Below are positions 1 through 64,000 of a stretch of DNA of 64,000 bases, one piece after another. Location of the stretch: positions 26,845 to 90,844 of the IMG/VR virus record IMGVR_UViG_3300006871_000008; one strand, given 5' to 3'. Made by a program: the position numbers and the translations under genes. Numbering within the stretch: the first letter of the stretch is position 1; each line of letters begins with the position of its first letter. The stretch is from a virus. The notes beneath the pieces are model-generated. The model did not search any database. It was not told where the DNA came from and was given only the letters and a program-made list of their open reading frames with translations.

Positions 1-1006
1 GGCCACAATAGGTGAACGTGATTTGTTGTCCTAGTTTGAAATGCTTGCCAAGGAAATCGGCAGGCATGTCAACCCCAGGATGCTCAGAGGCGAACGCCGT
101 CATTGCGGGCGTGGCAAACTCTCGTTCGGCATCGTTCAGGCCGGAAAGTTCCAGCCGCTTCCCGCCGTAGTCTAGGATGAGCGCACCGATCTTGCCCAGG
201 TGCTTCGACCCCTTACCCGTCTTGCGGCCCGACGTGAAGCCGACCAGTACGCCTTCGGCGTCGTCGAGTGGCTTGTACTTTAGGACGTTGCGGCTCCGCT
301 TCGGCTCGTAGCAAGTGTGCGGGTGACGAACAACCAGCCCCTCGCCGCCAGCCGACGTGACTTTGCGGAACAGCCCATCGAGTTGCTTGCGTGCCCGTTC
401 TTCGTCAAGGTCCAGCTTCGTCTGATGGTGCAAATAGATGCGCCCCTCGGATTCAAGATTCTCGTTGAGAAACACCAGCGTTTCCTCGAACGTCGCTTCG
501 GGCGGCGTCGATACATACTCGGCCAGGATGGAGTCGTCAATCGAATTCTTCATCCAAGCCTCAATATCCGAGAAGCTGATATTCTTCTGGAAGTTGGGGT
601 CGTTGATTCGGCGTGTCTTGAACACCGAAGGCAACGGTGGCGAATCAAAGACGGCATAGCTTACCGCCTTCCACGCTTCCGGGTCAGCTTCGTGTTCGCC
701 GAGTACCGACCGGCCTTCCTCAAGAGAGTTGGCGTATAGTTCGCCGTCGAGAGGAAAGCAAGGAAGCTGGTTCAAGAACCAGTCCGGTGCTGCAATCACG
801 TTGCCGTAGCGGGACCACAGACCCGTCGCCACCGGCTTATATGACTTGTCAAGATTGGCCCACGGCACAGCGGGAGTCGCCCGGTCGCGGGTCAGTCCGC
901 CGTCCCAAAAGCAGCGTGTGCCATCCAGCTTCTCGCTGGCGTACCACCCCGCCACTTCGTATCGGTCGGCTTCGTATTTGTGTGCTAGTTGAAGGAACGC
1001 TGACAT
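1..1006 (-). CDS. ATP-dependent DNA ligase (C-terminus cut by window edge)
   Basis: Seals nicks in duplex DNA using ATP, probably during phage replication or repair. The reverse strand from the ATG at 1006 reads an adenylation domain. The nucleotidyl-transferase motif I KLDGTR (lysine about residue 29) lies in SEKLDGTRCFWDG. Motif III-like LDGELY follows near residue 90, then GGEGLVVRHP (motif IV) and LKYKP (motif V), followed by the start of an OB-fold-like domain. The frame is open to base 1, so the end of the protein lies outside the window. The start is 3 nt after the upstream gene's stop, so the two are translationally close. Family assignment rests on the KxDGxR and KYK motifs, and confidence is high. 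Confidence 0.9.
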   Translation of the reverse strand, partial: MSAFLQLAHKYEADRYEVAGWYASEKLDGTRCFWDGGLTRDRATPAVPWANLDKSYKPVATGLWSRYGNVIAAPDWFLNQLPCFPLDGELYANSLEEGRSVLGEHEADPEAWKAVSYAVFDSPPLPSVFKTRRINDPNFQKNISFSDIEAWMKNSIDDSILAEYVSTPPEATFEETLVFLNENLESEGRIYLHHQTKLDLDEERARKQLDGLFRKVTSAGGEGLVVRHPHTCYEPKRSRNVLKYKPLDDAEGVLVGFTSGRKTGKGSKHLGKIGALILDYGGKRLELSGLNDAEREFATPAMTAFASEHPGVDMPADFLGKHFKLGQQITFTYCG

Positions 1007-1009
1007 TGA

Positions 1010-1978
1010 TTAGAACCTTGTGCTTTCTTCGTCGATGAAGGTCATTGCCACGTCACCACCACGGACTTGCAGGCGCTCGGACGGGACCACACCGCCCACC
1101 CTCAAACGGGCGGTACGATCTTCGGCTTGCCGTCGAGGGCCAGGAAATTCCGGGCGGCTGCGTCGTGGGCGGCGCTGCACGGCATTAGCCGCACGCTGTC
1201 CACGGTCGCTATCGGGTGCTGATGTTCCGCACTGAGGCACGGTGCGTCGGCGGGCATCACGCACGCCATCCATTCGAGCCGAAGCGGCTCTGGCTCGCAT
1301 TTCCGGCGTAGCCATTGCCCGCCTGAATTCCTTGCTGGTCATAGCCTGTCGCAACGTGTCATCGTCCGCGATAGCGAGCAGCAATTGGTATTGCTCCGCA
1401 CCGCCAGACAGCAACTTCGCCGACAGACGACGACGCCCATCAACTTGTGCAGCGTAAAAGTGTTCCGTGCTGCCTCTATGCCGCCGCAATTCGTGAGTGT
1501 ACTCTGCTTCGGTCAGCATCCGGTGAACCATCAACTCGCCCGACCGAACCCTAAACGTGAAAATTCTCCGCTGCCCATCTTGCACGCCATCCTCAAGGAA
1601 TACTTCAACCGCCCCGACAGTTGCGGCATCCGTGTACGGGCCAGGAATCTCGTAGAGAATCTGGCATTGGGTGTAGCCCTGATTATACAGCGCTTGTTCA
1701 GCTTTCTCAATAGAGAAGGTTCGCAGAACCGCCGCCGCCTGTTGCGTGCCGCGAACAGATCGGGCCGACGTAAAGGTAATTGTGTGAGCATTGGCTACCG
1801 GCTGTGGCATTTGTTCCTCGCGGTCTAAATCTGACCAATTGCCCCACGAATTCGAGAAGCCGCGATATGCGCGTGCTGCTTCGGCGAGGGTTTGGGCTTG
1901 AGCCTGAAACGCATTTCTGGCTTCCTCCCAAGCAGGGTTATGTTGGATTGTAAATTCGAGTGTTTGTTCGCTTGGCAT
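1010..1978 (-). CDS. Hypothetical protein; C-terminal third may be out of frame
   Basis: Not recognised. The ATG at 1978 is chosen because a perfect promoter places the transcription start at this codon; an in-frame ATG at 1996 lies inside the promoter. Residues 1 to about 220 look like ordinary globular protein (LLLAIADDDTL, EFRRAMATPEM). From about residue 225 the composition turns rich in Arg and Pro, as in wrong-frame translation. In the same stretch another frame (1102-1269) reads more like protein, and the last 30 residues in the original frame look normal again. Either two compensating indels or a genuine gene overlap is present. First gene of a short unit with the ligase downstream. 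Confidence 0.6.
   Translation of the reverse strand: MPSEQTLEFTIQHNPAWEEARNAFQAQAQTLAEAARAYRGFSNSWGNWSDLDREEQMPQPVANAHTITFTSARSVRGTQQAAAVLRTFSIEKAEQALYNQGYTQCQILYEIPGPYTDAATVGAVEVFLEDGVQDGQRRIFTFRVRSGELMVHRMLTEAEYTHELRRHRGSTEHFYAAQVDGRRRLSAKLLSGGAEQYQLLLAIADDDTLRQAMTSKEFRRAMATPEMRARAASARMDGVRDARRRTVPQCGTSAPDSDRGQRAANAVQRRPRRSRPEFPGPRRQAEDRTARLRVGGVVPSERLQVRGGDVAMTFIDEESTRF
1102..1269 (-). other. Alternative-frame ORF inside the preceding gene
   Basis: A 55-codon frame nested in the 3' part of the hypothetical gene. It ends with LALDGKPKIVPPV and then TGA, and its composition is more protein-like than the frame that contains it. A 7-bp hairpin (ACCGCCC/GGGCGGT, 1091-1114) overlaps its end. 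It may be the true continuation of the hypothetical protein after a frameshift or sequencing indel, or a separate small gene with a weak ribosome site. Confidence 0.3.
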
Positions 1979-1984
1979 ATCTGA

Positions 1985-2012
1985 ATTATACACCATTACC
2001 CGCCGCTGTCAA
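1985..2012 (-). promoter_or_regulatory. Sigma-70 promoter, leaderless type
   Basis: TTGACA (2007-2012), 16-bp spacer, TATAAT (1985-1990), then 6 nt to the ATG at 1978. The predicted transcript starts at or beside the start codon. One of nine such promoters in the window. Confidence 0.85.
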
Positions 2013-2016
2013 GAGA

Positions 2017-2157
2017 TTATTTTCTCTTGACAACGGGGCGAAGCTGCTCGGCTTTGCGTCGAATTGGGTCAGACTTGGGGCGTTGGATTGGCACTAAGCC
2101 AAGCATAACGCTCACTCGCTGCGCCCGTTTGGACGGCCTGCGTCGTTTCGGTTTCAT
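2017..2157 (-). CDS. Small basic protein, 46 aa
   Basis: Not recognised. Starts MKPKRRRPSKRAQR and is about one third Lys/Arg, which suggests nucleic-acid contact, though this is inference. The ATG overlaps the stop of the sigma-factor gene (ATGA, 2154-2157), and GGAAG lies upstream, so it should be co-translated with the sigma factor. It ends 5 nt before the TTGACA box of the next promoter. Confidence 0.7.
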   Translation of the reverse strand: MKPKRRRPSKRAQRVSVMLGLVPIQRPKSDPIRRKAEQLRPVVKRK

Positions 2158-2813
2158 TGTGGCTTCCTTTCCGGCAGAAGGACTTTCAGGCGTTCATGCA
2201 AATCCTGCCGTATCACTTGCACCGTCTGTCGGCTATAACCTAACTCCGCTCCAATCTCGTCGTCGGTATAGCCTTCGACTCGAAGCCTAACAATGTTAGC
2301 TTCAAGTTCTGATTGTACTACGCTGTCGATCATTTCTTCGACAGGGCTAATTTCTTCCAGCACGCCGGAGTCAATCAGCCTTTCGTTTTCGGCATCGTCA
2401 TACACGCGAGTTGGTATTGCCTTGCCTCGCCGTTCTGAGCGGCTTGGGACTTTAACAGTCGGCAATGACTCGATGTAATCCGTAATAGCCCGGTGTATGA
2501 AGGCTGCGATAATGGCCTGCGGATTGTCGTTTCCGTCTGGCGGTTCGCGTAGCTTCTCCACCCCATCGGCCAGCCCGACCATAGCGGCGCTCACAAAGTC
2601 GTCAACAAATCGCCGGCTCTTGAATAGCGCGACGTATTGCCCGACAATCGTGAGGGCGAGGGCCAAGTGGCCTTTCACTAATTGCTGTCCCGCCAACTTC
2701 CGGCCCTTACGATGCCGCTCGATTAACTCAACGGTATCTTCCTCGCTGAGTGAAATCGTCTCAGCCCACAAAGGGTGCTGGAAGGACACGGCTTGTATCT
2801 TAGTGAAACCCAT
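2154..2813 (-). CDS. Sigma-70-family RNA polymerase sigma factor-like protein
   Basis: Probably redirects host RNA polymerase to phage promoters. The 219-residue protein has a region-2-like helical part at about 40-115 (QLVKGHLALALTIVGQYV, then FVDDFVSAAMVGLADGVEK, a familiar region 2 pattern). It ends in a region-4 helix-turn-helix at about 180-212 (GYTDDEIGAELGYSRQTVQVI). Region 3 is short and region 1 is missing, as in small extracytoplasmic or phage factors. The ATG at 2813 sits 6 nt after a TATAAT box. Its promoter has host-like consensus, so the gene could be made early by host polymerase. It is followed by an ATGA-coupled basic protein. Confidence 0.8.
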   Translation of the reverse strand: MGFTKIQAVSFQHPLWAETISLSEEDTVELIERHRKGRKLAGQQLVKGHLALALTIVGQYVALFKSRRFVDDFVSAAMVGLADGVEKLREPPDGNDNPQAIIAAFIHRAITDYIESLPTVKVPSRSERRGKAIPTRVYDDAENERLIDSGVLEEISPVEEMIDSVVQSELEANIVRLRVEGYTDDEIGAELGYSRQTVQVIRQDLHERLKVLLPERKPQ

Positions 2814-2819
2814 TGCTCA

Positions 2820-2847
2820 ATTATACCACCTTCTCGGAATCTGTCAA
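2820..2847 (-). promoter_or_regulatory. Sigma-70 promoter, leaderless type
   Basis: TTGACA (2842-2847), 16-bp spacer, TATAAT (2820-2825), 6 nt to the ATG at 2813 of the sigma-factor gene. It lies inside the 3' end of the upstream gene. Confidence 0.85.
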
Positions 2848-3342
2848 ATGGTGTAGAAGATATGCGTAGGAAGGTGTAAACGTACCATCCCAAAGTGGTA
2901 CAGGCTCGTTACAGGCGGAATCGAAGCGCAGCCATAGGTCGCCATCGAACGCGCAGGCATGACCAATTCCTACATTCGTTATACCCGCTATAACCGCTCG
3001 CTGGCCCCTCAGCATGTCCATAAACGCTGCCACGTTCCCGTCCTTGTAGATTATGGGGAACATATTGCGTCCATCCGTGGTCGTGATGGGGTTGATTTGC
3101 AATTCCGTGACCGAGATACCAAAGCCAAGCGCGGCCCGAATCAACTCTTGCGGGTGGAAGCCACGCCGACGTGTCGGGTCGGGCAGGTACTCGAATATGA
3201 TTTGGCTGCCATCGTGTCCAATGGCGGCAACCCATTCTTCATACGGGATGCCGGTCGCCATTGAGAACGAAGTCGGCAGGCAGCCCCAAGCTACCGGGGA
3301 CTTCCTAAGCGCGATATGGGGCCAGGGTTTAATCGTCGGCAC
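2821..3342 (-). CDS. Putative C39/papain-fold cysteine protease-like protein
   Basis: 173 residues. A likely nucleophile is Cys21 in WGCLPTSFSMAT, with a candidate catalytic His128 in NVGIGHACAFDG. This spacing, and the pattern in which GCLPTS opens a helix and the His lies in a GHA strand, resemble C39-like and papain-fold peptidases. Function is inferred from these motifs only, and the target is unknown. The ATG overlaps the end of the upstream VRR-NUC gene by 14 nt, so the genes are coupled. The stop codon lies in the -10 box of the sigma-factor promoter. Confidence 0.55.
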   Translation of the reverse strand: MPTIKPWPHIALRKSPVAWGCLPTSFSMATGIPYEEWVAAIGHDGSQIIFEYLPDPTRRRGFHPQELIRAALGFGISVTELQINPITTTDGRNMFPIIYKDGNVAAFMDMLRGQRAVIAGITNVGIGHACAFDGDLWLRFDSACNEPVPLWDGTFTPSYAYLLHHLTDSEKVV

Positions 3343-3730
3343 TATTCAAATCCTCCACAAGATTCTTGGCCCGCTTAGCATCCTCGGTCCACTTGTCTTT
3401 CCAGTACGACTTCCAATTGGGCGGGCCGAATAGCTTGTCGTACTCGTCCTTGTTCGCGGCGGTCAAAATCCAAATCCCTACACCGAAGCTGTCCCACAGC
3501 GGCCACTTGATTCGTTGTGCGGGAGTGAACGTGTACCGCTCCGGGTTCTTAACGTCAACCCATCGAGTCCCATACTTGGCGTGCGCAAGATACAGGTCGG
3601 GGAACCCGACCTGATAGATATTACCGTTGGTGACTTCAACGCACCACTCCCGCACAGACAAATACTCAATGAGCATTTGCTGAATATGCCACTCTGGTCC
3701 GTGGCGATTACGGAAGCGAAATGGGTTCAT
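3329..3730 (-). CDS. VRR-NUC domain nuclease
   Basis: A 133-residue single-domain PD-(D/E)xK-type nuclease. Visible are GFPDL with Asp45, then WVDVKNPE with Asp59-x-Lys61, followed by FTPAQRIKW. This is the order typical of VRR-NUC proteins: a G-x-PD strand, a (D/E)xK strand, then a Gln/Arg helix. Phage members are thought to cut branched DNA such as Holliday junctions. It lies among replication genes beside DNA polymerase, which fits DNA processing. The start overlaps the end of the upstream small gene (ATGA-type coupling). Confidence 0.8.
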   Translation of the reverse strand: MNPFRFRNRHGPEWHIQQMLIEYLSVREWCVEVTNGNIYQVGFPDLYLAHAKYGTRWVDVKNPERYTFTPAQRIKWPLWDSFGVGIWILTAANKDEYDKLFGPPNWKSYWKDKWTEDAKRAKNLVEDLNSADD

Positions 3731-3918
3731 GCCCGCACTGGCTCCATGATGTTCTCGATTGTGAGCAGCCTACCCACAAGGGACACCACCGGGGCTGTCG
3801 CCCAATCCGTCATCTTCCTCTGGCTTGCGAGCGCTCGGATTTGCTTGTCCGTCAGAGCGCTCAGCCACTCTCCGCGAAGGCTGGTCGTCGCGGCGTTCGA
3901 GCGGGGGTTGTTCGCCAT
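3727..3918 (-). CDS. Hypothetical protein, 63 aa
   Basis: Not recognised. The start at 3918 is chosen for the GAAAGGGA ribosome site 5 nt upstream. The second half (LTDKQIRALASQRKMTDWA) looks like a compact helical domain. It overlaps the preceding gene by about 150 nt in another frame, which is unusually long for this phage, and its stop overlaps the start of the VRR-NUC gene. Confidence 0.55.
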   Translation of the reverse strand: MANNPRSNAATTSLRGEWLSALTDKQIRALASQRKMTDWATAPVVSLVGRLLTIENIMEPVRA

Positions 3919-4129
3919 AAAGTTCCCTTTCAAGTCTGTTGATGGCAATGAGTGTATGCAACTCCATCATTCGCGCGTGCGAACGCATGAAGTCACAAAT
4001 GGATTTGTACGCTAATGCTTCTGCCGGGGCCAGTGGAATATCCTGGCCGATGCGCGTGCAGTAATTATCCGCCAGCATTATGAAGCGGATAATTTTCATC
4101 TGCACGGCAGCTTGTTCGTCCATGTACAT
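3770..4129 (-). CDS. Hypothetical protein, 119 aa, coupled to DNA polymerase
   Basis: Not recognised. The ATG at 4129 shares bases with the polymerase stop (TGATG), so translation is coupled. Residues 1-85 look like a helical protein (MKIIRFIMLADNY, LAPAEALAYKSICDFMRSH). The last 35 residues are charged and low-complexity and overlap the next gene. A run of five C near 3905 could permit a frame change into that gene, but this is speculative. Confidence 0.6.
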   Translation of the reverse strand: MYMDEQAAVQMKIIRFIMLADNYCTRIGQDIPLAPAEALAYKSICDFMRSHARMMELHTLIAINRLERELYGEQPPLERRDDQPSRRVAERSDGQANPSARKPEEDDGLGDSPGGVPCG

Positions 4130-6522
4130 CAGTGAGTATCCGCCCAGGATGAAAGGTTCTTGCCCCACGATATACCGATCAACGGAACCTTGGGGCGATA
4201 GGATTCGACGGTGGACTTAACGATGCTGTCCACTTCGTCTGCATATTCCGGCTTCGTCACCGACAGGATTTCGTCATGCACGTTAAGCGGTGCAACAATC
4301 CACTCGCCGATACCAACGGGCTGCAAATCCCAAACATTGCGCTCGACGTGCTTCGTAATCTCTGCTCCACCTGACTGAATGACATGGTTGGCTGCGGCCC
4401 GCATCGCGGCAGCCTGAATCTGGAACGCTGCTCCATAGATTGCAGACGCCGTAGCGCCACTAGCAGTTTGTACGCGGTCACGTCGCATCACCTTTAAGGT
4501 ACATTTTCGGAAAGACTCTGGCGGGTTCTGCGCCAACTGGAACAGCACCGCGCAGATTTTGTTTTCGAGCGTGAAATAGCGGCGGAAGCCAAGCAGAGAC
4601 TCGACGTAATCAGCCGGGTCTTGCCAAGTAATCTCCGTTCCGATGCCCCCGTCCTGCCGCATCGAGCAAAACATATCAAAGATTTTCTTGCGGGCGACAG
4701 CAATCATCGGGTAGCGGTTGAGGAACGCGATGTACGCCTTCTCTGCCGTCACCCCATCGACGCCTAGCTTTCGACTAATCGTGCCGTAGTCGCCGCCGTA
4801 AATCAAGGCGAACACCGCTTGCTTACCGTTCGAGTAGTACGTCGTGAATGTCGAGGGCGTGGGCCTCATGTCCCGCCCCTCGGCTTTGGCCGCAGCTTCC
4901 TCGGCTGCCGCAGCGGCGGCTTCGGCCTTAACGCCATTGACAATTTCTTCGTATGTATGCCCGTACAGGAACGCTGCCATTTCAGCGTGAATCTTCCGGC
5001 CCGTTTCCAAGTCCTTGCGGAGTTGCGGGTCGTTGTAGCAGGCGTCAGCCAGCGTAACCTCGAAGCTGCTAAAGTCACCGCCGCACAGAATGTACCCCTC
5101 GCCCGCGAGCGGGAAGCGACCACGCACCCATGCCTCGCGTTTGATGCCTTGCGGGTTCAATCCGTCAGCACCAGACATACGGGACGAGAGCGTACCAATG
5201 ACGTTGAGACTCGCATGGAAGCGGCCCGCCGTCAGCAGCTTGTCGTATAGCTCGACTTCCTTTACAGCCTTACGACCATCCAGCACTTCGCTGGCCCGCT
5301 CGGCTGCCTTGTGCTTGCCAGTGCCACCGCATAACTCGCAGTCGGCTTGGGGCGGGCAAGTCTTGCCGGTGTTATCGTAGCAGCAGTCGCACGGCCAGTG
5401 AGCAATCTTTTCCAGCATGACCTTGCCGGTCGTGTCTCGAATGGTCGTCGTAAACTCGGACTCGTCCATGACTTCCCGCAGGTAGGCCCGCGCATCACCG
5501 GGCGAGAGCGGCTTGCCCACAGTCCGGCGAGAAGCGGAAGTCCGCAATTCCTTCAAGCCTTCAATGTCGATATTGAAGCCACGCCAACGGACGGCGGCGA
5601 CCATGCAGGCTAACACGCTGTCGTCGTCGCCAAGTTCGGGCGAACCCCAATGCCGGTCCAGTCCCTCGGTGTACACAACGTCCTTACGGGCGTACTCGCG
5701 GGCCTTCTCATGCGTGGCCCAATGTTCGATATGATATTTGATCTTGCCGGGCCAAGTGCGGCCCTTAAACACGCCGTCGTTGTCATACACGTTCCATGTA
5801 TCCGACCGCTCGCTAATGGCGGTGCAGTACGGGGCGTAGCCTAACTCAATCGGCAAGTGCTTGCGGTCAACTTCGATTTCCGAGAAGTGCGTGGTGTCTT
5901 TAATGCCCAAAGCGTGTTCCGCCAGAAACTTCAAACCGCCTGCCGGATGAAACTTGAGAACAATATCCTTGAAGTCGGGATTGATGCCCGTCCGGTCGAT
6001 GTTCGGAATGTCGTACACGTTCCAGCGAGGGGCAGACTTGTCGTGTCGGCGAGCGAAGTAGATGCCGTCGATTTCGACACGCTGCTCAAGTTCCTCGGCG
6101 AGTTGGTACGCCAGTACGGTTGGCACACGCCGGATGCGAATATCCTCGCGTGCCATGAGGGATTGGTACGGGCCTTTGCGAGAGTAAAGCAAAAGGTCCA
6201 AGGCGGACGCAGGCTTCACGCACGGCCCATCGCGGCCCGTCGCCTCAGCTTCGCCAATATCGTTGATGATGTTCTCTGGAATCAGGTGGCGTGGGAATTG
6301 CCGCAAGATGGTGTAAGTCTTGCAGATATGGAACCAGTCAAACACCAGATTGAATCCAACGACACCATGCTCGCAAATCCACTCGATAAGGTCAAGGGTT
6401 TCACCAACGGTGTGCTTCCAGATTTCATACAGCACAATCTCGCCGCCTTCTACCTTGTACTGTAGAATCACAGGCAGGCCGTACAAGCCGCACGTTTCGG
6501 AATCAAGCCAGATTCGTTTCAT
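4129..6522 (-). CDS. Family A DNA polymerase with 3'-5' exonuclease
   Basis: Replicative polymerase, 797 residues. The exonuclease domain shows LDSE (Asp7-x-Glu9), FNLVFDWF near 57-64 and YARKDVVY near 277-284 (Exo I-III). The polymerase domain shows motif A GGDFSSFEVT with Asp483, motif B GKQAVFALIYGG with Lys567 and Tyr575, and motif C NVHDE at 747-751. Two insertions are odd. One is a four-CxxC-like zinc knuckle at about 378-400 (CDCC, then CELCGGTG, DnaJ-like) between the exonuclease and polymerase domains. The other is an Ala/Glu-rich helix at about 532-550 between motifs A and B. No 5'-3' exonuclease domain is present. The start overlaps the upstream 61-aa gene and the stop overlaps the next start. 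Confidence 0.95.
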   Translation of the reverse strand: MKRIWLDSETCGLYGLPVILQYKVEGGEIVLYEIWKHTVGETLDLIEWICEHGVVGFNLVFDWFHICKTYTILRQFPRHLIPENIINDIGEAEATGRDGPCVKPASALDLLLYSRKGPYQSLMAREDIRIRRVPTVLAYQLAEELEQRVEIDGIYFARRHDKSAPRWNVYDIPNIDRTGINPDFKDIVLKFHPAGGLKFLAEHALGIKDTTHFSEIEVDRKHLPIELGYAPYCTAISERSDTWNVYDNDGVFKGRTWPGKIKYHIEHWATHEKAREYARKDVVYTEGLDRHWGSPELGDDDSVLACMVAAVRWRGFNIDIEGLKELRTSASRRTVGKPLSPGDARAYLREVMDESEFTTTIRDTTGKVMLEKIAHWPCDCCYDNTGKTCPPQADCELCGGTGKHKAAERASEVLDGRKAVKEVELYDKLLTAGRFHASLNVIGTLSSRMSGADGLNPQGIKREAWVRGRFPLAGEGYILCGGDFSSFEVTLADACYNDPQLRKDLETGRKIHAEMAAFLYGHTYEEIVNGVKAEAAAAAAEEAAAKAEGRDMRPTPSTFTTYYSNGKQAVFALIYGGDYGTISRKLGVDGVTAEKAYIAFLNRYPMIAVARKKIFDMFCSMRQDGGIGTEITWQDPADYVESLLGFRRYFTLENKICAVLFQLAQNPPESFRKCTLKVMRRDRVQTASGATASAIYGAAFQIQAAAMRAAANHVIQSGGAEITKHVERNVWDLQPVGIGEWIVAPLNVHDEILSVTKPEYADEVDSIVKSTVESYRPKVPLIGISWGKNLSSWADTH

Positions 6523-6704
6523 CGTGCAAACTCTCCCAATTCCCGCAGCACGTCTTTGGCCCGTTGCAGCCGGTCAAGCAGCCTCTCGGTCGGTCTGCGA
6601 TTCAGTCGGTAGCACACAAGCAGGTTGCTTTGTGCGTCGGCCAACTCTTTCCAGGCGTCCAACTTTCGATTGTCGGCTGGTTCGTGTTCAGTCATTAGTC
6701 CCAT
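6519..6704 (-). CDS. Hypothetical helical protein, 61 aa
   Basis: Not recognised. The leaderless promoter ends 7 nt before the ATG at 6704, which sets this start; an ATG at 6695 is the alternative. Mostly helical and charged (ERLLDRLQRAKDVLRELGEF). It is the first gene of the polymerase unit, and its stop overlaps the polymerase start. Confidence 0.65.
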   Translation of the reverse strand: MGLMTEHEPADNRKLDAWKELADAQSNLLVCYRLNRRPTERLLDRLQRAKDVLRELGEFAR

Positions 6705-7536
6705 CAGTTTTATTATACCACAGGTCGGCACAATTGTCAATAGCGGAATCCAAGTCCTTTTCGGAAAGTTTGCCAGCGGCCCAGGCTAACGCCCAAGTCC
6801 AGGGGCCTTCTCCAATCTGGTCAGTTATCTCAACCATCTTAGCCAGCATTTCCGCCCGGCTCTTTCGGCCCTTCCCATCCATCATATCCATCCGTGGCCG
6901 CAATCGCCTGTGGTGTGTCTTTGGCGAGACGTAGTTCTTGGCAAACTCCCGAAACTCCCGCAGCTTGCGTAGTTGTTCTTCGGGCGGCAGACGTGACAGC
7001 CGCATAATATCGCCAGCTTCCAATTCGCGGGATATAGCAGCATCCTGAATTTCTTTGGGCATCTGCACCAGCGCTAGCCGCAAATGTACCCATCCCTTCG
7101 ATTTCTTTAGGCGGCGGCAAATTTCGCTGGCGGACGTACCTGCCGGGAACATTTTGGATATGGCGGTGGCTTGTTGCATCACCGTCAAGTCAACCCGCTC
7201 GATATTCTCGATTAGATTCCGTTCGCGGGCTTCCTGCTCGCTTAATCCGGTGACGAGAAAGGCAGGAACAACTTTCCACCCAAGTACGCGGGTGACAGCG
7301 GCGAACCGTCGAAAGCCGACAATGAGCCGGTACTGAAACGGGGCTGGTAAACCGGCCAGCACGTCGCTTGCCGGTTGTACTTGTGGCGGCGTTTGTAGCT
7401 CGTCCGCTTCGATTTCTTGAGCCAACTCAAGAATCGACTGCTCCGTGAAATCTCCACGGCTGTTCCAGTCGGAATCGACATACACAAGTTCCGCAGGAAC
7501 GTCGATGATTTTGTATTCATTGCTTAGCTTAGGCAT
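6688..7536 (-). CDS. ParB-like DNA-binding protein (first copy)
   Basis: 282 residues. The start at 7536 (MPKLSNEYKII) is chosen because longer versions read a wrong-frame tail from the preceding gene. The N-terminal ParB/Srx-type domain includes YRLIVGFRRFAAV and the ParB motif ERNLIENIERVDLT. A KorB-type helix-turn-helix (TSASEICRRLKKSKGWVHLR) follows. Such proteins bind partition sites or act as transcription regulators or nucleases. No ParA partner is seen here, so a regulatory or DNA-organising role is as likely as partition. It overlaps the upstream small membrane gene by 13 nt. Confidence 0.8.
   Translation of the reverse strand: MPKLSNEYKIIDVPAELVYVDSDWNSRGDFTEQSILELAQEIEADELQTPPQVQPASDVLAGLPAPFQYRLIVGFRRFAAVTRVLGWKVVPAFLVTGLSEQEARERNLIENIERVDLTVMQQATAISKMFPAGTSASEICRRLKKSKGWVHLRLALVQMPKEIQDAAISRELEAGDIMRLSRLPPEEQLRKLREFREFAKNYVSPKTHHRRLRPRMDMMDGKGRKSRAEMLAKMVEITDQIGEGPWTWALAWAAGKLSEKDLDSAIDNCADLWYNKTDGTND
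6712..6740 (-). promoter_or_regulatory. Sigma-70 promoter, leaderless type, for the polymerase unit
   Basis: TTGACA (6735-6740), 17-bp spacer, TATAAT (6712-6717), 7 nt to the ATG at 6704. It lies within the 3' end of the ParB-like gene. Confidence 0.85.
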
Positions 7537-7709
7537 CCGTAGTACAGCCCGTAATAGAAGCCGAACCCAATAGCCCCGGCCACAGTAAGCAGGGCGCACG
7601 CCAACCGAACGAAAGCACACTTCGACTGGCCCAAATAGAACAAGGCTGCCACCCATATCAGGGATAGCAGCCCGCAGTTAAGCCATGTCGGGAAAAGTTC
7701 AAAGACCAT
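7524..7709 (-). CDS. Small membrane protein, 61 aa
   Basis: Not recognised. Two hydrophobic segments (LNCGLLSLIWVAALFYL and ALLTVAGAIGFGFYYGLYYG) make it an integral inner-membrane protein. It overlaps both neighbours (start within the previous gene, stop within ParB), so it is part of one coupled unit. Confidence 0.6.
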   Translation of the reverse strand: MVFELFPTWLNCGLLSLIWVAALFYLGQSKCAFVRLACALLTVAGAIGFGFYYGLYYGCLS

Positions 7710-8151
7710 AATCAGGATTGACGTAGAGTGTTACATGAGGAATCAGGGAGTCGCCCGCCATGACCGCGAGTGGGCTATCAAAGCGTGAACGTGTGATTTC
7801 AAGGTACTGGTCCAGCCGGGCCTGATATGTTCCCTCACCGTCCACCCTTGGCCGAGTTTCGTACTGCGGCGGCAAGTAATCGTAGGCGTCTCGAACCGCC
7901 GTGACTTGCCCAACTATTCGCAAGGCTCGCGTTGCTGGCGATTTCGTGTAGATGCACAGCTTCGCCGGTTGGCCGGGCGTTCGGTCAATAACGATCAGCG
8001 GGTTCTTCGTCTGGTAAAGATTGCCTTCCGTGTCGATCAGCAGCGGCACGATATTGTACAAGTTGAACGGGTCAGCAAACAGCTTACGAGAAAACACCTT
8101 CAAGTCCAACTCGGACGCGAATTGATGCAGCGGCTTGTTGAAGCGATACAC
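7699..8151 (-). CDS. Hypothetical protein, 150 aa
   Basis: Not recognised. Likely soluble, beta-rich protein with no obvious motif (LYNIVPLLIDTEGNLYQTKN). It overlaps the following membrane-protein gene by 11 nt and follows the 63-aa gene after 1 nt. Its setting between a phosphoesterase and ParB suggests DNA metabolism, by context only. Confidence 0.6.
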   Translation of the reverse strand: MYRFNKPLHQFASELDLKVFSRKLFADPFNLYNIVPLLIDTEGNLYQTKNPLIVIDRTPGQPAKLCIYTKSPATRALRIVGQVTAVRDAYDYLPPQYETRPRVDGEGTYQARLDQYLEITRSRFDSPLAVMAGDSLIPHVTLYVNPDYGL

Positions 8152-8152
8152 G

Positions 8153-8344
8153 TTACTTACCCCGGTTCACGTAGGCGTCTCGTCGATACTCACCTTCCGA
8201 TACGAAAAGTTGCTCATGCACAGGAGCAGGGACGAAGGTTGGTTTCAGCACGTCGAAGTGCAACTCGTCCCAGGCGTCGAGGCGGTCTTTCGCATCCAAC
8301 TGAAACTGCCGCTGACGCCACTTCTCGTAATCCAAGGTACTCAT
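8153..8344 (-). CDS. Hypothetical protein, 63 aa
   Basis: Not recognised. Charged, Trp-containing small protein (DYEKWRQRQFQLDAKDRLDAWDEL). Its ATG overlaps the phosphoesterase stop (ATGA at 8341-8344), so it depends on that gene's translation. Confidence 0.6.
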   Translation of the reverse strand: MSTLDYEKWRQRQFQLDAKDRLDAWDELHFDVLKPTFVPAPVHEQLFVSEGEYRRDAYVNRGK

Positions 8345-9801
8345 TCTGCACCGCTCATTTCCTGAACCAATCCTTCCTCTGAGGAAAGGTCGATCTTGTA
8401 CCGCTTCGGCCCGGCCAATTCGTCAGCCGACCGCAGCTTCACCGGCAGTCGCCAAGTCACGCCGTACTTCTCGTTGACGCCGTGGATTAGTTGTTGAGGC
8501 TCGGTGAAGCCAGAGAAGCGATTGAAACAGTAAGCATCGGTGGCGGGCCAAGGTCCGTTAACAATCAACTCGCCGTCCATGTCACCGATGTTACCCGGCT
8601 TGTGGAAGTGGCCGCACACGAAGTATCGGACGCGAGCGGACTGGCTCGCGGTATAATTGAGAGCCATCAGTCGGCCAGCACGCCGCTGTAGGCCGTACCA
8701 CGGAATGCCCATCGACGAGTTAATGTCGTCGCCGTGGGCAATCTGGAAGCCGATGCCTTCAATGACCACGTTCGCAGCGAAGGCGTCGGGAATGTTGAAG
8801 GACACGTTCTCAAGATCACGGCAGTACATGCGGGCTGTCTCGGCAACGAGATAGTCCCAATTGTTCCATGCACCGTGATAGTCTTTCTTCTGCGACCGAC
8901 GACCGTGGTTGCCGGGGACGTACACAATGTCCACGACCGGGATGAAGGCTGCAATGTCCCGAATCATCAGGGCGTGCAGTTGGCCGATGGCAAGCGAGTT
9001 GCGGAATTGATTGCGGAAGGTGGACCGCTCGACCGCTCCATGAATCTCGCCGCTGGTATGGTCGCCGTAGGCCAGGATGGTTGCTCGATGAAAGCGGAAG
9101 TTGCTGAGGGTCGTCTGCGTCCACCTTAGAATTGAATCGACGTAGTTCTCGGCTCGACGGCATGACACCCAAAAGTTGTAATTCTCAAGACCACCGCATT
9201 CGTGCGGGTGTACTACTTGATCGTGATGCCCGTCAGAAAGGTGAATGACAAGATGCTCGTCAATCAGGTCGCGGGTCGGGAGGCCGACCGGGCGCTGTGG
9301 CGGCAGGCCATTCATCGCCACGATGCGTGGCTCCAACTCCGACACGATGGCTTTGAACAAGCCGTGTTCCCGGCTCGCAGCGGACAGTGCCGCCTTTGTC
9401 TGCCGCAACTCCGACTTGTAGTGAACAATGTCCGACTCCAACTCCACGACTCGCGTATCGGTCGGGTCGAAGCCCTCGCTGCTCCCCTTCACGGCGGCTG
9501 GCGTCGGCTGGTCGGAAGCGACCGCGAAATCAGGGGCCTTGCTGCGATAGCCCTTTGCCTTCTCGACTGTGATGTATTTATTGTTGCCCTTAGCGACAAA
9601 GGTGATAACCACCTTGAGATTCGCCAAGACTTCGGCGTTCGCCCGCACGCGAGCGGCAAACTGACCAGCGGACGTGGGCGACATTGTGCCGTACCCTAAC
9701 GCACTGGATAGTTCGGTGGTCGTGCCCTTAAAGCCGGTGGCTGCAAGAGCGTAAAGGTGAGCGGCTAATGCCGGGTCGGGTACTTGAACGGGTTTGGGCA
9801 T
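8341..9801 (-). CDS. Calcineurin-like metallophosphoesterase
   Basis: 486 residues. The two-metal active site of the family is visible in order: Asp190-x-His192 (HLSDGHH), Gly-Asp at 246-247 (AYGDH), Gly-Asn-His at 297-299 (PGNHG), His356-Gly-Asp (AHGDD) and Gly-His-x-His at 397-400 (CGHFHK). The N-terminal 180 residues hold a winged-helix-like start and a coiled stretch near 115-160. Related phage proteins are called DNA-repair phosphoesterases; the substrate here is unknown. It has its own promoter with a leader of about 22 nt and an AAAGGAACC ribosome site, unlike the leaderless units nearby. Confidence 0.8.
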   Translation of the reverse strand: MPKPVQVPDPALAAHLYALAATGFKGTTTELSSALGYGTMSPTSAGQFAARVRANAEVLANLKVVITFVAKGNNKYITVEKAKGYRSKAPDFAVASDQPTPAAVKGSSEGFDPTDTRVVELESDIVHYKSELRQTKAALSAASREHGLFKAIVSELEPRIVAMNGLPPQRPVGLPTRDLIDEHLVIHLSDGHHDQVVHPHECGGLENYNFWVSCRRAENYVDSILRWTQTTLSNFRFHRATILAYGDHTSGEIHGAVERSTFRNQFRNSLAIGQLHALMIRDIAAFIPVVDIVYVPGNHGRRSQKKDYHGAWNNWDYLVAETARMYCRDLENVSFNIPDAFAANVVIEGIGFQIAHGDDINSSMGIPWYGLQRRAGRLMALNYTASQSARVRYFVCGHFHKPGNIGDMDGELIVNGPWPATDAYCFNRFSGFTEPQQLIHGVNEKYGVTWRLPVKLRSADELAGPKRYKIDLSSEEGLVQEMSGAE

Positions 9802-9829
9802 CGTGGGTTCCTTTTGGGCCTATACCATT

Positions 9830-9858
9830 ATTATAACCGATACGCTCGGTTTTGTCAA
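9830..9858 (-). promoter_or_regulatory. Sigma-70 promoter with normal leader
   Basis: TTGACA (9853-9858), 17-bp spacer, TATAAT (9830-9835); the ATG is at 9801, so about 22 nt of leader with a Shine-Dalgarno. The spacer starts AAACCGAGC, almost as in the promoter at 13806-13833. Confidence 0.8.
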
Positions 9859-11801
9859 TAGTCGTAATCCGTGTTAACCACGTCGAGAACATTCCTAAAC
9901 TCGCCCATCGACATAAGTTCGAGGCGGCGATTGTCCTTGAGGATTTCGTACACCCGGTCATCAGACGGCAGGTGAAAAATATCCACAATGGTTGCTCCCT
10001 TCGCATAGTCCATGCCGGGCCGATGGATACGATCTTCGGCCTGCGCACGATACTCTGGATTGAAGTCGTTGGAGTAGAACACGACCATTGACGATTCGGT
10101 AAGCGTCAACCCGACGCCACCGCTGCCAGGGTGCGCTATAAACGCCACCCGGCGTGTTTCCTCGGTGTCTGATAAGTCCGCCCATAAGTCGAGGGCGTCC
10201 CGCTTGATCGGTGAACCGTCCGGTCCAATGACCGACCAGCCGCGCCCGTCAACTCGAATGACGGTCCAGTTTTCTTTCTGTGCCAACTCGCAGCACTGGT
10301 CGATAGCCCCGGTGAACCCGGCGAAGATTACGATGCGGCCCTGCTCATCACACTCGTCGAGCAAGTCCTTCAACACGTCGATCTTGGGGGACGGAACCCG
10401 CAAGGCAACGCGAACCATGTTGTCAATTTCACCGTTGCCGTTGCACGTCGGGCACAGAATAGTGCGCTCGATAAGCGCCTCTTGTAGTTCCGGGTCAAGG
10501 AAATCTATCTGCGAGAATACGCGATCTTCGTCAGCCGGATCAACCCATTGCTTGACTTCCTTGCGGCCCTCACAGTGCGGGCAAGTTTTCTTACCGTGCG
10601 GTTCCTCGCGGTATTGAAAGCCGTCACTCAACTCCCGCAGCAGCGTCATGCCGGTCACGGTATTGGGCGAAGTCTCGAATATCGTTTTCGCGGCTCGCAG
10701 AATGGATGGCTTGGGCTGGCAGCGAATCTGGCGATAGTGCTTATCCGGTAAGTCGAGGCAGTCTTTCTTGGACTTGATAACGACCAGCCCTCGCAGCCGC
10801 TCGTACAACAATTCGACTTCGTTGACAGACTCTTGGAACGGATGGTAGTCCTTGCCAATGACCATCGCCGCCACTTTGTCGTGTGCTTCGTATTCGGCGT
10901 AGTGCCCGCACAGATTGCATTTGCGGGTGTCGTCCCGCCAGCCGACTTGCTTCCAGAACTTCTGGCCTTCGAGCGTAGTGACTTGCTCCATGAACGCCAG
11001 CCGCCGTTGGAACGACGAAGGCGAGCCTTCCCGCAGGAAGCCGGGGCAGGCCACTTCCGCCTGATGCCACCAATCGACGGGCGACTTCGGCGAAGGCGTA
11101 CCGGACATTTCAATCACGAAGGAATCGTAGCCCCAATGACTACGCATGTTCGTAGCAAGATGGAACGCCGAGATTGACCGCTTTGTGCTGGCGGTCTTAA
11201 TTCGTTGTGACTCGTCAAGTACCACGCCATGCGGCGGGGCCGTGCCGGGCGTCCAGTTAGCAATTAGCTTGACCAAACCTTCGTAGGTCATAAGCGTAGG
11301 ACTGACACGGCTTTCCCACTTGCGTAGCTCGCGCTCGACCGCCTTCAATGCGGCACGCGGGGCGACCCACCACCAGTCGGGATGGCCCGACCGCTCGGCG
11401 ACTTCAATCGCAGAGAGAGTCTTACCCAGGCCCATTTCCGCCGCCCAAAGCTGGTAGTGGTACGTCAGACCGCAGTTGGTCATATCGCATTGGTGCAGCA
11501 TCAGCGGACGGTCGTAGGAGAATTCCTTAACCGGCTGCTCGAACCACTCATACGGATTCTCACCTTGCAACCATGCCAGTTGAAAGCGATTGCGTTCGCA
11601 GTCAAGGATGGACCAAATCTTTCGTGGGTGCGGGTCGCGGCCATGCCAGCGAGCGTCCGCCATCGACTTGATTTCATCCATGATGGCTTTGTTGTACCGG
11701 AATTGAAACTCAATCCGGTCCCCGTTCAAAGTCATTTGAACCGGGTAGCGATAGTTCCCAACTTGCAACTTGACTGTCTGTGTCAGTGGTTCATCGACCA
11801 T
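9855..11801 (-). CDS. SNF2-family (SF2) DNA helicase/translocase
   Basis: 648 residues from the ATG at 11801, which follows a GAGGGG ribosome site and overlaps the previous stop. Motif I is AEMGLGKT (121-128), motif II LDESQ (195-199), motif III SGTP (233-236), motif V GSGGVGLTLT and motif VI QAEDRIHRPG (about 590). These define an ATP-driven SNF2 translocase, which in phages helps replication or recombination. Inserted between the RecA lobes are cysteine pairs (CNLC; CPHCEG and CPTCNGNG), likely zinc ribbons of DnaJ type. The upstream gene is coupled, and the phosphoesterase promoter starts at its 3' end. Confidence 0.9.
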   Translation of the reverse strand: MVDEPLTQTVKLQVGNYRYPVQMTLNGDRIEFQFRYNKAIMDEIKSMADARWHGRDPHPRKIWSILDCERNRFQLAWLQGENPYEWFEQPVKEFSYDRPLMLHQCDMTNCGLTYHYQLWAAEMGLGKTLSAIEVAERSGHPDWWWVAPRAALKAVERELRKWESRVSPTLMTYEGLVKLIANWTPGTAPPHGVVLDESQRIKTASTKRSISAFHLATNMRSHWGYDSFVIEMSGTPSPKSPVDWWHQAEVACPGFLREGSPSSFQRRLAFMEQVTTLEGQKFWKQVGWRDDTRKCNLCGHYAEYEAHDKVAAMVIGKDYHPFQESVNEVELLYERLRGLVVIKSKKDCLDLPDKHYRQIRCQPKPSILRAAKTIFETSPNTVTGMTLLRELSDGFQYREEPHGKKTCPHCEGRKEVKQWVDPADEDRVFSQIDFLDPELQEALIERTILCPTCNGNGEIDNMVRVALRVPSPKIDVLKDLLDECDEQGRIVIFAGFTGAIDQCCELAQKENWTVIRVDGRGWSVIGPDGSPIKRDALDLWADLSDTEETRRVAFIAHPGSGGVGLTLTESSMVVFYSNDFNPEYRAQAEDRIHRPGMDYAKGATIVDIFHLPSDDRVYEILKDNRRLELMSMGEFRNVLDVVNTDYDY

Positions 11802-12336
11802 TCTTCGGCCCCTCAAGTCTAAATGTTCCGTCCGGCATGGAGTAGCGATGGTACGCTGCCCACACTTCGCCAAGGCCCAACTTCTCGAACCAGAGGCTCA
11901 ACTTGTTGAACACGTAGCGCAGGTCGGTCGTTGCCGCTTCGCCGCAGCCGACCGCCACGGCATCCCGCCACTCGGCGAGTGTGCCAGAGATAATGTACAC
12001 AGGCCGGTCAAAGTCGTGATAAGCGAGCGTCAACGCGAGTCCTGTATTCAGCAACATGACTTCCTCGAACACCCCCGGCTGCGAGATAACAAGGAACGAA
12101 TAATGGAAGTGCCGCTGGACCGCATGAGAATTTTGCAACGCCTTGACAGCGTTGGGGTGTTGGCCTTCCGCCGCTGAGAGTTGAATGACTGCCTTCGCCG
12201 CTTCGGTAAACTGGCGGTTGGACGAATCCAAAACGGCGGACGGACTCACGCCATGAATCTTGGCGAGAAGCGTGAGTAGGGTTGAATGATCGGCCTGCGT
12301 TTGATGCAGGGGCATTACTTCGGCGATTGCTGCCAT
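11791..12336 (-). CDS. Hypothetical protein, 181 aa
   Basis: Not recognised. Predicted mixed alpha/beta protein with no catalytic motif visible. The N-terminal half is helical (STLLTLLAKIHGVSPSAVL), and the centre has strands (FHYSFLVISQPGVFEEVML). The ATG overlaps the upstream gene by 22 nt and the stop overlaps the SNF2 start by 11 nt, so it is co-expressed with the helicase. Confidence 0.65.
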   Translation of the reverse strand: MAAIAEVMPLHQTQADHSTLLTLLAKIHGVSPSAVLDSSNRQFTEAAKAVIQLSAAEGQHPNAVKALQNSHAVQRHFHYSFLVISQPGVFEEVMLLNTGLALTLAYHDFDRPVYIISGTLAEWRDAVAVGCGEAATTDLRYVFNKLSLWFEKLGLGEVWAAYHRYSMPDGTFRLEGPKNGR

Positions 12337-12725
12337 TCTTGCGTCCGTACCAAAAGTGTCAGTTGCATTTTATCCGACCCGACGCCGTGTGTCAAGGCCA
12401 CGACGAAGATTCCCATGACCTGTGCCCGCGAAATGGCTTGTCCTGGGAAACGGTCTTGCAACTCCGGGTAGCTAAACTCAACGCATTCAAACCCGTCCGG
12501 GTAATCGGCCTTAATACCGGCTGCAATCTGGCCGACCGTCGCATTGACCCACGACTTGTATTCGCGGTCGCTGCTCAATGTCGTTGAGTGAAGATACTCT
12601 CGCGTTGGACGGGATGCGACCCTAGCTGCTCTGCGCGGGTATTGCTCCCGCATCAGCAAGTCGCTAAGTGTCGCCCCGGTATAAATCGAGGCATCGCGTG
12701 CTGTGTCTTTAGTCGATGCAGGCAT
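12315..12725 (-). CDS. Hypothetical protein, 136 aa
   Basis: Not recognised. The start at 12725 is set by the GGAGAAACAA ribosome site; a TTG further up would lie in the tRNA. The second half is beta-rich (KMQLTLLVRTQEW). It is the first gene after the tRNA-Ile and is coupled to the next gene by overlap. Confidence 0.6.
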   Translation of the reverse strand: MPASTKDTARDASIYTGATLSDLLMREQYPRRAARVASRPTREYLHSTTLSSDREYKSWVNATVGQIAAGIKADYPDGFECVEFSYPELQDRFPGQAISRAQVMGIFVVALTHGVGSDKMQLTLLVRTQEWQQSPK

Positions 12726-12737
12726 TTGTTTCTCCAA

Positions 12738-12811
12738 TCGGGGAAGTCGGACTCGAACCGACGACCTTCGCAGTATCAGTGCGATGCTCTAACCAACTGA
12801 GCTACTCCCCA
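12738..12811 (-). tRNA. tRNA-Ile (anticodon GAU)
   Basis: A 74-nt cloverleaf on the minus strand. It has a 7-bp acceptor with a U1-G72 wobble, D stem GCTC/GAGC, anticodon stem TCGCA/TGCGA around loop CTGATAC (anticodon GAT), and T arm GTCGG-TTCGAGT-CCGAC. No CCA is encoded. It reads ATC/ATT codons. Confidence 0.9.
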
Positions 12812-12818
12812 ATAAAGT

Positions 12819-12843
12819 GCCGCCCCGCAAATGCGTGGGCGGC
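12819..12843 (-). terminator. Hairpin between gene and tRNA
   Basis: GCCGCCC pairs with GGGCGGC around an ATGCG-containing loop, followed on the minus strand by ACTTTATT. It could be a weak terminator or a processing hairpin before the tRNA. The 55 nt between it and the upstream gene show nothing else. Confidence 0.5.
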
Positions 12844-12898
12844 TAAACTGGTTCTTAACGGTTGGCACTCGTAAACCAGACCTTCCAGCAGACCCGTA

Positions 12899-13579
12899 TT
12901 ACCGGGCACGCCGTCCTTTCGCTGCGGCAGGCTTGACTTCCTCTCGCCCACCTTCGTTGTCGCTCTTGAAGAACTTTTCGACTTGCGCCTTAAATTCCTC
13001 AAGTCCGGGAGCGTTCGTAAACGGCGTTGAACACTTCGTCGCCACCGGGGCGTGCCACGAATACCGCTTCTCAATGAAGCGAACACTCATGGTAATCGGG
13101 CGAATACCCGTTTCCTCGGTCGGCAGCATCTTGCCTGCCTCACGCCGGGCCGAAGCACCAGCCGCGAAGTAGGTATAGAACTTGCCGGTGGACCGCTCGA
13201 ACACCAGAAACTCCACGCCGTACATGCAGCCAGAATCCTCGACGGTATCCGCCTGCTCTTTAATCCGCTTGAATTCGGCGGATTCGGGGTCGTGGGCCGC
13301 AACCGGCGTCTCGCCGTTGGTATCAAGGGCCTTGGCGCGGGCCGCAGCAACGAGTACGTCGATGCGCTCGCCTAGTTCCTCAATATCCTCGCCGCTATTC
13401 CGGGGGATTCCATAGTGCCCGGCACGAATCTTGTTCTGTTTCGCGGCGCTCGACGTACCCTGAAACAACTGGATACGCTCAAGATAGTCCCCCGCTTTGG
13501 TCAACTCGGCCAGCACCTTTGCCGGCGCAGCGATGGAACCAATCTGGCTAAGGGACGGAAGGGTAGCAATTGCGCTCAT
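12899..13579 (-). CDS. Hypothetical protein, 226 aa
   Basis: Not recognised. The GAGGAAAAGAC ribosome site supports the ATG at 13579. It has a soluble alpha/beta core (MYGVEFLVFERSTGKFYTYF, then ITMSVRFIEKRYSW) and a charged, lysine-rich tail. Abundant early phage proteins such as ssDNA-binding proteins can look like this, but no OB-fold motif or acidic tip is seen, so no function is assigned. It is probably transcribed from the promoter inside the upstream ParB-like gene. Confidence 0.65.
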   Translation of the reverse strand: MSAIATLPSLSQIGSIAAPAKVLAELTKAGDYLERIQLFQGTSSAAKQNKIRAGHYGIPRNSGEDIEELGERIDVLVAAARAKALDTNGETPVAAHDPESAEFKRIKEQADTVEDSGCMYGVEFLVFERSTGKFYTYFAAGASARREAGKMLPTEETGIRPITMSVRFIEKRYSWHAPVATKCSTPFTNAPGLEEFKAQVEKFFKSDNEGGREEVKPAAAKGRRAR

Positions 13580-13588
13580 GTCTTTTCC

Positions 13589-14518
13589 TCACTGAATGAT
13601 TGAACTTGAAAAGGGAAATGTCGGCATGTCGCCTGCACGTTTTGACCTTGCCTTTCGTCGGCGGGCGTCGGCTTCCTCGATTTGTTGCTGCTTCCGCCCG
13701 GCCACAAGCCGCTGGTGCTGGACGGATTCAGGGTCAAGGCGTAATGCCCACGCTACTCCCAAACGGAAGGCGTCGGCTTTGGTCACGCATTGAGGGTCTA
13801 ATACTATTGTATCAGCTATGCTCGGTTTGTCAAGAGCCGCCTTTAATACTCTGATCGGGCGGACGCTGGCTACCGGCTGAAATACGGGCGGTTCCGGGTC
13901 GATCTTCCCGGATGCAAGTCGTTGGTGGTACGCCCTTAACAGTGGCATGACCTTGGCCCGTAACTCGCTAGTTGTAAGCATCGCGGCATCTTCGCGGAAT
14001 TGTGTCTGCCAGGACTTCGGACAACAGGAAAGGATGAAGGCCGATTGTAGATTTATGCGGCCTGAGTCAACGTCCCGCTGTATTACTTCAATCAGTTTGA
14101 GCAGCTTGAGTTGGTCTTTGACCCACCCGGTCGGCTTGCATAATACCCCTGCAAGGTAGCCCACAGTCCACTCAGGGTGGCGGGCGGCAAGGCGGCGAAT
14201 CGCGGCAGCGTACTCGGCTGGCTTGGGGTGGACGGATACGGCGTTGGCCTTAATCCCAACGATCATAGCCTCATCGTCACCAATGCCCTCAAAGATTTCG
14301 ACGGGAACGGTCGGCCATTCTAAGTCTTTGGCGATGCAGTAGCGATGCAGCCCGTCGAGAATTTCGTACTTGCCGTCTGCCCGTTTGCGTGTTAGAATAG
14401 GACGCATCCAGTTGCTTGTACGGATGGCGTCACGAAGCTGCTCGTATTCGAGGCAAGTCGTGTCGGCGAACCGCATAGCGATTTCGCTCTCCATGATTAG
14501 TTCAATTGGAACGTCCAT
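13589..14518 (-). CDS. ParB-like protein (second copy)
   Basis: 309 residues. The ParB/Srx-type N-terminus includes YEILDGLHRYCIAKDLEWPTV and the VHPKPAEYAAAIRRLAARH stretch. A helix-turn-helix follows (TVGYLAGVLCKPTGWVKDQLK). It differs from the copy at 6688-7536: the ENIxRxDL motif is replaced by IKANAVSVHP. This suggests the non-partition branch of the family, which includes regulators and small nucleases or modification partners. It is the first leftward gene from the divergent intergenic region and is expected to be leaderless. Confidence 0.75.
   Translation of the reverse strand: MDVPIELIMESEIAMRFADTTCLEYEQLRDAIRTSNWMRPILTRKRADGKYEILDGLHRYCIAKDLEWPTVPVEIFEGIGDDEAMIVGIKANAVSVHPKPAEYAAAIRRLAARHPEWTVGYLAGVLCKPTGWVKDQLKLLKLIEVIQRDVDSGRINLQSAFILSCCPKSWQTQFREDAAMLTTSELRAKVMPLLRAYHQRLASGKIDPEPPVFQPVASVRPIRVLKAALDKPSIADTIVLDPQCVTKADAFRLGVAWALRLDPESVQHQRLVAGRKQQQIEEADARRRKARSKRAGDMPTFPFSSSIIQ
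13806..13833 (-). promoter_or_regulatory. Internal promoter for the 226-aa gene
   Basis: TTGACA (13828-13833), 16-bp spacer, TACAAT (13806-13811), inside the ParB-like gene about 225 nt ahead of the ATG at 13579. The spacer begins AACCGAGC, matching the promoter at 9830-9858. Confidence 0.6.
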
Positions 14519-14524
14519 AGTTCT

Positions 14525-14552
14525 ATTATACCACGGATAACGATTGTGTCAA
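14525..14552 (-). promoter_or_regulatory. Sigma-70 promoter, leaderless type
   Basis: TTGACA (14547-14552), 16-bp spacer, TATAAT (14525-14530), 6 nt to the ATG at 14518 of the second ParB-like gene. Confidence 0.85.
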
Positions 14553-14633
14553 TAGTGTGGCGAAAAATCATCACGATAAGTTAGCGAGGCAACATGAATA
14601 CGCGGTGTACGGGTGCTATCGGCTAACCAGCGA

Positions 14634-14663
14634 AAGTCGCAACTACAAATCGAGTTGCGACTT
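14634..14663. repeat. Perfect 11-bp inverted repeat
   Basis: AAGTCGCAACT and AGTTGCGACTT separated by 8 nt in the divergent intergenic region (14519-14929). It may be an operator or replication-protein site. It lies just left of the duplicated element. Confidence 0.75.
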
Positions 14664-14672
14664 GGAAAGTTA

Positions 14673-14781
14673 GGAGTTAGCCAGTTAGTCTTAAAATATT
14701 GCTCTGTAGGGAGAGTTGAATATAGGGTAGAATATTTTAAGCGCTATATAGGATGATATTGAAGGGGGTGACTAACTAACT
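14673..14781 (+). repeat. Duplicated structured element, copy A (candidate origin/regulatory site)
   Basis: AT-rich island flanked by AGTTAG-type arms: GTTAGCCAGTTAGTC at the left and GACTAACTAACTGCTAAC at the right, which can pair. Inside is a perfect 11-bp inverted repeat, CTTAAAATATT/AATATTTTAAG (14690-14741). The block GGGGGTGACTAACTAACT at 14764-14781 recurs inverted at 61277-61294. It aligns with the element at 61277-61392 over its whole length. It lies between divergent replication genes. Confidence 0.8.
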
Positions 14782-14851
14782 GCTAACTTTGCCCGCAACC
14801 CTCGACGACCAAAGAGTTTGTGGCGACTTTGCCCAAAATGCCGACTAACCA

Positions 14852-14880
14852 TTGACAAACGCCCCTACATCCCTTATACT
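14852..14880 (+). promoter_or_regulatory. Sigma-70 promoter driving the primase unit
   Basis: TTGACA (14852-14857), 17-bp spacer, TATACT (14875-14880), then 6 nt to an ATG at 14887 that opens a short leader ORF rather than the primase itself. Confidence 0.85.
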
Positions 14881-14886
14881 AAGAGT

Positions 14887-14955
14887 ATGCCCGTAATCCG
14901 TAACTATCAATGCCCAAGGACCGCCCCCGATGAATGTCACCGAAGTTATCCGTAA
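14887..14955 (+). CDS. Possible leaderless leader peptide, 22 aa
   Basis: ATG placed exactly as in the leaderless genes. It encodes MPVIRNYQCPRTAPDECHRS, then YP and a stop. The frame runs past the primase ATG at 14930 and ends 23 nt inside it, so its translation would affect primase initiation. The primase ATG has no good Shine-Dalgarno, which makes coupling plausible. No homology is recognised. Confidence 0.45.
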   Translation: MPVIRNYQCPRTAPDECHRSYP

Positions 14956-17602
14956 CTTCCTGAACAACCACACCCATCCAGATTTAGCAGCACTTTACGA
15001 CCCCGGCATGGAAGTTCAAGTTATGGCCTCGCCCGAAGGCGGCGAGCAAGTTGAAGGCAAGAAAGCCTGGACCGATGGGGTCAACACTTGGTTCAATTTC
15101 CGAATCCCGAAAAACGCTAAGACCATTCCCGAATTCAAGGAATGGCAGCTACAGTGGCCGCTCGCAGTCCACGCCCTCGCTATTGGCATGACGGGCTGGA
15201 ACTTCGCCGAACGCAAGTCGATGCACGTTGCCTACGACTTCGACGCCATTTGCGGCTCGTCCCATCTTGGGACTGGCATCACACAAGAGGAACTTGATCG
15301 AGTACGAGAGGCTGCCCAAGCAATTCCTTGGGTGGAAACTCGCAAATCGACTGGCGGTGGGGGACTCCATTTACGGGTGCATTTGGGCAAGGGCATCCCC
15401 ACCGCCAATCATACAGAACATGCCGCACTAGGACGTGCTGTGCTTGGCATGATGAGCGCTGAGGCGGGATTCGACTTCTCCGCTGGCGTGGATATTTGCG
15501 GCGGCAACATGTGGGTGTGGCATCGCAAGATGAACGCCACGAATCAAGGACTCAAGCTGCTGACGCCCCGCAAGCACGACCTGCTTGAAGTGCCGGAAAA
15601 CTGGCGGGACCATATCGAAGTCGTGAGCCGGAAGCGGCGTAAGGTCCGCGTGCCCGGTCTGCCGGAGTCGGCGCAGGACAAGCTGATGGCTTTGTCCGAG
15701 TCCACGAAGTCGGCCCCACTTGACGACGGGCATCATCGCCTCATGGATTGGCTTGCTGAGAACGGCCATACGTGCGTGTGGGAAGCTGACCACGGCTTGC
15801 TGAGAACGCATACGGCGTCGTTGGCAGAAGCACACACGGCTCTTAATCTGCTTGGCACGTTCAACACGCTGGCGACTGGACGCGAGCAGGGCGACCACAA
15901 CTGCTACTGCTACCCCAAGCCCGAAGGTGCGTGGCGAGTCGTCCGGTATAGCGAAGGCGCACGCGAGTCCGATACGTGGATTCAGGAAGGTGGCTGGACC
16001 TACTGCTACTACAATCAGCCTAACGATTTCCGCACGACCGCCATCGCTAAGGGCGGTATCCGCGACGAAGATGGTGGCTTCGTGTTTCCCTCAATGACGG
16101 TTGCCGGTGAAGTAGCTAAGTTGCTTGGGGCGAAGCTGGACATGAACGGGGCGCTGGCAACTCGCCAGACTAAGCTACGTGTCAGCAAGGATGGTGTTGG
16201 CATAGTCGTCGAAGTCAAGTCGGAGAAGGGCGATACTGAGACTGACAAGGCGGGCTTCATTGAGAAGGGTCGGACGCTCCGCAAAGTGCTGCGTGCAGAC
16301 CTACCACAAATCCCGTCCGAGACAACCAACTTCGATAGTAAGTACCGCTATTTGATTACGCCAAACCGTTCACCGGCTGGTTGGGTGCTGCACAACTCCC
16401 AGGAAGGTTGGTGTGGCACGAACAAGGACAACGTAATCTCGGTGCTGATGAACAATGGACTATCGGCTTCCGACTCCAAGGCTGCAACCGGGCAGATTAT
16501 CGAGGATGGCTGGACCATTACGAATATGCCATTTGGGCCAGAGTATCCAGGCGGTCGTCGCTGGAACAAGGACGCCGCCACCTTTCGATTCAAGCCTGCC
16601 GATGAAGATGAATTGCCGCATCCGCATTGGGACAAGATTCTCGCCCACTGTGGTCGTGGCTTGAATGAGGCTGTGCGGAAAGACGCATGGTGCAGGCAAT
16701 ACTCCATTACGACCGGCTCTCAATATTTGCTGTATTGGGTTGCGTCGATGATGCAGCATCCTACTGAGCCGCTGCCATATTTGTTCTTCTATTCAGAGCC
16801 ATATCAAAACTGCGGCAAGTCCAGCTTCCACGAAGCAATCAACTTGCTAATGACAAAGGGCGTAATTCGTGCCGATCAAGCCTTGCAGTCGCAAGGGAAC
16901 TTCAACGGGGAATTGCTCGGAGCAATCCTATGCGTCGTCGAGGAAACCGATCTATCGAAGGCTGGCGGGCGTGTGTACGAGAAGATGAAGGATTGGGTTA
17001 CGGGCCGCGAATTGAATCTGCATACGAAGGGCGTTACGCCTTACATGATTCAAAACACGACGCATTGGATTCAATGCTCGAATATGCAACGGGCCTGCCC
17101 GGTGTTCGATGGTGACACGCGCGTTACTATGGTTCAATTCTACCCCTTTGCAAAAGATCAGGAAATACCTTGGCCGGAGTTGAAGGTCAAGTTAGAGGAA
17201 GAAGCGCCGGCATTTCTGCGAACGCTCCTTGACACGCATATCCCGCAGTCCAACGGTCGCTTGCGGATTCCCGCCATCGAGACTGAGGATAAGCAACGGG
17301 CAGTCGAGTTGACCCGCGACGAGTTGCAAACTTTCATCGCGGAGCATTGCTTCTACGTCCCTGGATACAAGACTGAGTTTAGCGTGTTCTACGAATCCTT
17401 CATGGAAACTCTCGGCATCGCTGAGCGTGTGAAATGGACGAAGAACAAAGTCTCGTCGGCTATGCCGCCGAAGTTCCCTCGCGGGACCGGAACGGCGAAT
17501 AAACTGTTCGTCGGCAATCTTAGCTTGACCGAAGTTGAGCCGGAACCCGGCGCTTCACCGCTTATGCGGAATGAAAAGAAACACCTTGTCCCAATCGTTT
17601 AG
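14930..17602 (+). CDS. Primase-polymerase / SF3 helicase fusion
   Basis: 890-residue replication protein. The N-terminal archaeo-eukaryotic primase core shows Asp103-x-Asp105 (AYDFDA), the second motif with His147 in STGGGGLHLRVH, and the third-motif aspartate in GVDICGG. The C-terminal part is an SF3 helicase. Walker A is EPYQNCGKSS with Lys near 629, Walker B is LCVVEET near 670, and sensor Asn is in QCSN near 717. Phage prim-pol/D5-type proteins open the origin, prime and unwind. It sits directly beside the candidate origin. A 22-codon leader ORF overlaps its start. Confidence 0.9.
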   Translation: MNVTEVIRNFLNNHTHPDLAALYDPGMEVQVMASPEGGEQVEGKKAWTDGVNTWFNFRIPKNAKTIPEFKEWQLQWPLAVHALAIGMTGWNFAERKSMHVAYDFDAICGSSHLGTGITQEELDRVREAAQAIPWVETRKSTGGGGLHLRVHLGKGIPTANHTEHAALGRAVLGMMSAEAGFDFSAGVDICGGNMWVWHRKMNATNQGLKLLTPRKHDLLEVPENWRDHIEVVSRKRRKVRVPGLPESAQDKLMALSESTKSAPLDDGHHRLMDWLAENGHTCVWEADHGLLRTHTASLAEAHTALNLLGTFNTLATGREQGDHNCYCYPKPEGAWRVVRYSEGARESDTWIQEGGWTYCYYNQPNDFRTTAIAKGGIRDEDGGFVFPSMTVAGEVAKLLGAKLDMNGALATRQTKLRVSKDGVGIVVEVKSEKGDTETDKAGFIEKGRTLRKVLRADLPQIPSETTNFDSKYRYLITPNRSPAGWVLHNSQEGWCGTNKDNVISVLMNNGLSASDSKAATGQIIEDGWTITNMPFGPEYPGGRRWNKDAATFRFKPADEDELPHPHWDKILAHCGRGLNEAVRKDAWCRQYSITTGSQYLLYWVASMMQHPTEPLPYLFFYSEPYQNCGKSSFHEAINLLMTKGVIRADQALQSQGNFNGELLGAILCVVEETDLSKAGGRVYEKMKDWVTGRELNLHTKGVTPYMIQNTTHWIQCSNMQRACPVFDGDTRVTMVQFYPFAKDQEIPWPELKVKLEEEAPAFLRTLLDTHIPQSNGRLRIPAIETEDKQRAVELTRDELQTFIAEHCFYVPGYKTEFSVFYESFMETLGIAERVKWTKNKVSSAMPPKFPRGTGTANKLFVGNLSLTEVEPEPGASPLMRNEKKHLVPIV

Positions 17603-17605
17603 GAC

Positions 17606-17633
17606 TTGACACCCAACCCTTTCGTGCTATAAT
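17606..17633 (+). promoter_or_regulatory. Sigma-70 promoter for the nucleotide-metabolism unit
   Basis: TTGACA (17606-17611), 16-bp spacer, TATAAT (17628-17633), then GGAGGCAGT and the ATG at 17643. The GGAGG begins at the first base after the -10, so the message may start within or after it. Confidence 0.85.
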
Positions 17634-17642
17634 GGAGGCAGT

Positions 17643-18233
17643 ATGAGTCTGATCGTAGCTTTTGGACACCGGAAACGGACTGGCAAAGACACGGCGGCAC
17701 AAATGCTAACGCAGCATTTGACCCGCCTTGCTCCCGAATTGAAAGTGGAGCAAGTCAGTTTTGCCACGAAGTTGAAGGAAGTGTCCTACGAGTTGTTCAA
17801 GTGGGGCGGCTTGCAGCCGGGGGCCTTCTACGAGATTGAGGCCAACGCCCACCTGCGCGAAGTCGTGCTGCCGTTGATTGGTAAGACGCCTCGCCAGATT
17901 TGGATTGAAGTGGGCAACTTCATGCGGCAGGTTCACCCCGAAGTGTGGATTAAGAACGCCCTATTTGTTGACGCCGACGTTATCATTGTCCGCGACATGC
18001 GGTACTTCAATGAGGCGGGCGAAGTTGAGGGTCGAGGCGGTCTGCGGTACAAGATGATTCGTAACTCAGCACCGATCAGCAATGACGTTGCCGACTGCAA
18101 TCTCGACACCTACGACCGTTGGACTGAATTGGTTTACAACAACGGCAGTCTGGACGATCTTGATTCCAAGGTCGAATCCCTTGCCAACCGTGTCATTGAG
18201 TTGAGCTATGCCAGCACTACGCGAGCCGGATAA
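17643..18233 (+). CDS. Deoxynucleoside monophosphate kinase-like protein
   Basis: 196 residues. The P-loop GHRKRTGKDT (residues 8-17) opens the protein, followed by a lid-like basic segment and VIIVRDMRYFNEAGEVE. This layout matches phage dNMP kinases, which phosphorylate dNMPs for DNA synthesis. The start follows a GGAGG site. It overlaps the next gene by 26 nt and is first in a four-gene plus-strand unit with Nudix and exonuclease genes. Confidence 0.8.
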   Translation: MSLIVAFGHRKRTGKDTAAQMLTQHLTRLAPELKVEQVSFATKLKEVSYELFKWGGLQPGAFYEIEANAHLREVVLPLIGKTPRQIWIEVGNFMRQVHPEVWIKNALFVDADVIIVRDMRYFNEAGEVEGRGGLRYKMIRNSAPISNDVADCNLDTYDRWTELVYNNGSLDDLDSKVESLANRVIELSYASTTRAG

Positions 18234-18924
18234 CGACCGTCAATTCTTCGCCCTTGCATCGAGTGATGCAGGGGCGTGGCTTGAGCGTGCAGTAGTTCCT
18301 ACGCAGTCGGAAGCCTGCGAGCAGGAACTTACGCGCATGACCGGGGAAGCACCGCAAACCTTTGCTCAGATAGCCTCGCGCTATAGTCGTCGCTTTGAGA
18401 CAAGAATCGCGGAACAAATATACCGGGAGCATGAAGCTGCTCGTTGGTGGCTGCCGGATATGGGCCGCAATTGGGGCTACACAGAAACGCTCACAATGGA
18501 TGGAGACTTCGGAAGGATAATCATTCCGAGCCGCCGTCGTAATTTGATCGTGCCCCACGCATCGTATGAAACTCGAATGACTGTGAACAGCGACGGACGT
18601 AATACGTTCGAGGCCAGATACCCGGACGGGGCCGAACTTAACCTTCGGATTTGGCCGGATACAATCTATGGCCTTTACGTCGGCGGGGTTCGCAATTCTC
18701 ATTACGTTTCACAGCCAGACTACCGCTTCATTCTCGGCGAATTACAAGCCGGGCGTGGCGAGCGTATTATGATGCGTGAGCCAGTGGACTTCCGACGAAT
18801 GATGACTCGCGGGGAGTTGACGGAGTATGAGCCGCCGCGAACAACCGCCTACGAACCAACAGCCTACGAACTTCCTTCGGCAGCCCGACAGGATTCACAC
18901 TTCCTAATCTTGAGGCAAATATGA
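18208..18924 (+). CDS. Hypothetical protein, 238 aa
   Basis: Not recognised. It has a helical N-terminus rich in Arg, a beta-rich centre (GRIIIPSRRRNLIVPHASYETRM) and a Tyr/Thr/Glu-rich tail with EPTAYE-like repeats. It overlaps the kinase by 26 nt and the Nudix gene by 4 nt (ATGA), so it is translated together with nucleotide-metabolism genes. Confidence 0.6.
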   Translation: MPALREPDNDRQFFALASSDAGAWLERAVVPTQSEACEQELTRMTGEAPQTFAQIASRYSRRFETRIAEQIYREHEAARWWLPDMGRNWGYTETLTMDGDFGRIIIPSRRRNLIVPHASYETRMTVNSDGRNTFEARYPDGAELNLRIWPDTIYGLYVGGVRNSHYVSQPDYRFILGELQAGRGERIMMREPVDFRRMMTRGELTEYEPPRTTAYEPTAYELPSAARQDSHFLILRQI

Positions 18925-19406
18925 TGCAGTACGTGTTGGTCTTTCCGCATTGTCCAGTTTTCAATGGGCCGGACGTGCATGACGTGATGCTGATTCGCAA
19001 GGCCAAACCGGAATGGCAGAAGGGCCGCTTGAATCTAGTCGGCGGGAAGGTCGAGCCGGGTGAGTCTTTCGATCAAGCCGCCGTGCGGGAGTTTATCGAG
19101 GAAACCGGCCTCGACTGCTACAACTTTCAGCGGGCCGGGACTATTCGCTCCGACCGCAGCGGCTTCGTCCTTGGAGTTTATACCTGCGACACGGTATGGG
19201 CGGAAATAAAGTCCGAGCCACTTGAGAAGGTGGACTGGTTTGTTTGGGAGGAAGTGCGAACCGACCGGGCGCTAATGGATAATTTGCGCGTAGTCATACC
19301 CCTGCTCCTCGCAGGCATGACTGGTTGGGAGTTAATTCACGGACGAGACGACGCCGGCCACGAAATCTGCAAGATTGAATGGGAGCCTGCGCATGTTGCC
19401 GTATGA
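18921..19406 (+). CDS. Nudix hydrolase
   Basis: 161 residues. The Nudix box spans about 42-64: GKVEPGE, then AVREFIEETG, matching G-x5-E-x7-R-E-x2-E-E-x-G. Such enzymes hydrolyse nucleoside diphosphate derivatives, for example oxidised dNTPs or signalling nucleotides. The exact substrate cannot be told. It is coupled to the gene before by ATGA and overlaps the next gene. Confidence 0.9.
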   Translation: MMQYVLVFPHCPVFNGPDVHDVMLIRKAKPEWQKGRLNLVGGKVEPGESFDQAAVREFIEETGLDCYNFQRAGTIRSDRSGFVLGVYTCDTVWAEIKSEPLEKVDWFVWEEVRTDRALMDNLRVVIPLLLAGMTGWELIHGRDDAGHEICKIEWEPAHVAV

Positions 19407-20061
19407 ACAACAGCCAGCCAACATGAACGGCAACGTACTCGTTGCTATTGATGTTGAGACAACAGGGCGGCTCGCCGGGTTCCATGAGATTGTGCAGATT
19501 GGAATTCAGCCACTAGACAGTGATTATCGGCCACTCGCCGGAGCGAGGCCGTTCTACCATAGCATCCGGCCAGAACACCCGGAGCGGGCTGAGTCAGAAG
19601 CAATGAAAGTGAGCGGTCTTAGCCTAGATGATCTTCGACTTGCGCCAGACCAATTCCAAGTTTCGGATTGGCTGGCGAATTGGGTCAGCGACCTTCGGCT
19701 TCCGTTCCAAAGGTCGCTTGTGCCACTCGCCCACAATTGGGCTTACGAGAAAGGGTTTCTTACCGACTGGTTGGGGTTAGAGGATTTCGGTAAGTATTTC
19801 TTCTCGCACCCGCGCGACACACTGACTTCTGCTCTTTTCATTAACGACATTGCCGTGGCTCACGGTATGCGAGTCCCATTCCGGCTTGTCAATCTTCCGT
19901 TCCTGTGTGAGTTGTACGGAATCCCACACAAGCACGCTCACGATGCCTTGGCCGATTCAATCTCAACCGCCGAGCTATACCGACGTTTGATTCTGAGTTT
20001 CGCCGATGGTACTGTGTTTACTCTTGCCGAAGCGGGCAACTCTGGCAATCCTCAATCTTGA
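19393..20061 (+). CDS. DnaQ-like DEDDh 3'-5' exonuclease
   Basis: 222 residues from the ATG at 19393 (GGGAG site 7 nt upstream, inside the Nudix gene). Exo I has Asp20-x-Glu22 (AIDVETTG). Exo II is HNWAYEKGFL, where the usual Asp is Glu119, a conservative change. Exo III has His183 and Asp188 (AHDALADS). It probably trims 3' ends or proofreads, although the polymerase has its own exonuclease. Its 3' end converges on and overlaps the minus-strand gene at 20018 by 44 bp, with no terminator visible. Confidence 0.85.
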   Translation: MLPYEQQPANMNGNVLVAIDVETTGRLAGFHEIVQIGIQPLDSDYRPLAGARPFYHSIRPEHPERAESEAMKVSGLSLDDLRLAPDQFQVSDWLANWVSDLRLPFQRSLVPLAHNWAYEKGFLTDWLGLEDFGKYFFSHPRDTLTSALFINDIAVAHGMRVPFRLVNLPFLCELYGIPHKHAHDALADSISTAELYRRLILSFADGTVFTLAEAGNSGNPQS

Positions 20062-20377
20062 GGATTTGTCCAAGCAGCGGGCAGTCGGCACAACCGCAAG
20101 TCATCTTGATATTGTAGGAACCACACCGCTTCAATTGGAGCGTGCGATTCAGGAACTTGCAAGCAGGCCACAATGGGATGAACCGCCACGCATTGCCAGG
20201 GTCACGGTTGTAGCCTTCGATTGGAGGCGGTGGCTCAAAGCCTTTCTTCGGGTAGATGATCGACCCGTCTGGCATGAGTCGCCCCTTGGCGAAGCTGGTC
20301 TGTCGAGGGGCATGGGTCACGGCTCGTCGCCTCCGTTTAAGTTCGTCGCACGGCACGCATTCAACTTCGTTCGGCAT
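20018..20377 (-). CDS. Cysteine-rich C-terminal domain protein, 119 aa
   Basis: Function unknown. Basic, proline-rich N-terminal half, then six cysteines in the last 35 residues (CGCADC and CQSCPLR), likely a structural zinc site. Domains ending CxxCPLRQ occur in planctomycete proteins, from memory. The start ATG is 1 nt after the ClpP stop. It is the last gene of the long leftward virion operon and overlaps the convergent exonuclease gene. Confidence 0.6.
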   Translation of the reverse strand: MPNEVECVPCDELKRRRRAVTHAPRQTSFAKGRLMPDGSIIYPKKGFEPPPPIEGYNRDPGNAWRFIPLWPACKFLNRTLQLKRCGSYNIKMTCGCADCPLLGQILKIEDCQSCPLRQE

Positions 20378-20378
20378 G

Positions 20379-20945
20379 TCATGCTCCGTAGATAGTATCC
20401 ACCAGCCCAAGTTCCTTTGCTTCCTTGGCCGAGAGGATTAGGTCGGCTGCGCATTTCTTCCGCCAAAAGCTAATTGGCCTGCCCGACCGCTCAGCGTATA
20501 TCTCGTACATACGCTTTTGAGTTTTCTTGGAATACTCCGCCCAATTCTGGAAGGTTGTCGGAATGTCATTGACCCTGGACTCGTAACCATCGTGGACCAT
20601 GACGGTTGCGTTCGGGTAGATGATGCGCTGATCGGCAGCTTGCAAAATGATGCTGCCCATTGACATAGCTGAGCCAACCACGTAGATAGTGATTGGACAG
20701 GGACAGGCTTTGATAGAGTCATACACGGCCATGCCGTTAAACCAACACCCGCCGAAGCTATTGAGATATATCGTAATCTCTTTATCTTGAGCGGCGTTCG
20801 CCAGCATATGCAGGGCTTTTACAGCAAACTCCGATGTTCGCTGATTCACCCCATCTTCCTTATCGTCTCCTATGTAAACTGTGCGCGACTCAACATGAAT
20901 GTCGTAGTCGTAGAACCTATCAATACTCTCACGAACGAGTTTCAT
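20379..20945 (-). CDS. ClpP-like serine protease
   Basis: 188 residues. The catalytic triad is visible as Ser95 (AMSMG), His118 (VMVHDG) and Asp168 (AADLILSA), with the ClpP-type end SAKEAKELGLVD. Ribosome site GAGGATAAA. Phage ClpP-like proteins often process prohead proteins, but this gene is far from the coat and scaffold, at the end of the tail module. A host-modulating role is possible. No N-terminal loop for docking a Clp ATPase can be judged from sequence. Confidence 0.85.
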   Translation of the reverse strand: MKLVRESIDRFYDYDIHVESRTVYIGDDKEDGVNQRTSEFAVKALHMLANAAQDKEITIYLNSFGGCWFNGMAVYDSIKACPCPITIYVVGSAMSMGSIILQAADQRIIYPNATVMVHDGYESRVNDIPTTFQNWAEYSKKTQKRMYEIYAERSGRPISFWRKKCAADLILSAKEAKELGLVDTIYGA

Positions 20946-20956
20946 TTTATCCTCGA

Positions 20957-23923
20957 TTACGGGACGGGTTCGCTGTGGAAACCTTCGAGTGACCTATCTT
21001 CCTCTTTTGGCTCCGTGCAAGGTTGACCGAAGTTATCGCTGTCGGGGTCTTCGTCAATTCCAAGATCAGTACACCCACCGAGCAGCCACGTATCCTCTTT
21101 GCCAACAACCCATCCATGACCATCGCTGCGTGCGGTGATTTCTTGCTGCTTCGTGTTCAAGAATGTATCTGCCATCACCTTTGAGTTGAACGTGTACTGT
21201 TCAATCTTGGATGGATCGCCGTTCGCCAAGTCGCCAGTATCGCCAGCAGTCGTGCCAAAGGAATGGTCAGGTTGCTTGATAACTAGCGACGGGATGATGT
21301 AGCGGACTGTCACTACGCAGGTGCAATTTCCGCCGACCTTATCCGGCAACTTTTTCTTTGCTGCATCTTCTGTGGCATCATCATTGCCCGCAGCATCCTT
21401 GGCTTCCTCAGCCGTTTGCTGAGCATTGAACGCCGCCTGCTGTGCGTTATCAGCTTTCCGCTCCACACGCTGAACGTAGGAGTTGGTAATCATCCCGTTA
21501 GACACCGGGGAAGTCTTCGTGCTAACCGGGCCAGTCGCGTCCTGCGGGGCCTTTGGCGTCGGCTTGGTATCGCCCTTATCCGAAGGTTTCTTGTCACCAC
21601 GGTCATTATGCGGGCACAAGGTAGGCTGGACTAGCGACGTGTTCGAGCAATCAAACTCGACATTGAAGCTAGGCGCACCGGGATTGTTGGGTGACAGCGG
21701 GTGTCCAGGTGGCGCAATCGTATGGAAGTTGGGAGCCTTATTCCGGCTCTGCCAAGAGTTCTGTTCTTCCTCAAGAGTCGGGAAGATCGTCTGCTCGTCA
21801 ATGTCGGCAGGCCACGCAAAGTTGTAAGGTGTTCGCGTGCCAGCTTTGCAAGGTGTCCACAACTCAAAGTCAACCGTGTGGTCGTTAGAGTTGTAGTTAG
21901 CCTTCTCGACGATACACTTCACTGTGCCATCGGCAACATCGGGCAACGTAATGCTCATGCAGTCAAAGGACTCAAAATTCAACTTGTTCACAAGAGTCTT
22001 GAACTGCGCTCGCCGCCAAGTATTTGACTTGCGGATCATCCAGAAGGTAGCGGTCTTTTGGACTAGCTCAAAGATATTGAAGCAGTAGAAGTCATAGTCC
22101 AAAGGATGCGTGCCGTAGTCTGGGACATTGCGTGCCCGCAAGATCAGCAGGTTATCTTTGTTGACTGCGTAATCAGACTTCCAGTGTGCAATGAACTTTG
22201 TCACCAAATCTTCGGTGGAAGTATGGACGATTTTTAGCGAGTTAGGCATCACGTCCGATTCGGTCAGCATACCATCAGCATCCGGCTCAAGGGCCAGATA
22301 CCGAAGAAAGAATTTGTTGTCTTTCAACCACAACGCACAACGAGCCTGGAAGGCAATTTCCTCCAAGACGTTGATGAGACTCTTTCGCTCAAGTAGAGCG
22401 AAGTGCATTGGATAATTGTCAATCAGGTCACGCACGTCATCGAAGCTAACAGTGTCGGTGTCATAGTCAGTGTACGTGTCGATGAACCATTCGATAATGT
22501 CCACCGTGTTCGGACCAACTGACGACGTGAGGGTGACGTAAATATCATCCTCCCATCCACCACCCTCTTTTAGATTCTGTGTGCTGAGAGCCTGATTCAA
22601 AACGATTTCGGTGACGCCGGTGTAGCCGGTGTAGTCCGTTTCTCGAACAGTATAGTATTCAGGTGGCACGGTATAAAGGGACCGCAAGCCGTCGATTGTA
22701 CGGAAGGCTGCCACGCGAAGAACGGTCGATGGAAGCAAATTGGCGATGTACACGATTTTCTTGTCGGCATTCATCGTCACCCGCGAGCCACCATTCGCCC
22801 AAAAGAAACTGGTTGAGTCAGCAGCATTGTATTTAGCCCAACTTAGCTTCGAGCCAGCAGCATTAACAGTCTGTGGATTTCCAGCGGCATCGACCGAAGC
22901 ATTCTCTGTCGTAGAGCCTTGGGAGTAGGCGGGTGGTCCGCACTTGCTCTCAATCTCTTTCTGTGTGTCTGACTTCCTGACACGCCCATGCCCATCATTC
23001 TCAGGATGGACTCGCCCGGTGATGGTGAAGATTTCGCCATTCATCTTGCCAGTGAATAACCCATTCTTAATGTTGAGCGTGATAGTCGTGTTCTGCGGGA
23101 ATAAGCTGCCACCAAAGACACGGACGGGACTGTACTCAGCCGCCTTTTGTTCTTTCAACTCCAACTTCAACCGCTCTAACTCCGTGCATTTCTGCTGAGC
23201 GCAACTGGCATCTTCGCAATACTGCGGCGTATAGATTAGACCACCACCGGGGGAAGTGGCGATGGTTGTTGAGTAGCCGCAAATACTAGATGGGCAGGTT
23301 AGTTTCTTGGCAAGGTCAATACGGTGTTCCAGCGTAAAGTCATGGATGCCCGTGCCATCTGCCAGGATACCTTGCCGCACTGAATCGACACGTAGGGCCG
23401 GGACATTGGCAACCGTGCCAAAGCACAGAGGCCACGGCTTGCCGATTAGAGTTTCGGGCGGATTCGGAAATGCACCTTCCTCGATTGAGAAGCCAACTTC
23501 AATATCCTCAATCTTAGACACAACATCGAATCGCAACGTCCTGTCGCCCTCATCCCACTCGATAGGTGAGTTGAGTACGCCCTGAAATATCAGGAACTTA
23601 TCGTCAAGGCTCATGCCTTGGAACCACTGATACACCCAACACTTTTTCTTGTGCGGGTCAGTAGAGTCTAGGATTGTCTTGAGTTCGCCGCTAGGGTCAT
23701 TCAGGCTCACACTAATCTGCTGTGACTGCGAGCCACCCGACACCCCAATAACATCATCCAGTCCACTTACATCATGGATGACACCCTTCACACCGGGCGC
23801 TTCTTTATCACCATAGGCAATGCGAGGCCCACCCGTCACCCATTGAACCTCAATGATGACGACTGGCTCGGTCCCTAAGCGGGTTGCCAATTTGTCGAGG
23901 GCACTAGAACTTAGATTGCGCAT
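20957..23923 (-). CDS. Tail hub / tip protein (putative)
   Basis: 988-residue structural protein. The N-terminal third resembles siphovirus baseplate-hub or tip proteins (QISVSLNDPSGELKTILD, then LIGKPWPLCFGTV). A long linker contains a Cys cluster (CEDASCAQQKC) and a coil. The C-terminal part is Pro/Lys-rich, then a possible coiled coil (RKADNAQQAAFNAQQTAEE). It lies downstream of the tape measure and distal-tail-like genes, the usual place for the hub. Assignment is by position and size plus weak motif resemblance. Confidence 0.6.
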   Translation of the reverse strand: MRNLSSSALDKLATRLGTEPVVIIEVQWVTGGPRIAYGDKEAPGVKGVIHDVSGLDDVIGVSGGSQSQQISVSLNDPSGELKTILDSTDPHKKKCWVYQWFQGMSLDDKFLIFQGVLNSPIEWDEGDRTLRFDVVSKIEDIEVGFSIEEGAFPNPPETLIGKPWPLCFGTVANVPALRVDSVRQGILADGTGIHDFTLEHRIDLAKKLTCPSSICGYSTTIATSPGGGLIYTPQYCEDASCAQQKCTELERLKLELKEQKAAEYSPVRVFGGSLFPQNTTITLNIKNGLFTGKMNGEIFTITGRVHPENDGHGRVRKSDTQKEIESKCGPPAYSQGSTTENASVDAAGNPQTVNAAGSKLSWAKYNAADSTSFFWANGGSRVTMNADKKIVYIANLLPSTVLRVAAFRTIDGLRSLYTVPPEYYTVRETDYTGYTGVTEIVLNQALSTQNLKEGGGWEDDIYVTLTSSVGPNTVDIIEWFIDTYTDYDTDTVSFDDVRDLIDNYPMHFALLERKSLINVLEEIAFQARCALWLKDNKFFLRYLALEPDADGMLTESDVMPNSLKIVHTSTEDLVTKFIAHWKSDYAVNKDNLLILRARNVPDYGTHPLDYDFYCFNIFELVQKTATFWMIRKSNTWRRAQFKTLVNKLNFESFDCMSITLPDVADGTVKCIVEKANYNSNDHTVDFELWTPCKAGTRTPYNFAWPADIDEQTIFPTLEEEQNSWQSRNKAPNFHTIAPPGHPLSPNNPGAPSFNVEFDCSNTSLVQPTLCPHNDRGDKKPSDKGDTKPTPKAPQDATGPVSTKTSPVSNGMITNSYVQRVERKADNAQQAAFNAQQTAEEAKDAAGNDDATEDAAKKKLPDKVGGNCTCVVTVRYIIPSLVIKQPDHSFGTTAGDTGDLANGDPSKIEQYTFNSKVMADTFLNTKQQEITARSDGHGWVVGKEDTWLLGGCTDLGIDEDPDSDNFGQPCTEPKEEDRSLEGFHSEPVP

Positions 23924-23932
23924 TGGACGCCT

Positions 23933-24346
23933 TTAGCAAGATTCAGGGGCCGGGGCAGATACCCGGACGCCTTCAAAGGTTAAGGTGATTGACTGGTCGG
24001 GGTCATAGCCACCGGGTAAACTGCGCAAACTGCCGGACTTGAATTCAAAGGGGTCGCCAGTTAGATACCCTTCCCACGTCTCGTTCTTGTGATTAACAAG
24101 TCGGATTTTGGCCCGGTAGTAGGAACGAATGAAAGCCCGTAGCTCTAACGCTTTCGGTCGTGCGAGGGTAAAAGTGTACGTCAACTCAGAGCGGTCATTG
24201 GACTTGACGTAGGAATAGAGTGTGCCGTCCATTGCTTGATAGAAGGTGGCCGAGTGCTTCGGTGTCTCACCATCCCCAAACTCCGGGTTCGGGAGAATGG
24301 TCATTGTGGTTGGCGTCGGCAACGGTGCTAATAGAATTACGCTCAT
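23933..24346 (-). CDS. Distal-tail-like protein, 137 aa
   Basis: Small beta-rich protein. Its core (LTYTFTLARPKALELRAFIRSYY, then IRLVNHKNETWEGYLTG) resembles the C-terminal part of the next protein (MKNFMMASLGREIGLLDWENRQWRGV). Both end in a strand like ITLTFEG. The two probably share a fold at the tail tip. ATGA overlap with the neighbour at 24343. Confidence 0.5.
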   Translation of the reverse strand: MSVILLAPLPTPTTMTILPNPEFGDGETPKHSATFYQAMDGTLYSYVKSNDRSELTYTFTLARPKALELRAFIRSYYRAKIRLVNHKNETWEGYLTGDPFEFKSGSLRSLPGGYDPDQSITLTFEGVRVSAPAPESC

Positions 24347-25515
24347 ACAACCTCCCCTTGAAACTCAAAGGTGATGCTGCGATTGTGCCGACCTTGTTGT
24401 GTGATCTGTGCATCCGGCGTTTTGATTACGCCACGCCATTGACGGTTCTCCCAATCCAACAGACCAATCTCCCTGCCCAATGAGGCCATCATAAAGTTCT
24501 TCATGTCTGAAACTTGCTGCCCCGTTAGATTGTTGACGGTCAGATGCAAGGTTTGAGACTTCGGCCACTTTGGATCGGCAAAGATGATTAGTGAACCGCC
24601 ACGCGATTCGCGTTTGATGCGATTGAAAGAAAGCACGTCGGAATTGTCCGGCTCAGGATTTCGCAACACCAGAACAATGTCCGACGTGGCATACGGATAA
24701 GTAAGTGTGAGAGTGGCATGTCCAAGTACCGGCGGTGTCGTCGAGGGTGCTGTGTAAGAGGGGTCGCCACCCGTACCCACGAAGGGTGTATAGTTCTTCG
24801 GGGTACATCGACTTTCAACAACGCCTATTGCCGATTGGGAAAAGGAAATGGCCGAGTTTACTGACCTTTTAAGGACGGCTGTATATGTTGCTTGACTATC
24901 AAAAGCAATTACGTGTGATACCTCATCGCCCTTCCCAACCGTGACTGCTTGCGTCAATGCCAAGGTGCTGATGGCGATATTCTTTCGCTCAGCCGTACTG
25001 GTCAAAGACATAGTGGTGGTGGCAGAGGCCGGACGTGGCCGGCCTGCAACCGATGACAACACCATTATCGAGGAAGCTGCTACTGTGAAGTCATGCGCTA
25101 CACCCACAACTTGTACAAAGTTTAGTGGAGTAACTACTTCCTCGCTCTTGATATTCGAGATAATGTCCTGCTGGAAGTCTAGCGCGCTGCTTACGCTGCG
25201 AGCATAGTTCACTGTCTCAGTTGCGGTGGACGTGAATGCCAGGATACTGTTAATTGGGATCGTCGTATAGACCGCTGTATCCGTGAAGGCGAGTGTGGAT
25301 GATGCCACACCAAAAGCATCGCGCTGGTATGTAGCGGACTGCGAGAAGCTGATAGCACTGCTGACAAGGACTGGCTCATCTACCGCCGTGGCATCGCTAG
25401 TAAACGCCAGTACCGACTCTACGGACTGCTCCAAAGGATTGTCCGTAAGATCAATGCCAAGGGTTTCATTACCCCAAAGACTATCGGAAGTACCTAGCCG
25501 TCCTGTTAGCGACAT
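24343..25515 (-). CDS. Tail protein with repeated S-x-L-x-F-x-x-x-A units, 390 aa
   Basis: Probable virion protein. Residues about 30-250 hold roughly nine repeats of the type SALAFTSTA or SAISFSQSA spaced about 20-25 residues apart, as in stacked beta repeats. The C-terminal 110 residues match the 137-aa neighbour in style (distal-tail-like). The start overlaps the upstream stop (TAATG). It may be an elongated tail-tip appendage. Confidence 0.55.
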   Translation of the reverse strand: MSLTGRLGTSDSLWGNETLGIDLTDNPLEQSVESVLAFTSDATAVDEPVLVSSAISFSQSATYQRDAFGVASSTLAFTDTAVYTTIPINSILAFTSTATETVNYARSVSSALDFQQDIISNIKSEEVVTPLNFVQVVGVAHDFTVAASSIMVLSSVAGRPRPASATTTMSLTSTAERKNIAISTLALTQAVTVGKGDEVSHVIAFDSQATYTAVLKRSVNSAISFSQSAIGVVESRCTPKNYTPFVGTGGDPSYTAPSTTPPVLGHATLTLTYPYATSDIVLVLRNPEPDNSDVLSFNRIKRESRGGSLIIFADPKWPKSQTLHLTVNNLTGQQVSDMKNFMMASLGREIGLLDWENRQWRGVIKTPDAQITQQGRHNRSITFEFQGEVV

Positions 25516-26444
25516 TATTCCTTACTCCAATGCAAGAGCCTTCCAATGCCCTCATGGGTATTGTTGGAGTTGGCAGAGACAAAGAATCCAACTTGATCGG
25601 GACCACCACTCATGTAGGTAGTCTTACCGAATGACTTAATGAGAATCCAATTCTTTCCGTCAATGCCTGTGTAGAATTTCAAGTTAGTGCCGTCATTCTC
25701 GATCTTCAACCACACCACGTCTAGGGTGAACCAGCGATTAGACGACTTCTCGGTGGTGAAGAATGACGTGCTGGTATTCCAGATTGAAACCTCAAGATTC
25801 ATGTATGAGGAATCATTGGCAGGGATGCAATTGATGGCGTTTAGTTTGCCATCTGAATTCTTCCGAAAGCAAAGGCCAAACCTGTTGGCACTTCCACTTT
25901 GGATACTCGGCATACAACAACGCCAAGCCGCGATGTACGCATAGGGAGTTGAGGGTGCTGAGCGATATAGGACGTGGGCATTGGTCCCACTTTCAACTGG
26001 ATACCGCATTAAGATCGTGCCATTTTGATCTGTGGCTGAAGCGCTACCCTGATGGTCCCAGGTGAAATCACTGACAGCAAGAGCAGCCGTAGCTCCATCA
26101 TTCATAATCTTGCCGAAGGGTCGCTCGGCAATCGAGGCCCCAAATATGGGGTGATAGTCCATACCCCGCCGCTTCAAGCTACCTGCGGTAAGGACAAGGC
26201 TGATTGCTAAGGCGTCGGCATGGGAGGCTGCCGTAGTTCCCTCATGCCCGCGCGTGACCGTAAGCGTATTGCTGGAACGGGCCGTACAAAGCATTATCTC
26301 GCTCTGGCAGACGAGACGGAAATTTCCTGTTGAGGGAAACACTGAGCCATCCGTGACAGTGATACTTGTAACACTGTTATTGATCGACCCATTTAGGGTC
26401 GTCGTTGCCAGAGATTTGATTTGTTCTTTTAGGGGTGCGGTCAC
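25515..26444 (-). CDS. Receptor-binding/tail-fibre paralogue 3 of 3
   Basis: About 309 residues. The N-terminal module (TTLNGSINNSVTSITVTDG, then RGHEGTTAASHAD) is a common tail-fibre attachment domain. The C-terminal two thirds look like a concanavalin/LamG-type sandwich (WLKIENDGTNLKFYTGIDG). The GTG at 26444 overlaps the previous stop (GTGA) and follows a GGAG site, which gives an N-terminus aligned with its paralogues. It likely binds host surface glycans, inferred from the fold. Confidence 0.7.
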   Translation of the reverse strand: MTAPLKEQIKSLATTTLNGSINNSVTSITVTDGSVFPSTGNFRLVCQSEIMLCTARSSNTLTVTRGHEGTTAASHADALAISLVLTAGSLKRRGMDYHPIFGASIAERPFGKIMNDGATAALAVSDFTWDHQGSASATDQNGTILMRYPVESGTNAHVLYRSAPSTPYAYIAAWRCCMPSIQSGSANRFGLCFRKNSDGKLNAINCIPANDSSYMNLEVSIWNTSTSFFTTEKSSNRWFTLDVVWLKIENDGTNLKFYTGIDGKNWILIKSFGKTTYMSGGPDQVGFFVSANSNNTHEGIGRLLHWSKE

Positions 26445-27379
26445 GATGCACGACTCCAATGAACCAGCCGGATATGGTTCGTTTCGCTGCCATTATCAGA
26501 ATTGTTGCAGCCCCAGAATACTCGATTTGGCGCACCAGCCATGTGCGCGGTTCGGCTGGCCGAAGCAATTTGAATCCACTCCACACCATCCATGCTAATA
26601 TAGAAAATCAGGTTGGTGTTGTTATCTTCCACCTTTAGCCAAACAACCGAGCCGATAAACGTGATAGTAGTCTTTGCCAGCAAGTCAGTCGTGACTGTGG
26701 TGGCATTCGTCCACTGGTAAACTGCAACCTGTTTAGCACGGCCACCAGAGCGACTGTCAGCTTGAACAGCCAGCGTTGTCAACTTGCCTGTGCTGCTTTC
26801 CCGGAAGCCGAGGCAGAAGAACGCATAGTCAGGGCTACCTTCAACCGGCATGAGTGGTTGAAAGGCGGCGATGTAACTATACGGGGCCGAGGGTGCTGTG
26901 CGTTCGAGGATACGCACGTTGTCGCCAGAACTTGTTGTAGGGATAAGTAGGATCGTCCCATCTTCATCGGTCTTAGTGGACGACCCTTGATTCTGCCAAG
27001 TGAAATCTGTAGCCGCTAGTACGGTAACACCATCATCATCGACAAGCAGATTGAGCGGCAGCAGACTCGACCAACCCCACAGTGGAATGTTGTCGGCGGC
27101 AAGACGGTCATACCCATCGGCTGTAATGACTTGAAAGATTTTCTTGCCATCTGCGTGCGAGGCTGCGGTTGTTCCATCTTGCCCGCGAACAACAGTCAGG
27201 TTGTTGCTGGACCGGGCTGTGACCAGCATAATCTCGCTCTCGACCACAACGCGGAAGTTGCCCGTCGAGGGGTACACAGACCCATCCGTGACAGTCACGG
27301 TTGTAACGCTATTGTTGATCGCACCATTCAAGGTCGTCTCAGTAGCGTTCTTCGTTAGTTCTTTTGCAGGAGCGGTCAC
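26441..27379 (-). CDS. Receptor-binding/tail-fibre paralogue 2 of 3
   Basis: About 312 residues with the same plan as its neighbours: an attachment module (LNGAINNSVTTVTVTDG, RGQDGTTAASHADG) and a C-terminal sandwich ending ETNHIRLVHWSRAS. The start is taken as GTG at 27379 in a GTGA overlap. The N-terminal module is much more conserved among the three copies than the sandwich, as expected when receptor specificity diversifies. Confidence 0.7.
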   Translation of the reverse strand: MTAPAKELTKNATETTLNGAINNSVTTVTVTDGSVYPSTGNFRVVVESEIMLVTARSSNNLTVVRGQDGTTAASHADGKKIFQVITADGYDRLAADNIPLWGWSSLLPLNLLVDDDGVTVLAATDFTWQNQGSSTKTDEDGTILLIPTTSSGDNVRILERTAPSAPYSYIAAFQPLMPVEGSPDYAFFCLGFRESSTGKLTTLAVQADSRSGGRAKQVAVYQWTNATTVTTDLLAKTTITFIGSVVWLKVEDNNTNLIFYISMDGVEWIQIASASRTAHMAGAPNRVFWGCNNSDNGSETNHIRLVHWSRAS

Positions 27380-28314
27380 GATGCACGACTCCAATGCACC
27401 AGCCGGGCCAGTTGCTCGTAGGTGCTATTGTTGTAATTGTTGATGCCCCAAATGATTCGATTAGGCCCACCAGCCATATGCCCTGTTCGGCTCTCCGTCT
27501 GGACCAATACCCACTCGATGCCATCGCCAACATAGAACTTTAAGTTGGTATTGTCATCCTCAATCTTGAACCAAAGCAGATGATCGCAGAGTCCGTGGAA
27601 TCGAACAGTCAAGCCTGTCCCGCTGAACGTGGTTGAATTGGTCCACTTGTAAGTTGACAGCACCATGCCGTCAACCCAGAAGCCACCATTGTTTTGATTG
27701 CTCAAACAGATTGCACTCACCTTACTGGTGCTGCTCTCACGGAAGCCAAAGAACACCAGTGGAATAGACCCGCTGCCAGGAATCAAGAGTGCGCGTAATG
27801 CTCCGATGTAGCTATATGGCGCTGATGGAGCGGTACGCTCTAAGATGCGAAGGTTCTCACCTGTCGCAGTCGGGGCACGCAGGAGAATGGTCCCGGCCTG
27901 ATCTGTCTTTGATGCACTTCCTTGGTTCTGCCAAGTAAAGTCACTAGCCGCAAGGATGGTGGAACCATCATCGGCGACCAGTTTGTTCAGAGCAGGTTGG
28001 CTCGAATATCCCCACAGCGGCACGTAGTCGGCATTGTACTGGTTAATGCTGGCATCGGTTAGGATCAGTGCAATCTTCGACAAGTCAGCGTGCGAGGCTC
28101 CCGACGTGCCCTCCTGACCGCGAACGACCGTGAGCGTGTTACTGGACCGTGCCGTGACCAGCATAATCTCGCTTTCGCACTTCACGCGAAAGTTGCCGAC
28201 CGAAGGAAACACGGAACCATCAGTCACCACGACGGACGTGGTGCTATTATTGATCGACCCATTGAGGGTCGTCTGAGTCGAGTTGGCGAATTGCTCTTTT
28301 AGTGGCGCAGACAT
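27376..28314 (-). CDS. Receptor-binding/tail-fibre paralogue 1 of 3
   Basis: 312 residues starting MSAPLKEQ from an ATG. It has the attachment module (LNGSINNSTTSVVVTDG) and a C-terminal sandwich (LLWFKIEDDNTNLKFYVGDG). It is the first of three tandem copies, downstream of a strong terminator hairpin, so expression may depend on read-through or an unseen promoter. Confidence 0.7.
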   Translation of the reverse strand: MSAPLKEQFANSTQTTLNGSINNSTTSVVVTDGSVFPSVGNFRVKCESEIMLVTARSSNTLTVVRGQEGTSGASHADLSKIALILTDASINQYNADYVPLWGYSSQPALNKLVADDGSTILAASDFTWQNQGSASKTDQAGTILLRAPTATGENLRILERTAPSAPYSYIGALRALLIPGSGSIPLVFFGFRESSTSKVSAICLSNQNNGGFWVDGMVLSTYKWTNSTTFSGTGLTVRFHGLCDHLLWFKIEDDNTNLKFYVGDGIEWVLVQTESRTGHMAGGPNRIIWGINNYNNSTYEQLARLVHWSRAS

Positions 28315-28327
28315 GGCCGTAAGAAAA

Positions 28328-28358
28328 CAGCGGGGTAGGGAGTATCCCTACCCCGCTG
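28328..28358 (-). terminator. Strong hairpin terminator
   Basis: Perfect 14-bp stem (CAGCGGGGTAGGGA and its complement) with a 3-nt loop, followed on the minus strand by TTTTCTT. It separates the 196-aa virion gene from the receptor-binding cluster. Confidence 0.85.
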
Positions 28359-28376
28359 GCTAAAGAGGAAAGCGAA

Positions 28377-28967
28377 TTAGCCGCTTACCGTGTAGGTGAT
28401 TTTGAGAGTATCACCGTTAGAAACTGCAACAGTCGAGGCGAACGCAGCCGTCGCCCAGAGCGTGCCAGACGTGCCACCCTTCGTGTTGTTGCTTGTCACA
28501 AAGATGCCCTTGATCGTGGCCGTGGCATTGATTGTGAAGTCAACAGTGGACGAGTTGGTGATCGACCGGCTCGCAGCCGTACCTGCCGTCCACGTAGGAC
28601 GATTGGCATTGCTGTAGGCTGTCGATTCAGTCCAACCGGCGTGGCTCGCCATTGTGTCCGCTGCGGCCAAAGCCGAGAAGCCGGAGTTGTCGATTAGGCC
28701 CAGATACCAAGTCGTAATCTGGGTTCCCGAATGGAAGTAGATTTCGAGGATGCTGTTAAGACCAACATCCACGATTCCATTGGGAATGGTAAACTGCGAC
28801 AAGACCTGTCCATCGCGGATATGCTCAACGATGAATCGGCCCTTCATGTTCATTCGGGCCAGGGGCGGCGGGGCTTCCGCAGCAAAAGCCGGGGCAGAAG
28901 CAATGGTCGCACCATCACCACGCACCAACTCAAAGGCAACCGAATCTTCAAACGCTACTTTGTTCAT
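28377..28967 (-). CDS. Virion/tail protein, 196 aa
   Basis: Resembles a widespread phage family with NGIVDVGLNSILEIYF, then WYLGLIDNSGFSALAAADTM and ASHAGWTE. Members are tail-tip or fibre-associated; biochemistry is unknown. The C-terminal half is Thr/Ser/Ala-rich beta. It lies just downstream of the tape measure and is followed by a strong terminator. Confidence 0.6.
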   Translation of the reverse strand: MNKVAFEDSVAFELVRGDGATIASAPAFAAEAPPPLARMNMKGRFIVEHIRDGQVLSQFTIPNGIVDVGLNSILEIYFHSGTQITTWYLGLIDNSGFSALAAADTMASHAGWTESTAYSNANRPTWTAGTAASRSITNSSTVDFTINATATIKGIFVTSNNTKGGTSGTLWATAAFASTVAVSNGDTLKITYTVSG

Positions 28968-28979
28968 GGTATCTCTCCG

Positions 28980-31900
28980 TTATGTTCTGAGACGAATGTT
29001 GCCTCGGCGGATTTCCCGGTTCAATGCCCGGCTAATATCGCGTCCGATGACTTCACCAGTTTGACGATTACCCTGCGTGTTTACATTAACATCGCCAATG
29101 TTAAAGTTGGTGACAGGTCCACCAGCGGCCCTAAATACAGGTTGACGACCTGAGTTTATCGCAACCAACTGAGAAAAGAATTTCCGAGTTGATCGAGCGT
29201 TTACTACGAACTCACCCGGCGTTAGCATAGCCGGTACTGTATCAGTCCCGCGAGGCTTGAAGGGGCTTGGCCCACCGCCTGCAAGATACGCCGGAATGAC
29301 ACCACCCAAAGCCCGATACACTAGACCGCCAGTGGAGAATTCTTCTGCTCCACTGCCGCCGCCTCCCGCACGGGCTGCATTCAATTCGCGCTGAGCCGCC
29401 GCAGCATTACGCGCGGCCGCAGCTTCACTATTCAATTGGCCTGAGAGCGATGACGAAGCACTGCTGGCTGCACTGGCCGAAGTGGCGGCAGCCGATGTTG
29501 CCGATGCAAGAGCGCCTTCCTCAGTGGCAGCTTGGGATGTTGTGTTCAGCAACTCTTTAGCTGTGTTGAGTTGTCCTTCAACATTCGCACCCTGCTGCAC
29601 TTGCTGATTTGCTTGCTGCAACTTGCTGGCATCTTGCACGTATTGTGCGATAGCTCCCGCCAGCGAACGATATGATTCCGACAACTTCGGATTCGAGGTT
29701 TCTGTTTCCTTACTCAATGCCAAAAATTGCTGAACAGCAGCCGTTGCAGCTTTTGTGTCACCGGACTCTGCGGCGGCAATTCCCTTTTGAGCAATCTCCA
29801 ATGCCTTCTGATTGCCGATGACGGCATTGATGAATTGGTCGCTCAAGCCCGCTGTGATGCCACTTGGATTGACAAGTTCACCAGCACCCGCTTTGAGTTT
29901 CTGTAAAACCTGTGTCACCGTTCCGGCATTGGTCTGCACACCTTGGGCTAGTTGCTTGAACTCAACTTCAATCTTAGCCAAGTCACGGACAACGGCATCC
30001 TTTGCAGTCGCCACGTTAGATTGCAACTCAGTCAGATTGGCCCCGGTCGAGATACCTTGCGTGGCCTGTTTCGCTCGTTGTACAATGGCCTTCTCAATTT
30101 TATCTAGGCCAGCACCTTGATTAAGCAGCTTCTCCGCATCCAATCCACTAGCCAAAGATAATTCGGTGAGTACCGGCTTGACCTTAATCTCAAACTCTTT
30201 GTTGTTCAAAGCAGCTTGCAGACTCGCCGCAGCACCCTCGAATGAAGTCTTAATAGAGACTTCCTTGCCCAACTGATCCGTCAGGGGCTTGCGAATATCT
30301 TTCAGCAAATCCCCGATGCCAAGTTTCTTAGCAAGGTCAGGATCGCCAGCTTTAGCCAACCGCTTCTGGATTTCCTCGGCAAGAGGAATGGCCTCGCGGA
30401 ACTTAGCGATGCGTTCATCGTTGCTGAGTTTCTGGTCTTTGAGAGCGTCGTTTTGTAGCTTCTCGATTTGGGATTCGAGGGCTTTGATTTCCGCCAGATT
30501 TTGCTTCTGGCTGGCAAGTTCCTTTTGTGCGGTGGCCGCAGCTTCCTTTGCGAGAGCGGTCTTTCGCAACTCAGCACCGATCTGGTCGCCAAGCACGGCA
30601 TTGATAGCATCTTCTGCCTGCTTCAAACGGGCACGGTCGCCAGCCTGCTTCGCCGTGTTGGCAGCAGATTCCGCAAGCGATGCAGCCTCTTGGCGAACGG
30701 CATCTGCCTGTTGCTTGGCCTGCACCGTGCCTTGGGCTTCAAGGTCATTGGCTTGCCGACGTAGGGCATTGATGCGGTTCAGGTCATTGAATACTTGCTG
30801 ACCTTCGGGCAGACCTTGATTAGCTCGGTTGAATCGGTTTTGACCAACTGTGCGGGTTAGCTCGGTGATATTGGTAAACTGGTCCTGCTCGGCCTTGGCA
30901 GCGCCCTTGATTGCATCTTCTAACTTCCCGACGTAATCCTCATACGCCTTGATTCGGTCTTTCAACTGTGATCGAAGATTCTCGGTCACAAGTTGCTGAG
31001 ACTTGATAGCATCCTGGGCGCTCTTGTTATAGAGAGCCTGGGCATCGGAGATAAACTTTTGCAGGGCAGTTACGGACTTGTCCAACTCTTGCTTGCGGCC
31101 TTCCGCAATCAGTTGGTTTGCCTTCGTGGTATTTTCAGCATCCTTGCGGCGGGCCTCAGCACGGCCAGCAAATACATCGTCGAGAGCGGCCTTGGCCTTG
31201 TCACCTGCGCTACCTAGATCGGCAATGGCTTTGCCGAGAGCGATGACGCCAACAGTGATGGCGATGATCGGCCCGGTGGTAGCGATGAATGCTACGATGC
31301 CACGGCCAGCAGCTACAGCACCCGCCGCAACTTTGGCGAAGGATAGCGTGAGCAGTCCATTACCTGCGGCAAGTAGCGCGGCATTGAAGTTGGCCGCGAA
31401 TAGATTGGCAGCATACACAGCAGCCGCAGCCGCCGCGATTTTGATTACGTTGGTCAACCCGCCGAATGGGGCAGACAGTGCCGAGATTGCGGCCAAGGCA
31501 TTACGGCCAATGTCCACAATAAACAGATTCTTGACCCGCTCTAAGTCTTGTTCTACTTGCTTGGCATTCGTGTTGATGATGATGTTATTTTTCTGCTCAA
31601 GCAGATCAGCACCAACCGCCTTGATCTTGGCGAGGTTCTCGGCAGCGCGCTCAGCTTGATCGCCAGTCAATCCGATAACGCCGCGAGCAACGCGAATGTT
31701 CTCGGTCAGTTGCGTGATTTCAGAGGCCGTGTCACCAGAGATAGCTGTGATCTTTTCCAAGAACGGCAGGAACCCACCCGCTGCCTGGATGCCAGCTTCC
31801 GCCGTGCTAACTCCTAGCTCAGCAAACACCGCCTTCATTTCAGTTGTTGGCTTCAACAGGCCACGGATCGTGTTGCCCAACAGGGTCATAGCCTCATCAG

Positions 31901-33023
31901 CCGGAACGCCCGTAACTGTGAGGGTAGCCAAGGCTGCCAGCACTTCGTCGATGCTAACACCAACCTGCGCGGCCACGACGGTAACACGACCGAGAGAATC
32001 AGCAACTTGGTCCAGAGTGAATCGGCCCAAGTCAACGGCCTTAAACAACTTGCCAGAGATATTCGCCGCCTCAGACGTGGCAAGGTTGTAGGAATTCAGT
32101 ACCGAGGAAATCGCATTAACGGCCTGTGGAGTTGTAGCCCCGGTCACGTTAGCCAACTTCAATGCAGTCGCCAGCACGTCTGCACTTTCAGCAGCATTAC
32201 CGATTTGATTCGACAGTAACTCATATTGTGCCGCTGCCACTTCTGTAACGGGCCGACCGAATTCATCAGCCAGGGCACGAACCTGTTTGTTCAGTTGCTC
32301 AATGCCGCCGACTTCCGACCCGGCAATTGTCTGGATGCGGGCCAGGGTCTTTTCGTAAGTTACCGCAGCCGTCACGCCTTCGATCAGACCATTTGTAATT
32401 TTGCTGATCGCATTTGACAGTAAGTTGGCGGACACGACTGCCGCGAGGAACCCGGTATTCAGGTTGCTCAGGAAGTTGCTGCCACCACCGCCAGCATTCT
32501 TAATACCATTCAGTTGCGTAATTAACTTCGCAATCTGAGCCTGTGGACCGACGAAGGCTGAACCCAAGTTGTTGCCGATGCTCTTAATCTGATTTGCAGT
32601 CAGACCGGCCCTTGCACCAACTTGGGAGATTTTCTGAATGAGGGCATTCGCCTGATTGAGCGAATCGCCTGAAAGCCCTGCGGTTTCTCCGCCAAGGGAC
32701 TTTTGAATTTTGATGGCGGAGGCTTGCTGAGTCCGCCGAGAAGCAGCCGCAGCCTCAGCAGCCGCAGCCTTCTGAGCGGAAGCCGCCGCCTGATCTTGGG
32801 CACGTTGCAAGCTGCCGAGAGTCTTAACAAGGTCCGTGACGGCCTTCGCATCCTGATTGATGGAGCCGAGTAGATTCTGACCGGACTTGCTAAAGGCAGT
32901 ATTGGCAGCCGCCGCAGCCTGCACGTTACGTGCATACTGGCTAAATAGGGAGCCGAGCGTTCGCAGCGTGCTAATCGCTTGCGAAGCATCTAACCCTAGC
33001 TTCTGTGTGATTTCATCTGCCAT
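28980..33023 (-). CDS. Tail tape measure protein
   Basis: 1347 residues. Long Ala/Gln/Lys-rich helical coils run through most of the protein. A hydrophobic cluster lies at about 520-600 (IAAAAAAVYAANLF, then AFIATTGPIIAITVGVIALG). A TP901-type N-terminal part (KTLARIQTIAG, ALADEFGRPVTEVAAAQYEL) and the C-terminal PGEFVVNARSTRKFF motif are typical. It sets tail length, suggesting a tail of roughly 200 nm if about 1.5 angstroms per residue applies. It lies directly after the tail chaperone pair and one small gene. Confidence 0.95.
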   Translation of the reverse strand: MADEITQKLGLDASQAISTLRTLGSLFSQYARNVQAAAAANTAFSKSGQNLLGSINQDAKAVTDLVKTLGSLQRAQDQAAASAQKAAAAEAAAASRRTQQASAIKIQKSLGGETAGLSGDSLNQANALIQKISQVGARAGLTANQIKSIGNNLGSAFVGPQAQIAKLITQLNGIKNAGGGGSNFLSNLNTGFLAAVVSANLLSNAISKITNGLIEGVTAAVTYEKTLARIQTIAGSEVGGIEQLNKQVRALADEFGRPVTEVAAAQYELLSNQIGNAAESADVLATALKLANVTGATTPQAVNAISSVLNSYNLATSEAANISGKLFKAVDLGRFTLDQVADSLGRVTVVAAQVGVSIDEVLAALATLTVTGVPADEAMTLLGNTIRGLLKPTTEMKAVFAELGVSTAEAGIQAAGGFLPFLEKITAISGDTASEITQLTENIRVARGVIGLTGDQAERAAENLAKIKAVGADLLEQKNNIIINTNAKQVEQDLERVKNLFIVDIGRNALAAISALSAPFGGLTNVIKIAAAAAAVYAANLFAANFNAALLAAGNGLLTLSFAKVAAGAVAAGRGIVAFIATTGPIIAITVGVIALGKAIADLGSAGDKAKAALDDVFAGRAEARRKDAENTTKANQLIAEGRKQELDKSVTALQKFISDAQALYNKSAQDAIKSQQLVTENLRSQLKDRIKAYEDYVGKLEDAIKGAAKAEQDQFTNITELTRTVGQNRFNRANQGLPEGQQVFNDLNRINALRRQANDLEAQGTVQAKQQADAVRQEAASLAESAANTAKQAGDRARLKQAEDAINAVLGDQIGAELRKTALAKEAAATAQKELASQKQNLAEIKALESQIEKLQNDALKDQKLSNDERIAKFREAIPLAEEIQKRLAKAGDPDLAKKLGIGDLLKDIRKPLTDQLGKEVSIKTSFEGAAASLQAALNNKEFEIKVKPVLTELSLASGLDAEKLLNQGAGLDKIEKAIVQRAKQATQGISTGANLTELQSNVATAKDAVVRDLAKIEVEFKQLAQGVQTNAGTVTQVLQKLKAGAGELVNPSGITAGLSDQFINAVIGNQKALEIAQKGIAAAESGDTKAATAAVQQFLALSKETETSNPKLSESYRSLAGAIAQYVQDASKLQQANQQVQQGANVEGQLNTAKELLNTTSQAATEEGALASATSAAATSASAASSASSSLSGQLNSEAAAARNAAAAQRELNAARAGGGGSGAEEFSTGGLVYRALGGVIPAYLAGGGPSPFKPRGTDTVPAMLTPGEFVVNARSTRKFFSQLVAINSGRQPVFRAAGGPVTNFNIGDVNVNTQGNRQTGEVIGRDISRALNREIRRGNIRLRT

Positions 33024-33514
33024 CAGAAGGACCGCTTATCAAAATCGAAGAATTGTGTAAGGTCAGGAAGTTCGGCCTGTGCCGCAACTTGCAGAAATGC
33101 CTTTTTAGCCTGAGCCTCAAAGTTGTAGGGGCCGGGTGTTTTCAGGTGAATGCCCCAGATGCGGGCGTCAAAGAATTCGTTGATTATCAAATGCTTCAAC
33201 GCTGTTTGGTATTCGATGGTCCACTTGCCATTGCCGCCTTCTAGGGTGGCTGAACTTTGTGATGCCCCTCTTGAGGATTGGTCGCTTTTGGCTTTACCGC
33301 GAGGCGCACCGATGGAGATTGGATGCTGTAGCAAGTGGGCCAGTGGCAAGACTGTACCCACAGATTGACCGGCCCAAACTGGAACGATTCTGATGAACTC
33401 TGTTAGCCAAGCATCCCATGCCCGGAACAGTTGTCTTTGCATTTCATCGTCGATAGCCTTGATAGCTCCCGACGTGCTGAAATTCAACTCAGCAAAGAAT
33501 CCTTCTAGTTTCAT
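33023..33514 (-). CDS. Hypothetical tail-module protein, 163 aa
   Basis: Not confidently recognised. Helix-rich start (IKAIDDEMQRQLFRAWDAWL), a Gly/Ser-rich loop and a C-terminal alpha/beta part. Position between the tail chaperone and tape measure is unusual. Size and IVPVWAGQSVG resemble HK97 gp10-like connector proteins, but only loosely. Its ATG overlaps the stop of the chaperone extension (ATGA), and its last base is shared with the tape-measure start. Confidence 0.55.
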   Translation of the reverse strand: MKLEGFFAELNFSTSGAIKAIDDEMQRQLFRAWDAWLTEFIRIVPVWAGQSVGTVLPLAHLLQHPISIGAPRGKAKSDQSSRGASQSSATLEGGNGKWTIEYQTALKHLIINEFFDARIWGIHLKTPGPYNFEAQAKKAFLQVAAQAELPDLTQFFDFDKRSF

Positions 33515-33729
33515 AAGCCTGCTGCCTGACCCGTGGCCTCGATAATCTCAATATCTTCGTGGTCACGAACTTGAGAGTATGCTAGAAGTTGAGCCTGAAC
33601 CCAGGGGTCATTATCATCCCACCGCCGCTTCACGTTGGGCGGTAGGATGCCAAGTCTTTCGCACGTGCGCCATATCGCATAGTGCATCGTCCGAAACTTC
33701 GGCCAGAGGACCGACTTTACACCTTCCCC
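33511..33729 (-). CDS. Tail assembly chaperone, -1 frameshift extension (gpT-like)
   Basis: Open frame of 73 codons directly downstream and in the -1 frame of the chaperone gene. It contains FRTMHYAIWRTCERLG, then WDDNDPWVQAQLLAYSQVRD, a pattern typical of the T part of G/GT chaperones. It has an internal ATG at 33687 but no ribosome site, so synthesis by frameshifting from the upstream gene is favoured. The fusion would bind tape measure during assembly, as in lambda gpGT. Confidence 0.75.
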   Translation of the reverse strand, partial: GEGVKSVLWPKFRTMHYAIWRTCERLGILPPNVKRRWDDNDPWVQAQLLAYSQVRDHEDIEIIEATGQAAGL

Positions 33730-34178
33730 TGACCAGCTAAGAAAGCCTGTCGAGCAGCCTCCAACTTTGCTTCATCGAGAGCATTGGCTTGCAGAGCAAG
33801 ACCAACGATCTTGTTGATTTCGATGATGGAGAACTTCGACTCTTGCAACTCGGTCACATAGTTCGGCCACGTATCCGGCTTGAGCATGTCCACTGTTTCC
33901 CATTCCAACCCATCCGTAGCTTGCAGGGACTTGAGGATAATCCAGGCCATACGCCGCTCATTGTGCATATTGACAGCGGCCACGTAAGTCGGATCATCGG
34001 CAACGACTTCACGCCGATTGCGAACCACTCGAACAGGGGCCTTGGGTTCCAGACACAACTTGTCAAACTCGTCATAGTCCAGAACAGCTTGAGCCTTGAA
34101 CACAACCTCCCCATCACCGCGAGGAAGCACTAACACCGCAATGTTAGGGCATTCCAGCTTTTCACCATGAAACTTCAT
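33717..34178 (-). CDS. Tail assembly chaperone (gpG-like)
   Basis: 153 residues, placed between tail tube and tape measure. Typical features are an acidic/helical body (QATDGLEWETVDML, SIIEINKIVGLALQ) and a final QGKV just after a slippery run. The last codons read CAG GGG AAG GTG TAA, and shifting back by one continues into the 73-codon extension. Assignment is by architecture, and confidence in the chaperone role is good. Confidence 0.8.
   Translation of the reverse strand: MKFHGEKLECPNIAVLVLPRGDGEVVFKAQAVLDYDEFDKLCLEPKAPVRVVRNRREVVADDPTYVAAVNMHNERRMAWIILKSLQATDGLEWETVDMLKPDTWPNYVTELQESKFSIIEINKIVGLALQANALDEAKLEAARQAFLAGQGKV
33723..33729 (-). other. Probable programmed -1 frameshift site GGGGAAG
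   Basis: In the zero frame it reads G GGG AAG. Moving back one nucleotide gives GGG GAA, so the P-site pairs perfectly and the A-site partly. It resembles the lambda G-T site GGGAAAG but is not a canonical X-XXY-YYZ heptamer. Confidence 0.55.
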
Positions 34179-34202
34179 TTTACGACTCCTGAGTTAGTAA
34201 AG

Positions 34203-34225
34203 GCCCCGCCCGCAATGGGCGGGGC
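34203..34225 (-). terminator. Hairpin terminator after the tail-tube genes
   Basis: Perfect 9-bp GC stem GCCCCGCCC/GGGCGGGGC with a 5-nt loop, followed on the minus strand by CTTTACT and on the plus strand by TTTGTT. It may lower chaperone and tape-measure levels relative to tube protein. Confidence 0.75.
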
Positions 34226-34240
34226 TTTGTTGCTGAGAAC

Positions 34241-35284
34241 TTACACGCGAGACACGCCCGGCTCAACGGAATTACACTTTCCCGTCACGCTGATCGTGGC
34301 ATCACGCAAGTTGAATTCGAGGCTCTCGTACCGGAAGTCCGGGAACGTGTAATCCTCATTCAACTCTGACCCGCAGGGCGGATCGTACACAACTTCAATG
34401 TCAATGGCGAACGGCTCGCACGGGTCGCTAGACGAACTAGCAATCGTGGAGGCTTCACCTTGCTGCTTGAGGAAGTCGATAGGTGACGGAAGCCAAGCCC
34501 CGCCCGACCCATTCGTGTAGAACTCATACAGCAAATCCAGCTTCACTTCGACCGGCTGCTCATCGCCACGTCGAACCGTGTCTAGGTCGCCACGGTCACG
34601 GACGTAATCGAATTCGCGCTTCTCAGACCAAGTGAGATTGCCGTTACCAACCTTAATCTCGATGCGAGCAGGCAGGAAGGTAATGTCGGCATTGTCAGCC
34701 GGGATTCCATCAGCCGTGGCAAAGGCCGGGCTGAACGTGATGATGCCGGTCGTGCCGCCCTGATTGAGCGTGCTGACCGTCACCGTATCGCCGCCACCCG
34801 ACAAGTCCACGTCCGTAGCCGTCATTTGGGCGACGTTCGTGTTCAGGTAGGCTTGGGTAAACTTCACGATCCACTTGCCGGTCGCGGGCTTCGTCACAAT
34901 CACGTCGCCAGGGGCGATGTTGGACAGAGCCTCAAGAGCCGTCTGCACGTCGCTCGCGCTCGCGTTATAGGCGATATTCGCGGTCGTTTGTGCGCTGAAA
35001 GTGAGGGTGAAGTTACCAGACGTGGCATCCACGGTAACAAGTTGGTTTTCGTTCTTGTCCGTGGCAGTCACGGTATAGAACGCTTGGGTCGAGCCGACCA
35101 CCGAAAACCGTGCGCCAATTGGCACGACGGTTCCAGCATCCGGGAGGCTCGCCAAGTTGTCAATGTAAATCGACGTGTTACCATTGGCCGGTGCAGCCGG
35201 AGCGCCAGGTCCATTGACTTTGGCCGTGCCGGCAAAACCGTCCTTAAAGTAAATCGTCGTGTTACGAAGTTCAATTTGAGCCAT
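34241..35284 (-). CDS. Tail tube protein paralogue with inserted beta module
   Basis: 347 residues. The first 16 and last 150 residues are nearly identical in plan to the shorter neighbour (NGNLTWSEKREFDYVRDRGD, then YTFPDFRYESLEFNLRDATI). Residues about 75-190 hold an extra domain with FTLTFSAQTTANIAYNASAS, DVQTALEALSNI and GKWIVKFTQAYLNTNVAQM. That pattern is common in planctomycete surface proteins, from memory. It is likely a tube subunit decorated by an Ig-like module, or a separate minor tube protein. Confidence 0.7.
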   Translation of the reverse strand: MAQIELRNTTIYFKDGFAGTAKVNGPGAPAAPANGNTSIYIDNLASLPDAGTVVPIGARFSVVGSTQAFYTVTATDKNENQLVTVDATSGNFTLTFSAQTTANIAYNASASDVQTALEALSNIAPGDVIVTKPATGKWIVKFTQAYLNTNVAQMTATDVDLSGGGDTVTVSTLNQGGTTGIITFSPAFATADGIPADNADITFLPARIEIKVGNGNLTWSEKREFDYVRDRGDLDTVRRGDEQPVEVKLDLLYEFYTNGSGGAWLPSPIDFLKQQGEASTIASSSSDPCEPFAIDIEVVYDPPCGSELNEDYTFPDFRYESLEFNLRDATISVTGKCNSVEPGVSRV

Positions 35285-35309
35285 TGGCTTTTGTTCCTTT
35301 CAATCAGAA

Positions 35310-36047
35310 TTACGGGTCGCGGGACACGCTCGGCTCGACGGCATTACACTTGCCCGTCACGCTGATCGTGGCGTCCCGAAGATTGAACTCAAGGCTCTCG
35401 TAACGAAAATCCGGGAACGTGTAATTTTCGTTCGTTTCCGACCCGCACGGCGGATCGTAAATTACTTTCACGTCGATGGCAAACGGTTCGCAGGGGTCGC
35501 CAGACGAACTTGCCAGATTCGCAGCCTCATTGGCCCGTTTCAGGAAGTCAATGGGCGAGGGCAGCCAAGCACCGCCAGAGCCGTTCGTGTAGAACTCATA
35601 CAGCAAGTCGATTTTTACTTCGACTGGCTGCTCATCCCCACGTCGAACAGTATCAAGATCGCCACGATCCCGAACGTAGTCAAATTCCCGCTTCTCCGAC
35701 CACGTAAGATTCCCGTTACCAATCTTGATTTCGATTTGGGCCGGAAGGAACGTGATCGCAGCATCATTGGCAACAGAACTTGCCAAGGCCGGGGTGAAAG
35801 TCAAACTGGTAGTCGGGGGACCGCCAGAGTGAGCAGTTACCGTGTGTACGGGCGTGCCAGTCTCACCAGCGATGGTGAACCGAACACCCTCAAACACTTC
35901 ATTGCCGCTATCGGGCAGATTGGCAAGAGTGTCAATCGTGATGGTTGTGACACCACTCATGTACCCTCCGCCATTGTTTACGGCTGCCGTGCCCGTAAAA
36001 CCATCTTGCAGAAAGATGGTTGTATTACGAAGTTCAATTTGCGCCAT
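35310..36047 (-). CDS. Tail tube protein (short paralogue)
   Basis: 245 residues, MAQIELRNTTIFLQDGF start. It shares the core and C-terminus with the 347-aa paralogue, including YVRDRGDLDTVRRGDEQPVE and GGAWLPSPIDFLK. The gene order connector, tube, chaperone, tape measure identifies it as a tube protein. It probably arose with its neighbour by duplication, followed by a module insertion in one copy. Confidence 0.75.
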   Translation of the reverse strand: MAQIELRNTTIFLQDGFTGTAAVNNGGGYMSGVTTITIDTLANLPDSGNEVFEGVRFTIAGETGTPVHTVTAHSGGPPTTSLTFTPALASSVANDAAITFLPAQIEIKIGNGNLTWSEKREFDYVRDRGDLDTVRRGDEQPVEVKIDLLYEFYTNGSGGAWLPSPIDFLKRANEAANLASSSGDPCEPFAIDVKVIYDPPCGSETNENYTFPDFRYESLEFNLRDATISVTGKCNAVEPSVSRDP

Positions 36048-36059
36048 AGAAAGGCTCCC

Positions 36060-36542
36060 TTAGTTTTGGAGACAGATTTGGAACTTTCCGCCAACCATAG
36101 ATTCGCGGAGTCGAACATCCTCTTTGAGTTGACCGAAGTGCGAGATAAATCGCGGTTCGGACAAATCTTCTCTTAAAGAAAGACAGCCGAGGAAACTGCC
36201 GTCATCGTCCGGCCCATTGCCATGCTTGTAAACCTCAATTGGCCCCATCGCCGCGAAGAACACACCTGCGTTCTGGATGATGGTGTAAGCATTTTCCTCA
36301 GTCATATAGGACTGCAAGATGATGTTTACATTAAGGTCTAACTCAAAATAACCTTTGCTGACTTCTCGCGTCGTCGGGCCGTTGATGCGCAATTCAGCAT
36401 GGTCAACTTGTCTAATCTTTTCCGAGGTTCGATCCTCGATCCCCTCGATTAGTAAGGGTATTTTGTTGTCGGTCGCCGTCGTCTTGAAGCGGTCAGCGAT
36501 GCTAGCGAAAAGCCAGCGGGGCCAGTTTTTATCGGCGGGCAT
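36060..36542 (-). CDS. Tail terminator / head-tail joining protein (putative)
   Basis: 160 residues. The central ELDLNVNIILQSYMTEENAYTI and the flanking strands fit tail-terminator (gpU-like) proteins, and it precedes the tube genes as expected. No firm motif. The last base of its start codon region overlaps the upstream stop at 36542. Confidence 0.5.
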   Translation of the reverse strand: MPADKNWPRWLFASIADRFKTTATDNKIPLLIEGIEDRTSEKIRQVDHAELRINGPTTREVSKGYFELDLNVNIILQSYMTEENAYTIIQNAGVFFAAMGPIEVYKHGNGPDDDGSFLGCLSLREDLSEPRFISHFGQLKEDVRLRESMVGGKFQICLQN

Positions 36543-37177
36543 TAGTTCACCTGTACCCCGACAGTTTGTTGTAAGTTCAACCCAGAGCTATTGACAGGCA
36601 AACCCCCAACGGTCTTAACAACCGTGTGGCTGCCAGAAAGGCCAAGGGAGTCTAAGAGTGTTTGCGGAAATTCACCTGCGGAGTTTGTGCTGACCGCAGC
36701 CGCCAACGGGAGGCTCTGAGTAACAAGAATGTCTTTGATTTCGTAGGCGGGCATCCCTGGCAGGTTCTTGACTGACACGATCCAACCGGCATCGGATTCA
36801 ATCTTCTGCGCTGTCACCACGTCCCATCGTGAGCCTTGAAACACCAGATAATCTTCTGGCCGAATCTCGAATCCGCGAGGCAAATCGCGGGCGTCAATAA
36901 GCACGTCACGTTTAGCAGCGTCAAAGCCTGCCCCATAGACGAACTCTTTGTCGGCAGAGATAATGGAGATAGTCTTGACCTGATCGCGCGTGATATTGTA
37001 TGGAAGGATTGGCGCTCGATGCACCGGATGCACTTCCTTCACAACAGTCTTATCACCTGTTAGATGGTCAGTCTCACTGGACACCACTCGGTAAACGTCG
37101 ATCCGGTCGCCGTACTGGCGCTTCAAGGCGTAGATATTGCGCCGGACGAATCGTTTGAGTGAAGCATTGCCAGCCAT
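36542..37177 (-). CDS. Head-tail connector-like protein, 211 aa
   Basis: The start at 37177 follows GAGGATTAAC. The N-terminus is basic (LKRFVRRNIYALKRQYGDRIDVYRV), followed by beta strands (AKRDVLIDARDLPRGFEIRPED and YLVFQGSRWDVVTAQKIE), a plan seen in stopper and adaptor proteins. A Ser/Gly-rich C-terminal tail of 60 residues is extra. Position between coat and tail-terminator genes supports a neck role. Confidence 0.5.
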   Translation of the reverse strand: MAGNASLKRFVRRNIYALKRQYGDRIDVYRVVSSETDHLTGDKTVVKEVHPVHRAPILPYNITRDQVKTISIISADKEFVYGAGFDAAKRDVLIDARDLPRGFEIRPEDYLVFQGSRWDVVTAQKIESDAGWIVSVKNLPGMPAYEIKDILVTQSLPLAAAVSTNSAGEFPQTLLDSLGLSGSHTVVKTVGGLPVNSSGLNLQQTVGVQVN

Positions 37178-37178
37178 G

Positions 37179-37442
37179 TTAATCCTCGCAACCGCTTCCA
37201 GGGCTTTCACGGCAAATGCGGCTTACCAACTTCTCGATACGCTCGATGACTTTTGTGCTGTTGGTAAGAGCCACGGTTGTTTGCGCAAGTTGCGTCTGCA
37301 AGGAATCACTGTACTTGTTCGTTAGTTCGTCGATTCGGGCGGCGTAACGCTTTTCACGCTGCCAACCTTGCCACACGAAATAAACAGTGAAGGCCACAAA
37401 GGGACCAAACTGTTTAGCCAATTCGAGGAAATCGAAACTCAT
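37179..37442 (-). CDS. Small membrane protein with coil (holin-like), 87 aa
   Basis: One N-terminal membrane segment (FGPFVAFTVYFVWQGW) followed by a charged coiled-coil of about 50 residues. This is the layout of BhlA/UviB-type holins and of phage membrane-anchored coils. It lies between coat and neck genes, odd for a lysis gene, so the function remains open. The next gene starts 2 nt beyond its stop. Confidence 0.5.
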   Translation of the reverse strand: MSFDFLELAKQFGPFVAFTVYFVWQGWQREKRYAARIDELTNKYSDSLQTQLAQTTVALTNSTKVIERIEKLVSRICRESPGSGCED

Positions 37443-37472
37443 CCTTGCATTCCAATCTGTTTGTAAGAGAAA

Positions 37473-37500
37473 GCGGCGGGCGAGCGAACCCGCCCGCCGC
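37473..37500 (-). terminator. Hairpin terminator after the coat gene
   Basis: Perfect 10-bp stem GCGGCGGGCG/CGCCCGCCGC, 8-nt loop, then TTTCTCTT on the minus strand. Confidence 0.85.
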
Positions 37501-37527
37501 GAACCGGCTCAATGCCGGGGAGTCGTC

Positions 37528-38940
37528 TTAGGCGAGCAGAACAGCACCCAAAGCGGTGTCAAGTTCCTTCACGCCGCACAACAGATCAAGCGTGACCATG
37601 AGGCCCTGCTTGGTCGCGTTGTACTGCATCGTCGCGCGAATCGCCATGCCTTCGTCAGCCACAACGCCCGATTGAGCGCCGAATTGCTGCGGGGGCGTGA
37701 CCAGCGGACGGGTGACGAGAGCCAGGGCGTTCCGATGGAAGGCCCAATTGAGGCTGCCGGACGGGCCAGGGAAGGCGGCGTCGTTGTTCGCCAGCGAGGC
37801 GGCAAGCGGACGATCCAGCCAAACCTGAACCTCGGTGTTCGGAGTCACAACATCGACCGCGATGATCGTGTACGTGTGGCTCGAACCACCTGTTCCGAAC
37901 GTAATCAACTGACCAACCTGCGGGGGCTTGGCTGACGTGAACGTATCAATGTTGATACCCTTCACGTAACCAGCCGCGAACGCACCGTTGACCGCAGCGG
38001 CCTTGTAAATCTTGAACGCAGCACCCGCCAGGGTCGCATTGACGTTCGCATTCACAAGGGTAATCGCCGTGGTGTCAGCCATGCTGACAGTGCGGGCCGA
38101 CACGCGATTCGGCTGGCCGTCGCCAACCACAACCACGTACTCACCCACGACAGCATTGTAGCCGGTCAGGGTGACGGCCTGCGAACCCGAACCACCAGCC
38201 GCCAGGGCATTCGTGACCGTGCCGGAGGCATAGTCAGTCGAAGCATCGCTGATGTAGTTCATGTTCTGGCACTCGAAAATATCGAAGCCAAGTTTCCGAC
38301 CGAGCGAGGCTTCACGCAGAGCCGAGCCATCATCGCCAACCTTCTGCGCTTCGAGGAAGCGGCTGTCCGACAACATGGTTGTCGAAGTGGTCGGGGTGAT
38401 GATGAGCCGACGCCCATCGGTGTAAGCCTTGTTGACGTTCAGCCGTTCGCGGAGGGCCAGAATATCCTCGACTGCCGTGCTGGAAGTCATGCCATTCAGC
38501 TTGCCAGCCTTGTTGGCTAGGAACTTGTGGACCTGACCGAGAACAACCTTGTCCACAGCCGTCGCAATGCTCTGCATGGCGGGCTTCACGTACTCCACAA
38601 CCAAGTCCTTGAACGACTTGCTCCATTCTTCATCGCGGATGATGAAGTTGGTGTGGAAGTGCTGATCCAACGGCACGGCCACGTTCGTCGCGGTCGCGTC
38701 TTGGGTGGTCACGTCATCCGTGGAAGTCTTGCGCTTTGCCACGAAGGTTCCCGGCTTCCGGGTGTTGACAATATCGCCGTAGCTGGCGACCTGATTCTCG
38801 AAGTCACGATGGACCAGATTCGAGACGACCATGTTTTCCAACAGGATCGACAGCGACTCATTGGCCCACAATTCCGGGATGTACGCATCCAGGCTGTTCG
38901 AGTAAAGGGCCAGAACCGGCTTGCAAAACAGAGGATTCAT
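37528..38940 (-). CDS. Major capsid (coat) protein, P22 gp5-like
   Basis: 470 residues from ATG 38940 (AAGGAATCAC site). The N-terminus LALYSNSLDAYIPELWANES, then SNLVHRDFENQVASYGDIVN, is characteristic of P22-like coat proteins of HK97 fold. Residues about 245-345 read as an inserted beta domain (QAVTLTGYNAVVGEYVVVVG, DTTAITLVNANVN), comparable to the P22 I-domain. The scaffold gene is immediately upstream and a strong terminator follows. Confidence 0.9.
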   Translation of the reverse strand: MNPLFCKPVLALYSNSLDAYIPELWANESLSILLENMVVSNLVHRDFENQVASYGDIVNTRKPGTFVAKRKTSTDDVTTQDATATNVAVPLDQHFHTNFIIRDEEWSKSFKDLVVEYVKPAMQSIATAVDKVVLGQVHKFLANKAGKLNGMTSSTAVEDILALRERLNVNKAYTDGRRLIITPTTSTTMLSDSRFLEAQKVGDDGSALREASLGRKLGFDIFECQNMNYISDASTDYASGTVTNALAAGGSGSQAVTLTGYNAVVGEYVVVVGDGQPNRVSARTVSMADTTAITLVNANVNATLAGAAFKIYKAAAVNGAFAAGYVKGINIDTFTSAKPPQVGQLITFGTGGSSHTYTIIAVDVVTPNTEVQVWLDRPLAASLANNDAAFPGPSGSLNWAFHRNALALVTRPLVTPPQQFGAQSGVVADEGMAIRATMQYNATKQGLMVTLDLLCGVKELDTALGAVLLA

Positions 38941-38995
38941 GTGTGATTCCTTATTTGTTTGTGAAACAGACATTTGAAGAACAATCACCCCGGCA

Positions 38996-39868
38996 TTACT
39001 TCAATCCGAGAGCCTCCGGGTTCTCTTTTCGGATTTTGCGGTACTCGGCTGGCGTGAGTTGAGTCACGTCCACCTTTCCTTTACCCGGCTGGCGTGCGCC
39101 GGTCCCACTACTGCCACCCAGGCCACCCTGAGCATTTGACTTAAACAGGTAGCCGTATTCTTCCGGCTTCTGTTTCATCAGGCCCACCGCTTCGTCCGCA
39201 GTAATTACGGCGGTGAGTGGTTCATTCGTCTTGGAATCGACGGTCGGATAATGCACGCGAGGGGCCAACTCTCCCGTGGGTTTTCCTGTCGAGTCAAGAA
39301 CCGGAACCATCTTTGTCATTGGCTGCAAAATCGCAAGAATATGATCCGCGCGATATGCCTCCCCCTTGTTCGCAGCGTCCTGAATGGCTCGCCGGACTTC
39401 GGTAGATTCGTAACGATTTTTCCAAGAGTCCCGTTCCTCGGCCAACTGCTTCGAGGTTTTCGTGGACTCCACCTTGAATTTTTCAAATTCGTGTTTGGCC
39501 TGTTCTTCCTTGGTCCGGTATTGGGCCTGGAAGGATTCGAGGGCCGATTGCAACTCTTGTCGCTGCGACTCCGAGAGATTTTGATTCTCAAGTGCCGCCT
39601 TGTATTGTGTTTCCAGATTGGCAACCTGGGCTTGATGCTTTCGACGATCCTCCGCCAAAAACTTGTTTACATCATCTTGAGTGAACACGCGAGGTTTACC
39701 AGCAGCACCCGCCGCACCACCACCAGCAGCACCAGCAGCACCAGCAGCACCAGCCGCAGCCGCAGCCGCAGCCGCTCCACTACCATCACCTTCCCCGGCC
39801 CCGCCGCCGTCACCTTCACCATCGTACAGAGCCAGAACGGGAACAACCTTCCAAAGCAGATTAGACAT
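38996..39868 (-). CDS. Scaffolding protein
   Basis: 290 residues, highly charged. A Gly/Ala-rich segment (24-58) is followed by a coiled coil at about 70-165 (QELQSALESFQAQYRTKEEQ) and a basic C-terminal tail (YRKIRKENPEALGLK), the usual coat-binding end. It lies immediately before the coat gene. The Gly/Ala tract comes from GCx-type repeats at 39710-39775 in the DNA. Confidence 0.85.
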   Translation of the reverse strand: MSNLLWKVVPVLALYDGEGDGGGAGEGDGSGAAAAAAAAGAAGAAGAAGGGAAGAAGKPRVFTQDDVNKFLAEDRRKHQAQVANLETQYKAALENQNLSESQRQELQSALESFQAQYRTKEEQAKHEFEKFKVESTKTSKQLAEERDSWKNRYESTEVRRAIQDAANKGEAYRADHILAILQPMTKMVPVLDSTGKPTGELAPRVHYPTVDSKTNEPLTAVITADEAVGLMKQKPEEYGYLFKSNAQGGLGGSSGTGARQPGKGKVDVTQLTPAEYRKIRKENPEALGLK

Positions 39869-39954
39869 TTGCAGATTCCTAAGCCCTACTGAAACTTAAC
39901 TCAACAGACCCGTAGGTAAGGTCGTTGATCCCTTCCACAGACGGTGTGGTAAGG

Positions 39955-40470
39955 TTAAACGCGACTGAGTTTGATTCCACCCGGTTCGCGTAGAAAAGGT
40001 CGGAGATAACGCCAAGCCGTTGCGCTTGGCACGCCAGCATTCAAATGCTCTGGCGGATTGTGTGATCGGGAGTAAGTGGTTCGGACGCTCGAATAACCAT
40101 GCGAGATAATCGCCAGATTCTCCAACTCAATATCTGGATCGACTTCATCCAGCAAAGCATGGGCAATTTCGTAGCAGGCAATCTTGATTTCTTCGGGAAT
40201 GTTGGTGTCAGTGTCTCGCGGGAATTGCAACTCCTGCGTCAGACTTGCAGCATTGATAGCAGCTTGGTCCGGGACTTGTGTGGTCGTGAGGGTTTGGAGA
40301 TAGTCATAGACTGGTTTCTTGTAGCCCTTGAAGTTCAATCGGTCGATGATCTTCGTGGCCGCAATAAGCGACTTCTCTCGGTCGCCAGGACTGGCATCCG
40401 TCCAGGCCGCTTCATGCAGCCGAACATCGAAGTATGCCTGTGCTTCGTCGATTGTGACGTATGCTGTCAT
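39955..40470 (-). CDS. Head completion / DnaT-like connector protein
   Basis: 171 residues from ATG 40470 (AAGGATTGAAC site). The N-terminus TAYVTIDEAQAYFDVRLHEA, then LIAATKIIDRLNFKGYK, is the signature of the small head-tail adaptor family often mislabelled DnaT-like. It lies between the fibre gene and scaffold. The 85 nt between it and the scaffold hold nothing obvious. Confidence 0.75.
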   Translation of the reverse strand: MTAYVTIDEAQAYFDVRLHEAAWTDASPGDREKSLIAATKIIDRLNFKGYKKPVYDYLQTLTTTQVPDQAAINAASLTQELQFPRDTDTNIPEEIKIACYEIAHALLDEVDPDIELENLAIISHGYSSVRTTYSRSHNPPEHLNAGVPSATAWRYLRPFLREPGGIKLSRV

Positions 40471-40479
40471 GTTCAATCC

Positions 40480-42624
40480 TTAATTGACATAGGTAATTAC
40501 GATAGCGATTCCATCTGCACCAGCGCCACCAGTACCGGCGGTTGTGGGGTTGTTTGCACAACTCCCGCCGCCACCACCTGCACCAATCGCACCGCCGCTA
40601 CCGCCAGTCCGGGGCGTCGTAGTAATGAAACCACCGCCGCCACCCGCACCGCCCCAATAGTAGCCACTTGAGGCTCCACCATTTCCAGGTACACCGGCAT
40701 TTCCAACATTGCCGCCGACGCCGCCCGTAAATGTGGCGCTGGCAGAATTGCCACCAGCAGAACCTACCACGTTTGTATTAGTAGAACTGAATCCGCCACC
40801 GCCTCCACCGCCAGCCGCAGCACTTGTGTTGCTGCTAAGTGTCGTGGAACCGCCAGCGGTTGAGACATTGTTGCTATTGCCATTGCCGCCTGCACCGCCC
40901 GCTAACGCACCGGCACCGCCACCGCTACCAACTCCACCAGCACCACCTGCCGCTCCCGTAGTCGTGTTATTAGTTCCGCCACCGCCTCCACCGCCACCGC
41001 CAGCACTAAGAGTAATGCCAGCGCCGCCCGTACCGACAAAGGAACTTGCTGTTCCAGCTACTCCACCGCTACCATTGGTGTCATTGGTTGAGGCACCGGC
41101 ACCGCCAGTACCGCCAGTACCGCAAGTGATTGTGTCACCATCATTGAACAGTGCAGCGTTAAACAGTCCAGTAGTAAAGGCACCACCGCCTCCACCGCCT
41201 CCACCGCCGCGAGTTGAGCTAACAGCACCGCGACGACCGCCGCCTCCACCGCCACCGGCACCAATCAAAATAACTTCGACAGCCGTGGCCCCGGAGGGCT
41301 TTGAGTACGCTGCTGTGCCGCCAGTAGATACTACTTGAATGGCTACGCCATTCTGTCCGGGCGCACCTGTGTTACCTGTGTTACCCTTATCTCCCGCTCG
41401 CGCGAAAAACACCTTGACCGTATCGCCATTCGAGATAGTGCCAGTGCTAACTAAGTTGGTCACAGAAATCTTGTCGTAACTGCCCGCATCGGTGTTTGCA
41501 GCAACAATCGTAAAGACAATAAGATTCTGTGGCGCACCATCTTTCACAATTAGGATTTGACCACGATCAGTGAAGTTGGTGCTGTCGTCCCAACTCGCAA
41601 TCCAGTTAGCTAAACCGTTGCCATCCCCGTCAGTTTCATTGATGTAGATTTTTGTGACTGAGCCAATTGTGGCGTTATCAAATCGCAATTTGCCGGAACC
41701 GGGATCAGCGTCAGTTGTGCCGTTATCGAAGGTGTACTTGATTCCAGCATCGCGTCCCGCAGCACCCGTTGAGCCAGTCGAACCCGTTGAGCCAATATCA
41801 CCTGTGCGAATAAACTCAAGTTTGACGGGATCGTTGTTTGAGAACGTGCCATTAGAAACTACGTTGGCAACCGTCAAAGTGTCCCACGTCCCATTATCCG
41901 TCAAGGTTCCAGTTACGTTAAACAGTGCGAACTTGGCAGGGTTCGTATTATGCCGCATTAGGATTTGGCCCTTCACTGTGGAAGTGCTATCATCCCAAGC
42001 ATTGACATAGGCTCCTATTCCGTTTGCGTCCCCATCTGTTTCGGAAATATACAGAGCCGTGGCAGAAGCAAGAGTTGTGTTATTGAAACGCAAAGTTCCA
42101 GAGCCAGGATCGGCAGCGGTAGTTGTGGTGCTATAAGTGTATAGTAAACCAGCATTCCTACCATCGGCTCCATTAGACCCGTTGCTTCCATTGGAACCAT
42201 CATTGCCTGTATAAGAGGCCCAGATGCGAACGTAATCGCCGTTCGAGATTGATCCAGCCAGGATTTCGCCAACATTGAGTGTGTCCCAAGTACCGTTGTC
42301 AGTGTTGGTTCCGGTCACGTTGTAGATGAACAACGAGCCAGTTGATTCCACCATTATGTAAAGCCTAGCATGAACGGCATTGGTTGAATCATCCAAGGCA
42401 GCGAGCAGGCTTGCTACATTGTTTCCATCGGCATCTGTCTCGCTGATTGCGATTTGCGTGGCCGGTGGAATATTGAATCGAAACTTGCCGGAACCTGGGT
42501 CGGCAATTGTCGTGTTGGAATCATATTGAAACCGAATACCACCCGCTGCACCGACTACTGAATCGGCGGCGGCAACTTGCTGGACCTGACCAGCGCTGAT
42601 GATAAGGGGTTTCTTGATAGCCAT
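40480..42624 (-). CDS. Glycine-rich head/tail fibre protein, 714 aa
   Basis: Starts KKPLIISAGQVQQV, an anchor peptide shared with neighbouring fibre genes. Three repeats of about 120 residues follow (each with ADPGSG, LRFN, ISETDGD, WDDST and NGTWDTL), separated by short collagen-like or Gly-Ser/Thr linkers. The C-terminal 260 residues are a polyglycine domain (ILIGAGGGGGG, many GGAGG runs) like those of adhesins with glycine-rich sandwiches. It probably binds a surface receptor or decorates the capsid. Confidence 0.7.
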   Translation of the reverse strand: MAIKKPLIISAGQVQQVAAADSVVGAAGGIRFQYDSNTTIADPGSGKFRFNIPPATQIAISETDADGNNVASLLAALDDSTNAVHARLYIMVESTGSLFIYNVTGTNTDNGTWDTLNVGEILAGSISNGDYVRIWASYTGNDGSNGSNGSNGADGRNAGLLYTYSTTTTAADPGSGTLRFNNTTLASATALYISETDGDANGIGAYVNAWDDSTSTVKGQILMRHNTNPAKFALFNVTGTLTDNGTWDTLTVANVVSNGTFSNNDPVKLEFIRTGDIGSTGSTGSTGAAGRDAGIKYTFDNGTTDADPGSGKLRFDNATIGSVTKIYINETDGDGNGLANWIASWDDSTNFTDRGQILIVKDGAPQNLIVFTIVAANTDAGSYDKISVTNLVSTGTISNGDTVKVFFARAGDKGNTGNTGAPGQNGVAIQVVSTGGTAAYSKPSGATAVEVILIGAGGGGGGGRRGAVSSTRGGGGGGGGGAFTTGLFNAALFNDGDTITCGTGGTGGAGASTNDTNGSGGVAGTASSFVGTGGAGITLSAGGGGGGGGGTNNTTTGAAGGAGGVGSGGGAGALAGGAGGNGNSNNVSTAGGSTTLSSNTSAAAGGGGGGGFSSTNTNVVGSAGGNSASATFTGGVGGNVGNAGVPGNGGASSGYYWGGAGGGGGFITTTPRTGGSGGAIGAGGGGGSCANNPTTAGTGGAGADGIAIVITYVN

Positions 42625-43106
42625 TACAGCTTAATCGGAGCAGTTGTGTCAATGTCCATTTCGGTGGCGCTGATCGCAAGGCCACACTTCACAACAAATT
42701 GTCCTGTGGTCGTTGGGGCTGTTTGAGTCAGCTTGCCTGCCGTACCAGCATCCAAGTAATAGACCGCACCCGGCGTCAAACCACCTGTTTCGCCAGTGAC
42801 AGCATCCCACTGTCCAGTCGTAGCAGCCAGCACGCCGTCTGTTTGGATGTTTCCAGAGGCCGCTGCCGCAATGGATGTATCGGCGACTAGGCCGAGAATC
42901 TGCACCGTACCTTGAGCATTAGCACGCCCCTTGTCCACGTTGCCATTTGACTTGACATAAACTGGCGCACCAATGACAATCGAACCAGCATTGTCATTTG
43001 TTTTGGCAATCACGTCAACTTCGGTGACGGACGCATTGAGCGTATCGCCAGCCTGTAGTTGCTCGATTTGGCCGTTCGTAATTACTAGCGGTTTCTTAGC
43101 TGACAT
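42624..43106 (-). CDS. Head-fibre-like protein, anchor type 1, 160 aa
   Basis: The N-terminus KKPLVITNGQIEQLQAGDTL recalls head-fibre proteins of phi29-like phages. A beta domain and the shared C-terminal unit GAVYYLDAGTAGKLT, then GQFVVKCGLAI, follow. Its closest relative in the window is 50738-51220. Coupled to the next gene by TAATG. Confidence 0.7.
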   Translation of the reverse strand: MSAKKPLVITNGQIEQLQAGDTLNASVTEVDVIAKTNDNAGSIVIGAPVYVKSNGNVDKGRANAQGTVQILGLVADTSIAAAASGNIQTDGVLAATTGQWDAVTGETGGLTPGAVYYLDAGTAGKLTQTAPTTTGQFVVKCGLAISATEMDIDTTAPIKL

Positions 43107-43110
43107 GGTT

Positions 43111-43650
43111 TTACAGTCGTATGACTGGTCCTATTTCAATGTCGAATTTCTTGGTATTTTGTGCCCGCCCGATTTTGACAACATAGTAGCCATCGGCTGT
43201 CGGTGCGGTAGTGGTCATCTTGCCCGGCGTGCTATCCAGAAAATAGATTGCTCCGGGAACCAAATCAGTGCTGCCAGTAATGCCTGACCAATCGGCAAGT
43301 TCTAGCGTGTAGTCAGTGTAGTAGTCCCCACCGACACCGACCAACGTATCGTTAATCATCAGCCCGGCAACTTGTGCAGTAGCAATCGAGTTGTTGGCGG
43401 CTTTCTGCAATCGACCAGTATTGTCGATGTAGATAATCTCACCTTCACTCAAATTCTCCGCAGCCTCGGCATTGTATGGGCTGGTTGTCCCGCCAATCAA
43501 ACCTTGTGCATATCGTTGTGTGGCAATGACTTCTGCAACGATTTGGTCGTAGGACGGATAAGCAGGGCCAGAGTCAATTTGTCGTGAGTCTCGATCAGCA
43601 GCAGTCCCGTCCCAGACTTGTGCTGGAAACTGTGCTTTGCGCTCAGACAT
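43111..43650 (-). CDS. Head-fibre-like protein, anchor type 2, 179 aa
   Basis: Starts [20 protein letters not shown], an anchor also found at 43650-44498 and 51220-51732. The C-terminal unit (GAIYFLDSTPGKMTTTAPTA, YYVVKIGRA) is shared with anchor type 1 proteins, so the anchors are exchangeable. The start is set by the TAATG overlap with the upstream stop. Confidence 0.65.
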   Translation of the reverse strand: MSERKAQFPAQVWDGTAADRDSRQIDSGPAYPSYDQIVAEVIATQRYAQGLIGGTTSPYNAEAAENLSEGEIIYIDNTGRLQKAANNSIATAQVAGLMINDTLVGVGGDYYTDYTLELADWSGITGSTDLVPGAIYFLDSTPGKMTTTAPTADGYYVVKIGRAQNTKKFDIEIGPVIRL

Positions 43651-44498
43651 TAGTACCCTTTCTTGAAATCCAGAATATGCCACTTACCATTCTGGCCTTC
43701 ATAGATTACATCGAGGTAGCTGATTGACAGTGGACGATCCGAGGGTGTGACACTTTCATTCCCGTAATGGAAGCCGCTGCCCAGACTCAGGAATCGGCCA
43801 CCAGTTGCATCTTGCTGAATGCGAATCAAAATTCGCTTGCCATCTACGCCGTTGATCGGGGCCTTGAGGATTGAGTTTTCGAGCAGTAGGATATGGAACA
43901 GGTTGCCTTGCGAAGCGTCCACTTCGAGAACCTTGCAGCTATCGACTTTGATAAGTTCGACCGCATCGCCTCTTGGACCTTGTGGGCCGGGCGGTCCTTC
44001 TGGACCTTGCGGGCCTTGCACACCTTGCGGGCCGATTGGACCTTCAACGCCTCTTGGACCGAGGGGGCCGGGCGGTCCACCTGGATCGCCGGTATCTCCC
44101 TTCGGGCCTCTCGGACCTTGCGGGCCGGGTGGACCATGCGGGCCTTGGAATCCTTGTGCGCCTTGCAAGCCGACTCGACCCTCTGCTCCGGGTTCACCTT
44201 GCGGGCCAATTGGGCCGGGCGGGCCGGGCAAGCCTTGATCGCCTCGCTCGCCTTTGGGGCCAGCGGGACCGATTGGACCTTGCGGGCCGGGCGGACCACC
44301 GGGCGTGCCGGGGTCGCCTTTTGGACCTTGCGGGCCGGGCAAGCCGAGCGGAATGCGACCTTCGAGAATGGCCGACTCAATAGCCTGAATCTCGGTGGTG
44401 AGTACGCGCATGTCCCGATAGTCGGGGTTAATGGTGTCAGACGAATGCTGACGGTTGGGCGTTAGCCCGTCCCAGACTTGTTCGGGGAACTTACTCAT
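43650..44498 (-). CDS. Collagen-like fibre protein
   Basis: 282 residues. The anchor [13 protein letters not shown] (type 2) and a short helix are followed by about 120 residues of uninterrupted Gly-X-Y collagen repeats (51-175; GPQGP, GPPGP). A C-terminal beta domain ([20 protein letters not shown]) could be the trimerisation or binding head. It should form a stiff triple-helical fibre attached to the capsid or neck. ATGA overlap with the portal stop. Confidence 0.75.
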
Positions 44499-46267
44499 TG
44501 TGCCGCTCCTGTGTTCTGTCCGGGGCCGCGAACAGGCTTACCTTGTTTCTCTGCTACACCTTGATTCGGTGTGACTGCCGCATCCGGGACGCCTCGCGCC
44601 CCTGCGGTCGCTGGATTAACGCCACCGGGCGGTGTCTGCGACTTTGCAATCAGTGCCAGCCGATCTGCTTGATCCTTGCGAGCCTGTTCAACTTCGTTGG
44701 GATCATAGCCGCGAGCCTCCGAGGCTGTGGCTTGACTAACAAGACCATTGGTTAGGTCTTGTGTGATAATCAGCGAGTCACACGATTGATACTTGGCCTT
44801 ATCAACTTCGGCCTGCATCGCGGTCAATTCATCGGGAGAGAGTTTGCCACGAAGCAAAATGTCAATAATGTCTTTGTTGATTTGCTTCTGGAAAGACTTG
44901 CTTGGGACAGCAAACTTGAGTTCATTGTGATCTTTGGCTTCCTTCCGGCGTTCTTCATCCGTTTTGATACTGTACTGTTCGGGGTATTGAATGGTGGCAG
45001 CTTCACCACCTTCATACATCGACCAGAAGCGGGCAATTCGCCGTTCGCCATTTTCGAGTACCAATCCGATGTAGGACAGGCCAGATTCCAGGCCCGTTTG
45101 GTCGAGTTGCTTGGACTCAGCCGACGCCATCTTGGGATTGATATTTGTTACGGCAAGATTCACAAGCAGCCGAATATCCTCTTTCAACTTCTCTTGCAGC
45201 TTCATCGACGCATCCAGCGGTTCGCTGGAAGGGTGAATGAAGCCAGGACGTTCGGTGTTAATATCGTACTGACGGCCTTGCACCGGGCCAACCATTACTT
45301 CCTCATCCCGTGCTTGCTGGCTGCCGGTTACGGCTGCCGCATCAGGATTCAGATTCTCCATCAGATGCAGGCTGCCACCGCGCAAGTCCCGCTGCTCTGT
45401 ATAGAATGGGAAGTTGGCTTTAAGGGCGTAGGCTACGTCGCTGGAACCAAGATTCAACAGCGCGATTTGGTGATTCGCAACATCCTCGATAATCGACTGT
45501 CGAATATCCATGCAGACGAAGGGGATAGTTGTGATCGCCAATTCGATTGGTCCACCACCAACCAAACCATCTTGATCGGTCGGGGTAAAACTCTTGTCGT
45601 AGAATTGAACATTCACTTTGCCAGTGACCGGATCAATCCACAAGTGTCGGTAACGCTCGACTTCACCAAAGGCTAACTGCGTCAACGGATCATAGTCCAC
45701 GCAACGGTCACGCAGTAGGATGGAGCGATAGTGGTCAGGCTCTTGAATCGAGACGCTCGACCATGACAAAATATCTTCAACGCGATACAGGTACAAGTAC
45801 GGGCGAACCGACGTTGCATCCAGAATCGAGGGGTTTTCCGGCAGCGGAGGATTGTCAACATAAATGCCGACACGCCCCATCACCAGTAGCTCCGGTAGCA
45901 CTTCCTGTCCAAGAAATGCGTTCATCGTCGAGCCACGCATGTCCACGCCGTTGTCAAGTCCCTGTACCGCAATCTGGTATGACTGAGAACCACCCTTCCG
46001 CGTAATGTCGGTCATTCGCTGGAAGATGCTGTTCTTAATGTCATTGACAGCCGCTTTGGCAAAGGCAGGGACCGGGGTGATAGACCTTCGGTCACGGAAA
46101 TCTTGCAGACGTTCGCGCGAGCTAAATTTCTTGAGGTATCGAGCAACGAATTCGTCGCCGCCCTCATAGGCTCGCCGCCACTTGTCCCAATCCTTGAGGC
46201 GTGCCAGATACTCTGGATGCCGGGTTTTGGGTACTTTGATTTGGTCTGTCTTTGGCTGCGCCATCAT
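44495..46267 (-). CDS. Portal protein (SPP1 gp6 / DUF4055-like)
   Basis: 590 residues. Regions typical of portals are [40 protein letters not shown], and the long clip/wing part with [20 protein letters not shown]. It forms the dodecameric DNA gate at the packaging vertex. The C-terminal 60 residues are Gln/Pro/Gly-rich. It follows the terminase by 5 nt, the standard order. Confidence 0.9.
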
Positions 46268-46272
46268 CCACC

Positions 46273-47988
46273 TTAGAGGAAAGCTGTAATACTGCGAGCG
46301 GAGGCAACCGCAGCCGCGAGAGGCAAAGCAATCTCGGCATAGGTCTGGGCGTGGGCGTAGTGGTCCGGCCCTGTCTCGACGTAACGGGCAACTACGTTCC
46401 CATCATCGTCCGTTTCATAGCGTCTCGCAGGCGCTTTAATTTGCTCTTTGTACTCGATTGGGGTGTCTTGGGGTAGATCAATTGACCCGTTGTAATACCG
46501 GCCAAGCGTTGCATCCAGCCAACTCGTCCGGTCAACCGTAGCCATTGGCGCTCCGGTTTCTTGCTCGGAGAGGGCAATTTCCTTACCCACAACGCCACGA
46601 CGGTAACGGCAAAGTGTCACGTATCCTGGGAAGCGTCGAGCAAAGCGGCGGGCATCGTTAATGTTGGGGTCGGCATCCAGCACGCAATGCCGCACCTGCC
46701 ATTCCCGCATCAGCCGGTCGAATTGAGGGAAGTCACCCTCAGCAACCTTACCCATCCATAGAACCTTACACTTCGCATTGGCATTCAAATCGTAGCCGAG
46801 CCGGTCATAGGTCCACTCATTTACCACGACATAATGCCATTTACCTTGGTCGATGCCCATTGTTATGAGTCGCTTGCCGCCAACAGCCGGGCGTGCATCA
46901 CTCAATCTATGCGAACTTTTCGCAATAGCCGCCTCAATATGCTCGTCTCGAACCTGGGCATCTGAGGCTAAGTAGGCTTCACCTAGTTTTGAGTTCTTGA
47001 ATTCCTGCATTGCGACTTCTGATCGGAGGCCAAGCAAGTATCGTTCTGCGATTTCTGCCGGGCTGATCGTCGCGCTGTAAAGCTGATTGATATGAAAGCC
47101 ACGATGGTCTGGACTATTGCCACTGGTAGCTTCCCATTGGCCGGGTTGTAAGTAGGCAGCTTTGCCCTCATCAATCCATCCATCCTCGCCAGGAATACGG
47201 CCAGTCTCATGCGTGCTAAGAGTCGTCTTGCACTCATAGCAAAGTAGTCGAGAACGAAACCGATCAGGGTCATTAGGTGTTTCACCGCAAACCTCAAAAC
47301 TCTCCGGCCATTTGAGTTCGATTTTCTTGCCACAGTGCGGGCACGGAAAGAAAAAGTGTTCCTGCGTGCTTCGCTGGTACTGCAAGTCGATTCCAAAGCC
47401 AGGAATCGTTGGGGTCGAGAGCATGAATACATGCTTGTGAATCTGGCCCGATAATCGTTCAAGGGCCAACCCAACTGACTTCTCCCGCATTTCGTCAAAT
47501 TCGTCCAGAATCAACTCTGAGACGGGGATCGACTTCAAGCCTGATTCGCTGTTAGCGCCACGGATGTAAAGAGCCGCCCCGGCAGCCTGCTTCAAGTCGA
47601 TTTTGTTGGTGTCAGAGAACATCCCCGCAAGGTACGGGCTAAGTTCTAATGCACCACCAAAGCGAACCGCTGAGAAGTCGGCGGCATCGGGCACTTTCGT
47701 TGGAAGAACGTACAGCACCGAACGGCGATGTACGTCAAGGGTGAACAATGCTCGATTGATTGCTACTTCTGTGAAGCCTGCCTGTGCCGATTTCTTTGCC
47801 GTCATGTACGGGCAATCGGCGTCGTGAATCTCTCTGCACCACGGATGATACTTGAACGTGTACGGGCCGGGAACAGGCGCACCCATGATTCGCCGTGCTT
47901 GTGCCCATTTGCTGCAACTGGTCAGCGTCTTATTTCGTAAACCAGTAGCGATTGCAAGCCTTATCTCATCAAACAGCTTGGTCGCCAT
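46273..47988 (-). CDS. Terminase large subunit (GpA-type)
   Basis: 571 residues. The ATPase has the Walker A-like KSAQAGFTE (66-74) and Walker B ILDEFDEM (160-167), followed by an RxHVFMLSTPT coupling motif. A zinc-binding loop (CPHCGKKIEL, CYEC) and a C-terminal nuclease with Asp in MGIDQGKWHY and LDADPN fit the GpA family. It packages DNA into the prohead and cuts concatemers. GpA enzymes usually make cos ends, but no cos site is identified here. The 160 nt upstream (47989-48148) hold only short unconvincing frames. Confidence 0.92.
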   Translation of the reverse strand: MATKLFDEIRLAIATGLRNKTLTSCSKWAQARRIMGAPVPGPYTFKYHPWCREIHDADCPYMTAKKSAQAGFTEVAINRALFTLDVHRRSVLYVLPTKVPDAADFSAVRFGGALELSPYLAGMFSDTNKIDLKQAAGAALYIRGANSESGLKSIPVSELILDEFDEMREKSVGLALERLSGQIHKHVFMLSTPTIPGFGIDLQYQRSTQEHFFFPCPHCGKKIELKWPESFEVCGETPNDPDRFRSRLLCYECKTTLSTHETGRIPGEDGWIDEGKAAYLQPGQWEATSGNSPDHRGFHINQLYSATISPAEIAERYLLGLRSEVAMQEFKNSKLGEAYLASDAQVRDEHIEAAIAKSSHRLSDARPAVGGKRLITMGIDQGKWHYVVVNEWTYDRLGYDLNANAKCKVLWMGKVAEGDFPQFDRLMREWQVRHCVLDADPNINDARRFARRFPGYVTLCRYRRGVVGKEIALSEQETGAPMATVDRTSWLDATLGRYYNGSIDLPQDTPIEYKEQIKAPARRYETDDDGNVVARYVETGPDHYAHAQTYAEIALPLAAAVASARSITAFL

Positions 47989-48148
47989 CGGTTGTTCCTG
48001 TCAATTGGGCTGGTGGGCCGCTTCTCTTGCAAATTTGGCGTGAGTGTGTTGCGGTTGTTCCCTACCAGCCCTTGATTTCCTAATCCCCACCCGGTCCTTC
48101 CAACAACGACGCACTCAAACCCTTTGTGCGTTAGAAAGGTCCAACCAT

Positions 48149-48565
48149 TTATCGGCGGGTACGCGATTTCTTGTCGCTCGCGGGTATTAGAGACTCCGCC
48201 GCCTCTACGACCTCCGGTTGGGCGTCATCCTGACCATCAGATTCCAACCCATCTACCGGGTGGGGATCAGTGATTTTCGTTTCCGGGGCCAAATCGGGCA
48301 GCCCCAAATTCTTCGCCGTAATATCGTAGGCGTGCCAGATGCCATCAGCACGGGCAATCGCACGATATTCTGGTGCTTCCTTATTGCCTCGCTCGTCGGC
48401 GGGCGAATGCTCAAACCGCGCATCTTTCAGTCCGGCGTATCCTTCAATGTCAATGTCATCGCCGAAATACTCGCGCTCGATCAAATGTTCTTCGATGTAT
48501 CGTTCGCCTGAATAGACGGTCAGGCTGTGGCATTTGTTGCTGTGGGGTGGTAATGTCAGAATCAT
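48149..48565 (-). CDS. Hypothetical protein, 138 aa
   Basis: Not recognised. Acidic, with an N-terminal beta/HIS-rich part (HSLTVYSGERYIEEHLI) and a low-complexity acidic tail ending DKKSRTRR. ATGA overlap with the next gene upstream. It is immediately before the large terminase, separated by a 160-nt gap. Confidence 0.55.
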   Translation of the reverse strand: MILTLPPHSNKCHSLTVYSGERYIEEHLIEREYFGDDIDIEGYAGLKDARFEHSPADERGNKEAPEYRAIARADGIWHAYDITAKNLGLPDLAPETKITDPHPVDGLESDGQDDAQPEVVEAAESLIPASDKKSRTRR

Positions 48566-48801
48566 TGTGGCCTCTGTTCGAGTTTGCGAATTAGGTCGCC
48601 AAGGTCAGTATGGATCAGTCGGAGTTGTGTGAGCGGATCGCCCGGCAACTCGGCATCAGCATAGTCCTTTGCAACCCGATAAATTCCTTCCATGCCCTTT
48701 GTCAATTGATTCCAAAGCCTTTGGCCTTCGGCTTGAGAACTCAGGATTCGTGTCGTTTCGCGTGGCCCCGTCGAGGGCACAAAACCGCCATGCGCTCCCA
48801 T
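48562..48801 (-). CDS. Hypothetical helical protein, 79 aa
   Basis: Not recognised. The start at 48801 follows GGAGATTAAA. Mostly helical (QRLWNQLTKGMEGIYRVAKD, then LTQLRLIHTDLGDLIRKLEQ), like small structural or accessory phage proteins. Coupled to both neighbours by overlap. Confidence 0.6.
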   Translation of the reverse strand: MGAHGGFVPSTGPRETTRILSSQAEGQRLWNQLTKGMEGIYRVAKDYADAELPGDPLTQLRLIHTDLGDLIRKLEQRPQ

Positions 48802-48802
48802 T

Positions 48803-49183
48803 TTAATCTCCGAAGAATAGCGGTGAGACTTTCGACGACTCGGACGGTTCATCGGCTGGCGGCTTGTCATATTGAAGGAACAGCAGGGCAATCTTGATAA
48901 TGATTGGCAGCCAAGTCACAATCAGGTCAATCCAGTGCGACCAGTCAATGTCGCCCGTCGTGGCGGATTCGGGGTCGTAGGCAAGCAATTCTTCTCGGCA
49001 ACGATCTTCAATCCGGGACATGATTGGATTCATGTAGTACCGGCCACCCCGCTGCGACCCCTGCACAATGTCATAGAGCAGGTAGGCATCGGAACCGTTT
49101 ATATGCCCGTTACGCCATCCGCGCCAAATGGCACGGCGTAATGCTCGCCGGAAAATAAGAGCCGGGCGTCGAATAATCGCCAT
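48803..49183 (-). CDS. Membrane-anchored protein, 126 aa
   Basis: Not recognised. Arg-rich N-terminus, then a single membrane segment at about 90-107 (LIVTWLPIIIKIALLFL) and a polar C-terminus. It could be a holin-like or membrane-docking protein. It lies between a thioredoxin-like gene and the terminase block. Confidence 0.55.
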   Translation of the reverse strand: MAIIRRPALIFRRALRRAIWRGWRNGHINGSDAYLLYDIVQGSQRGGRYYMNPIMSRIEDRCREELLAYDPESATTGDIDWSHWIDLIVTWLPIIIKIALLFLQYDKPPADEPSESSKVSPLFFGD

Positions 49184-49186
49184 CGC

Positions 49187-49774
49187 TTACTTTCCTTCAA
49201 GTTTGGATTCGAGGAACTCGCGGCTGTGACCAGCACCATTTCCGCGATACACAACCTTACCGTCTCGCACAACTGCGACAACCGGCACAGAACTAATGCC
49301 CCACGCATTTGCACTTGCCCTATCTTGGTCAATGTCCACTATGAAAACTTTGTGCTTACCGGCGTCTTTGATAGACTCGATGACCGGCTTTTGCGAGCGG
49401 CAAGGCCCGCACCACGTCGCTGTGAAATAGATCAGGTAGTCTTTGGGTTGAGCAGCGTTCTCACTCTTAGCCACTCCCGCTCCGTTTGTCGCCTTTGGCG
49501 CATCGTTAGAAACGGGCGTAGCCGGTTCTTTCTCAGCAACCTTCGCAGATTCCGTTCCTGGCGTTCCACTCTCCGCCGACGCAGTTTGTTCGGCCTCTCC
49601 GAGTCCAAGACCGTAATCAATCGCTGTAGCTGTTCGATCAGCCTCGACCACTTGAACGTGCCCCTCGACAGGTCCAGTAGAGTTGAACGAATGAGCCGCT
49701 TTAGGACAAGCCACGCACGCAGCATAAGCCACCGCCATCAGCATACAAGCGCTGTGTAAAAGCCAAAATTTCAT
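49187..49774 (-). CDS. Exported thioredoxin-like protein
   Basis: 195 residues from ATG 49774 (GGGGG ribosome site). The N-terminal 29 residues look like a signal peptide (LLHSACMLMAVAYAACVA). An 80-residue Ala/Glu/Pro-rich linker follows, then a thioredoxin fold with WCGPC (about 112-116), VFIVDIDQD and the cis-Pro loop ISSVPVVAV. It probably reduces or isomerises disulfides outside the cytoplasm. Its presence in a virion operon is unusual. A much longer upstream reading is a shadow of the papain-like gene. Confidence 0.8.
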   Translation of the reverse strand: MKFWLLHSACMLMAVAYAACVACPKAAHSFNSTGPVEGHVQVVEADRTATAIDYGLGLGEAEQTASAESGTPGTESAKVAEKEPATPVSNDAPKATNGAGVAKSENAAQPKDYLIYFTATWCGPCRSQKPVIESIKDAGKHKVFIVDIDQDRASANAWGISSVPVVAVVRDGKVVYRGNGAGHSREFLESKLEGK

Positions 49775-49796
49775 GGAATGACCCCCTAGCTGCCGA

Positions 49797-50738
49797 TTAG
49801 AATAATCGGTAATCAAGGTCTTGGGATTCAAAACCTGTGTAGCCTGACATTGCATAGCTATCATCCTGTCGGAGCATTGCATCGGCCACTTCGGCATCAA
49901 CCCAGAACGAACCGGAGGGTTGGTTGTGTCGGGTCGGGCCAGAAATCCAATCCTCGCCCCAACTATTCCAGCACAGCAAGCCGGGCCGACTATACTCGTC
50001 GTCCACGGAAACGAACAACATACAGTGACTCCAAGAGCCACTTGGACGGGCAAAGCCGTCCTTGTCCCGCACGCTGCGGAACCCATAATTTGAGCAGACG
50101 GGCACAGGATAGCCGTTCGCAATTGCATCACGCGCTTCCTCATATGACCGCACAGGAGAGACTGTCTTGACCGGATGCTCTTTGCCGATTGGCTCAAGTT
50201 CATCGGGCGCTCCCGCGCGAGGCGCACCCCACCGACGAGAAATCTCACCACTGTAGTTGGTCAAATCATACTTGCCGTCCAGATACTTCATCCGATGGAG
50301 TGTGCCGTATTTCACGACACCTTCGGCAGCCCATGCACCGTTGGAGCCATCGCCCCAACCGCAACCACCGCGCCCAATTTCAACGCGCGAAATGGCATAA
50401 ATGTACTCAGTCGAAGCCTTAGCGGCGAACTTTTCTCGCTTGCCAGCCTTGATTTCGGAGGCTTGCAGCACGTCCACGCCCATGCCCCAACCCTGGCTAA
50501 CGCATGTACCGTAGTTACCCTGATTGTGCGAGCGGCATTGAGGATCAACGACTTCACGGTAAAATTCGTGCAGAAGGACGATTTTGCCCTTCCCGCTATC
50601 CTGAATCGCCGGCGCTGCCGTCTTGAATTGCCCCATCGGGCCAAGACTGGCATGATATGCGGCAATATCTTCCCGCTTCGGCTGCCAACCAGCCAGAGAG
50701 CCAGCGGCGTGCAGATCAAGAATGTTGTAGTCGGCCAT
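49797..50738 (-). CDS. Papain-like cysteine protease
   Basis: 313 residues. The C1-type triad appears in order: Cys79 in HNQGNYGTCVSQG, His238 in GSWSHCMLFV and Asn258 in CWNSWGEDW. These are the classical papain blocks. No signal peptide is seen. It lies among head-fibre genes, so it may process virion proteins or be packaged, both inferences. TAATG overlap with the fibre gene downstream. Confidence 0.85.
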   Translation of the reverse strand: MADYNILDLHAAGSLAGWQPKREDIAAYHASLGPMGQFKTAAPAIQDSGKGKIVLLHEFYREVVDPQCRSHNQGNYGTCVSQGWGMGVDVLQASEIKAGKREKFAAKASTEYIYAISRVEIGRGGCGWGDGSNGAWAAEGVVKYGTLHRMKYLDGKYDLTNYSGEISRRWGAPRAGAPDELEPIGKEHPVKTVSPVRSYEEARDAIANGYPVPVCSNYGFRSVRDKDGFARPSGSWSHCMLFVSVDDEYSRPGLLCWNSWGEDWISGPTRHNQPSGSFWVDAEVADAMLRQDDSYAMSGYTGFESQDLDYRLF

Positions 50739-51220
50739 TATAGCTCCACAGGCTGTTCGATGGTGATTTCAAGTTCTGTCGGACTCAGGGCCTTGCCGAC
50801 GCGAGCAACAAGCTGGCCGGTGGCGCTCGGTGCAGTCGAAGTCAGGTGTCCAGCGGTCGTCGGGCTGAGGAAGTAGATCGCGCCCGTCGTAAGACCGCCA
50901 ACTTGACCTGTGATGGCATCCCATTGGCCGGTTGTGGCCGTTAGAACACCGTCTGTTTGAATCATGCCGGGCTGGCCCGCTGCCACAGAGGCATCCTTGA
51001 CCAGACCCAAGACTTCCGAAGTGGCGTAGGCATCAGCCTTCGCCTTGTCAACGGTGTCAGCAACGGTCGTATAGACCGGCGTACCGATGACGATTGCGCC
51101 CGCATTGCCGTTGGTTTGCGAGATTACATCAACCTCCGACACGACTGCATCCAGGGTATCACTGGATTGAAGTTGCCGGATACGGCCATTGACCATTACT
51201 AGGGGTTTTCGTGCAGCCAT
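50738..51220 (-). CDS. Head-fibre-like protein, anchor type 1 (second copy)
   Basis: 160 residues, same length and plan as 42624-43106. The N-terminus RKPLVMVNGRIRQLQSSDTL is followed by TDGVLTATTGQWDAITGQVG and a C-terminal unit GAIYFLSPTTAGHLT. The two copies lie 8 kb apart on either side of portal and terminase. Probably an alternative capsid decoration. Confidence 0.7.
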   Translation of the reverse strand: MAARKPLVMVNGRIRQLQSSDTLDAVVSEVDVISQTNGNAGAIVIGTPVYTTVADTVDKAKADAYATSEVLGLVKDASVAAGQPGMIQTDGVLTATTGQWDAITGQVGGLTTGAIYFLSPTTAGHLTSTAPSATGQLVARVGKALSPTELEITIEQPVEL

Positions 51221-51732
51221 TAGAGTCCTATCGGTGACTCGATGCGAATATCGAGTGTTTCAGGCGTTAGTGCTTTACCCAACTGCACGACAAATTCGCC
51301 GGGCAGACTTGGTGGTTCCGTGGTTATGAGTCCTGCGATTGTTGGGTGTAGGAAATAAGTCGCACCGAGCGATAGTTTTTCAGTCAGTGCGACAGCAGAC
51401 CAATCTTCTCTTGTGACTTGACCTGATGACCCGCAAACGGCTTCTGAGCCTGTTGGAGCATCGACAAACACAAATCCACAGGCGTCTGCATGGGTTTCAT
51501 CGTTAGCTTGGGCAGGCCAAATTCGGTTGTTGAACACGTAAAATGGCTGGCCCGCGAGCATGTTTTGGCCGGTCATTAGGGTGAATGCCCCTGCCGACTC
51601 TGCCACGGCTCTCTGTGTGGCCTGCACCTGCGACGTGATCTTCTGCCAGTCGGCCCCATCCGGGGCTGCGTAGGTGTGCGGATCGTTGCGAGTCGCGGAT
51701 TGGCCGTCCCAAATCAGTTGTTCGAGCGGCAT
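51220..51732 (-). CDS. Head-fibre-like protein, anchor type 2 (second copy)
   Basis: 170 residues. The N-terminus LEQLIWDGQSATRNDPH matches the QVWDG anchor, and the C-terminal unit is GATYFLHPTIAGLIT, then GEFVVQLGKAL. Its order relative to the type 1 gene matches the other cassette (type 2 upstream, type 1 downstream), so the pair was duplicated together. Confidence 0.65.
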   Translation of the reverse strand: MPLEQLIWDGQSATRNDPHTYAAPDGADWQKITSQVQATQRAVAESAGAFTLMTGQNMLAGQPFYVFNNRIWPAQANDETHADACGFVFVDAPTGSEAVCGSSGQVTREDWSAVALTEKLSLGATYFLHPTIAGLITTEPPSLPGEFVVQLGKALTPETLDIRIESPIGL

Positions 51733-52061
51733 AGTTCAACCCACAGGCCATTGTCGTACAGCAATGTTATCGTGTCCCGGATGCTGTCTAGGTTACAATT
51801 ACCTGCTAAGGCAAGGTTTCCTGTTACATCTTTTAAGGTAATAGTCCTGGCATCATCAAATGCCATCAGAACTAACACGTCGCTTTGCTGGCCTCCATTG
51901 ATCGTTATTAAGTTCGTTGTTCCGGTGGTCGGTGAAGTGACTTTGTGGAACGATTTTGTAACTGTGATTGCCCCACCGATAACTGTCAGCGTTGTCGGGA
52001 CATTTAGTGAAACCTTATCAAGTTGCTTGATTCGGCCACTTATCATCCCCAAGGGGCGCAT
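51714..52061 (-). CDS. Small head-fibre-like protein, 115 aa
   Basis: The N-terminus RPLGMISGRIKQLDKVSL is a divergent type 1 anchor. The remaining 95 residues are a beta-rich domain (TNLITINGGQQSDVLVLMAF) without the shared C-terminal unit. Overlaps the next gene by 19 nt. Confidence 0.55.
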   Translation of the reverse strand: MRPLGMISGRIKQLDKVSLNVPTTLTVIGGAITVTKSFHKVTSPTTGTTNLITINGGQQSDVLVLMAFDDARTITLKDVTGNLALAGNCNLDSIRDTITLLYDNGLWVELCRSNN

Positions 52062-52241
52062 CTAGTTAAAACTTCGCAACGTCTTGTACAAAGCAATCTG
52101 CCGTTTCGTCTGGGCCGAAGCATTGGCCGGTGGGTGGGCCGCATACTGTGCCACAGTTTCGCCAGCCGCCTTTGCCTTACGAGTCAGTGAGCCTTTGTGT
52201 TTGATCGCGCCTTGAATCCAGTTTTTCTTCTGCTTTGCCAT
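52062..52241 (-). CDS. Small basic protein, 59 aa
   Basis: Starts MAKQKKNWIQGAIKHKGSLT and contains GETVAQYAAHPPANASAQTK, a pattern I associate with small conserved phage proteins of unknown role near structural genes. Stop codon directly abuts the next ATG (TAGATG). Strong GGGGAAG ribosome site. Confidence 0.7.
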   Translation of the reverse strand: MAKQKKNWIQGAIKHKGSLTRKAKAAGETVAQYAAHPPANASAQTKRQIALYKTLRSFN

Positions 52242-52243
52242 GA

Positions 52244-52384
52244 CTACTTCCCCTTGCCGGCTTTCTTTGGCTTAACATGCTCTGGTAACTTGGCTCCCTT
52301 CGGAGTGTGAGCCGCAAACTCTTTGGCGAGGGCTGGCTTGTTAGCATACAAGAAAGCCCGTTGTGCTTTGCTTTTGAATGGCAT
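52244..52384 (-). CDS. Small basic protein, 46 aa
   Basis: Starts MPFKSKAQRAFLYANKPALA and ends in a Lys-rich tail. Proteins beginning MPFKSxAQRRFMFA are widespread in phages and of unknown function. The ATG lies 1 nt after the upstream stop. Confidence 0.7.
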   Translation of the reverse strand: MPFKSKAQRAFLYANKPALAKEFAAHTPKGAKLPEHVKPKKAGKGK

Positions 52385-52385
52385 T

Positions 52386-52580
52386 CTAGTAGCCCATTTC
52401 TTGTGCAGCAGGTTGTCCTGTTGGGCCATTACTGTTGTGAGCAGGGGCCACGTCACCACCCGGACCATCGGCTGTATCACCCGGTTCTGGATGGTCAATC
52501 AACTCTACGTTGTCGGCACAATCAGGACAGCCAACCTTTGCCATCGGGCTGTACGAGCCGAAGCTATTTGCTTGTGCCAT
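52386..52580 (-). CDS. Small acidic CxxC protein, 64 aa
   Basis: Not recognised. A single VGCPDCADNVEL motif and a long acidic, Gly/Pro-rich disordered tail. Possibly metal-binding. It sits in a run of four tiny genes with conventional ribosome sites. Confidence 0.55.
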   Translation of the reverse strand: MAQANSFGSYSPMAKVGCPDCADNVELIDHPEPGDTADGPGGDVAPAHNSNGPTGQPAAQEMGY

Positions 52581-52582
52581 GA

Positions 52583-52708
52583 TTATTGCTCCGACTTCGG
52601 TGTGGCTTTGACGCCTTTCACGGCGGGTGTGGCCTCTTTCGCCACTTGCGAACCCGACTTGCCGGGGACTGTTGACTTGGAAATGTCGATTTTACCAGTT
52701 GCTTTCAT
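52583..52708 (-). CDS. Small Lys/Thr-rich protein, 41 aa
   Basis: Not recognised. Reads MKATGKIDISKSTVPGKSGS, then a Lys/Thr/Pro-rich tail, likely unstructured. The GAGGTAAGC site 4 nt upstream of the ATG supports translation. Lies 2 nt from both neighbours. Confidence 0.6.
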   Translation of the reverse strand: MKATGKIDISKSTVPGKSGSQVAKEATPAVKGVKATPKSEQ

Positions 52709-52710
52709 GC

Positions 52711-53439
52711 TTACCTCTTTCCCTCTTTGGCGATTTTCTCCAAAGCAATGCCGATGTTAGCCCAGAGAGAAGCGTGTGACGGCATATCGGCGAGCCGTCC
52801 AGCCTTACTTTCAGCGTTCAGGTACTTCCTGAGTTCCTCACCAAAGCCCTGCCATGCCGGACCAGCACTACCAAGAGACGCCTTGTTGCTGATTGCGGTT
52901 GCCTTGATTACATCTTCGGGGGTTTTGAGCAGGTTGGCGGAGATTTGCTGCGAGACACTGTGAAAAGAACTAGCGATGGCGTTGGCTTCATTCACCCACG
53001 TATCACTTTTGACCAGCTTCAACCAGTCCCGAATCTTGGCTTCAACGCCGGATGGTCCGGGTTCCGGTGGGACAACGCCCTCGACCACAATGGTCACAGA
53101 GACTAGATCAACAGTGTTGTCTTTCGCACCAGCAATCCAGAAAGTGTATGCACCGGGCTTGTCGCCGCTGAAAAATGCCCGTTTTCCATCCTCAATGACC
53201 GCGAAATTGTCAGTTTTGGGCGTGACTTGCCACTTGAACTTGCTTACTTGGCTCTCGGAGGCGTCCAAAATGACCAGTTGGCCGATCTTGGCAGTCTCAA
53301 CTGCCTTCACGACAACCTTGGCGTCCGTATCACCATCAGTGATTCGGATTCCACCATAAATTCCGGCCCCTGCCGCGCCACCGCTCAGGATCAACGCCAG
53401 CCACAGAACCCACTTCATCCAGGGAGATTGCGTATTCAT
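52711..53439 (-). CDS. Membrane-anchored PKD-like domain protein, 242 aa
   Basis: One N-terminal membrane segment (WVLWLALILSGGAAGAGIYGG) followed by a PKD-like sandwich at about 45-125 (GQLVILDASESQVSKFKWQV, AYTFWIAG) and a helical C-terminal domain. The phrase LDASES-x-FxW is frequent in planctomycete exported proteins. It probably faces the periplasm. Function unknown. Confidence 0.65.
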   Translation of the reverse strand: MNTQSPWMKWVLWLALILSGGAAGAGIYGGIRITDGDTDAKVVVKAVETAKIGQLVILDASESQVSKFKWQVTPKTDNFAVIEDGKRAFFSGDKPGAYTFWIAGAKDNTVDLVSVTIVVEGVVPPEPGPSGVEAKIRDWLKLVKSDTWVNEANAIASSFHSVSQQISANLLKTPEDVIKATAISNKASLGSAGPAWQGFGEELRKYLNAESKAGRLADMPSHASLWANIGIALEKIAKEGKR

Positions 53440-53440
53440 G

Positions 53441-53857
53441 TTACCTTACTGTGTGAAAGAGTCGGATGTTTCGTGATTTGCCGTCGAATCGTTCTTGATC
53501 TATGGCAAAGCAATCTTCGCAGCGACCTTCCAGATGGTATGCTGGCAGCACGGAACGCCCGCACCGGCACTGATTAACTGACTTCCCAACCGTCGAGTGG
53601 CTCGTCCGAGGGTTCCTCGCCGCGCCGTAGTGCTTCCTTCGCCGACCGCCTGTTCGCTTTATTGTGCTTTCGTCGTAGCCAGCGCTTATGCCGTGGACGC
53701 CCTGAATAATGGTCAGGTTGCCCTTCGCCGTTCTCACCGTTGAGCATTGTCCATGCCTTTTGCCACTCAGTCCGTCTGGTCTTTGACACTTTTCAGCGTC
53801 TCCTGCCGAGTTGGGCCTTCGTACTTTCGTCGATTTCCGCAACAGTATCGGCTGCAT
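53441..53857 (-). CDS. Overlapping frame ending in a zinc-ribbon-like domain
   Basis: Only the last 45 residues look real: CRCGRSVLPAYHLEGRCEDC is a CxC/CxxC zinc motif. No ATG, GTG or TTG lies just before them; the full frame starts at 53857 and runs antiphase through the next gene. The zinc part begins where the 71-aa gene stops (53574-53578) and is +1 to it. Expression by frameshift, an unusual start or an indel is possible. Confidence 0.35.
   Translation of the reverse strand: MQPILLRKSTKVRRPNSAGDAEKCQRPDGLSGKRHGQCSTVRTAKGNLTIIQGVHGISAGYDESTIKRTGGRRRKHYGAARNPRTSHSTVGKSVNQCRCGRSVLPAYHLEGRCEDCFAIDQERFDGKSRNIRLFHTVR
53574..53789 (-). CDS. Small basic protein, 71 aa
   Basis: Not recognised. 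Very basic centre (HKRWLRRKHNKANRRSAKEA), so nucleic-acid binding is possible. Start is GTG at 53789 with a weak ribosome site, overlapping the upstream gene by 23 nt; an internal ATG exists after 14 codons. Confidence 0.55.
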   Translation of the reverse strand: MSKTRRTEWQKAWTMLNGENGEGQPDHYSGRPRHKRWLRRKHNKANRRSAKEALRRGEEPSDEPLDGWEVS

Positions 53858-53970
53858 GAGGCTAAGTGGTTGGCGAGTTTAATCGCAAAGGTGGGCGGTG
53901 CGAACCAGTAAATCTGCTTTGCCTTGTTTTTCTTTCGGGCGAGGGCGGCTCGCCGCTCTGCTCGTTTCAT
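53767..53970 (-). CDS. Small basic Cys-rich protein, 67 aa
   Basis: Not recognised. The start is placed at 53970 because a longer reading would run into the tRNA. Lys/Arg-rich N-terminus and CSRYCCGNRRKYEG, possibly a metal site. First protein gene after the tRNA pair. Confidence 0.55.
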   Translation of the reverse strand: MKRAERRAALARKKNKAKQIYWFAPPTFAIKLANHLASCSRYCCGNRRKYEGPTRQETLKSVKDQTD

Positions 53971-53976
53971 TGCAAG

Positions 53977-54048
53977 TGACCCCGAAGGGAATCGAACCCT
54001 CATTCTTCGGTTGAAAGCCGCTAGTCCTAGCCATTAGACGACGGGGCC
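53977..54048 (-). tRNA. tRNA-Glu (anticodon UUC), imperfect anticodon stem
   Basis: 72 nt. Acceptor GGCCCCG/CGGGGTC, D arm GTCT...GGAC, anticodon loop CTTTCAA, T arm GAGGG-TTCGATT-CCCTT, discriminator A, no encoded CCA. The outer two pairs of the anticodon stem are mismatched (A-A, G-A). Confidence 0.75.
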
Positions 54049-54117
54049 ATTTTAGGCCCGACGTTCCAAGTGAATTCCAATTTTGTCAGCGAATTTCATA
54101 CGTCACCGTCTTTCAAT

Positions 54118-54190
54118 AGCCGCCCGTAGGACTCGAACCTACAACCTGGGGATTACAAATCTCCGGCTCTGCCAATTGAGCTAGGGAGGC
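54118..54190 (-). tRNA. tRNA-Thr (anticodon UGU)
   Basis: 73 nt. D stem GCTC/GAGC, anticodon loop TTTGTAA, T arm GTAGG-TTCGAGT-CCTAC, no encoded CCA. One acceptor mismatch (U4-C69) and one anticodon-stem mismatch (A-C). Confidence 0.8.
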
Positions 54191-54375
54191 TAAAGGAAAC
54201 CCTCTCACCGATTCGCTAGGCGGGTTCGGCACACCTTTGTACGGTTGCATCACTTCCGAGAGGGTTGATCGGCGGGTACTAGCCGCCGAGGGGTCTGATG
54301 CTGCGCATTTTGACCGGGCCTAGATACGGGTCACTGTGCCTTGCAGCCAGGAGAGCCGAACCCGGTATGTTACGC
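54191..54375 (-). ncRNA. Structured non-coding stretch upstream of the tRNA-Thr gene
   Basis: No convincing ORF. On the minus strand a 7-bp hairpin (TCGGCGG, loop CTAGTAC, CCGCCGA) lies beside a long-range 9-bp pair (AACCCTCTC with GAGAGGGTT) that encloses about 50 nt. An ACCGGG/CCCGGT pair lies further upstream. Could be an RNA processed with the tRNAs or a degraded tRNA; no known family recognised. Confidence 0.4.
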
Positions 54376-54585
54376 TTACTCGGCGTGGGCGTGGAACAGG
54401 CCAGCCATCGCGGTCTTTGTCAGATAGCGAAGGATGAGGTTCACACCCGAAAGGCCAAGTCCAATCGCGGCCACAAGGTCGGGATTGTTGGTAATCAGGT
54501 TGTGGTCGATGACATACGTGCCAAATCCCGCAATCAGGACAAGGGCGTTGACAATGACCGTCTTAGAAAGCACTAACTTCGGCAT
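54376..54585 (-). CDS. Small membrane protein (holin-like), 69 aa
   Basis: Two hydrophobic segments (TVIVNALVLIAGFGTYVI and LVAAIGLGLSGVNLILRYL) with the pattern of small phage holins or membrane proteins (ILRYLTKTAM). The start at 54585 follows GGGAG and overlaps the end of the terminase-small-like gene by 23 nt. Confidence 0.55.
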   Translation of the reverse strand: MPKLVLSKTVIVNALVLIAGFGTYVIDHNLITNNPDLVAAIGLGLSGVNLILRYLTKTAMAGLFHAHAE

Positions 54586-55114
54586 CTTCGGTTTCTCCCG
54601 CCGTCTTAACGGCATCAATTAGGCGAGTGGCAATGCGTTCCAGCACGTCCTCGCTACCGGGTAATTCTGCGGTTTCCTCAGAGCAGATTTGGACTGCTTC
54701 GGCGGCAAACTGCAACAGAGCAGCCCGATCCACCGTCAAGCCAGCCGACTTTTCAACCTTCACACACTCCGAGACAAGTGACTTTGCCGTGAGCAAAAGG
54801 TTGTTGAATGTATTGATTTTGGACTCAAAACTGCCTTCGCTGGCGTTCATTAAGTCTGCGAATCGTTGGATTGCAGTCCGAATCAACGCAACTTCGGCTC
54901 GAAGGGACAGAATATCCTCGCGGTCGGACATTTGACCGTATAGACCGCGAAGTTCGGCTTGGGCCAAGTCGTACATTCGACGCTCGGCCTTCTGCGCCTT
55001 TGCTCGTCCGCCGTGCCGATTGCACAAATCCGTGCCGGGTACGACGGGATGCGGGCATTGCCCGAATTCGCCGGTACGTTGGCAACGATTGTCGTGGTCA
55101 GCAGGTCGTGGCAT
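54563..55114 (-). CDS. Terminase-small-subunit-like protein with zinc motif
   Basis: 183 residues from ATG 55114 (AAGGGA site). N-terminal Cys/His cluster (RCQRTGEFGQCPHP, then DLCNRHGGRAKAQ), a helix with ILSLRAEVALIRTAIQRF, and an acidic C-terminus. Proteins with this layout are often small terminases or DNA-binding recruiters at the start of the packaging operon. No strict family match claimed; other small terminase candidates are not seen. Confidence 0.45.
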   Translation of the reverse strand: MPRPADHDNRCQRTGEFGQCPHPVVPGTDLCNRHGGRAKAQKAERRMYDLAQAELRGLYGQMSDREDILSLRAEVALIRTAIQRFADLMNASEGSFESKINTFNNLLLTAKSLVSECVKVEKSAGLTVDRAALLQFAAEAVQICSEETAELPGSEDVLERIATRLIDAVKTAGETEDAEVSAF

Positions 55115-55223
55115 CGGAAATCCCTTCATAGAGATATATCGGGCAAAACGACCCATTTTGCCAGTAGAAAATGGAAATTTTCGCCAGATTTTTGCAAATC
55201 CAGGCCCAGAAAGGACTTACAAT

Positions 55224-55247
55224 GCCAAAAATTTGTCGATTTTTGGC
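55224..55247 (-). terminator. AT-rich hairpin
   Basis: GCCAAAAAT and ATTTTTGGC with a 6-nt loop, 3 nt after the stop of the 111-aa gene. It resembles a bidirectional terminator separating the small-gene chain from the virion operon. Nothing else is seen between 55115 and 55223. Confidence 0.55.
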
Positions 55248-55248
55248 C

Positions 55249-55584
55249 TCAACTAACGTAAACGCGGCCATCTGGCATGAAAAGTGCCATTTCAGCGGCG
55301 TCCACTCGGTCCCCGGCCTCGGTTACGAAGGATTCGTCGCGGTAGGGGTTGTACCGCACGCGGGTCAGACACTCGCGGTCCAGGCGTGCCTTGCGGTAGC
55401 CCGCGACCTTCGCATGGACGTTCTTGCGGCCCTCCCGGATGACCCGCTGCCGCCCGGCCTGGGACACCTTGAAGGTGGGCGAGGCCAGGACAAGCCTCTT
55501 GGCGTGGTCCACAACGAGATTCGTGCTGGCATCTTGAACGGACCAGCACTTTCGGTTGAAGTTCCAGTAGATTTTGACTTTCAT
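55249..55584 (-). CDS. Conserved hypothetical protein, 111 aa
   Basis: Function unknown. The sequence KIYWNFNRKCWSVQDA, then ASPTFKVSQAGRQRVIREGRK and RVRYNPYRDESFV, resembles a small conserved protein found in planctomycetes and phages, from memory. Last gene of the small-gene chain. ATGA overlap with the upstream gene. Confidence 0.65.
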   Translation of the reverse strand: MKVKIYWNFNRKCWSVQDASTNLVVDHAKRLVLASPTFKVSQAGRQRVIREGRKNVHAKVAGYRKARLDRECLTRVRYNPYRDESFVTEAGDRVDAAEMALFMPDGRVYVS

Positions 55585-55796
55585 GCGCCCCTCGCTCGGC
55601 TCGCGTCCTTCCAGCCACGATTCCAGGCTGCGTGACTCTGATTCAGCCGTCGCCCGTTGTTGGCCGGGTAATCGTTCGTCTCGAAAGGCTTGCCCTCGAT
55701 AAAGGCTTGTCGTCCTTCCTCATACTCGAAGTGGAAATCTTCGGAGGGCGGTCGCAGCGGGCCGTAACCTTCGGGGTCAAGGAACACAGGGGTCAT
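55581..55796 (-). CDS. Hypothetical protein, 71 aa
   Basis: Not recognised. The start at 55796 is set by ATGA overlap with the gene before. Aromatic and acidic (EDFHFEYEEGRQAFIEGKPF), with a WNRGWKDA end, a pattern typical of small inserted host-interaction proteins. Confidence 0.6.
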   Translation of the reverse strand: MTPVFLDPEGYGPLRPPSEDFHFEYEEGRQAFIEGKPFETNDYPANNGRRLNQSHAAWNRGWKDASRARGA

Positions 55797-55975
55797 GGTT
55801 GTTTCTCGGATTCTACTTGTCGCCCGTCTCGCAGGATGCCCCAAACGCGCCGTGACGGGTTGTACGGCTCATAGGGACCGTCACCGAACGTCTCGATGAA
55901 CGGACCAACTGCGAATTGTCTCTCGCGGGCGAGGCGGTTAAATTCCTCAATCGTGATTGGTTCGTATTGGCTCAT
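55793..55975 (-). CDS. Hypothetical protein, 60 aa
   Basis: Not recognised. Begins MSQYEPITIEEFNRLARERQ. The ATG at 55975 is 7 nt after a TATCAT -10 box, so this is probably a leaderless first gene. It also overlaps the previous stop by ATGA and can be translated by coupling too. Confidence 0.6.
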   Translation of the reverse strand: MSQYEPITIEEFNRLARERQFAVGPFIETFGDGPYEPYNPSRRVWGILRDGRQVESEKQP

Positions 55976-56229
55976 GGGTTCCATGATACAGGTTTTCCGC
56001 CCTGTGTCAAGCTGAAATTGAACACGTCACCTACAGAAAGGTCGAAAATTATTTCCTCGCTGCCCTGCGTAAAATGCAGCGTCCTGTACACAGTCCGGTC
56101 GTAGCGGGTGAGGAATTGGACGCGCACCGGCCCCTTCCAGGCCGTTGTAATCGGGATTTGGTACACGCCGTTGGGTGGGTCGTCGTCTAATTGGATTTCG
56201 TTAGTCGTGCTTACGATTCTTAGATACAC
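55972..56229 (-). CDS. Hypothetical beta-rich protein, 85 aa
   Basis: Not recognised. GTG start at 56229 chosen for the GGGAGAA site. Strands alternate (VRVQFLTRYDRTVYRTLHFT, then IIFDLSVGDVFNFSL). Overlaps the upstream gene by 29 nt. Its 3' end contains the promoter of the next gene. Confidence 0.55.
   Translation of the reverse strand: MYLRIVSTTNEIQLDDDPPNGVYQIPITTAWKGPVRVQFLTRYDRTVYRTLHFTQGSEEIIFDLSVGDVFNFSLTQGGKPVSWNP
55983..56010 (-). promoter_or_regulatory. Sigma-70 promoter, leaderless type
   Basis: TTGACA (56005-56010), 16-bp spacer, TATCAT (55983-55988), 7 nt to the ATG at 55975. Confidence 0.7.
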
Positions 56230-56407
56230 GGCGTTTCTCCCGTACACGACGGACGAATGAAGGCCGACGATCTTCGTTGGCCTCGGCTTTGGTGTCGTAT
56301 GGTCCCCACAGCGGGCAGTCCGGCGTTAGCTCGCTGGCGTCGATATGCCAGCCTTCATCGTTCTGGACGAGCGGGAGTATCGGCGGCTGTGTTACTGCCT
56401 TAGCCAT
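56201..56407 (-). CDS. Hypothetical protein, 68 aa
   Basis: Not recognised. Neutral N-terminal half (GWHIDASELTPDCPLWGPYD), basic C-terminus (FVRRVREKRRVSKNRKHD). GGAG 8 nt before the ATG. Overlaps both neighbours. Confidence 0.55.
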   Translation of the reverse strand: MAKAVTQPPILPLVQNDEGWHIDASELTPDCPLWGPYDTKAEANEDRRPSFVRRVREKRRVSKNRKHD

Positions 56408-56499
56408 CCGGCGACTCCTGCCGCGATGACGATGCCGGCGATGATGGCGAGGGCCAGGGCCACGTCGCCCCAGGTCAAGGGTTTGTATTCAGGATACAT
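56392..56499 (-). CDS. Membrane micro-protein, 35 aa
   Basis: One membrane helix (VALALAIIAGIVIAAGVAGW) with a short polar N-terminus. AAAGGACC site upstream. Overlaps the end of the 70-aa gene and the start of the 68-aa gene. Confidence 0.6.
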   Translation of the reverse strand: MYPEYKPLTWGDVALALAIIAGIVIAAGVAGWLRQ

Positions 56500-56701
56500 A
56501 GCGGTCCTTTGATTCAATGATGAAGGCGGCTTGGCGTGGAGAAATCGGGGCCGCACCCTCCCAACCGACGAGCGGACGACTCTGCCGCTCAAGGTCTGCT
56601 TGGGTGTCGGCCCCGATATAGAAACGGGCAGCAAGGGCGCGCACTTGAGGCGGTGCTTCCGGCCAGTCTTTCACAAGGCGAACGATCATGTCAAGGTACA
56701 T
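56489..56701 (-). CDS. Hypothetical protein, 70 aa
   Basis: Not recognised. Starts MYLDMIVRLVKDWPEAPPQV; the second half has RPLVGWEGAAPISPRQAAFI. The ATG is 1 nt after the upstream stop (TGAAATG context), supporting coupling. Confidence 0.55.
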   Translation of the reverse strand: MYLDMIVRLVKDWPEAPPQVRALAARFYIGADTQADLERQSRPLVGWEGAAPISPRQAAFIIESKDRYVS

Positions 56702-56702
56702 T

Positions 56703-57047
56703 TCAGTTTCCCACAGCAAAGCGTTGGCAATTGCAGTATTTGCAGCCGACAGGTCGCATATCTTCGTAGGTATCGAAGTGGCGTTCGTAGGAATGGCCGC
56801 AGTCGGCACACTCTTTGTCATCGCCGAAGTTCGGGTCGTACTTATCCTCTGCCGATTGTGGCAGGCAGGACAGCACGAACGCCAGTCCCTTCGGGTACGA
56901 AATAAACTGCTTCAAACGGGCGGTTACTTCGTAGCAATGATGACACAGCTTCGTGCCAGTCATATCAGTCGGCTCGTTGCAGTACGTGCAGGGCACGGTG
57001 TCCGGTCGCCGATTGCAATTACAGTTTGGGTCTTGACACGCGGGCAT
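56703..57047 (-). CDS. Zinc-binding protein with three Cys clusters, 114 aa
   Basis: Cysteine pairs CQDPNCNC, PCTYCNEP, LCHHCYE, then ECADCGHSYERH and GCKYCNC indicate several zinc ribbons or knuckles. It may bind nucleic acid or proteins. Function unknown. The start at 57047 lies inside the upstream gene's 3' end. Confidence 0.6.
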   Translation of the reverse strand: MPACQDPNCNCNRRPDTVPCTYCNEPTDMTGTKLCHHCYEVTARLKQFISYPKGLAFVLSCLPQSAEDKYDPNFGDDKECADCGHSYERHFDTYEDMRPVGCKYCNCQRFAVGN

Positions 57048-57273
57048 TGGGTTTCTTGTAAACGGGTTTGGCGTACAACTCGTTGGAGTCGCACGTCGAG
57101 CAGTTGCCGAATCGGGTTTCAATAACGCAGACTTCCGTGCCGCTCCGGGTGCGGCCCGCGCCCTGAATCTCGATTACCTTCACGAATTGGTCAAGGTAAA
57201 CGTATTCCTCGCCGACCGTGATTGTGAGTCCATCGACCACGATGGACTCGCCTTTGTTGTTCAGTGTTGCCAT
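57019..57273 (-). CDS. Hypothetical beta-rich protein, 84 aa
   Basis: Not recognised. Strand-rich (VVDGLTITVGEEYVYLDQFV) with a CSTCDS motif and a basic tail. Start at 57273 sits 1 nt after the upstream stop. Confidence 0.55.
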   Translation of the reverse strand: MATLNNKGESIVVDGLTITVGEEYVYLDQFVKVIEIQGAGRTRSGTEVCVIETRFGNCSTCDSNELYAKPVYKKPNARVSRPKL

Positions 57274-57274
57274 T

Positions 57275-57532
57275 TTACTCGTCGCTGAAATAGGTTGGGA
57301 GATAATCGCCGTCGTTGGCCTGCTCAATCATTTGGCGTAGCCGGTATTCGGGCCGCTTCGTGAATGGGACGTAGCCCCATCGAAGCACCCAACCAAACCA
57401 TAACGCTCGCACGACAAAGCCATACTTCCAGGCGGTGTGCCGCCCGGCCCAAGCCGTAAACCAGCCCCGGTCGCTAATCGGGGCGATGTACGCCGTGGTG
57501 ATTAAGTTGCTGGTCTTGAAGCGGATTTCCAT
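57275..57532 (-). CDS. Hypothetical Trp/Arg-rich protein, 85 aa
   Basis: Not recognised. Trp-rich centre (GWFTAWAGRHTAWKYGF, RALWFGWVLRWGYV) could be membrane-associated. Start overlaps the stop of the following 150-aa gene's unit at 57532. Confidence 0.5.
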   Translation of the reverse strand: MEIRFKTSNLITTAYIAPISDRGWFTAWAGRHTAWKYGFVVRALWFGWVLRWGYVPFTKRPEYRLRQMIEQANDGDYLPTYFSDE

Positions 57533-57984
57533 TACGGCCTCAAGATTGCTTTGACGATGGTAAGTCCTTCGTCGAGTGTCTTGGCTCGGAATCCGATAGC
57601 TTCGTCGATCATCGGGTGGGAGTGGACGTTGCCCTCCGGCTCGATGATGGCAACTAGCGGGATATGGCGGTCATAGGTCCAGGCGATTTCCATGACCGTG
57701 CCCGCACTGACTCGCGGCGCTCCGACCAGATATGCCAGCACAACGTCCGCCGAAGTGCAGTCGAAGAAATCGCGGGTCATAATGTTCCGCGACGACGAGA
57801 ACAGGCCAGCATCCGGGTACGACCCGGACAGTACGCCCTTCTCTTTGAGATAGTCCTTGGCTCGCATCGGCGAGTAGGCGTCAATGCCGAACTTCGCTAA
57901 TTCAGCCTTGGCAACATCGCGCCATTCGGTGCAACCGTCAAACGTGCAGCCGGTGATTGGCCCGGCCAAATAAACCTTCGGCAT
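57532..57984 (-). CDS. Nucleoside 2-deoxyribosyltransferase-like protein
   Basis: 150 residues. The N-terminal VYLAGPITG and the helical SAGTVMEIAWTYDRHIPLVAI region match nucleoside 2-deoxyribosyltransferase and related (YtoQ-like) proteins, which bind nucleotides in a Rossmann-type fold. The catalytic Glu is likely in GTVMEIAW. It could salvage deoxynucleosides, or cleave or sense a nucleotide signal. It is the only recognisable enzyme in the small-gene chain. Confidence 0.75.
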   Translation of the reverse strand: MPKVYLAGPITGCTFDGCTEWRDVAKAELAKFGIDAYSPMRAKDYLKEKGVLSGSYPDAGLFSSSRNIMTRDFFDCTSADVVLAYLVGAPRVSAGTVMEIAWTYDRHIPLVAIIEPEGNVHSHPMIDEAIGFRAKTLDEGLTIVKAILRP

Positions 57985-57985
57985 C

Positions 57986-58162
57986 TTACGCTCCCAACAG
58001 TTTCAGCAGGTAGTACCCGGCCCCGACCCCGCAAAGCAAGGACGTAATGTAGGCCAAGAGTATTTCAGTTTGGTCTTTGCGGTAATGGGCGGTCAGCGGG
58101 AAGATGCCCACGGACAGGCCGAAGAACACAAAGAATCCGAGAAGATAAAGGTGGTCCATCAT
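57986..58162 (-). CDS. Small membrane protein, 58 aa
   Basis: Starts MMDHLYLLGFFVFFGLSVGI; a second segment LLAYITSLLCGVGAGYYLLK follows, giving two membrane helices with a short KDQ loop. The ATG is 6 nt from a TATAAT box, so it is a leaderless first gene. ATGA overlap with the following 104-aa gene's stop. Resembles small holin-size proteins but no evidence for lysis. Confidence 0.7.
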   Translation of the reverse strand: MMDHLYLLGFFVFFGLSVGIFPLTAHYRKDQTEILLAYITSLLCGVGAGYYLLKLLGA

Positions 58163-58473
58163 CCCCTCATTATAGTCATTGGGTCGGGCTGTGTCAATAG
58201 GTCCGACAGGATTTTCTCAAGGTACAGGGCTTCCTCTGCCGTGAAGTAAACTTCCGTGTGGTGGTTCGTGCCGGGCGGGCTGTTCAGCCGCTTCTGGTCG
58301 GCGATGACGCTTTGCACCACTTCCAGCAGACGCGCCAAGGCGATTTGGGTAATCGCGTCCTGCATTATCTTCTGCCGCCGCTCGTCGGGGCCAATCCGCA
58401 TGGAGTATTGGGGCCGAGGCTCGTCGTGTGTTGGGCAGGACGCGCCGTGGCAGCAGTTGCAAGTGTCGCTCAT
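58159..58473 (-). CDS. Hypothetical protein with N-terminal Cys cluster, 104 aa
   Basis: Starts MSDTCNCCHGASCPTHD, a CxCC/CxxH zinc-like site, followed by long helices (DAITQIALARLLEVVQSVIA, EEALYLEKILSDLLTQ). Start is set by ATGA overlap at 58470-58473. Unknown role. The next gene's promoter lies in its 3' end. Confidence 0.6.
   Translation of the reverse strand: MSDTCNCCHGASCPTHDEPRPQYSMRIGPDERRQKIMQDAITQIALARLLEVVQSVIADQKRLNSPPGTNHHTEVYFTAEEALYLEKILSDLLTQPDPMTIMRG
58169..58197 (-). promoter_or_regulatory. Sigma-70 promoter, leaderless type
   Basis: TTGACA (58192-58197), 17-bp spacer, TATAAT (58169-58174), 6 nt to the ATG at 58162. Confidence 0.85.
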
Positions 58474-58655
58474 GTATAGCTCCCATTCAGGATGCCGTGG
58501 ACGGTCTGCGATAGGTGGGTCGCACCGTACTTGGCGTCCAGCAGCACCACGTCCTGAATCGCCGCCAGCTTGCGGTCCCGAATCAGGAGTTTGGCCTTGA
58601 GGATTGCGACCCAAGAGCCGAAGAACAAGGTTGCAAGGAAAAGCAGGACGGTCAT
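58470..58655 (-). CDS. Small membrane protein, 61 aa
   Basis: An N-terminal membrane segment (TVLLFLATLFFGSWVAILKA) then an amphipathic helix (KLAAIQDVVLLDAKYG). Unknown. Coupled to the downstream gene by ATGA. Confidence 0.6.
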   Translation of the reverse strand: MTVLLFLATLFFGSWVAILKAKLLIRDRKLAAIQDVVLLDAKYGATHLSQTVHGILNGSYT

Positions 58656-58658
58656 GGC

Positions 58659-58865
58659 TCACCAATTCATAATGTTGCCCGGATTCGACGGGCTGAGTGG
58701 AGAAACGGGGTTGCCTGGGTTCAAGTACCAGTCCATTGCGTCGTCGGTGGCTGGCTGCGGTCGCCGGTCAGTCTCAGGACTGTTGATGGCGATGCCGACT
58801 GCCGTGCCAAGGATTAGAAGCATGACGGTAAAGAACACGAAGTCGAAAAGTTGGGTTCTGTTCAT
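58659..58865 (-). CDS. Small membrane protein with WYLNPGNPVSPL tail, 68 aa
   Basis: Membrane helix near the N-terminus (FVFFTVMLLILGTAVGIAI), a polar linker and the tail WYLNPGNPVSPLSPSNPG. A very similar tail (WYMSPANPISPL) ends another small membrane protein at 61921-62109, so the tail is probably a functional motif. Leaderless promoter, ATG at 58865. Confidence 0.65.
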   Translation of the reverse strand: MNRTQLFDFVFFTVMLLILGTAVGIAINSPETDRRPQPATDDAMDWYLNPGNPVSPLSPSNPGNIMNW

Positions 58866-58871
58866 AACTCT

Positions 58872-58900
58872 ATCCTACAGCGCATAGTCCAGTCTGTCAA
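58872..58900 (-). promoter_or_regulatory. Sigma-70 promoter, leaderless type
   Basis: TTGACA (58895-58900), 17-bp spacer, TAGGAT (58872-58877), 6 nt to the ATG at 58865. It lies in the 3' end of the previous gene. Confidence 0.7.
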
Positions 58901-59141
58901 GGTCTGCTCGGAATTTTGCCGCCTCTTTCAGCCAGTTGGACATGATGCCGCTACACACGTCGAGCGAGATTTCCCTGGCTTCGCGTATGCCGCCCGTCTT
59001 GGATAGCTCGATTGAGCGGATTGGCATGGCCCCGCCCAGGAAAATGTACAGCGTCGGGTAGCCGAGCGGCCAGCCGAGCCAACTGTAGGTTTCTTCGTCG
59101 AAGCGGCAGGAGAACGGGCCGATTTTCCATTCTTTGTTCAT
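58875..59141 (-). CDS. Hypothetical protein, 88 aa
   Basis: Not recognised. Begins MNKEWKIGPFSCRFDEETYS; the middle is hydrophobic (WLGWPLGYPTLYIFLGG), the end helical (ISLDVCSGIMSNWLKEAAKF). Start given by ATGA overlap at 59138-59141. Confidence 0.55.
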   Translation of the reverse strand: MNKEWKIGPFSCRFDEETYSWLGWPLGYPTLYIFLGGAMPIRSIELSKTGGIREAREISLDVCSGIMSNWLKEAAKFRADLDRLDYAL

Positions 59142-59272
59142 TGGTAGGTTTCCAGATAGAAGTCGCCTTGCAGAACGGTGCTGACCCATCGGGCTGTCGG
59201 GGCGTTGGCCCGTAGCCAGTTGCCGATAGCCATGCCCGCGAATTGGGTGTCTCGGTGGTACAGGAATGTCAT
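59138..59272 (-). CDS. Hypothetical protein, 44 aa
   Basis: Not recognised. MTFLYHRDTQFAGMAIGNWL, then a Thr/Val/Tyr-rich end. Site GGAGACTAAC before the ATG, ATGA coupling on both sides. Confidence 0.55.
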   Translation of the reverse strand: MTFLYHRDTQFAGMAIGNWLRANAPTARWVSTVLQGDFYLETYQ

Positions 59273-59472
59273 GTTAGTCTCCGAAGGGCCGGGCAATCCC
59301 GCCAGCCGCGAACCACCTTCCGGTCGGGCTGCAAGTAAAGTGCCCCGTTCCAAATCATAAGCCAGAGTGTGTCGCGGAACAGGGTTTCATTGACTTGCCG
59401 CACCTTGGGCCGCAACTCGTCCGGCGAGTGTGGCGTCTCGGCGGCGTTGAAGATTTCTTGTTCCAGGCTCAT
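59269..59472 (-). CDS. Hypothetical protein, 67 aa
   Basis: Not recognised. Compact alpha/beta, possibly a winged-helix shape (SPDELRPKVRQVNETLFRDT, LWLMIWNGALYLQPD). GAGGCAAGT before the ATG. ATGA coupled. Confidence 0.55.
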   Translation of the reverse strand: MSLEQEIFNAAETPHSPDELRPKVRQVNETLFRDTLWLMIWNGALYLQPDRKVVRGWRDCPALRRLT

Positions 59473-59651
59473 ACTTGCCTCAGCAATTCGTCGGGCACGC
59501 GGCCCTTCTCGATTGGTCGCCAGCGGTAGCTCGGCGTCCCGTTGCTGTCCGGCCACCAGCCAAACATCAGCACGGACCAGTTGCCTTTGGAATCGACCCG
59601 CCAGTGCTGCGGGCCGAGTTGGAATGTTCTCTCGACTAGGACCGGGGCCAT
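59469..59651 (-). CDS. Hypothetical protein, 60 aa
   Basis: Not recognised. Trp-rich (WRVDSKGNWSVLMFGWWPDS). Overlaps the upstream gene by 16 nt and is ATGA-coupled to the next. Confidence 0.5.
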   Translation of the reverse strand: MAPVLVERTFQLGPQHWRVDSKGNWSVLMFGWWPDSNGTPSYRWRPIEKGRVPDELLRQV

Positions 59652-60043
59652 ATCGAAGTCTCCGGTTTCTTTAGGGTATTGAGGCGGAAGTCCGACAGCT
59701 TGGGATTAGTCTTGACCAGCGTGACCCGCAGGTGTTCTCGCTTGTAGCGGCCTATCGCCGCGAGGCCGTCCGCAAATTGGTTTGCCAGAATTTCGTCGGT
59801 GAACACGCCGCCCTCGATTTGGTAGTGGCAGCATTCACCGTCATTGATGATTACAAACTGAGGCAGTGACGACTCGAAGTGTGAGGGGTTCAAGTCTTTG
59901 ATGGCGACTTGCACGGTGTCGCCGCTGCCAAGGTAACGGCAGGGCACGGTGGCGTCGGGGTTCCGGCGTCGGGCGGCTACGAAGTTCTCGTAGTCGTCTC
60001 GTTCCTCGATTCGGTTATGACAGCTTATCAGTATCGGTTTCAT
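59636..60043 (-). CDS. Hypothetical protein, 135 aa
   Basis: Not recognised. Start at 60043 follows GGGGCAG. Alpha/beta composition with SLPQFVIINDGECCHYQIEG and a basic C-terminus. Lies 53 nt after the 80-aa gene; the gap holds only the ribosome site. Confidence 0.55.
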   Translation of the reverse strand: MKPILISCHNRIEERDDYENFVAARRRNPDATVPCRYLGSGDTVQVAIKDLNPSHFESSLPQFVIINDGECCHYQIEGGVFTDEILANQFADGLAAIGRYKREHLRVTLVKTNPKLSDFRLNTLKKPETSIWPRS

Positions 60044-60096
60044 AGACTGCCCCGGCAACGCGGTAATCATATCGTGGTTGTTGGAAATTTCCGATT

Positions 60097-60339
60097 TCAG
60101 GATTGAGCCTTTAGCCGCCGCATTTGGCTGCGGGATTTCGGTTTTGACCCCACCGGGGCCACCCGCTCGACGGCCACGACTTCGAGTTGGACCACGACCA
60201 TATTCGGCTCCGCGAATTGGTGTGCTTCAATCTCGGCGTCAATCTCCGCTTGGTGCAAGCGACCAAGACGTAGGCGTGTGGGGTCGCCTTGTTCGTAGTA
60301 GCCGCCAGCGTACATCGTGTTGTTGTCTTGAATGTTCAT
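60097..60339 (-). CDS. Hypothetical protein, 80 aa
   Basis: Not recognised. Reads MNIQDNNTMYAGGYYEQGD, then a helix (RLHQAEIDAEIEAHQF) and strands (MVVVQLEVVAVERVA) and a basic tail. First gene of the small-gene chain. The ATG is 6 nt after a TATGCT box, so it is probably leaderless. Confidence 0.6.
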   Translation of the reverse strand: MNIQDNNTMYAGGYYEQGDPTRLRLGRLHQAEIDAEIEAHQFAEPNMVVVQLEVVAVERVAPVGSKPKSRSQMRRLKAQS

Positions 60340-60345
60340 ACCCTC

Positions 60346-60374
60346 AGCATACCACACCCCAACACTCTTGTCAA
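60346..60374 (-). promoter_or_regulatory. Sigma-70 promoter, leaderless type
   Basis: TTGACA (60369-60374), 17-bp spacer, TATGCT (60346-60351), 6 nt to the ATG at 60339. Confidence 0.7.
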
Positions 60375-60653
60375 CAAACAAAATGCGTAGAAGGCACAAG
60401 AAAGACTCAGAATCACCCACTCCCGCGTCGAGGGATGTAGGAGTGTTGGAGTCAGATACGAAAGAGCAGCAGGGTTTCCTACAACCCCCACAGACCTTGT
60501 TGCTGAATTTAGACCCACCACCCTCTTACCTACTTCATTCGGCAAATTCGGAATCAACAAATCAACTAACATAGAACATATGAATGTACGTACTCATTCA
60601 ATCATCACTCATCATTCATTCGTTACAACATGCACTACCTATTGTGCTAGTGG

Positions 60654-60675
60654 TATCGAATGTCGTGGTCATGGC
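60654..60675 (+). repeat. TATCGAnTGTCGTGGTCAT repeat, copy 1
   Basis: 22-bp motif with two mismatches to the copy at 60831-60852 and near-identical to 63363-63384. Confidence 0.75.
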
Positions 60676-60776
60676 ATGGGCTAGTAGTACCAGCACAATC
60701 ACTACAACCACACTCCCACACCCCTACCTACAGTCACTACCACTGCTACTATCATGGTAATCAGGAGTGTAGGGGT

Positions 60777-60856
60777 GTACGCTATGACCACGACAGTCCA
60801 TACCCCCATTACAGGTGGTCATAACGATGGTATCGAGTGTCGTGGTCATAGCGTAC
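60777..60856. repeat. Perfect 19-bp inverted repeat containing copy 2 of the motif
   Basis: GTACGCTATGACCACGACA (60777-60795) and its exact complement (60838-60856), 42 nt apart. The right arm is part of motif copy 2 (60831-60852). Could form a cruciform or bind a dimeric protein. Confidence 0.85.
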
Positions 60857-61108
60857 AAGCCCCTTATACCCTCTATGCCGATAGTCGGGGTTGTAAGTAT
60901 TGTAGTATCTAGGAGTTATGGCATGAATATAGCGATTTTGCTGGATTTTTGGGCGTTTTCGATTTTCTCGTTTTTGGAGAGTAGCGGGCGAGGGGCGAGG
61001 TGCTACAGCCCCTACACTCAGGACGCAAGGTATTGGTAGTACAATACTTACAACATGGTTATACCTAGAAAGAGGGGTGTCGGGATTGTGAGTTAGTCTC
61101 CGAAATGG

Positions 61109-61211
61109 CAATCACTAACTATTTTACCACCTATCCGGGTGGTATCGAGAATCGGATATTTTCTACGGATTTCGCTTAACACTCTTTCAGGGGGTATGCA
61201 GTTAGTGATTG
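61109..61211. repeat. AGTTAG-armed element C
   Basis: A perfect 12-bp inverted repeat, CAATCACTAACT and AGTTAGTGATTG, encloses an AT-rich core with an inner hairpin (TACCACC/GGTGGTA, 61125-61144) and a GGGGGTATGC block next to the right arm. Same plan as elements A and B but not clearly alignable. Confidence 0.6.
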
Positions 61212-61276
61212 TGAAACCGACTAATTCGGCGTAAAGGATTGTAGGGGCAGAACATACGGCAAAAATCGGACAATCG

Positions 61277-61392
61277 AGTTAGTTAGTCACCCCCTCAAAA
61301 ATCATCTCTATATTAGAGAGAAAATATCCCTAAAATTCAATACTCTCTATAAGGCTGATTTTTTGAGACTAACTAACTAACTCGCTAACTCC
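61277..61392 (-). repeat. Duplicated structured element, copy B
   Basis: Aligns with 14673-14781 in reverse orientation through the whole 110 bp: AGTTAGTTAGTCACCCCCT is shared exactly, then CATC, TATAT, AAAATAT, ATTCAA, ACTCTC and the closing GACTAACT and GCTAACTCC. The arms and inner segments pair (CTCAAAAA with TTTTTTGAG, TATTAGAGAG with CTCTCTATA). Confidence 0.8.
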
Positions 61393-61480
61393 GTCGCGTT
61401 GACGACAAATCCTACAATCCCTACCCTTCGCCAGCATCCCGCCACGCTACAATTGGAACATGCCCATAAACGCAATAGCC

Positions 61481-61552
61481 GGGCCGCTACAGCGTTCGAG
61501 CGGCAAATTGGTATTCTGACACCCCTAGACTCTTGGCCCGCTGTAGCGGCCC
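61481..61552. repeat. Perfect 14-bp GC-rich inverted repeat
   Basis: GGGCCGCTACAGCG (61481-61494) and CGCTGTAGCGGCCC (61539-61552) with a 44-nt spacer. Too far apart for a simple terminator; may be an operator pair or cruciform. Bases 61553-61631 show nothing more. Confidence 0.75.
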
Positions 61553-61631
61553 TCTGCGGCCCCTACGATTGAAACGATTATCGTGGTCGTAGAGGCGGGA
61601 GTGTCGAGCCGGCATAACCGGCTCGACCACG

Positions 61632-61910
61632 CTAGTCGCTCAGGGCCGCAAAAATCTTCGCACCGGCAAGAGCCGCATCCCTGATAGACTTGGCAGCCAG
61701 TGCGCAGAACGTGCGGTCGATACTCGCGCCAATGTAGGCAACACCGATACAACCGGCACAATAGGCGTCCGCGCTGGCCCGCTCGGTATAACCGTTAGCA
61801 ACGGCCCAAGCTGCAAACGCCGCAGGCCCGTCATTGCCGACAAACTCGACAATCTCAGCACCAGCGATAGAACGCCCATAGTTGGAAAACTTGGCATAAA
61901 CGAAGTGCAT
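61632..61910 (-). CDS. Hypothetical Ala/Cys-rich protein, 92 aa
   Basis: Not recognised. Ala-rich helical protein (NDGPAAFAAWAVANGYTERA) with CAGCIGV and further Cys. AGGGGTTATACC leader before the ATG at 61910, shared in form with the 43-aa gene at the window end. Confidence 0.6.
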   Translation of the reverse strand: MHFVYAKFSNYGRSIAGAEIVEFVGNDGPAAFAAWAVANGYTERASADAYCAGCIGVAYIGASIDRTFCALAAKSIRDAALAGAKIFAALSD

Positions 61911-61920
61911 GGTATAACCC

Positions 61921-62109
61921 CTACGAACCGGAGAAGTTGAGATTTAACGGTGAAATCGGATTTGCGGGCGACATATACCACGCCGCAGCACCGTTGTCAT
62001 CGTTAGAATCGGAAGGCTTGGAATGTTCGATCATGCCGGTCATAACCCCTACGACCAACACAATCACCAGAATTATCGGCAACGCCACAATTAGAAAGTC
62101 CCATTTCAT
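61921..62109 (-). CDS. Small membrane protein with WYMSPANPISPL tail, 62 aa
   Basis: Membrane helix (FLIVALPIILVIVLVVGVMTG), acidic linker, then the tail WYMSPANPISPLNLNFSG, similar to the protein at 58659-58865. Start at 62109 follows AAAGGGGAAAT. Same topology expected (tail outside or in cytoplasm is unknown). Confidence 0.65.
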   Translation of the reverse strand: MKWDFLIVALPIILVIVLVVGVMTGMIEHSKPSDSNDDNGAAAWYMSPANPISPLNLNFSGS

Positions 62110-62111
62110 CG

Positions 62112-62306
62112 TTATTTCCCCTTTGACCCGCACGCCCGGAGGAATCGGTCACGGTCGAATTGACCGTTAAGACCGGCAAAAACGTCAGCCAGTGCGGCAG
62201 CCGTTGCATCGAGAATATCCCGCTGCGCCATCCCTTCCGCACCATGCGTCGTTTTCATTTGATCCGCGATTACCGCTGCAATCGCAATAAAGTGTTTCTT
62301 CGTCAC
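62112..62306 (-). CDS. Hypothetical helical protein, 64 aa
   Basis: Not recognised. Reads MTKKHFIAIAAVIADQMKTT, then an Ala-rich helix and DRDRFLRACGSKGK, resembling small phage proteins with the pattern HFxAIAxxI found in actinobacteriophages and others, of unknown function. Two nt from the next gene. Confidence 0.6.
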   Translation of the reverse strand: MTKKHFIAIAAVIADQMKTTHGAEGMAQRDILDATAAALADVFAGLNGQFDRDRFLRACGSKGK

Positions 62307-62317
62307 AGTCGATTCTC

Positions 62318-62539
62318 CTATTTGTGTTGCTCAGCAAGCCAAGCGGCGTAGGCAATTCGATACTGTCGATTCGACCACCATTCCCCGATTAAGCCGGATA
62401 TTAGCCACCCGAACGCAACGGGAATCAGAATTGGCAGCAAAATCGCCAGAATCGCCAACGCCGCGAACATCCCTACAGTCAAAATGATCCCGATAAACAG
62501 GCATTTCAACCATTCCGGCAATTCAAGATTCTTAAACAT
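62318..62539 (-). CDS. Small membrane protein, 73 aa
   Basis: Long hydrophobic stretch (LFIGIILTVGMFAALAILAI, LLPILIPVAFGWLISGLIG), probably two helices. Basic/aromatic C-terminus. GGAAAGTAACG site. Unknown. Confidence 0.6.
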   Translation of the reverse strand: MFKNLELPEWLKCLFIGIILTVGMFAALAILAILLPILIPVAFGWLISGLIGEWWSNRQYRIAYAAWLAEQHK

Positions 62540-62544
62540 AATCG

Positions 62545-62928
62545 TTACTTTCCGCACAACCCGGCATTATCGCCACGGGCGGCATAAGTGGAATCGGCCA
62601 AACCAGCCGCACGCGCGGCCTCAATCATTTCAACCGTTACAGCCCCTACAAAATAACTCAGCGCGCCCCATAGGGCGACGTGCGCGACTTTGTAGGCATA
62701 ACCGGCATCTTCGGCAGTCTCGAACGAACCGAGCGTAACCCGTACAAACCCACCAGACAGCGCATCGCAATAGGCTATGCGTGCGCGGTATTTTCGGCCC
62801 GGACGGTCAACGCCCTCAAATCCGGTCGTATTCGGATTTGGCGGCACAACCGGATGCGTCCCATCTTTCGCGCGAGCCGCACCCATCCGCTTAACCACGT
62901 CAACCGCTATATTCGTTAGAGTCGTCAT
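62545..62928 (-). CDS. AP2-domain protein, 127 aa
   Basis: Contains an AP2/ERF-like DNA-binding pattern: GFEGVDRPGRKYRARIAY, then RVTLGSFETAEDAGYAYKVA and a closing HVALWG. Such domains occur in phage homing endonucleases and small regulators. No nuclease domain is attached, so a stand-alone DNA-binding protein is likely. It sits next to repeat-rich non-coding DNA that it might bind. Confidence 0.75.
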   Translation of the reverse strand: MTTLTNIAVDVVKRMGAARAKDGTHPVVPPNPNTTGFEGVDRPGRKYRARIAYCDALSGGFVRVTLGSFETAEDAGYAYKVAHVALWGALSYFVGAVTVEMIEAARAAGLADSTYAARGDNAGLCGK

Positions 62929-62964
62929 TGTTTCGTCCTTTGCGGGTTGTACCGTTTGTCGTGG

Positions 62965-63048
62965 TTATGCCGGGCAATTCGGGTTCAACGCGAGAATCCC
63001 TAGAATCGGCCCAACCACCACGAATCCGATAATCAGTAAAGTCGCCAT
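62965..63048 (-). CDS. Membrane micro-protein, 27 aa
   Basis: Single hydrophobic helix (LLIIGFVVVGPILGILAL) ending NPNCPA. GGAGAAAACAAA before the ATG is a good ribosome site. Similar tiny peptides are easily missed; translation is plausible but unproven. Confidence 0.6.
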   Translation of the reverse strand: MATLLIIGFVVVGPILGILALNPNCPA

Positions 63049-63140
63049 TTTGTTTTCTCCGCCATTCCCGCCAACAATCAATACTAACACGCAAGCGGCG
63101 GGAGTCAAGCGGCGGGAAATTTTGCGGGTTCCCGCAATTT

Positions 63141-63180
63141 GCATCGACTCGCATCGACTCGCATCGACTCGCATCGACTC
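63141..63180 (+). repeat. Tandem repeat: four copies of GCATCGACTC
   Basis: Four exact 10-bp units in a row, immediately before the GGCCGCT array. An adjoining palindrome TTGCGGG/CCCGCAA precedes them. The stretch 63049-63140 has no gene. Confidence 0.9.
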
Positions 63181-63184
63181 GCGC

Positions 63185-63302
63185 GGCCGCTGGCCGCTGG
63201 CCGCTGGCCGCTGGCCGCTGGCCGCTGGCCGCTGGCCGCTGGCCGCTGGCCGCTGGCCGCTGGCCGCTGGCCGCTGGCCGCTGGCCGCTGGCCGCTGGCC
63301 GC
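63185..63302 (+). repeat. Minisatellite: about 16 copies of GGCCGCT
   Basis: Uninterrupted 7-bp unit, 16 full copies plus a partial one, bounded by GCGCGGCC at each side. Because 7 is not a multiple of 3, every frame gives a 7-residue repeat (PAASGQR on the minus strand), so long spurious frames arise. No gene evidence. Confidence 0.95.
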
Positions 63303-63365
63303 GCGGCCAAAATCCCCGACCACGTTGGTCGATATAACCCCTACAACCATATAGACTTAGAATAT

Positions 63366-63439
63366 CGACTGTCGTGGTCATGCCGGTTGGCGCGGAAGGG
63401 GCCGCACAATCCGTGCGGCCCCTAGAACCACGACAGTCG
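63366..63439. repeat. 12-bp inverted repeat around a terminator hairpin
   Basis: CGACTGTCGTGG (63366-63377) and CCACGACAGTCG (63428-63439) flank a perfect 10-bp hairpin GGGGCCGCAC/GTGCGGCCCC (63398-63422, 5-nt loop). The left arm lies in copy 3 of the TGTCGTGGTCAT motif (63363-63384). The hairpin may end the gene at 63442, 2 nt before it. Confidence 0.85.
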
Positions 63440-63441
63440 GA

Positions 63442-63747
63442 CTATTCGGCCTTGGGCTTGCAGAACGGATTTTCGATGTATTGCGGATTGCTGAACTGAA
63501 TGTCACCACCGATACCACCGGCAGAACCGCCAAATCCGCCAGCACCGGGAATCGGCCCGTACAATCGTTGCGACCGTAACGCCGCCTGCGCGGCGTAATA
63601 ATCGTACCAACCGTAAGGGCGGGATTGTTGCTGAAAACCGGAATTGTTGGTACGACCGACACGAATCCTATAACTGGCCGTAGGCCCGGCAGCCGACGCA
63701 ACCGACGCAACCGACACAAGCAGCAGACTCAGAACAAAGCGTTTCAT
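63442..63747 (-). CDS. Small exported protein, 101 aa
   Basis: Signal peptide (MKRFVLSLLLVSVASVASAA, cleavage expected after SAA) and a mature part rich in Gly, Tyr, Gln and Pro (PYGWYDYYAAQAALRSQRLY, GAGGFGGSAGGIGG). Start at 63747 follows GAGGG. It may reach the periplasm or cell surface. Unknown function. Confidence 0.65.
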   Translation of the reverse strand: MKRFVLSLLLVSVASVASAAGPTASYRIRVGRTNNSGFQQQSRPYGWYDYYAAQAALRSQRLYGPIPGAGGFGGSAGGIGGDIQFSNPQYIENPFCKPKAE

Positions 63748-63778
63748 CGAACGAACCCTCACAAAAGGAAGAAGTGGA

Positions 63779-63910
63779 CTAATCCCATAAAATCGCACAA
63801 CCGGCAGAGGCGGCAAAAGCCGCAAGTGTTCCCGTATCGACAAGACCCATGCCCGCCATAAAGACGGCAAAGGTGGCAAGACCGGCACAGACGTAATGAA
63901 AGTCACGCAT
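63779..63910 (-). CDS. Membrane micro-protein, 43 aa
   Basis: Begins MRDFHYVCAGLATFAVFMAG, and a second hydrophobic stretch TLAAFAASAGCAILW follows. AGGGGTTATGTC before the ATG at 63910. Unknown. Confidence 0.6.
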   Translation of the reverse strand: MRDFHYVCAGLATFAVFMAGMGLVDTGTLAAFAASAGCAILWD

Positions 63911-63924
63911 GACATAACCCCTAT

Positions 63925-64000
63925 TCAGATTGAAACCCGCACGCCACGCAAATACTGCTCAATCAGGGCAGCTATCGTGCGCGGCAATTGTTGCATTTTG
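63925..64000 (-). CDS. Partial gene, C-terminal end only
   Basis: Reads LPRTIAALIEQYLRGVRVSI before TGA. The frame is open to the window edge, so it is either the end of a longer protein or a 23-aa ORF from the ATG at 63996. Confidence 0.4.
   Translation of the reverse strand, partial: KMQQLPRTIAALIEQYLRGVRVSI

Follow-up and report, generated by a model that had tools for sequence, protein, structure and literature searches.

Two probable bead-chain fibre cassettes of the A-1(L) neck-fibre type in a viral genome record

Introduction

A fibre built as a chain of protein beads has been described on the neck of the Anabaena cyanophage A-1(L), through published cryo-EM and reconstitution (PMC10966104). 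The base protein gp82 sits on the neck and is followed head to tail by about 14 gp81 trimers, with the tip protein gp80 at the distal end (PMC10966104). The authors' model, which uses a 6.07 Å map of the recombinant fibre, places the N-terminal beta-hairpins of gp81 on gp82C (PMC10966104); the sequence of gp82 is found in PDB entry 8keg. The N4-like roseophages provide a second point of comparison: virion proteomics by mass spectrometry has identified a homologue of SUFG_43 as a virion protein (PMC4193335), and SUFG_43 is a tip carrying the type 1 peptide defined below.

We have analysed a stretch of viral DNA of 64,000 nucleotides, hereafter the window, which covers the greater part of a virus record of 90,844 bases. 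The terminase encoded in the window is of the GpA type, the portal belongs to phrog_145, the scaffold to phrog_206 and the adaptor to phrog_477; there are also a P22-like coat protein and a tape-measure protein, and from this set of genes the window phage reads as a siphovirus. A sequence-only reading of the same DNA had pointed to seven genes that start with one of two short peptides, and it had taken those peptides for exchangeable anchors. We abbreviate the type 1 peptide as T1, the type 2 peptide as T2, and the common C-terminal unit found behind them as CU; the base protein's own N-terminal part is denoted X. We consider it likely that these genes form two bead-chain fibre cassettes of the A-1(L) neck-fibre type, in which the docking site of T2 is the virion and that of T1 is CU.

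Two cassettes in the window

Profiles of T1, T2 and CU were built from non-window sequences only and compared with the 333 window ORFs of at least 60 aa. The E-values for these three profiles reported below all come from this leave-window-out test.

The seven ORFs are all on the minus strand. Cassette A occupies about 44.5–40.5 kb. The gene at 43650..44498 encodes a T2-collagen fibre protein of 282 aa, with T2 at nt 44355–44498 (E 6e-18), collagen repeats (Pfam PF01391) and a C-terminal domain that is not CU. Used as a query, this gene returns nonspecific collagen matches only; a syntenic T2-collagen counterpart is present in the related locus L006. From its sequence, we read the gene as a second fibre, for which T2 would be the shared virion docking peptide. 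The base protein of cassette A is encoded at 43111..43650. Its first in-frame start is a GTG at 43683, and the start that matches those of its relatives is 43650, which gives a T2-CU protein of 179 aa consisting of T2 (nt 43495–43650, E 9e-18), a helix, and CU (nt 43114–43476, E 8e-37). The bead protein, of the form T1-CU and 160 aa long, follows at 42624..43106, with a T1 hairpin at nt 43023–43106 (E 1.7e-17) and CU at nt 42627–43007 (E 2e-50). The tip protein (40480..42624, 714 aa) has T1 at nt 42544–42624 (E 3e-10), three fibre repeats and a glycine-rich, adhesin-like C-terminus that matches phrog_754. Base, bead and tip genes are thus adjacent and in that order, as in most relatives.

Cassette B occupies about 52.1–50.7 kb. 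Its base protein (51220..51732, T2-CU, 170 aa) has T2 at nt 51595–51720 (E 1e-13) and CU at nt 51223–51582 (E 1e-29), and its bead protein (50738..51220, T1-CU, 160 aa) has T1 at nt 51137–51220 (E 1.1e-16) and CU at nt 50741–51124 (E 4e-50). A small tip-like protein of 115 aa with a weak T1 is encoded at 51714..52061, upstream of the base gene, in contrast to the base-bead-tip order. By itself, the T1 profile gives only E 0.27 for this protein, which shares 43% identity over 121 aa with L005_3300-3674, a member of the T1 set. Apart from the genes named for the two cassettes, none of the 333 window ORFs reaches an E below 1 with the T1, T2 or CU profile.

Most of what the sequence-only reading described is therefore present. 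The seven ORFs lie at the positions it gave, with 43650 as the start of the 43111 gene according to the relatives; T2 is recovered in all three genes assigned to it (43650, 43111 and 51220; E 6e-18 to 1e-13), and CU stands behind both peptides, in two T1 and two T2 genes (E 2e-50 to 1e-29). The bodies behind the peptides do differ, as exemplified by the collagen (E 5e-18) and the glycine-rich end (phrog_754, E 2e-9), and the T2-T1 pair occurs on both sides of the portal and terminase genes. For T1, three of the four assignments hold (42624, 50738 and 40480; E 1.7e-17 to 3e-10), and the fourth, 51714, is weak (E 0.27). The shortness of the peptides, together with this weak fourth T1, might suggest that their likeness is a product of chance or low complexity. 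Against this, the leave-window-out test of the 333 ORFs gave E-values of 1e-10 to 1e-18, and the motifs recur in about 100 other loci, about 90 of them viral, a count that includes related phages and comes mostly from loci picked with T1-CU queries. Chance likeness is refuted for six of the seven genes, and as a general explanation we regard it as exceedingly improbable.

Serial arrangement of T1 and CU

Across the relatives, the distance from the end of CU to the C-terminus is at most 6 aa in 161 of 178 proteins, and T1 starts no more than 12 aa from the N-terminus in 143 of 153. A gene ending in CU terminates at most 120 bp upstream of 117 of the 134 T1 genes; for T1 genes without a CU of their own, the corresponding figure is 51 of 55. 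The recurrent layout is X-CU, followed by at least one T1-CU of about 160 aa, followed by T1 on a different body. In the loci from bacterial genome assemblies, X-CU, T1-CU and the hairpin-tip gene stand in that order in 6/6 cases. For the beads L016, L056, L063, L071, L074 and L069, the sequence available shows no neighbouring gene that ends in CU.

Since most of these loci were selected by T1-CU queries, we looked separately at named phages retrieved by the T1 peptide alone. The query, 33 residues of T1, was run against a named-phage collection, and eight phages were inspected. A CU-ending protein (E 1e-16 to 1e-22) is encoded immediately upstream in 8/8, which represent two lineages rather than eight independent events. 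Six are Schitoviridae (R7L, DFL12phi1, DS-1410Ws-06, RD-1410W1-01, phiCB2047-B and V13), and the other two are the Sphingomonas siphophages MMDA13 and Birtae, in which CU is the last domain of a large central tail protein.

The same unit is found in the A-1(L) fibre. Over CU, the family of the window bead aligns with the gp81 family at an hhalign probability of 97 (P 6e-11), and A-1(L) gp82C and gp81 both match the CU profile. Neither profile search nor hhalign detects sequence homology between T1 and the gp81 hairpin. The position of T1 genes right behind CU genes, taken with the architecture of the A-1(L) fibre, argues for docking of T2 on the virion and of T1 on CU; that is, the two peptides would act in series and not as alternatives.

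T1 and T2 across virion types

If T1 docked on the coat or the portal, it should not be indifferent to the virion around it. T1 beads 58–66% identical to the window's stand in the tail modules of podovirus-like phages and the tail-tip modules of siphoviruses, and over all the settings compared here the range is 58–72%; it is X that changes with the virion: the peptide NPxSxxEVRRA accompanies, as X, podovirus-like tail-tube genes, and proteins with VTRQ repeats accompany, as X, tape-measure and tail-tip genes. We find T2 only where the virion genes are those of the window's clade. The loci G002–G006 carry the window's portal family (48–51% identity), have their beads 16–20 kb away in a tail-tip module, and have a different X; no T2 was found in them, and the G005 cassette is more diverged from the window bead than other relatives are. 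Because T1 stays constant while the virion context changes, we consider it unlikely, judging from these comparisons, that its docking site is the coat or the portal; what travels with T1 is CU. The earlier proposal, in which two capsid sites would be served by T1 and T2 as exchangeable anchors, does not fit this constancy of T1, nor the placement of T1 genes after CU genes.

As single queries against viral contigs the T2 proteins retrieve no relatives, and the T2 consensus gives weak, chance-like matches only among known phages. Stappia phage SI01 was checked as a candidate T2 carrier and is without T1, T2 and CU.

Variable tips and hairpin turns

Proteins with T1 and no CU carry diverse bodies of receptor-binding types, including tail-spike, beta-propeller, depolymerase, S74, Mtd-like and collar domains. 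Compared with its counterpart in L006, the window tip has T1 and the first ~270 residues in common and differs at the C-terminus, while the corresponding beads are 76% identical; this is the pattern expected if tips are exchanged on a constant chain. A query with the tip body retrieves long fibres with Gln-Gly repeats that lack T1, so the tip body is itself modular; that query turned up no case of the same short tip on a different anchor. The earlier description, of virion proteins built from modules, with bodies that can be swapped behind a short N-terminal docking peptide, is in this respect supported.

It is important to weigh a different explanation for the adjacency of these genes, namely that the T1 proteins are independent tail or neck fibres, each docking on some common virion protein, that CU is a trimer-forming or receptor-binding end, and that the genes are neighbours through shared function. 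The existence of some beads without a nearby X-CU is compatible with this, as is the null result of a Mantel test of tip-T1 against bead-CU divergence (r 0.03, P 0.39). Yet a hairpin turn longer by one residue is shared by bead and tip whenever either has it: the two agree in 52/52 same-genome pairs (7 long in both, 45 in neither), an agreement to which common descent of one clade may contribute. Moreover, no common virion protein is apparent across the podovirus-like, siphovirus head-module, tail-tip and Schitoviridae contexts, and A-1(L) beads are known to chain hairpin to CU (PMC10966104). We therefore judge independent docking to be quite unlikely. A related case is the Myxacorys contig L130, where a gene with an A-1(L)-type hairpin (NFLTIVNGLIQRV) stands directly after a T1-CU bead; its position suggests that the T1 and A-1(L)-type hairpins use one and the same kind of bead.

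Predicted structure of bead and base

AlphaFold2 predicts the window bead, as a monomer, with a mean pLDDT of 94: strands 7–10 and 13–16 form a hairpin (7–16), followed by a flexible linker and CU (32–160). In the predicted T2-CU base monomer, the T2 region is disordered (pLDDT about 40), residues 34–52 form a helix, and CU is well folded. A PDB sequence search with the base, the bead and A-1(L) gp81 found nothing significant. By Foldseek, the nearest structures to the bead are the capsid cement proteins of Pam3 (8hdt_G), HFTV1, XM1, TW1 and Sf11 (E about 1e-3 to 4e-2), with a weak match to the base of the phi29 head fibre (E 0.07). Among BFVD models, Foldseek finds Q5ZGE5, a protein of 168 aa, together with many that resemble tail fibres; from its length and profile match, Q5ZGE5 is probably the bead protein of Flavobacterium phage 11b.

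These similarities bear on the suggestion of the sequence-only reading that the genes encode a capsid-decoration system, with T1 and T2 docking at two sites on the capsid surface and CU acting as a cement-like unit. The fold relation of CU to the cement proteins (Pam3, HFTV1, TW1 and Sf11) and, weakly, to the phi29 base speaks for it, as do the location of the cassettes near the portal, scaffold and coat genes and a weak match to PF09956, Phage_cement_2 (E 0.003). That match, however, scores 18.5 bits, below the gathering cutoff of 24; related T1 beads are also found in the tail modules of podovirus-like phages and the tail-tip modules of siphoviruses; and T1 genes lie directly behind CU genes. 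Capsid decoration is, in our assessment, unlikely. Given that the bead is nearest to cement proteins by fold, CU may be an old decoration fold that was reused as a bead. The label ‘head-fibre-like’ given to the genes was a fair one, in that the fold of CU is cement- or head-fibre-like and its relatives are neck fibres (PMC10966104) and virion proteins confirmed by mass spectrometry (PMC4193335).

Discussion

In the flexible bead-chain fibre that we favour, the T2-CU protein would be the base, attached to the virion by N-terminal T2 and a short helix, and presenting its C-terminal CU bead outwards. The attachment site would most likely be the neck or portal vertex, or possibly the capsid; the position of the genes beside the portal gene and the analogy with A-1(L) favour the neck. 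T1-CU would be the repeating bead, whose T1 beta-hairpin attaches to the CU of whichever unit precedes it, base or bead. Beads would presumably polymerise head to tail as trimers. A T1 protein without CU, such as 40480 and probably 51714, would clip onto the last bead and end the chain as its tip, presumably serving in adhesion.

More generally, we lean towards the view that T1 and CU constitute a portable standard for coupling fibres, a plug and a socket that podovirus-like phages share with siphoviruses and roseophages, and of which there is a myophage version of the A-1(L) type. Each lineage would supply its own adaptors (T2, T3 and others) and interchangeable tips, and the system could move between head or neck and tail tip. 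If this is true, the bead-chain neck fibre of A-1(L) turns from a single structurally described oddity into a widespread and recognisable system. At threshold, no Pfam model matches T1 or CU here, and the system would provide rules by which many phage proteins that are labelled hypothetical at present could be annotated. It would also represent a natural plug-and-socket for swapping receptor-binding tips and for shifting fibres between virion sites.

How far do the window cassettes resemble known systems? The phi29 head fibre gp8.5 has a weak fold similarity to CU at its N base, but is a single protein with no base, bead and tip series and no Pfam match. The cement and decoration proteins (PF09956, Pam3 cement, TW1 stabilising protein) have a distantly similar fold; the window CU differs from them in falling below the Pfam threshold, in having an N-terminal docking hairpin, in its serial operon and in occurring also in tail modules. 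Closer is the second structural module of the N4-like roseophages RPP1, DSS3phi2 and phiCB2047-B (PMC4193335), where two CU proteins are followed by a T1-anchored tip; unlike the window, that module has a bead with another N-terminal hairpin, is preceded by an extra protein of ~110 aa, and belongs to a podovirus.

With A-1(L), the window shares the base-bead-tip gene order, a CU homologous to gp81 and gp82C, an N-terminal beta-hairpin on the bead and a separate tip gene. The two differ in that the window base docks by a short T2 peptide and a helix, whereas A-1(L) has a gp82N of ~125 residues on the neck protein gp5; in that window T1 is not detectably related to the gp81 hairpin, and the tip is unrelated; and in that the window has two cassettes within a structural gene block, a tape-measure gene and a siphovirus reading, whereas A-1(L) is a myophage. 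Since base docking of the gp82N type is absent, our claim is not one of full membership in the A-1(L) system, but rather that the window cassettes would work like the A-1(L) fibre and share its bead.

Two tail-protein-like paralogues lie in tandem at window 34241-36047, with 79% identity across their final ~178 aa. The first of them has an additional domain of ~100 aa that matches major-tail-protein/sheath profiles; given this extra domain, the tail tube may use both a plain and a decorated subunit. In the tail-tip region, three paralogues of about 312-317 aa each stand in tandem (25515-28314; 47-56% identity), close to the site of the bead cassette, the genes of the proposed bead-chain fibre, in relatives G002-G006.

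After the second fibre cassette, window 49187-50738 holds a thioredoxin-like gene and a 313-aa gene, for which Pfam and PHROG gave no match and whose product may be a papain-like protease. Homologues of the latter occur near bead genes or terminase in several relatives. In the related locus L074 (5871-8169), a gene with an HNH/endonuclease-VII-like end adjoins the portal gene, which is split into two ORFs.

The common C-terminal unit of the fibre-like genes is internal (residues 337-442) in the very long fibres encoded by large ORFs of L187, L188 and L208, whose N-terminus resembles the type 1 peptide (MADRIPLRIVN...GDTLG). In Sphingomonas phages MMDA13 and Birtae (L107, L110), the same unit forms the end of the central tail protein, whose gene is followed by a type 1 gene.
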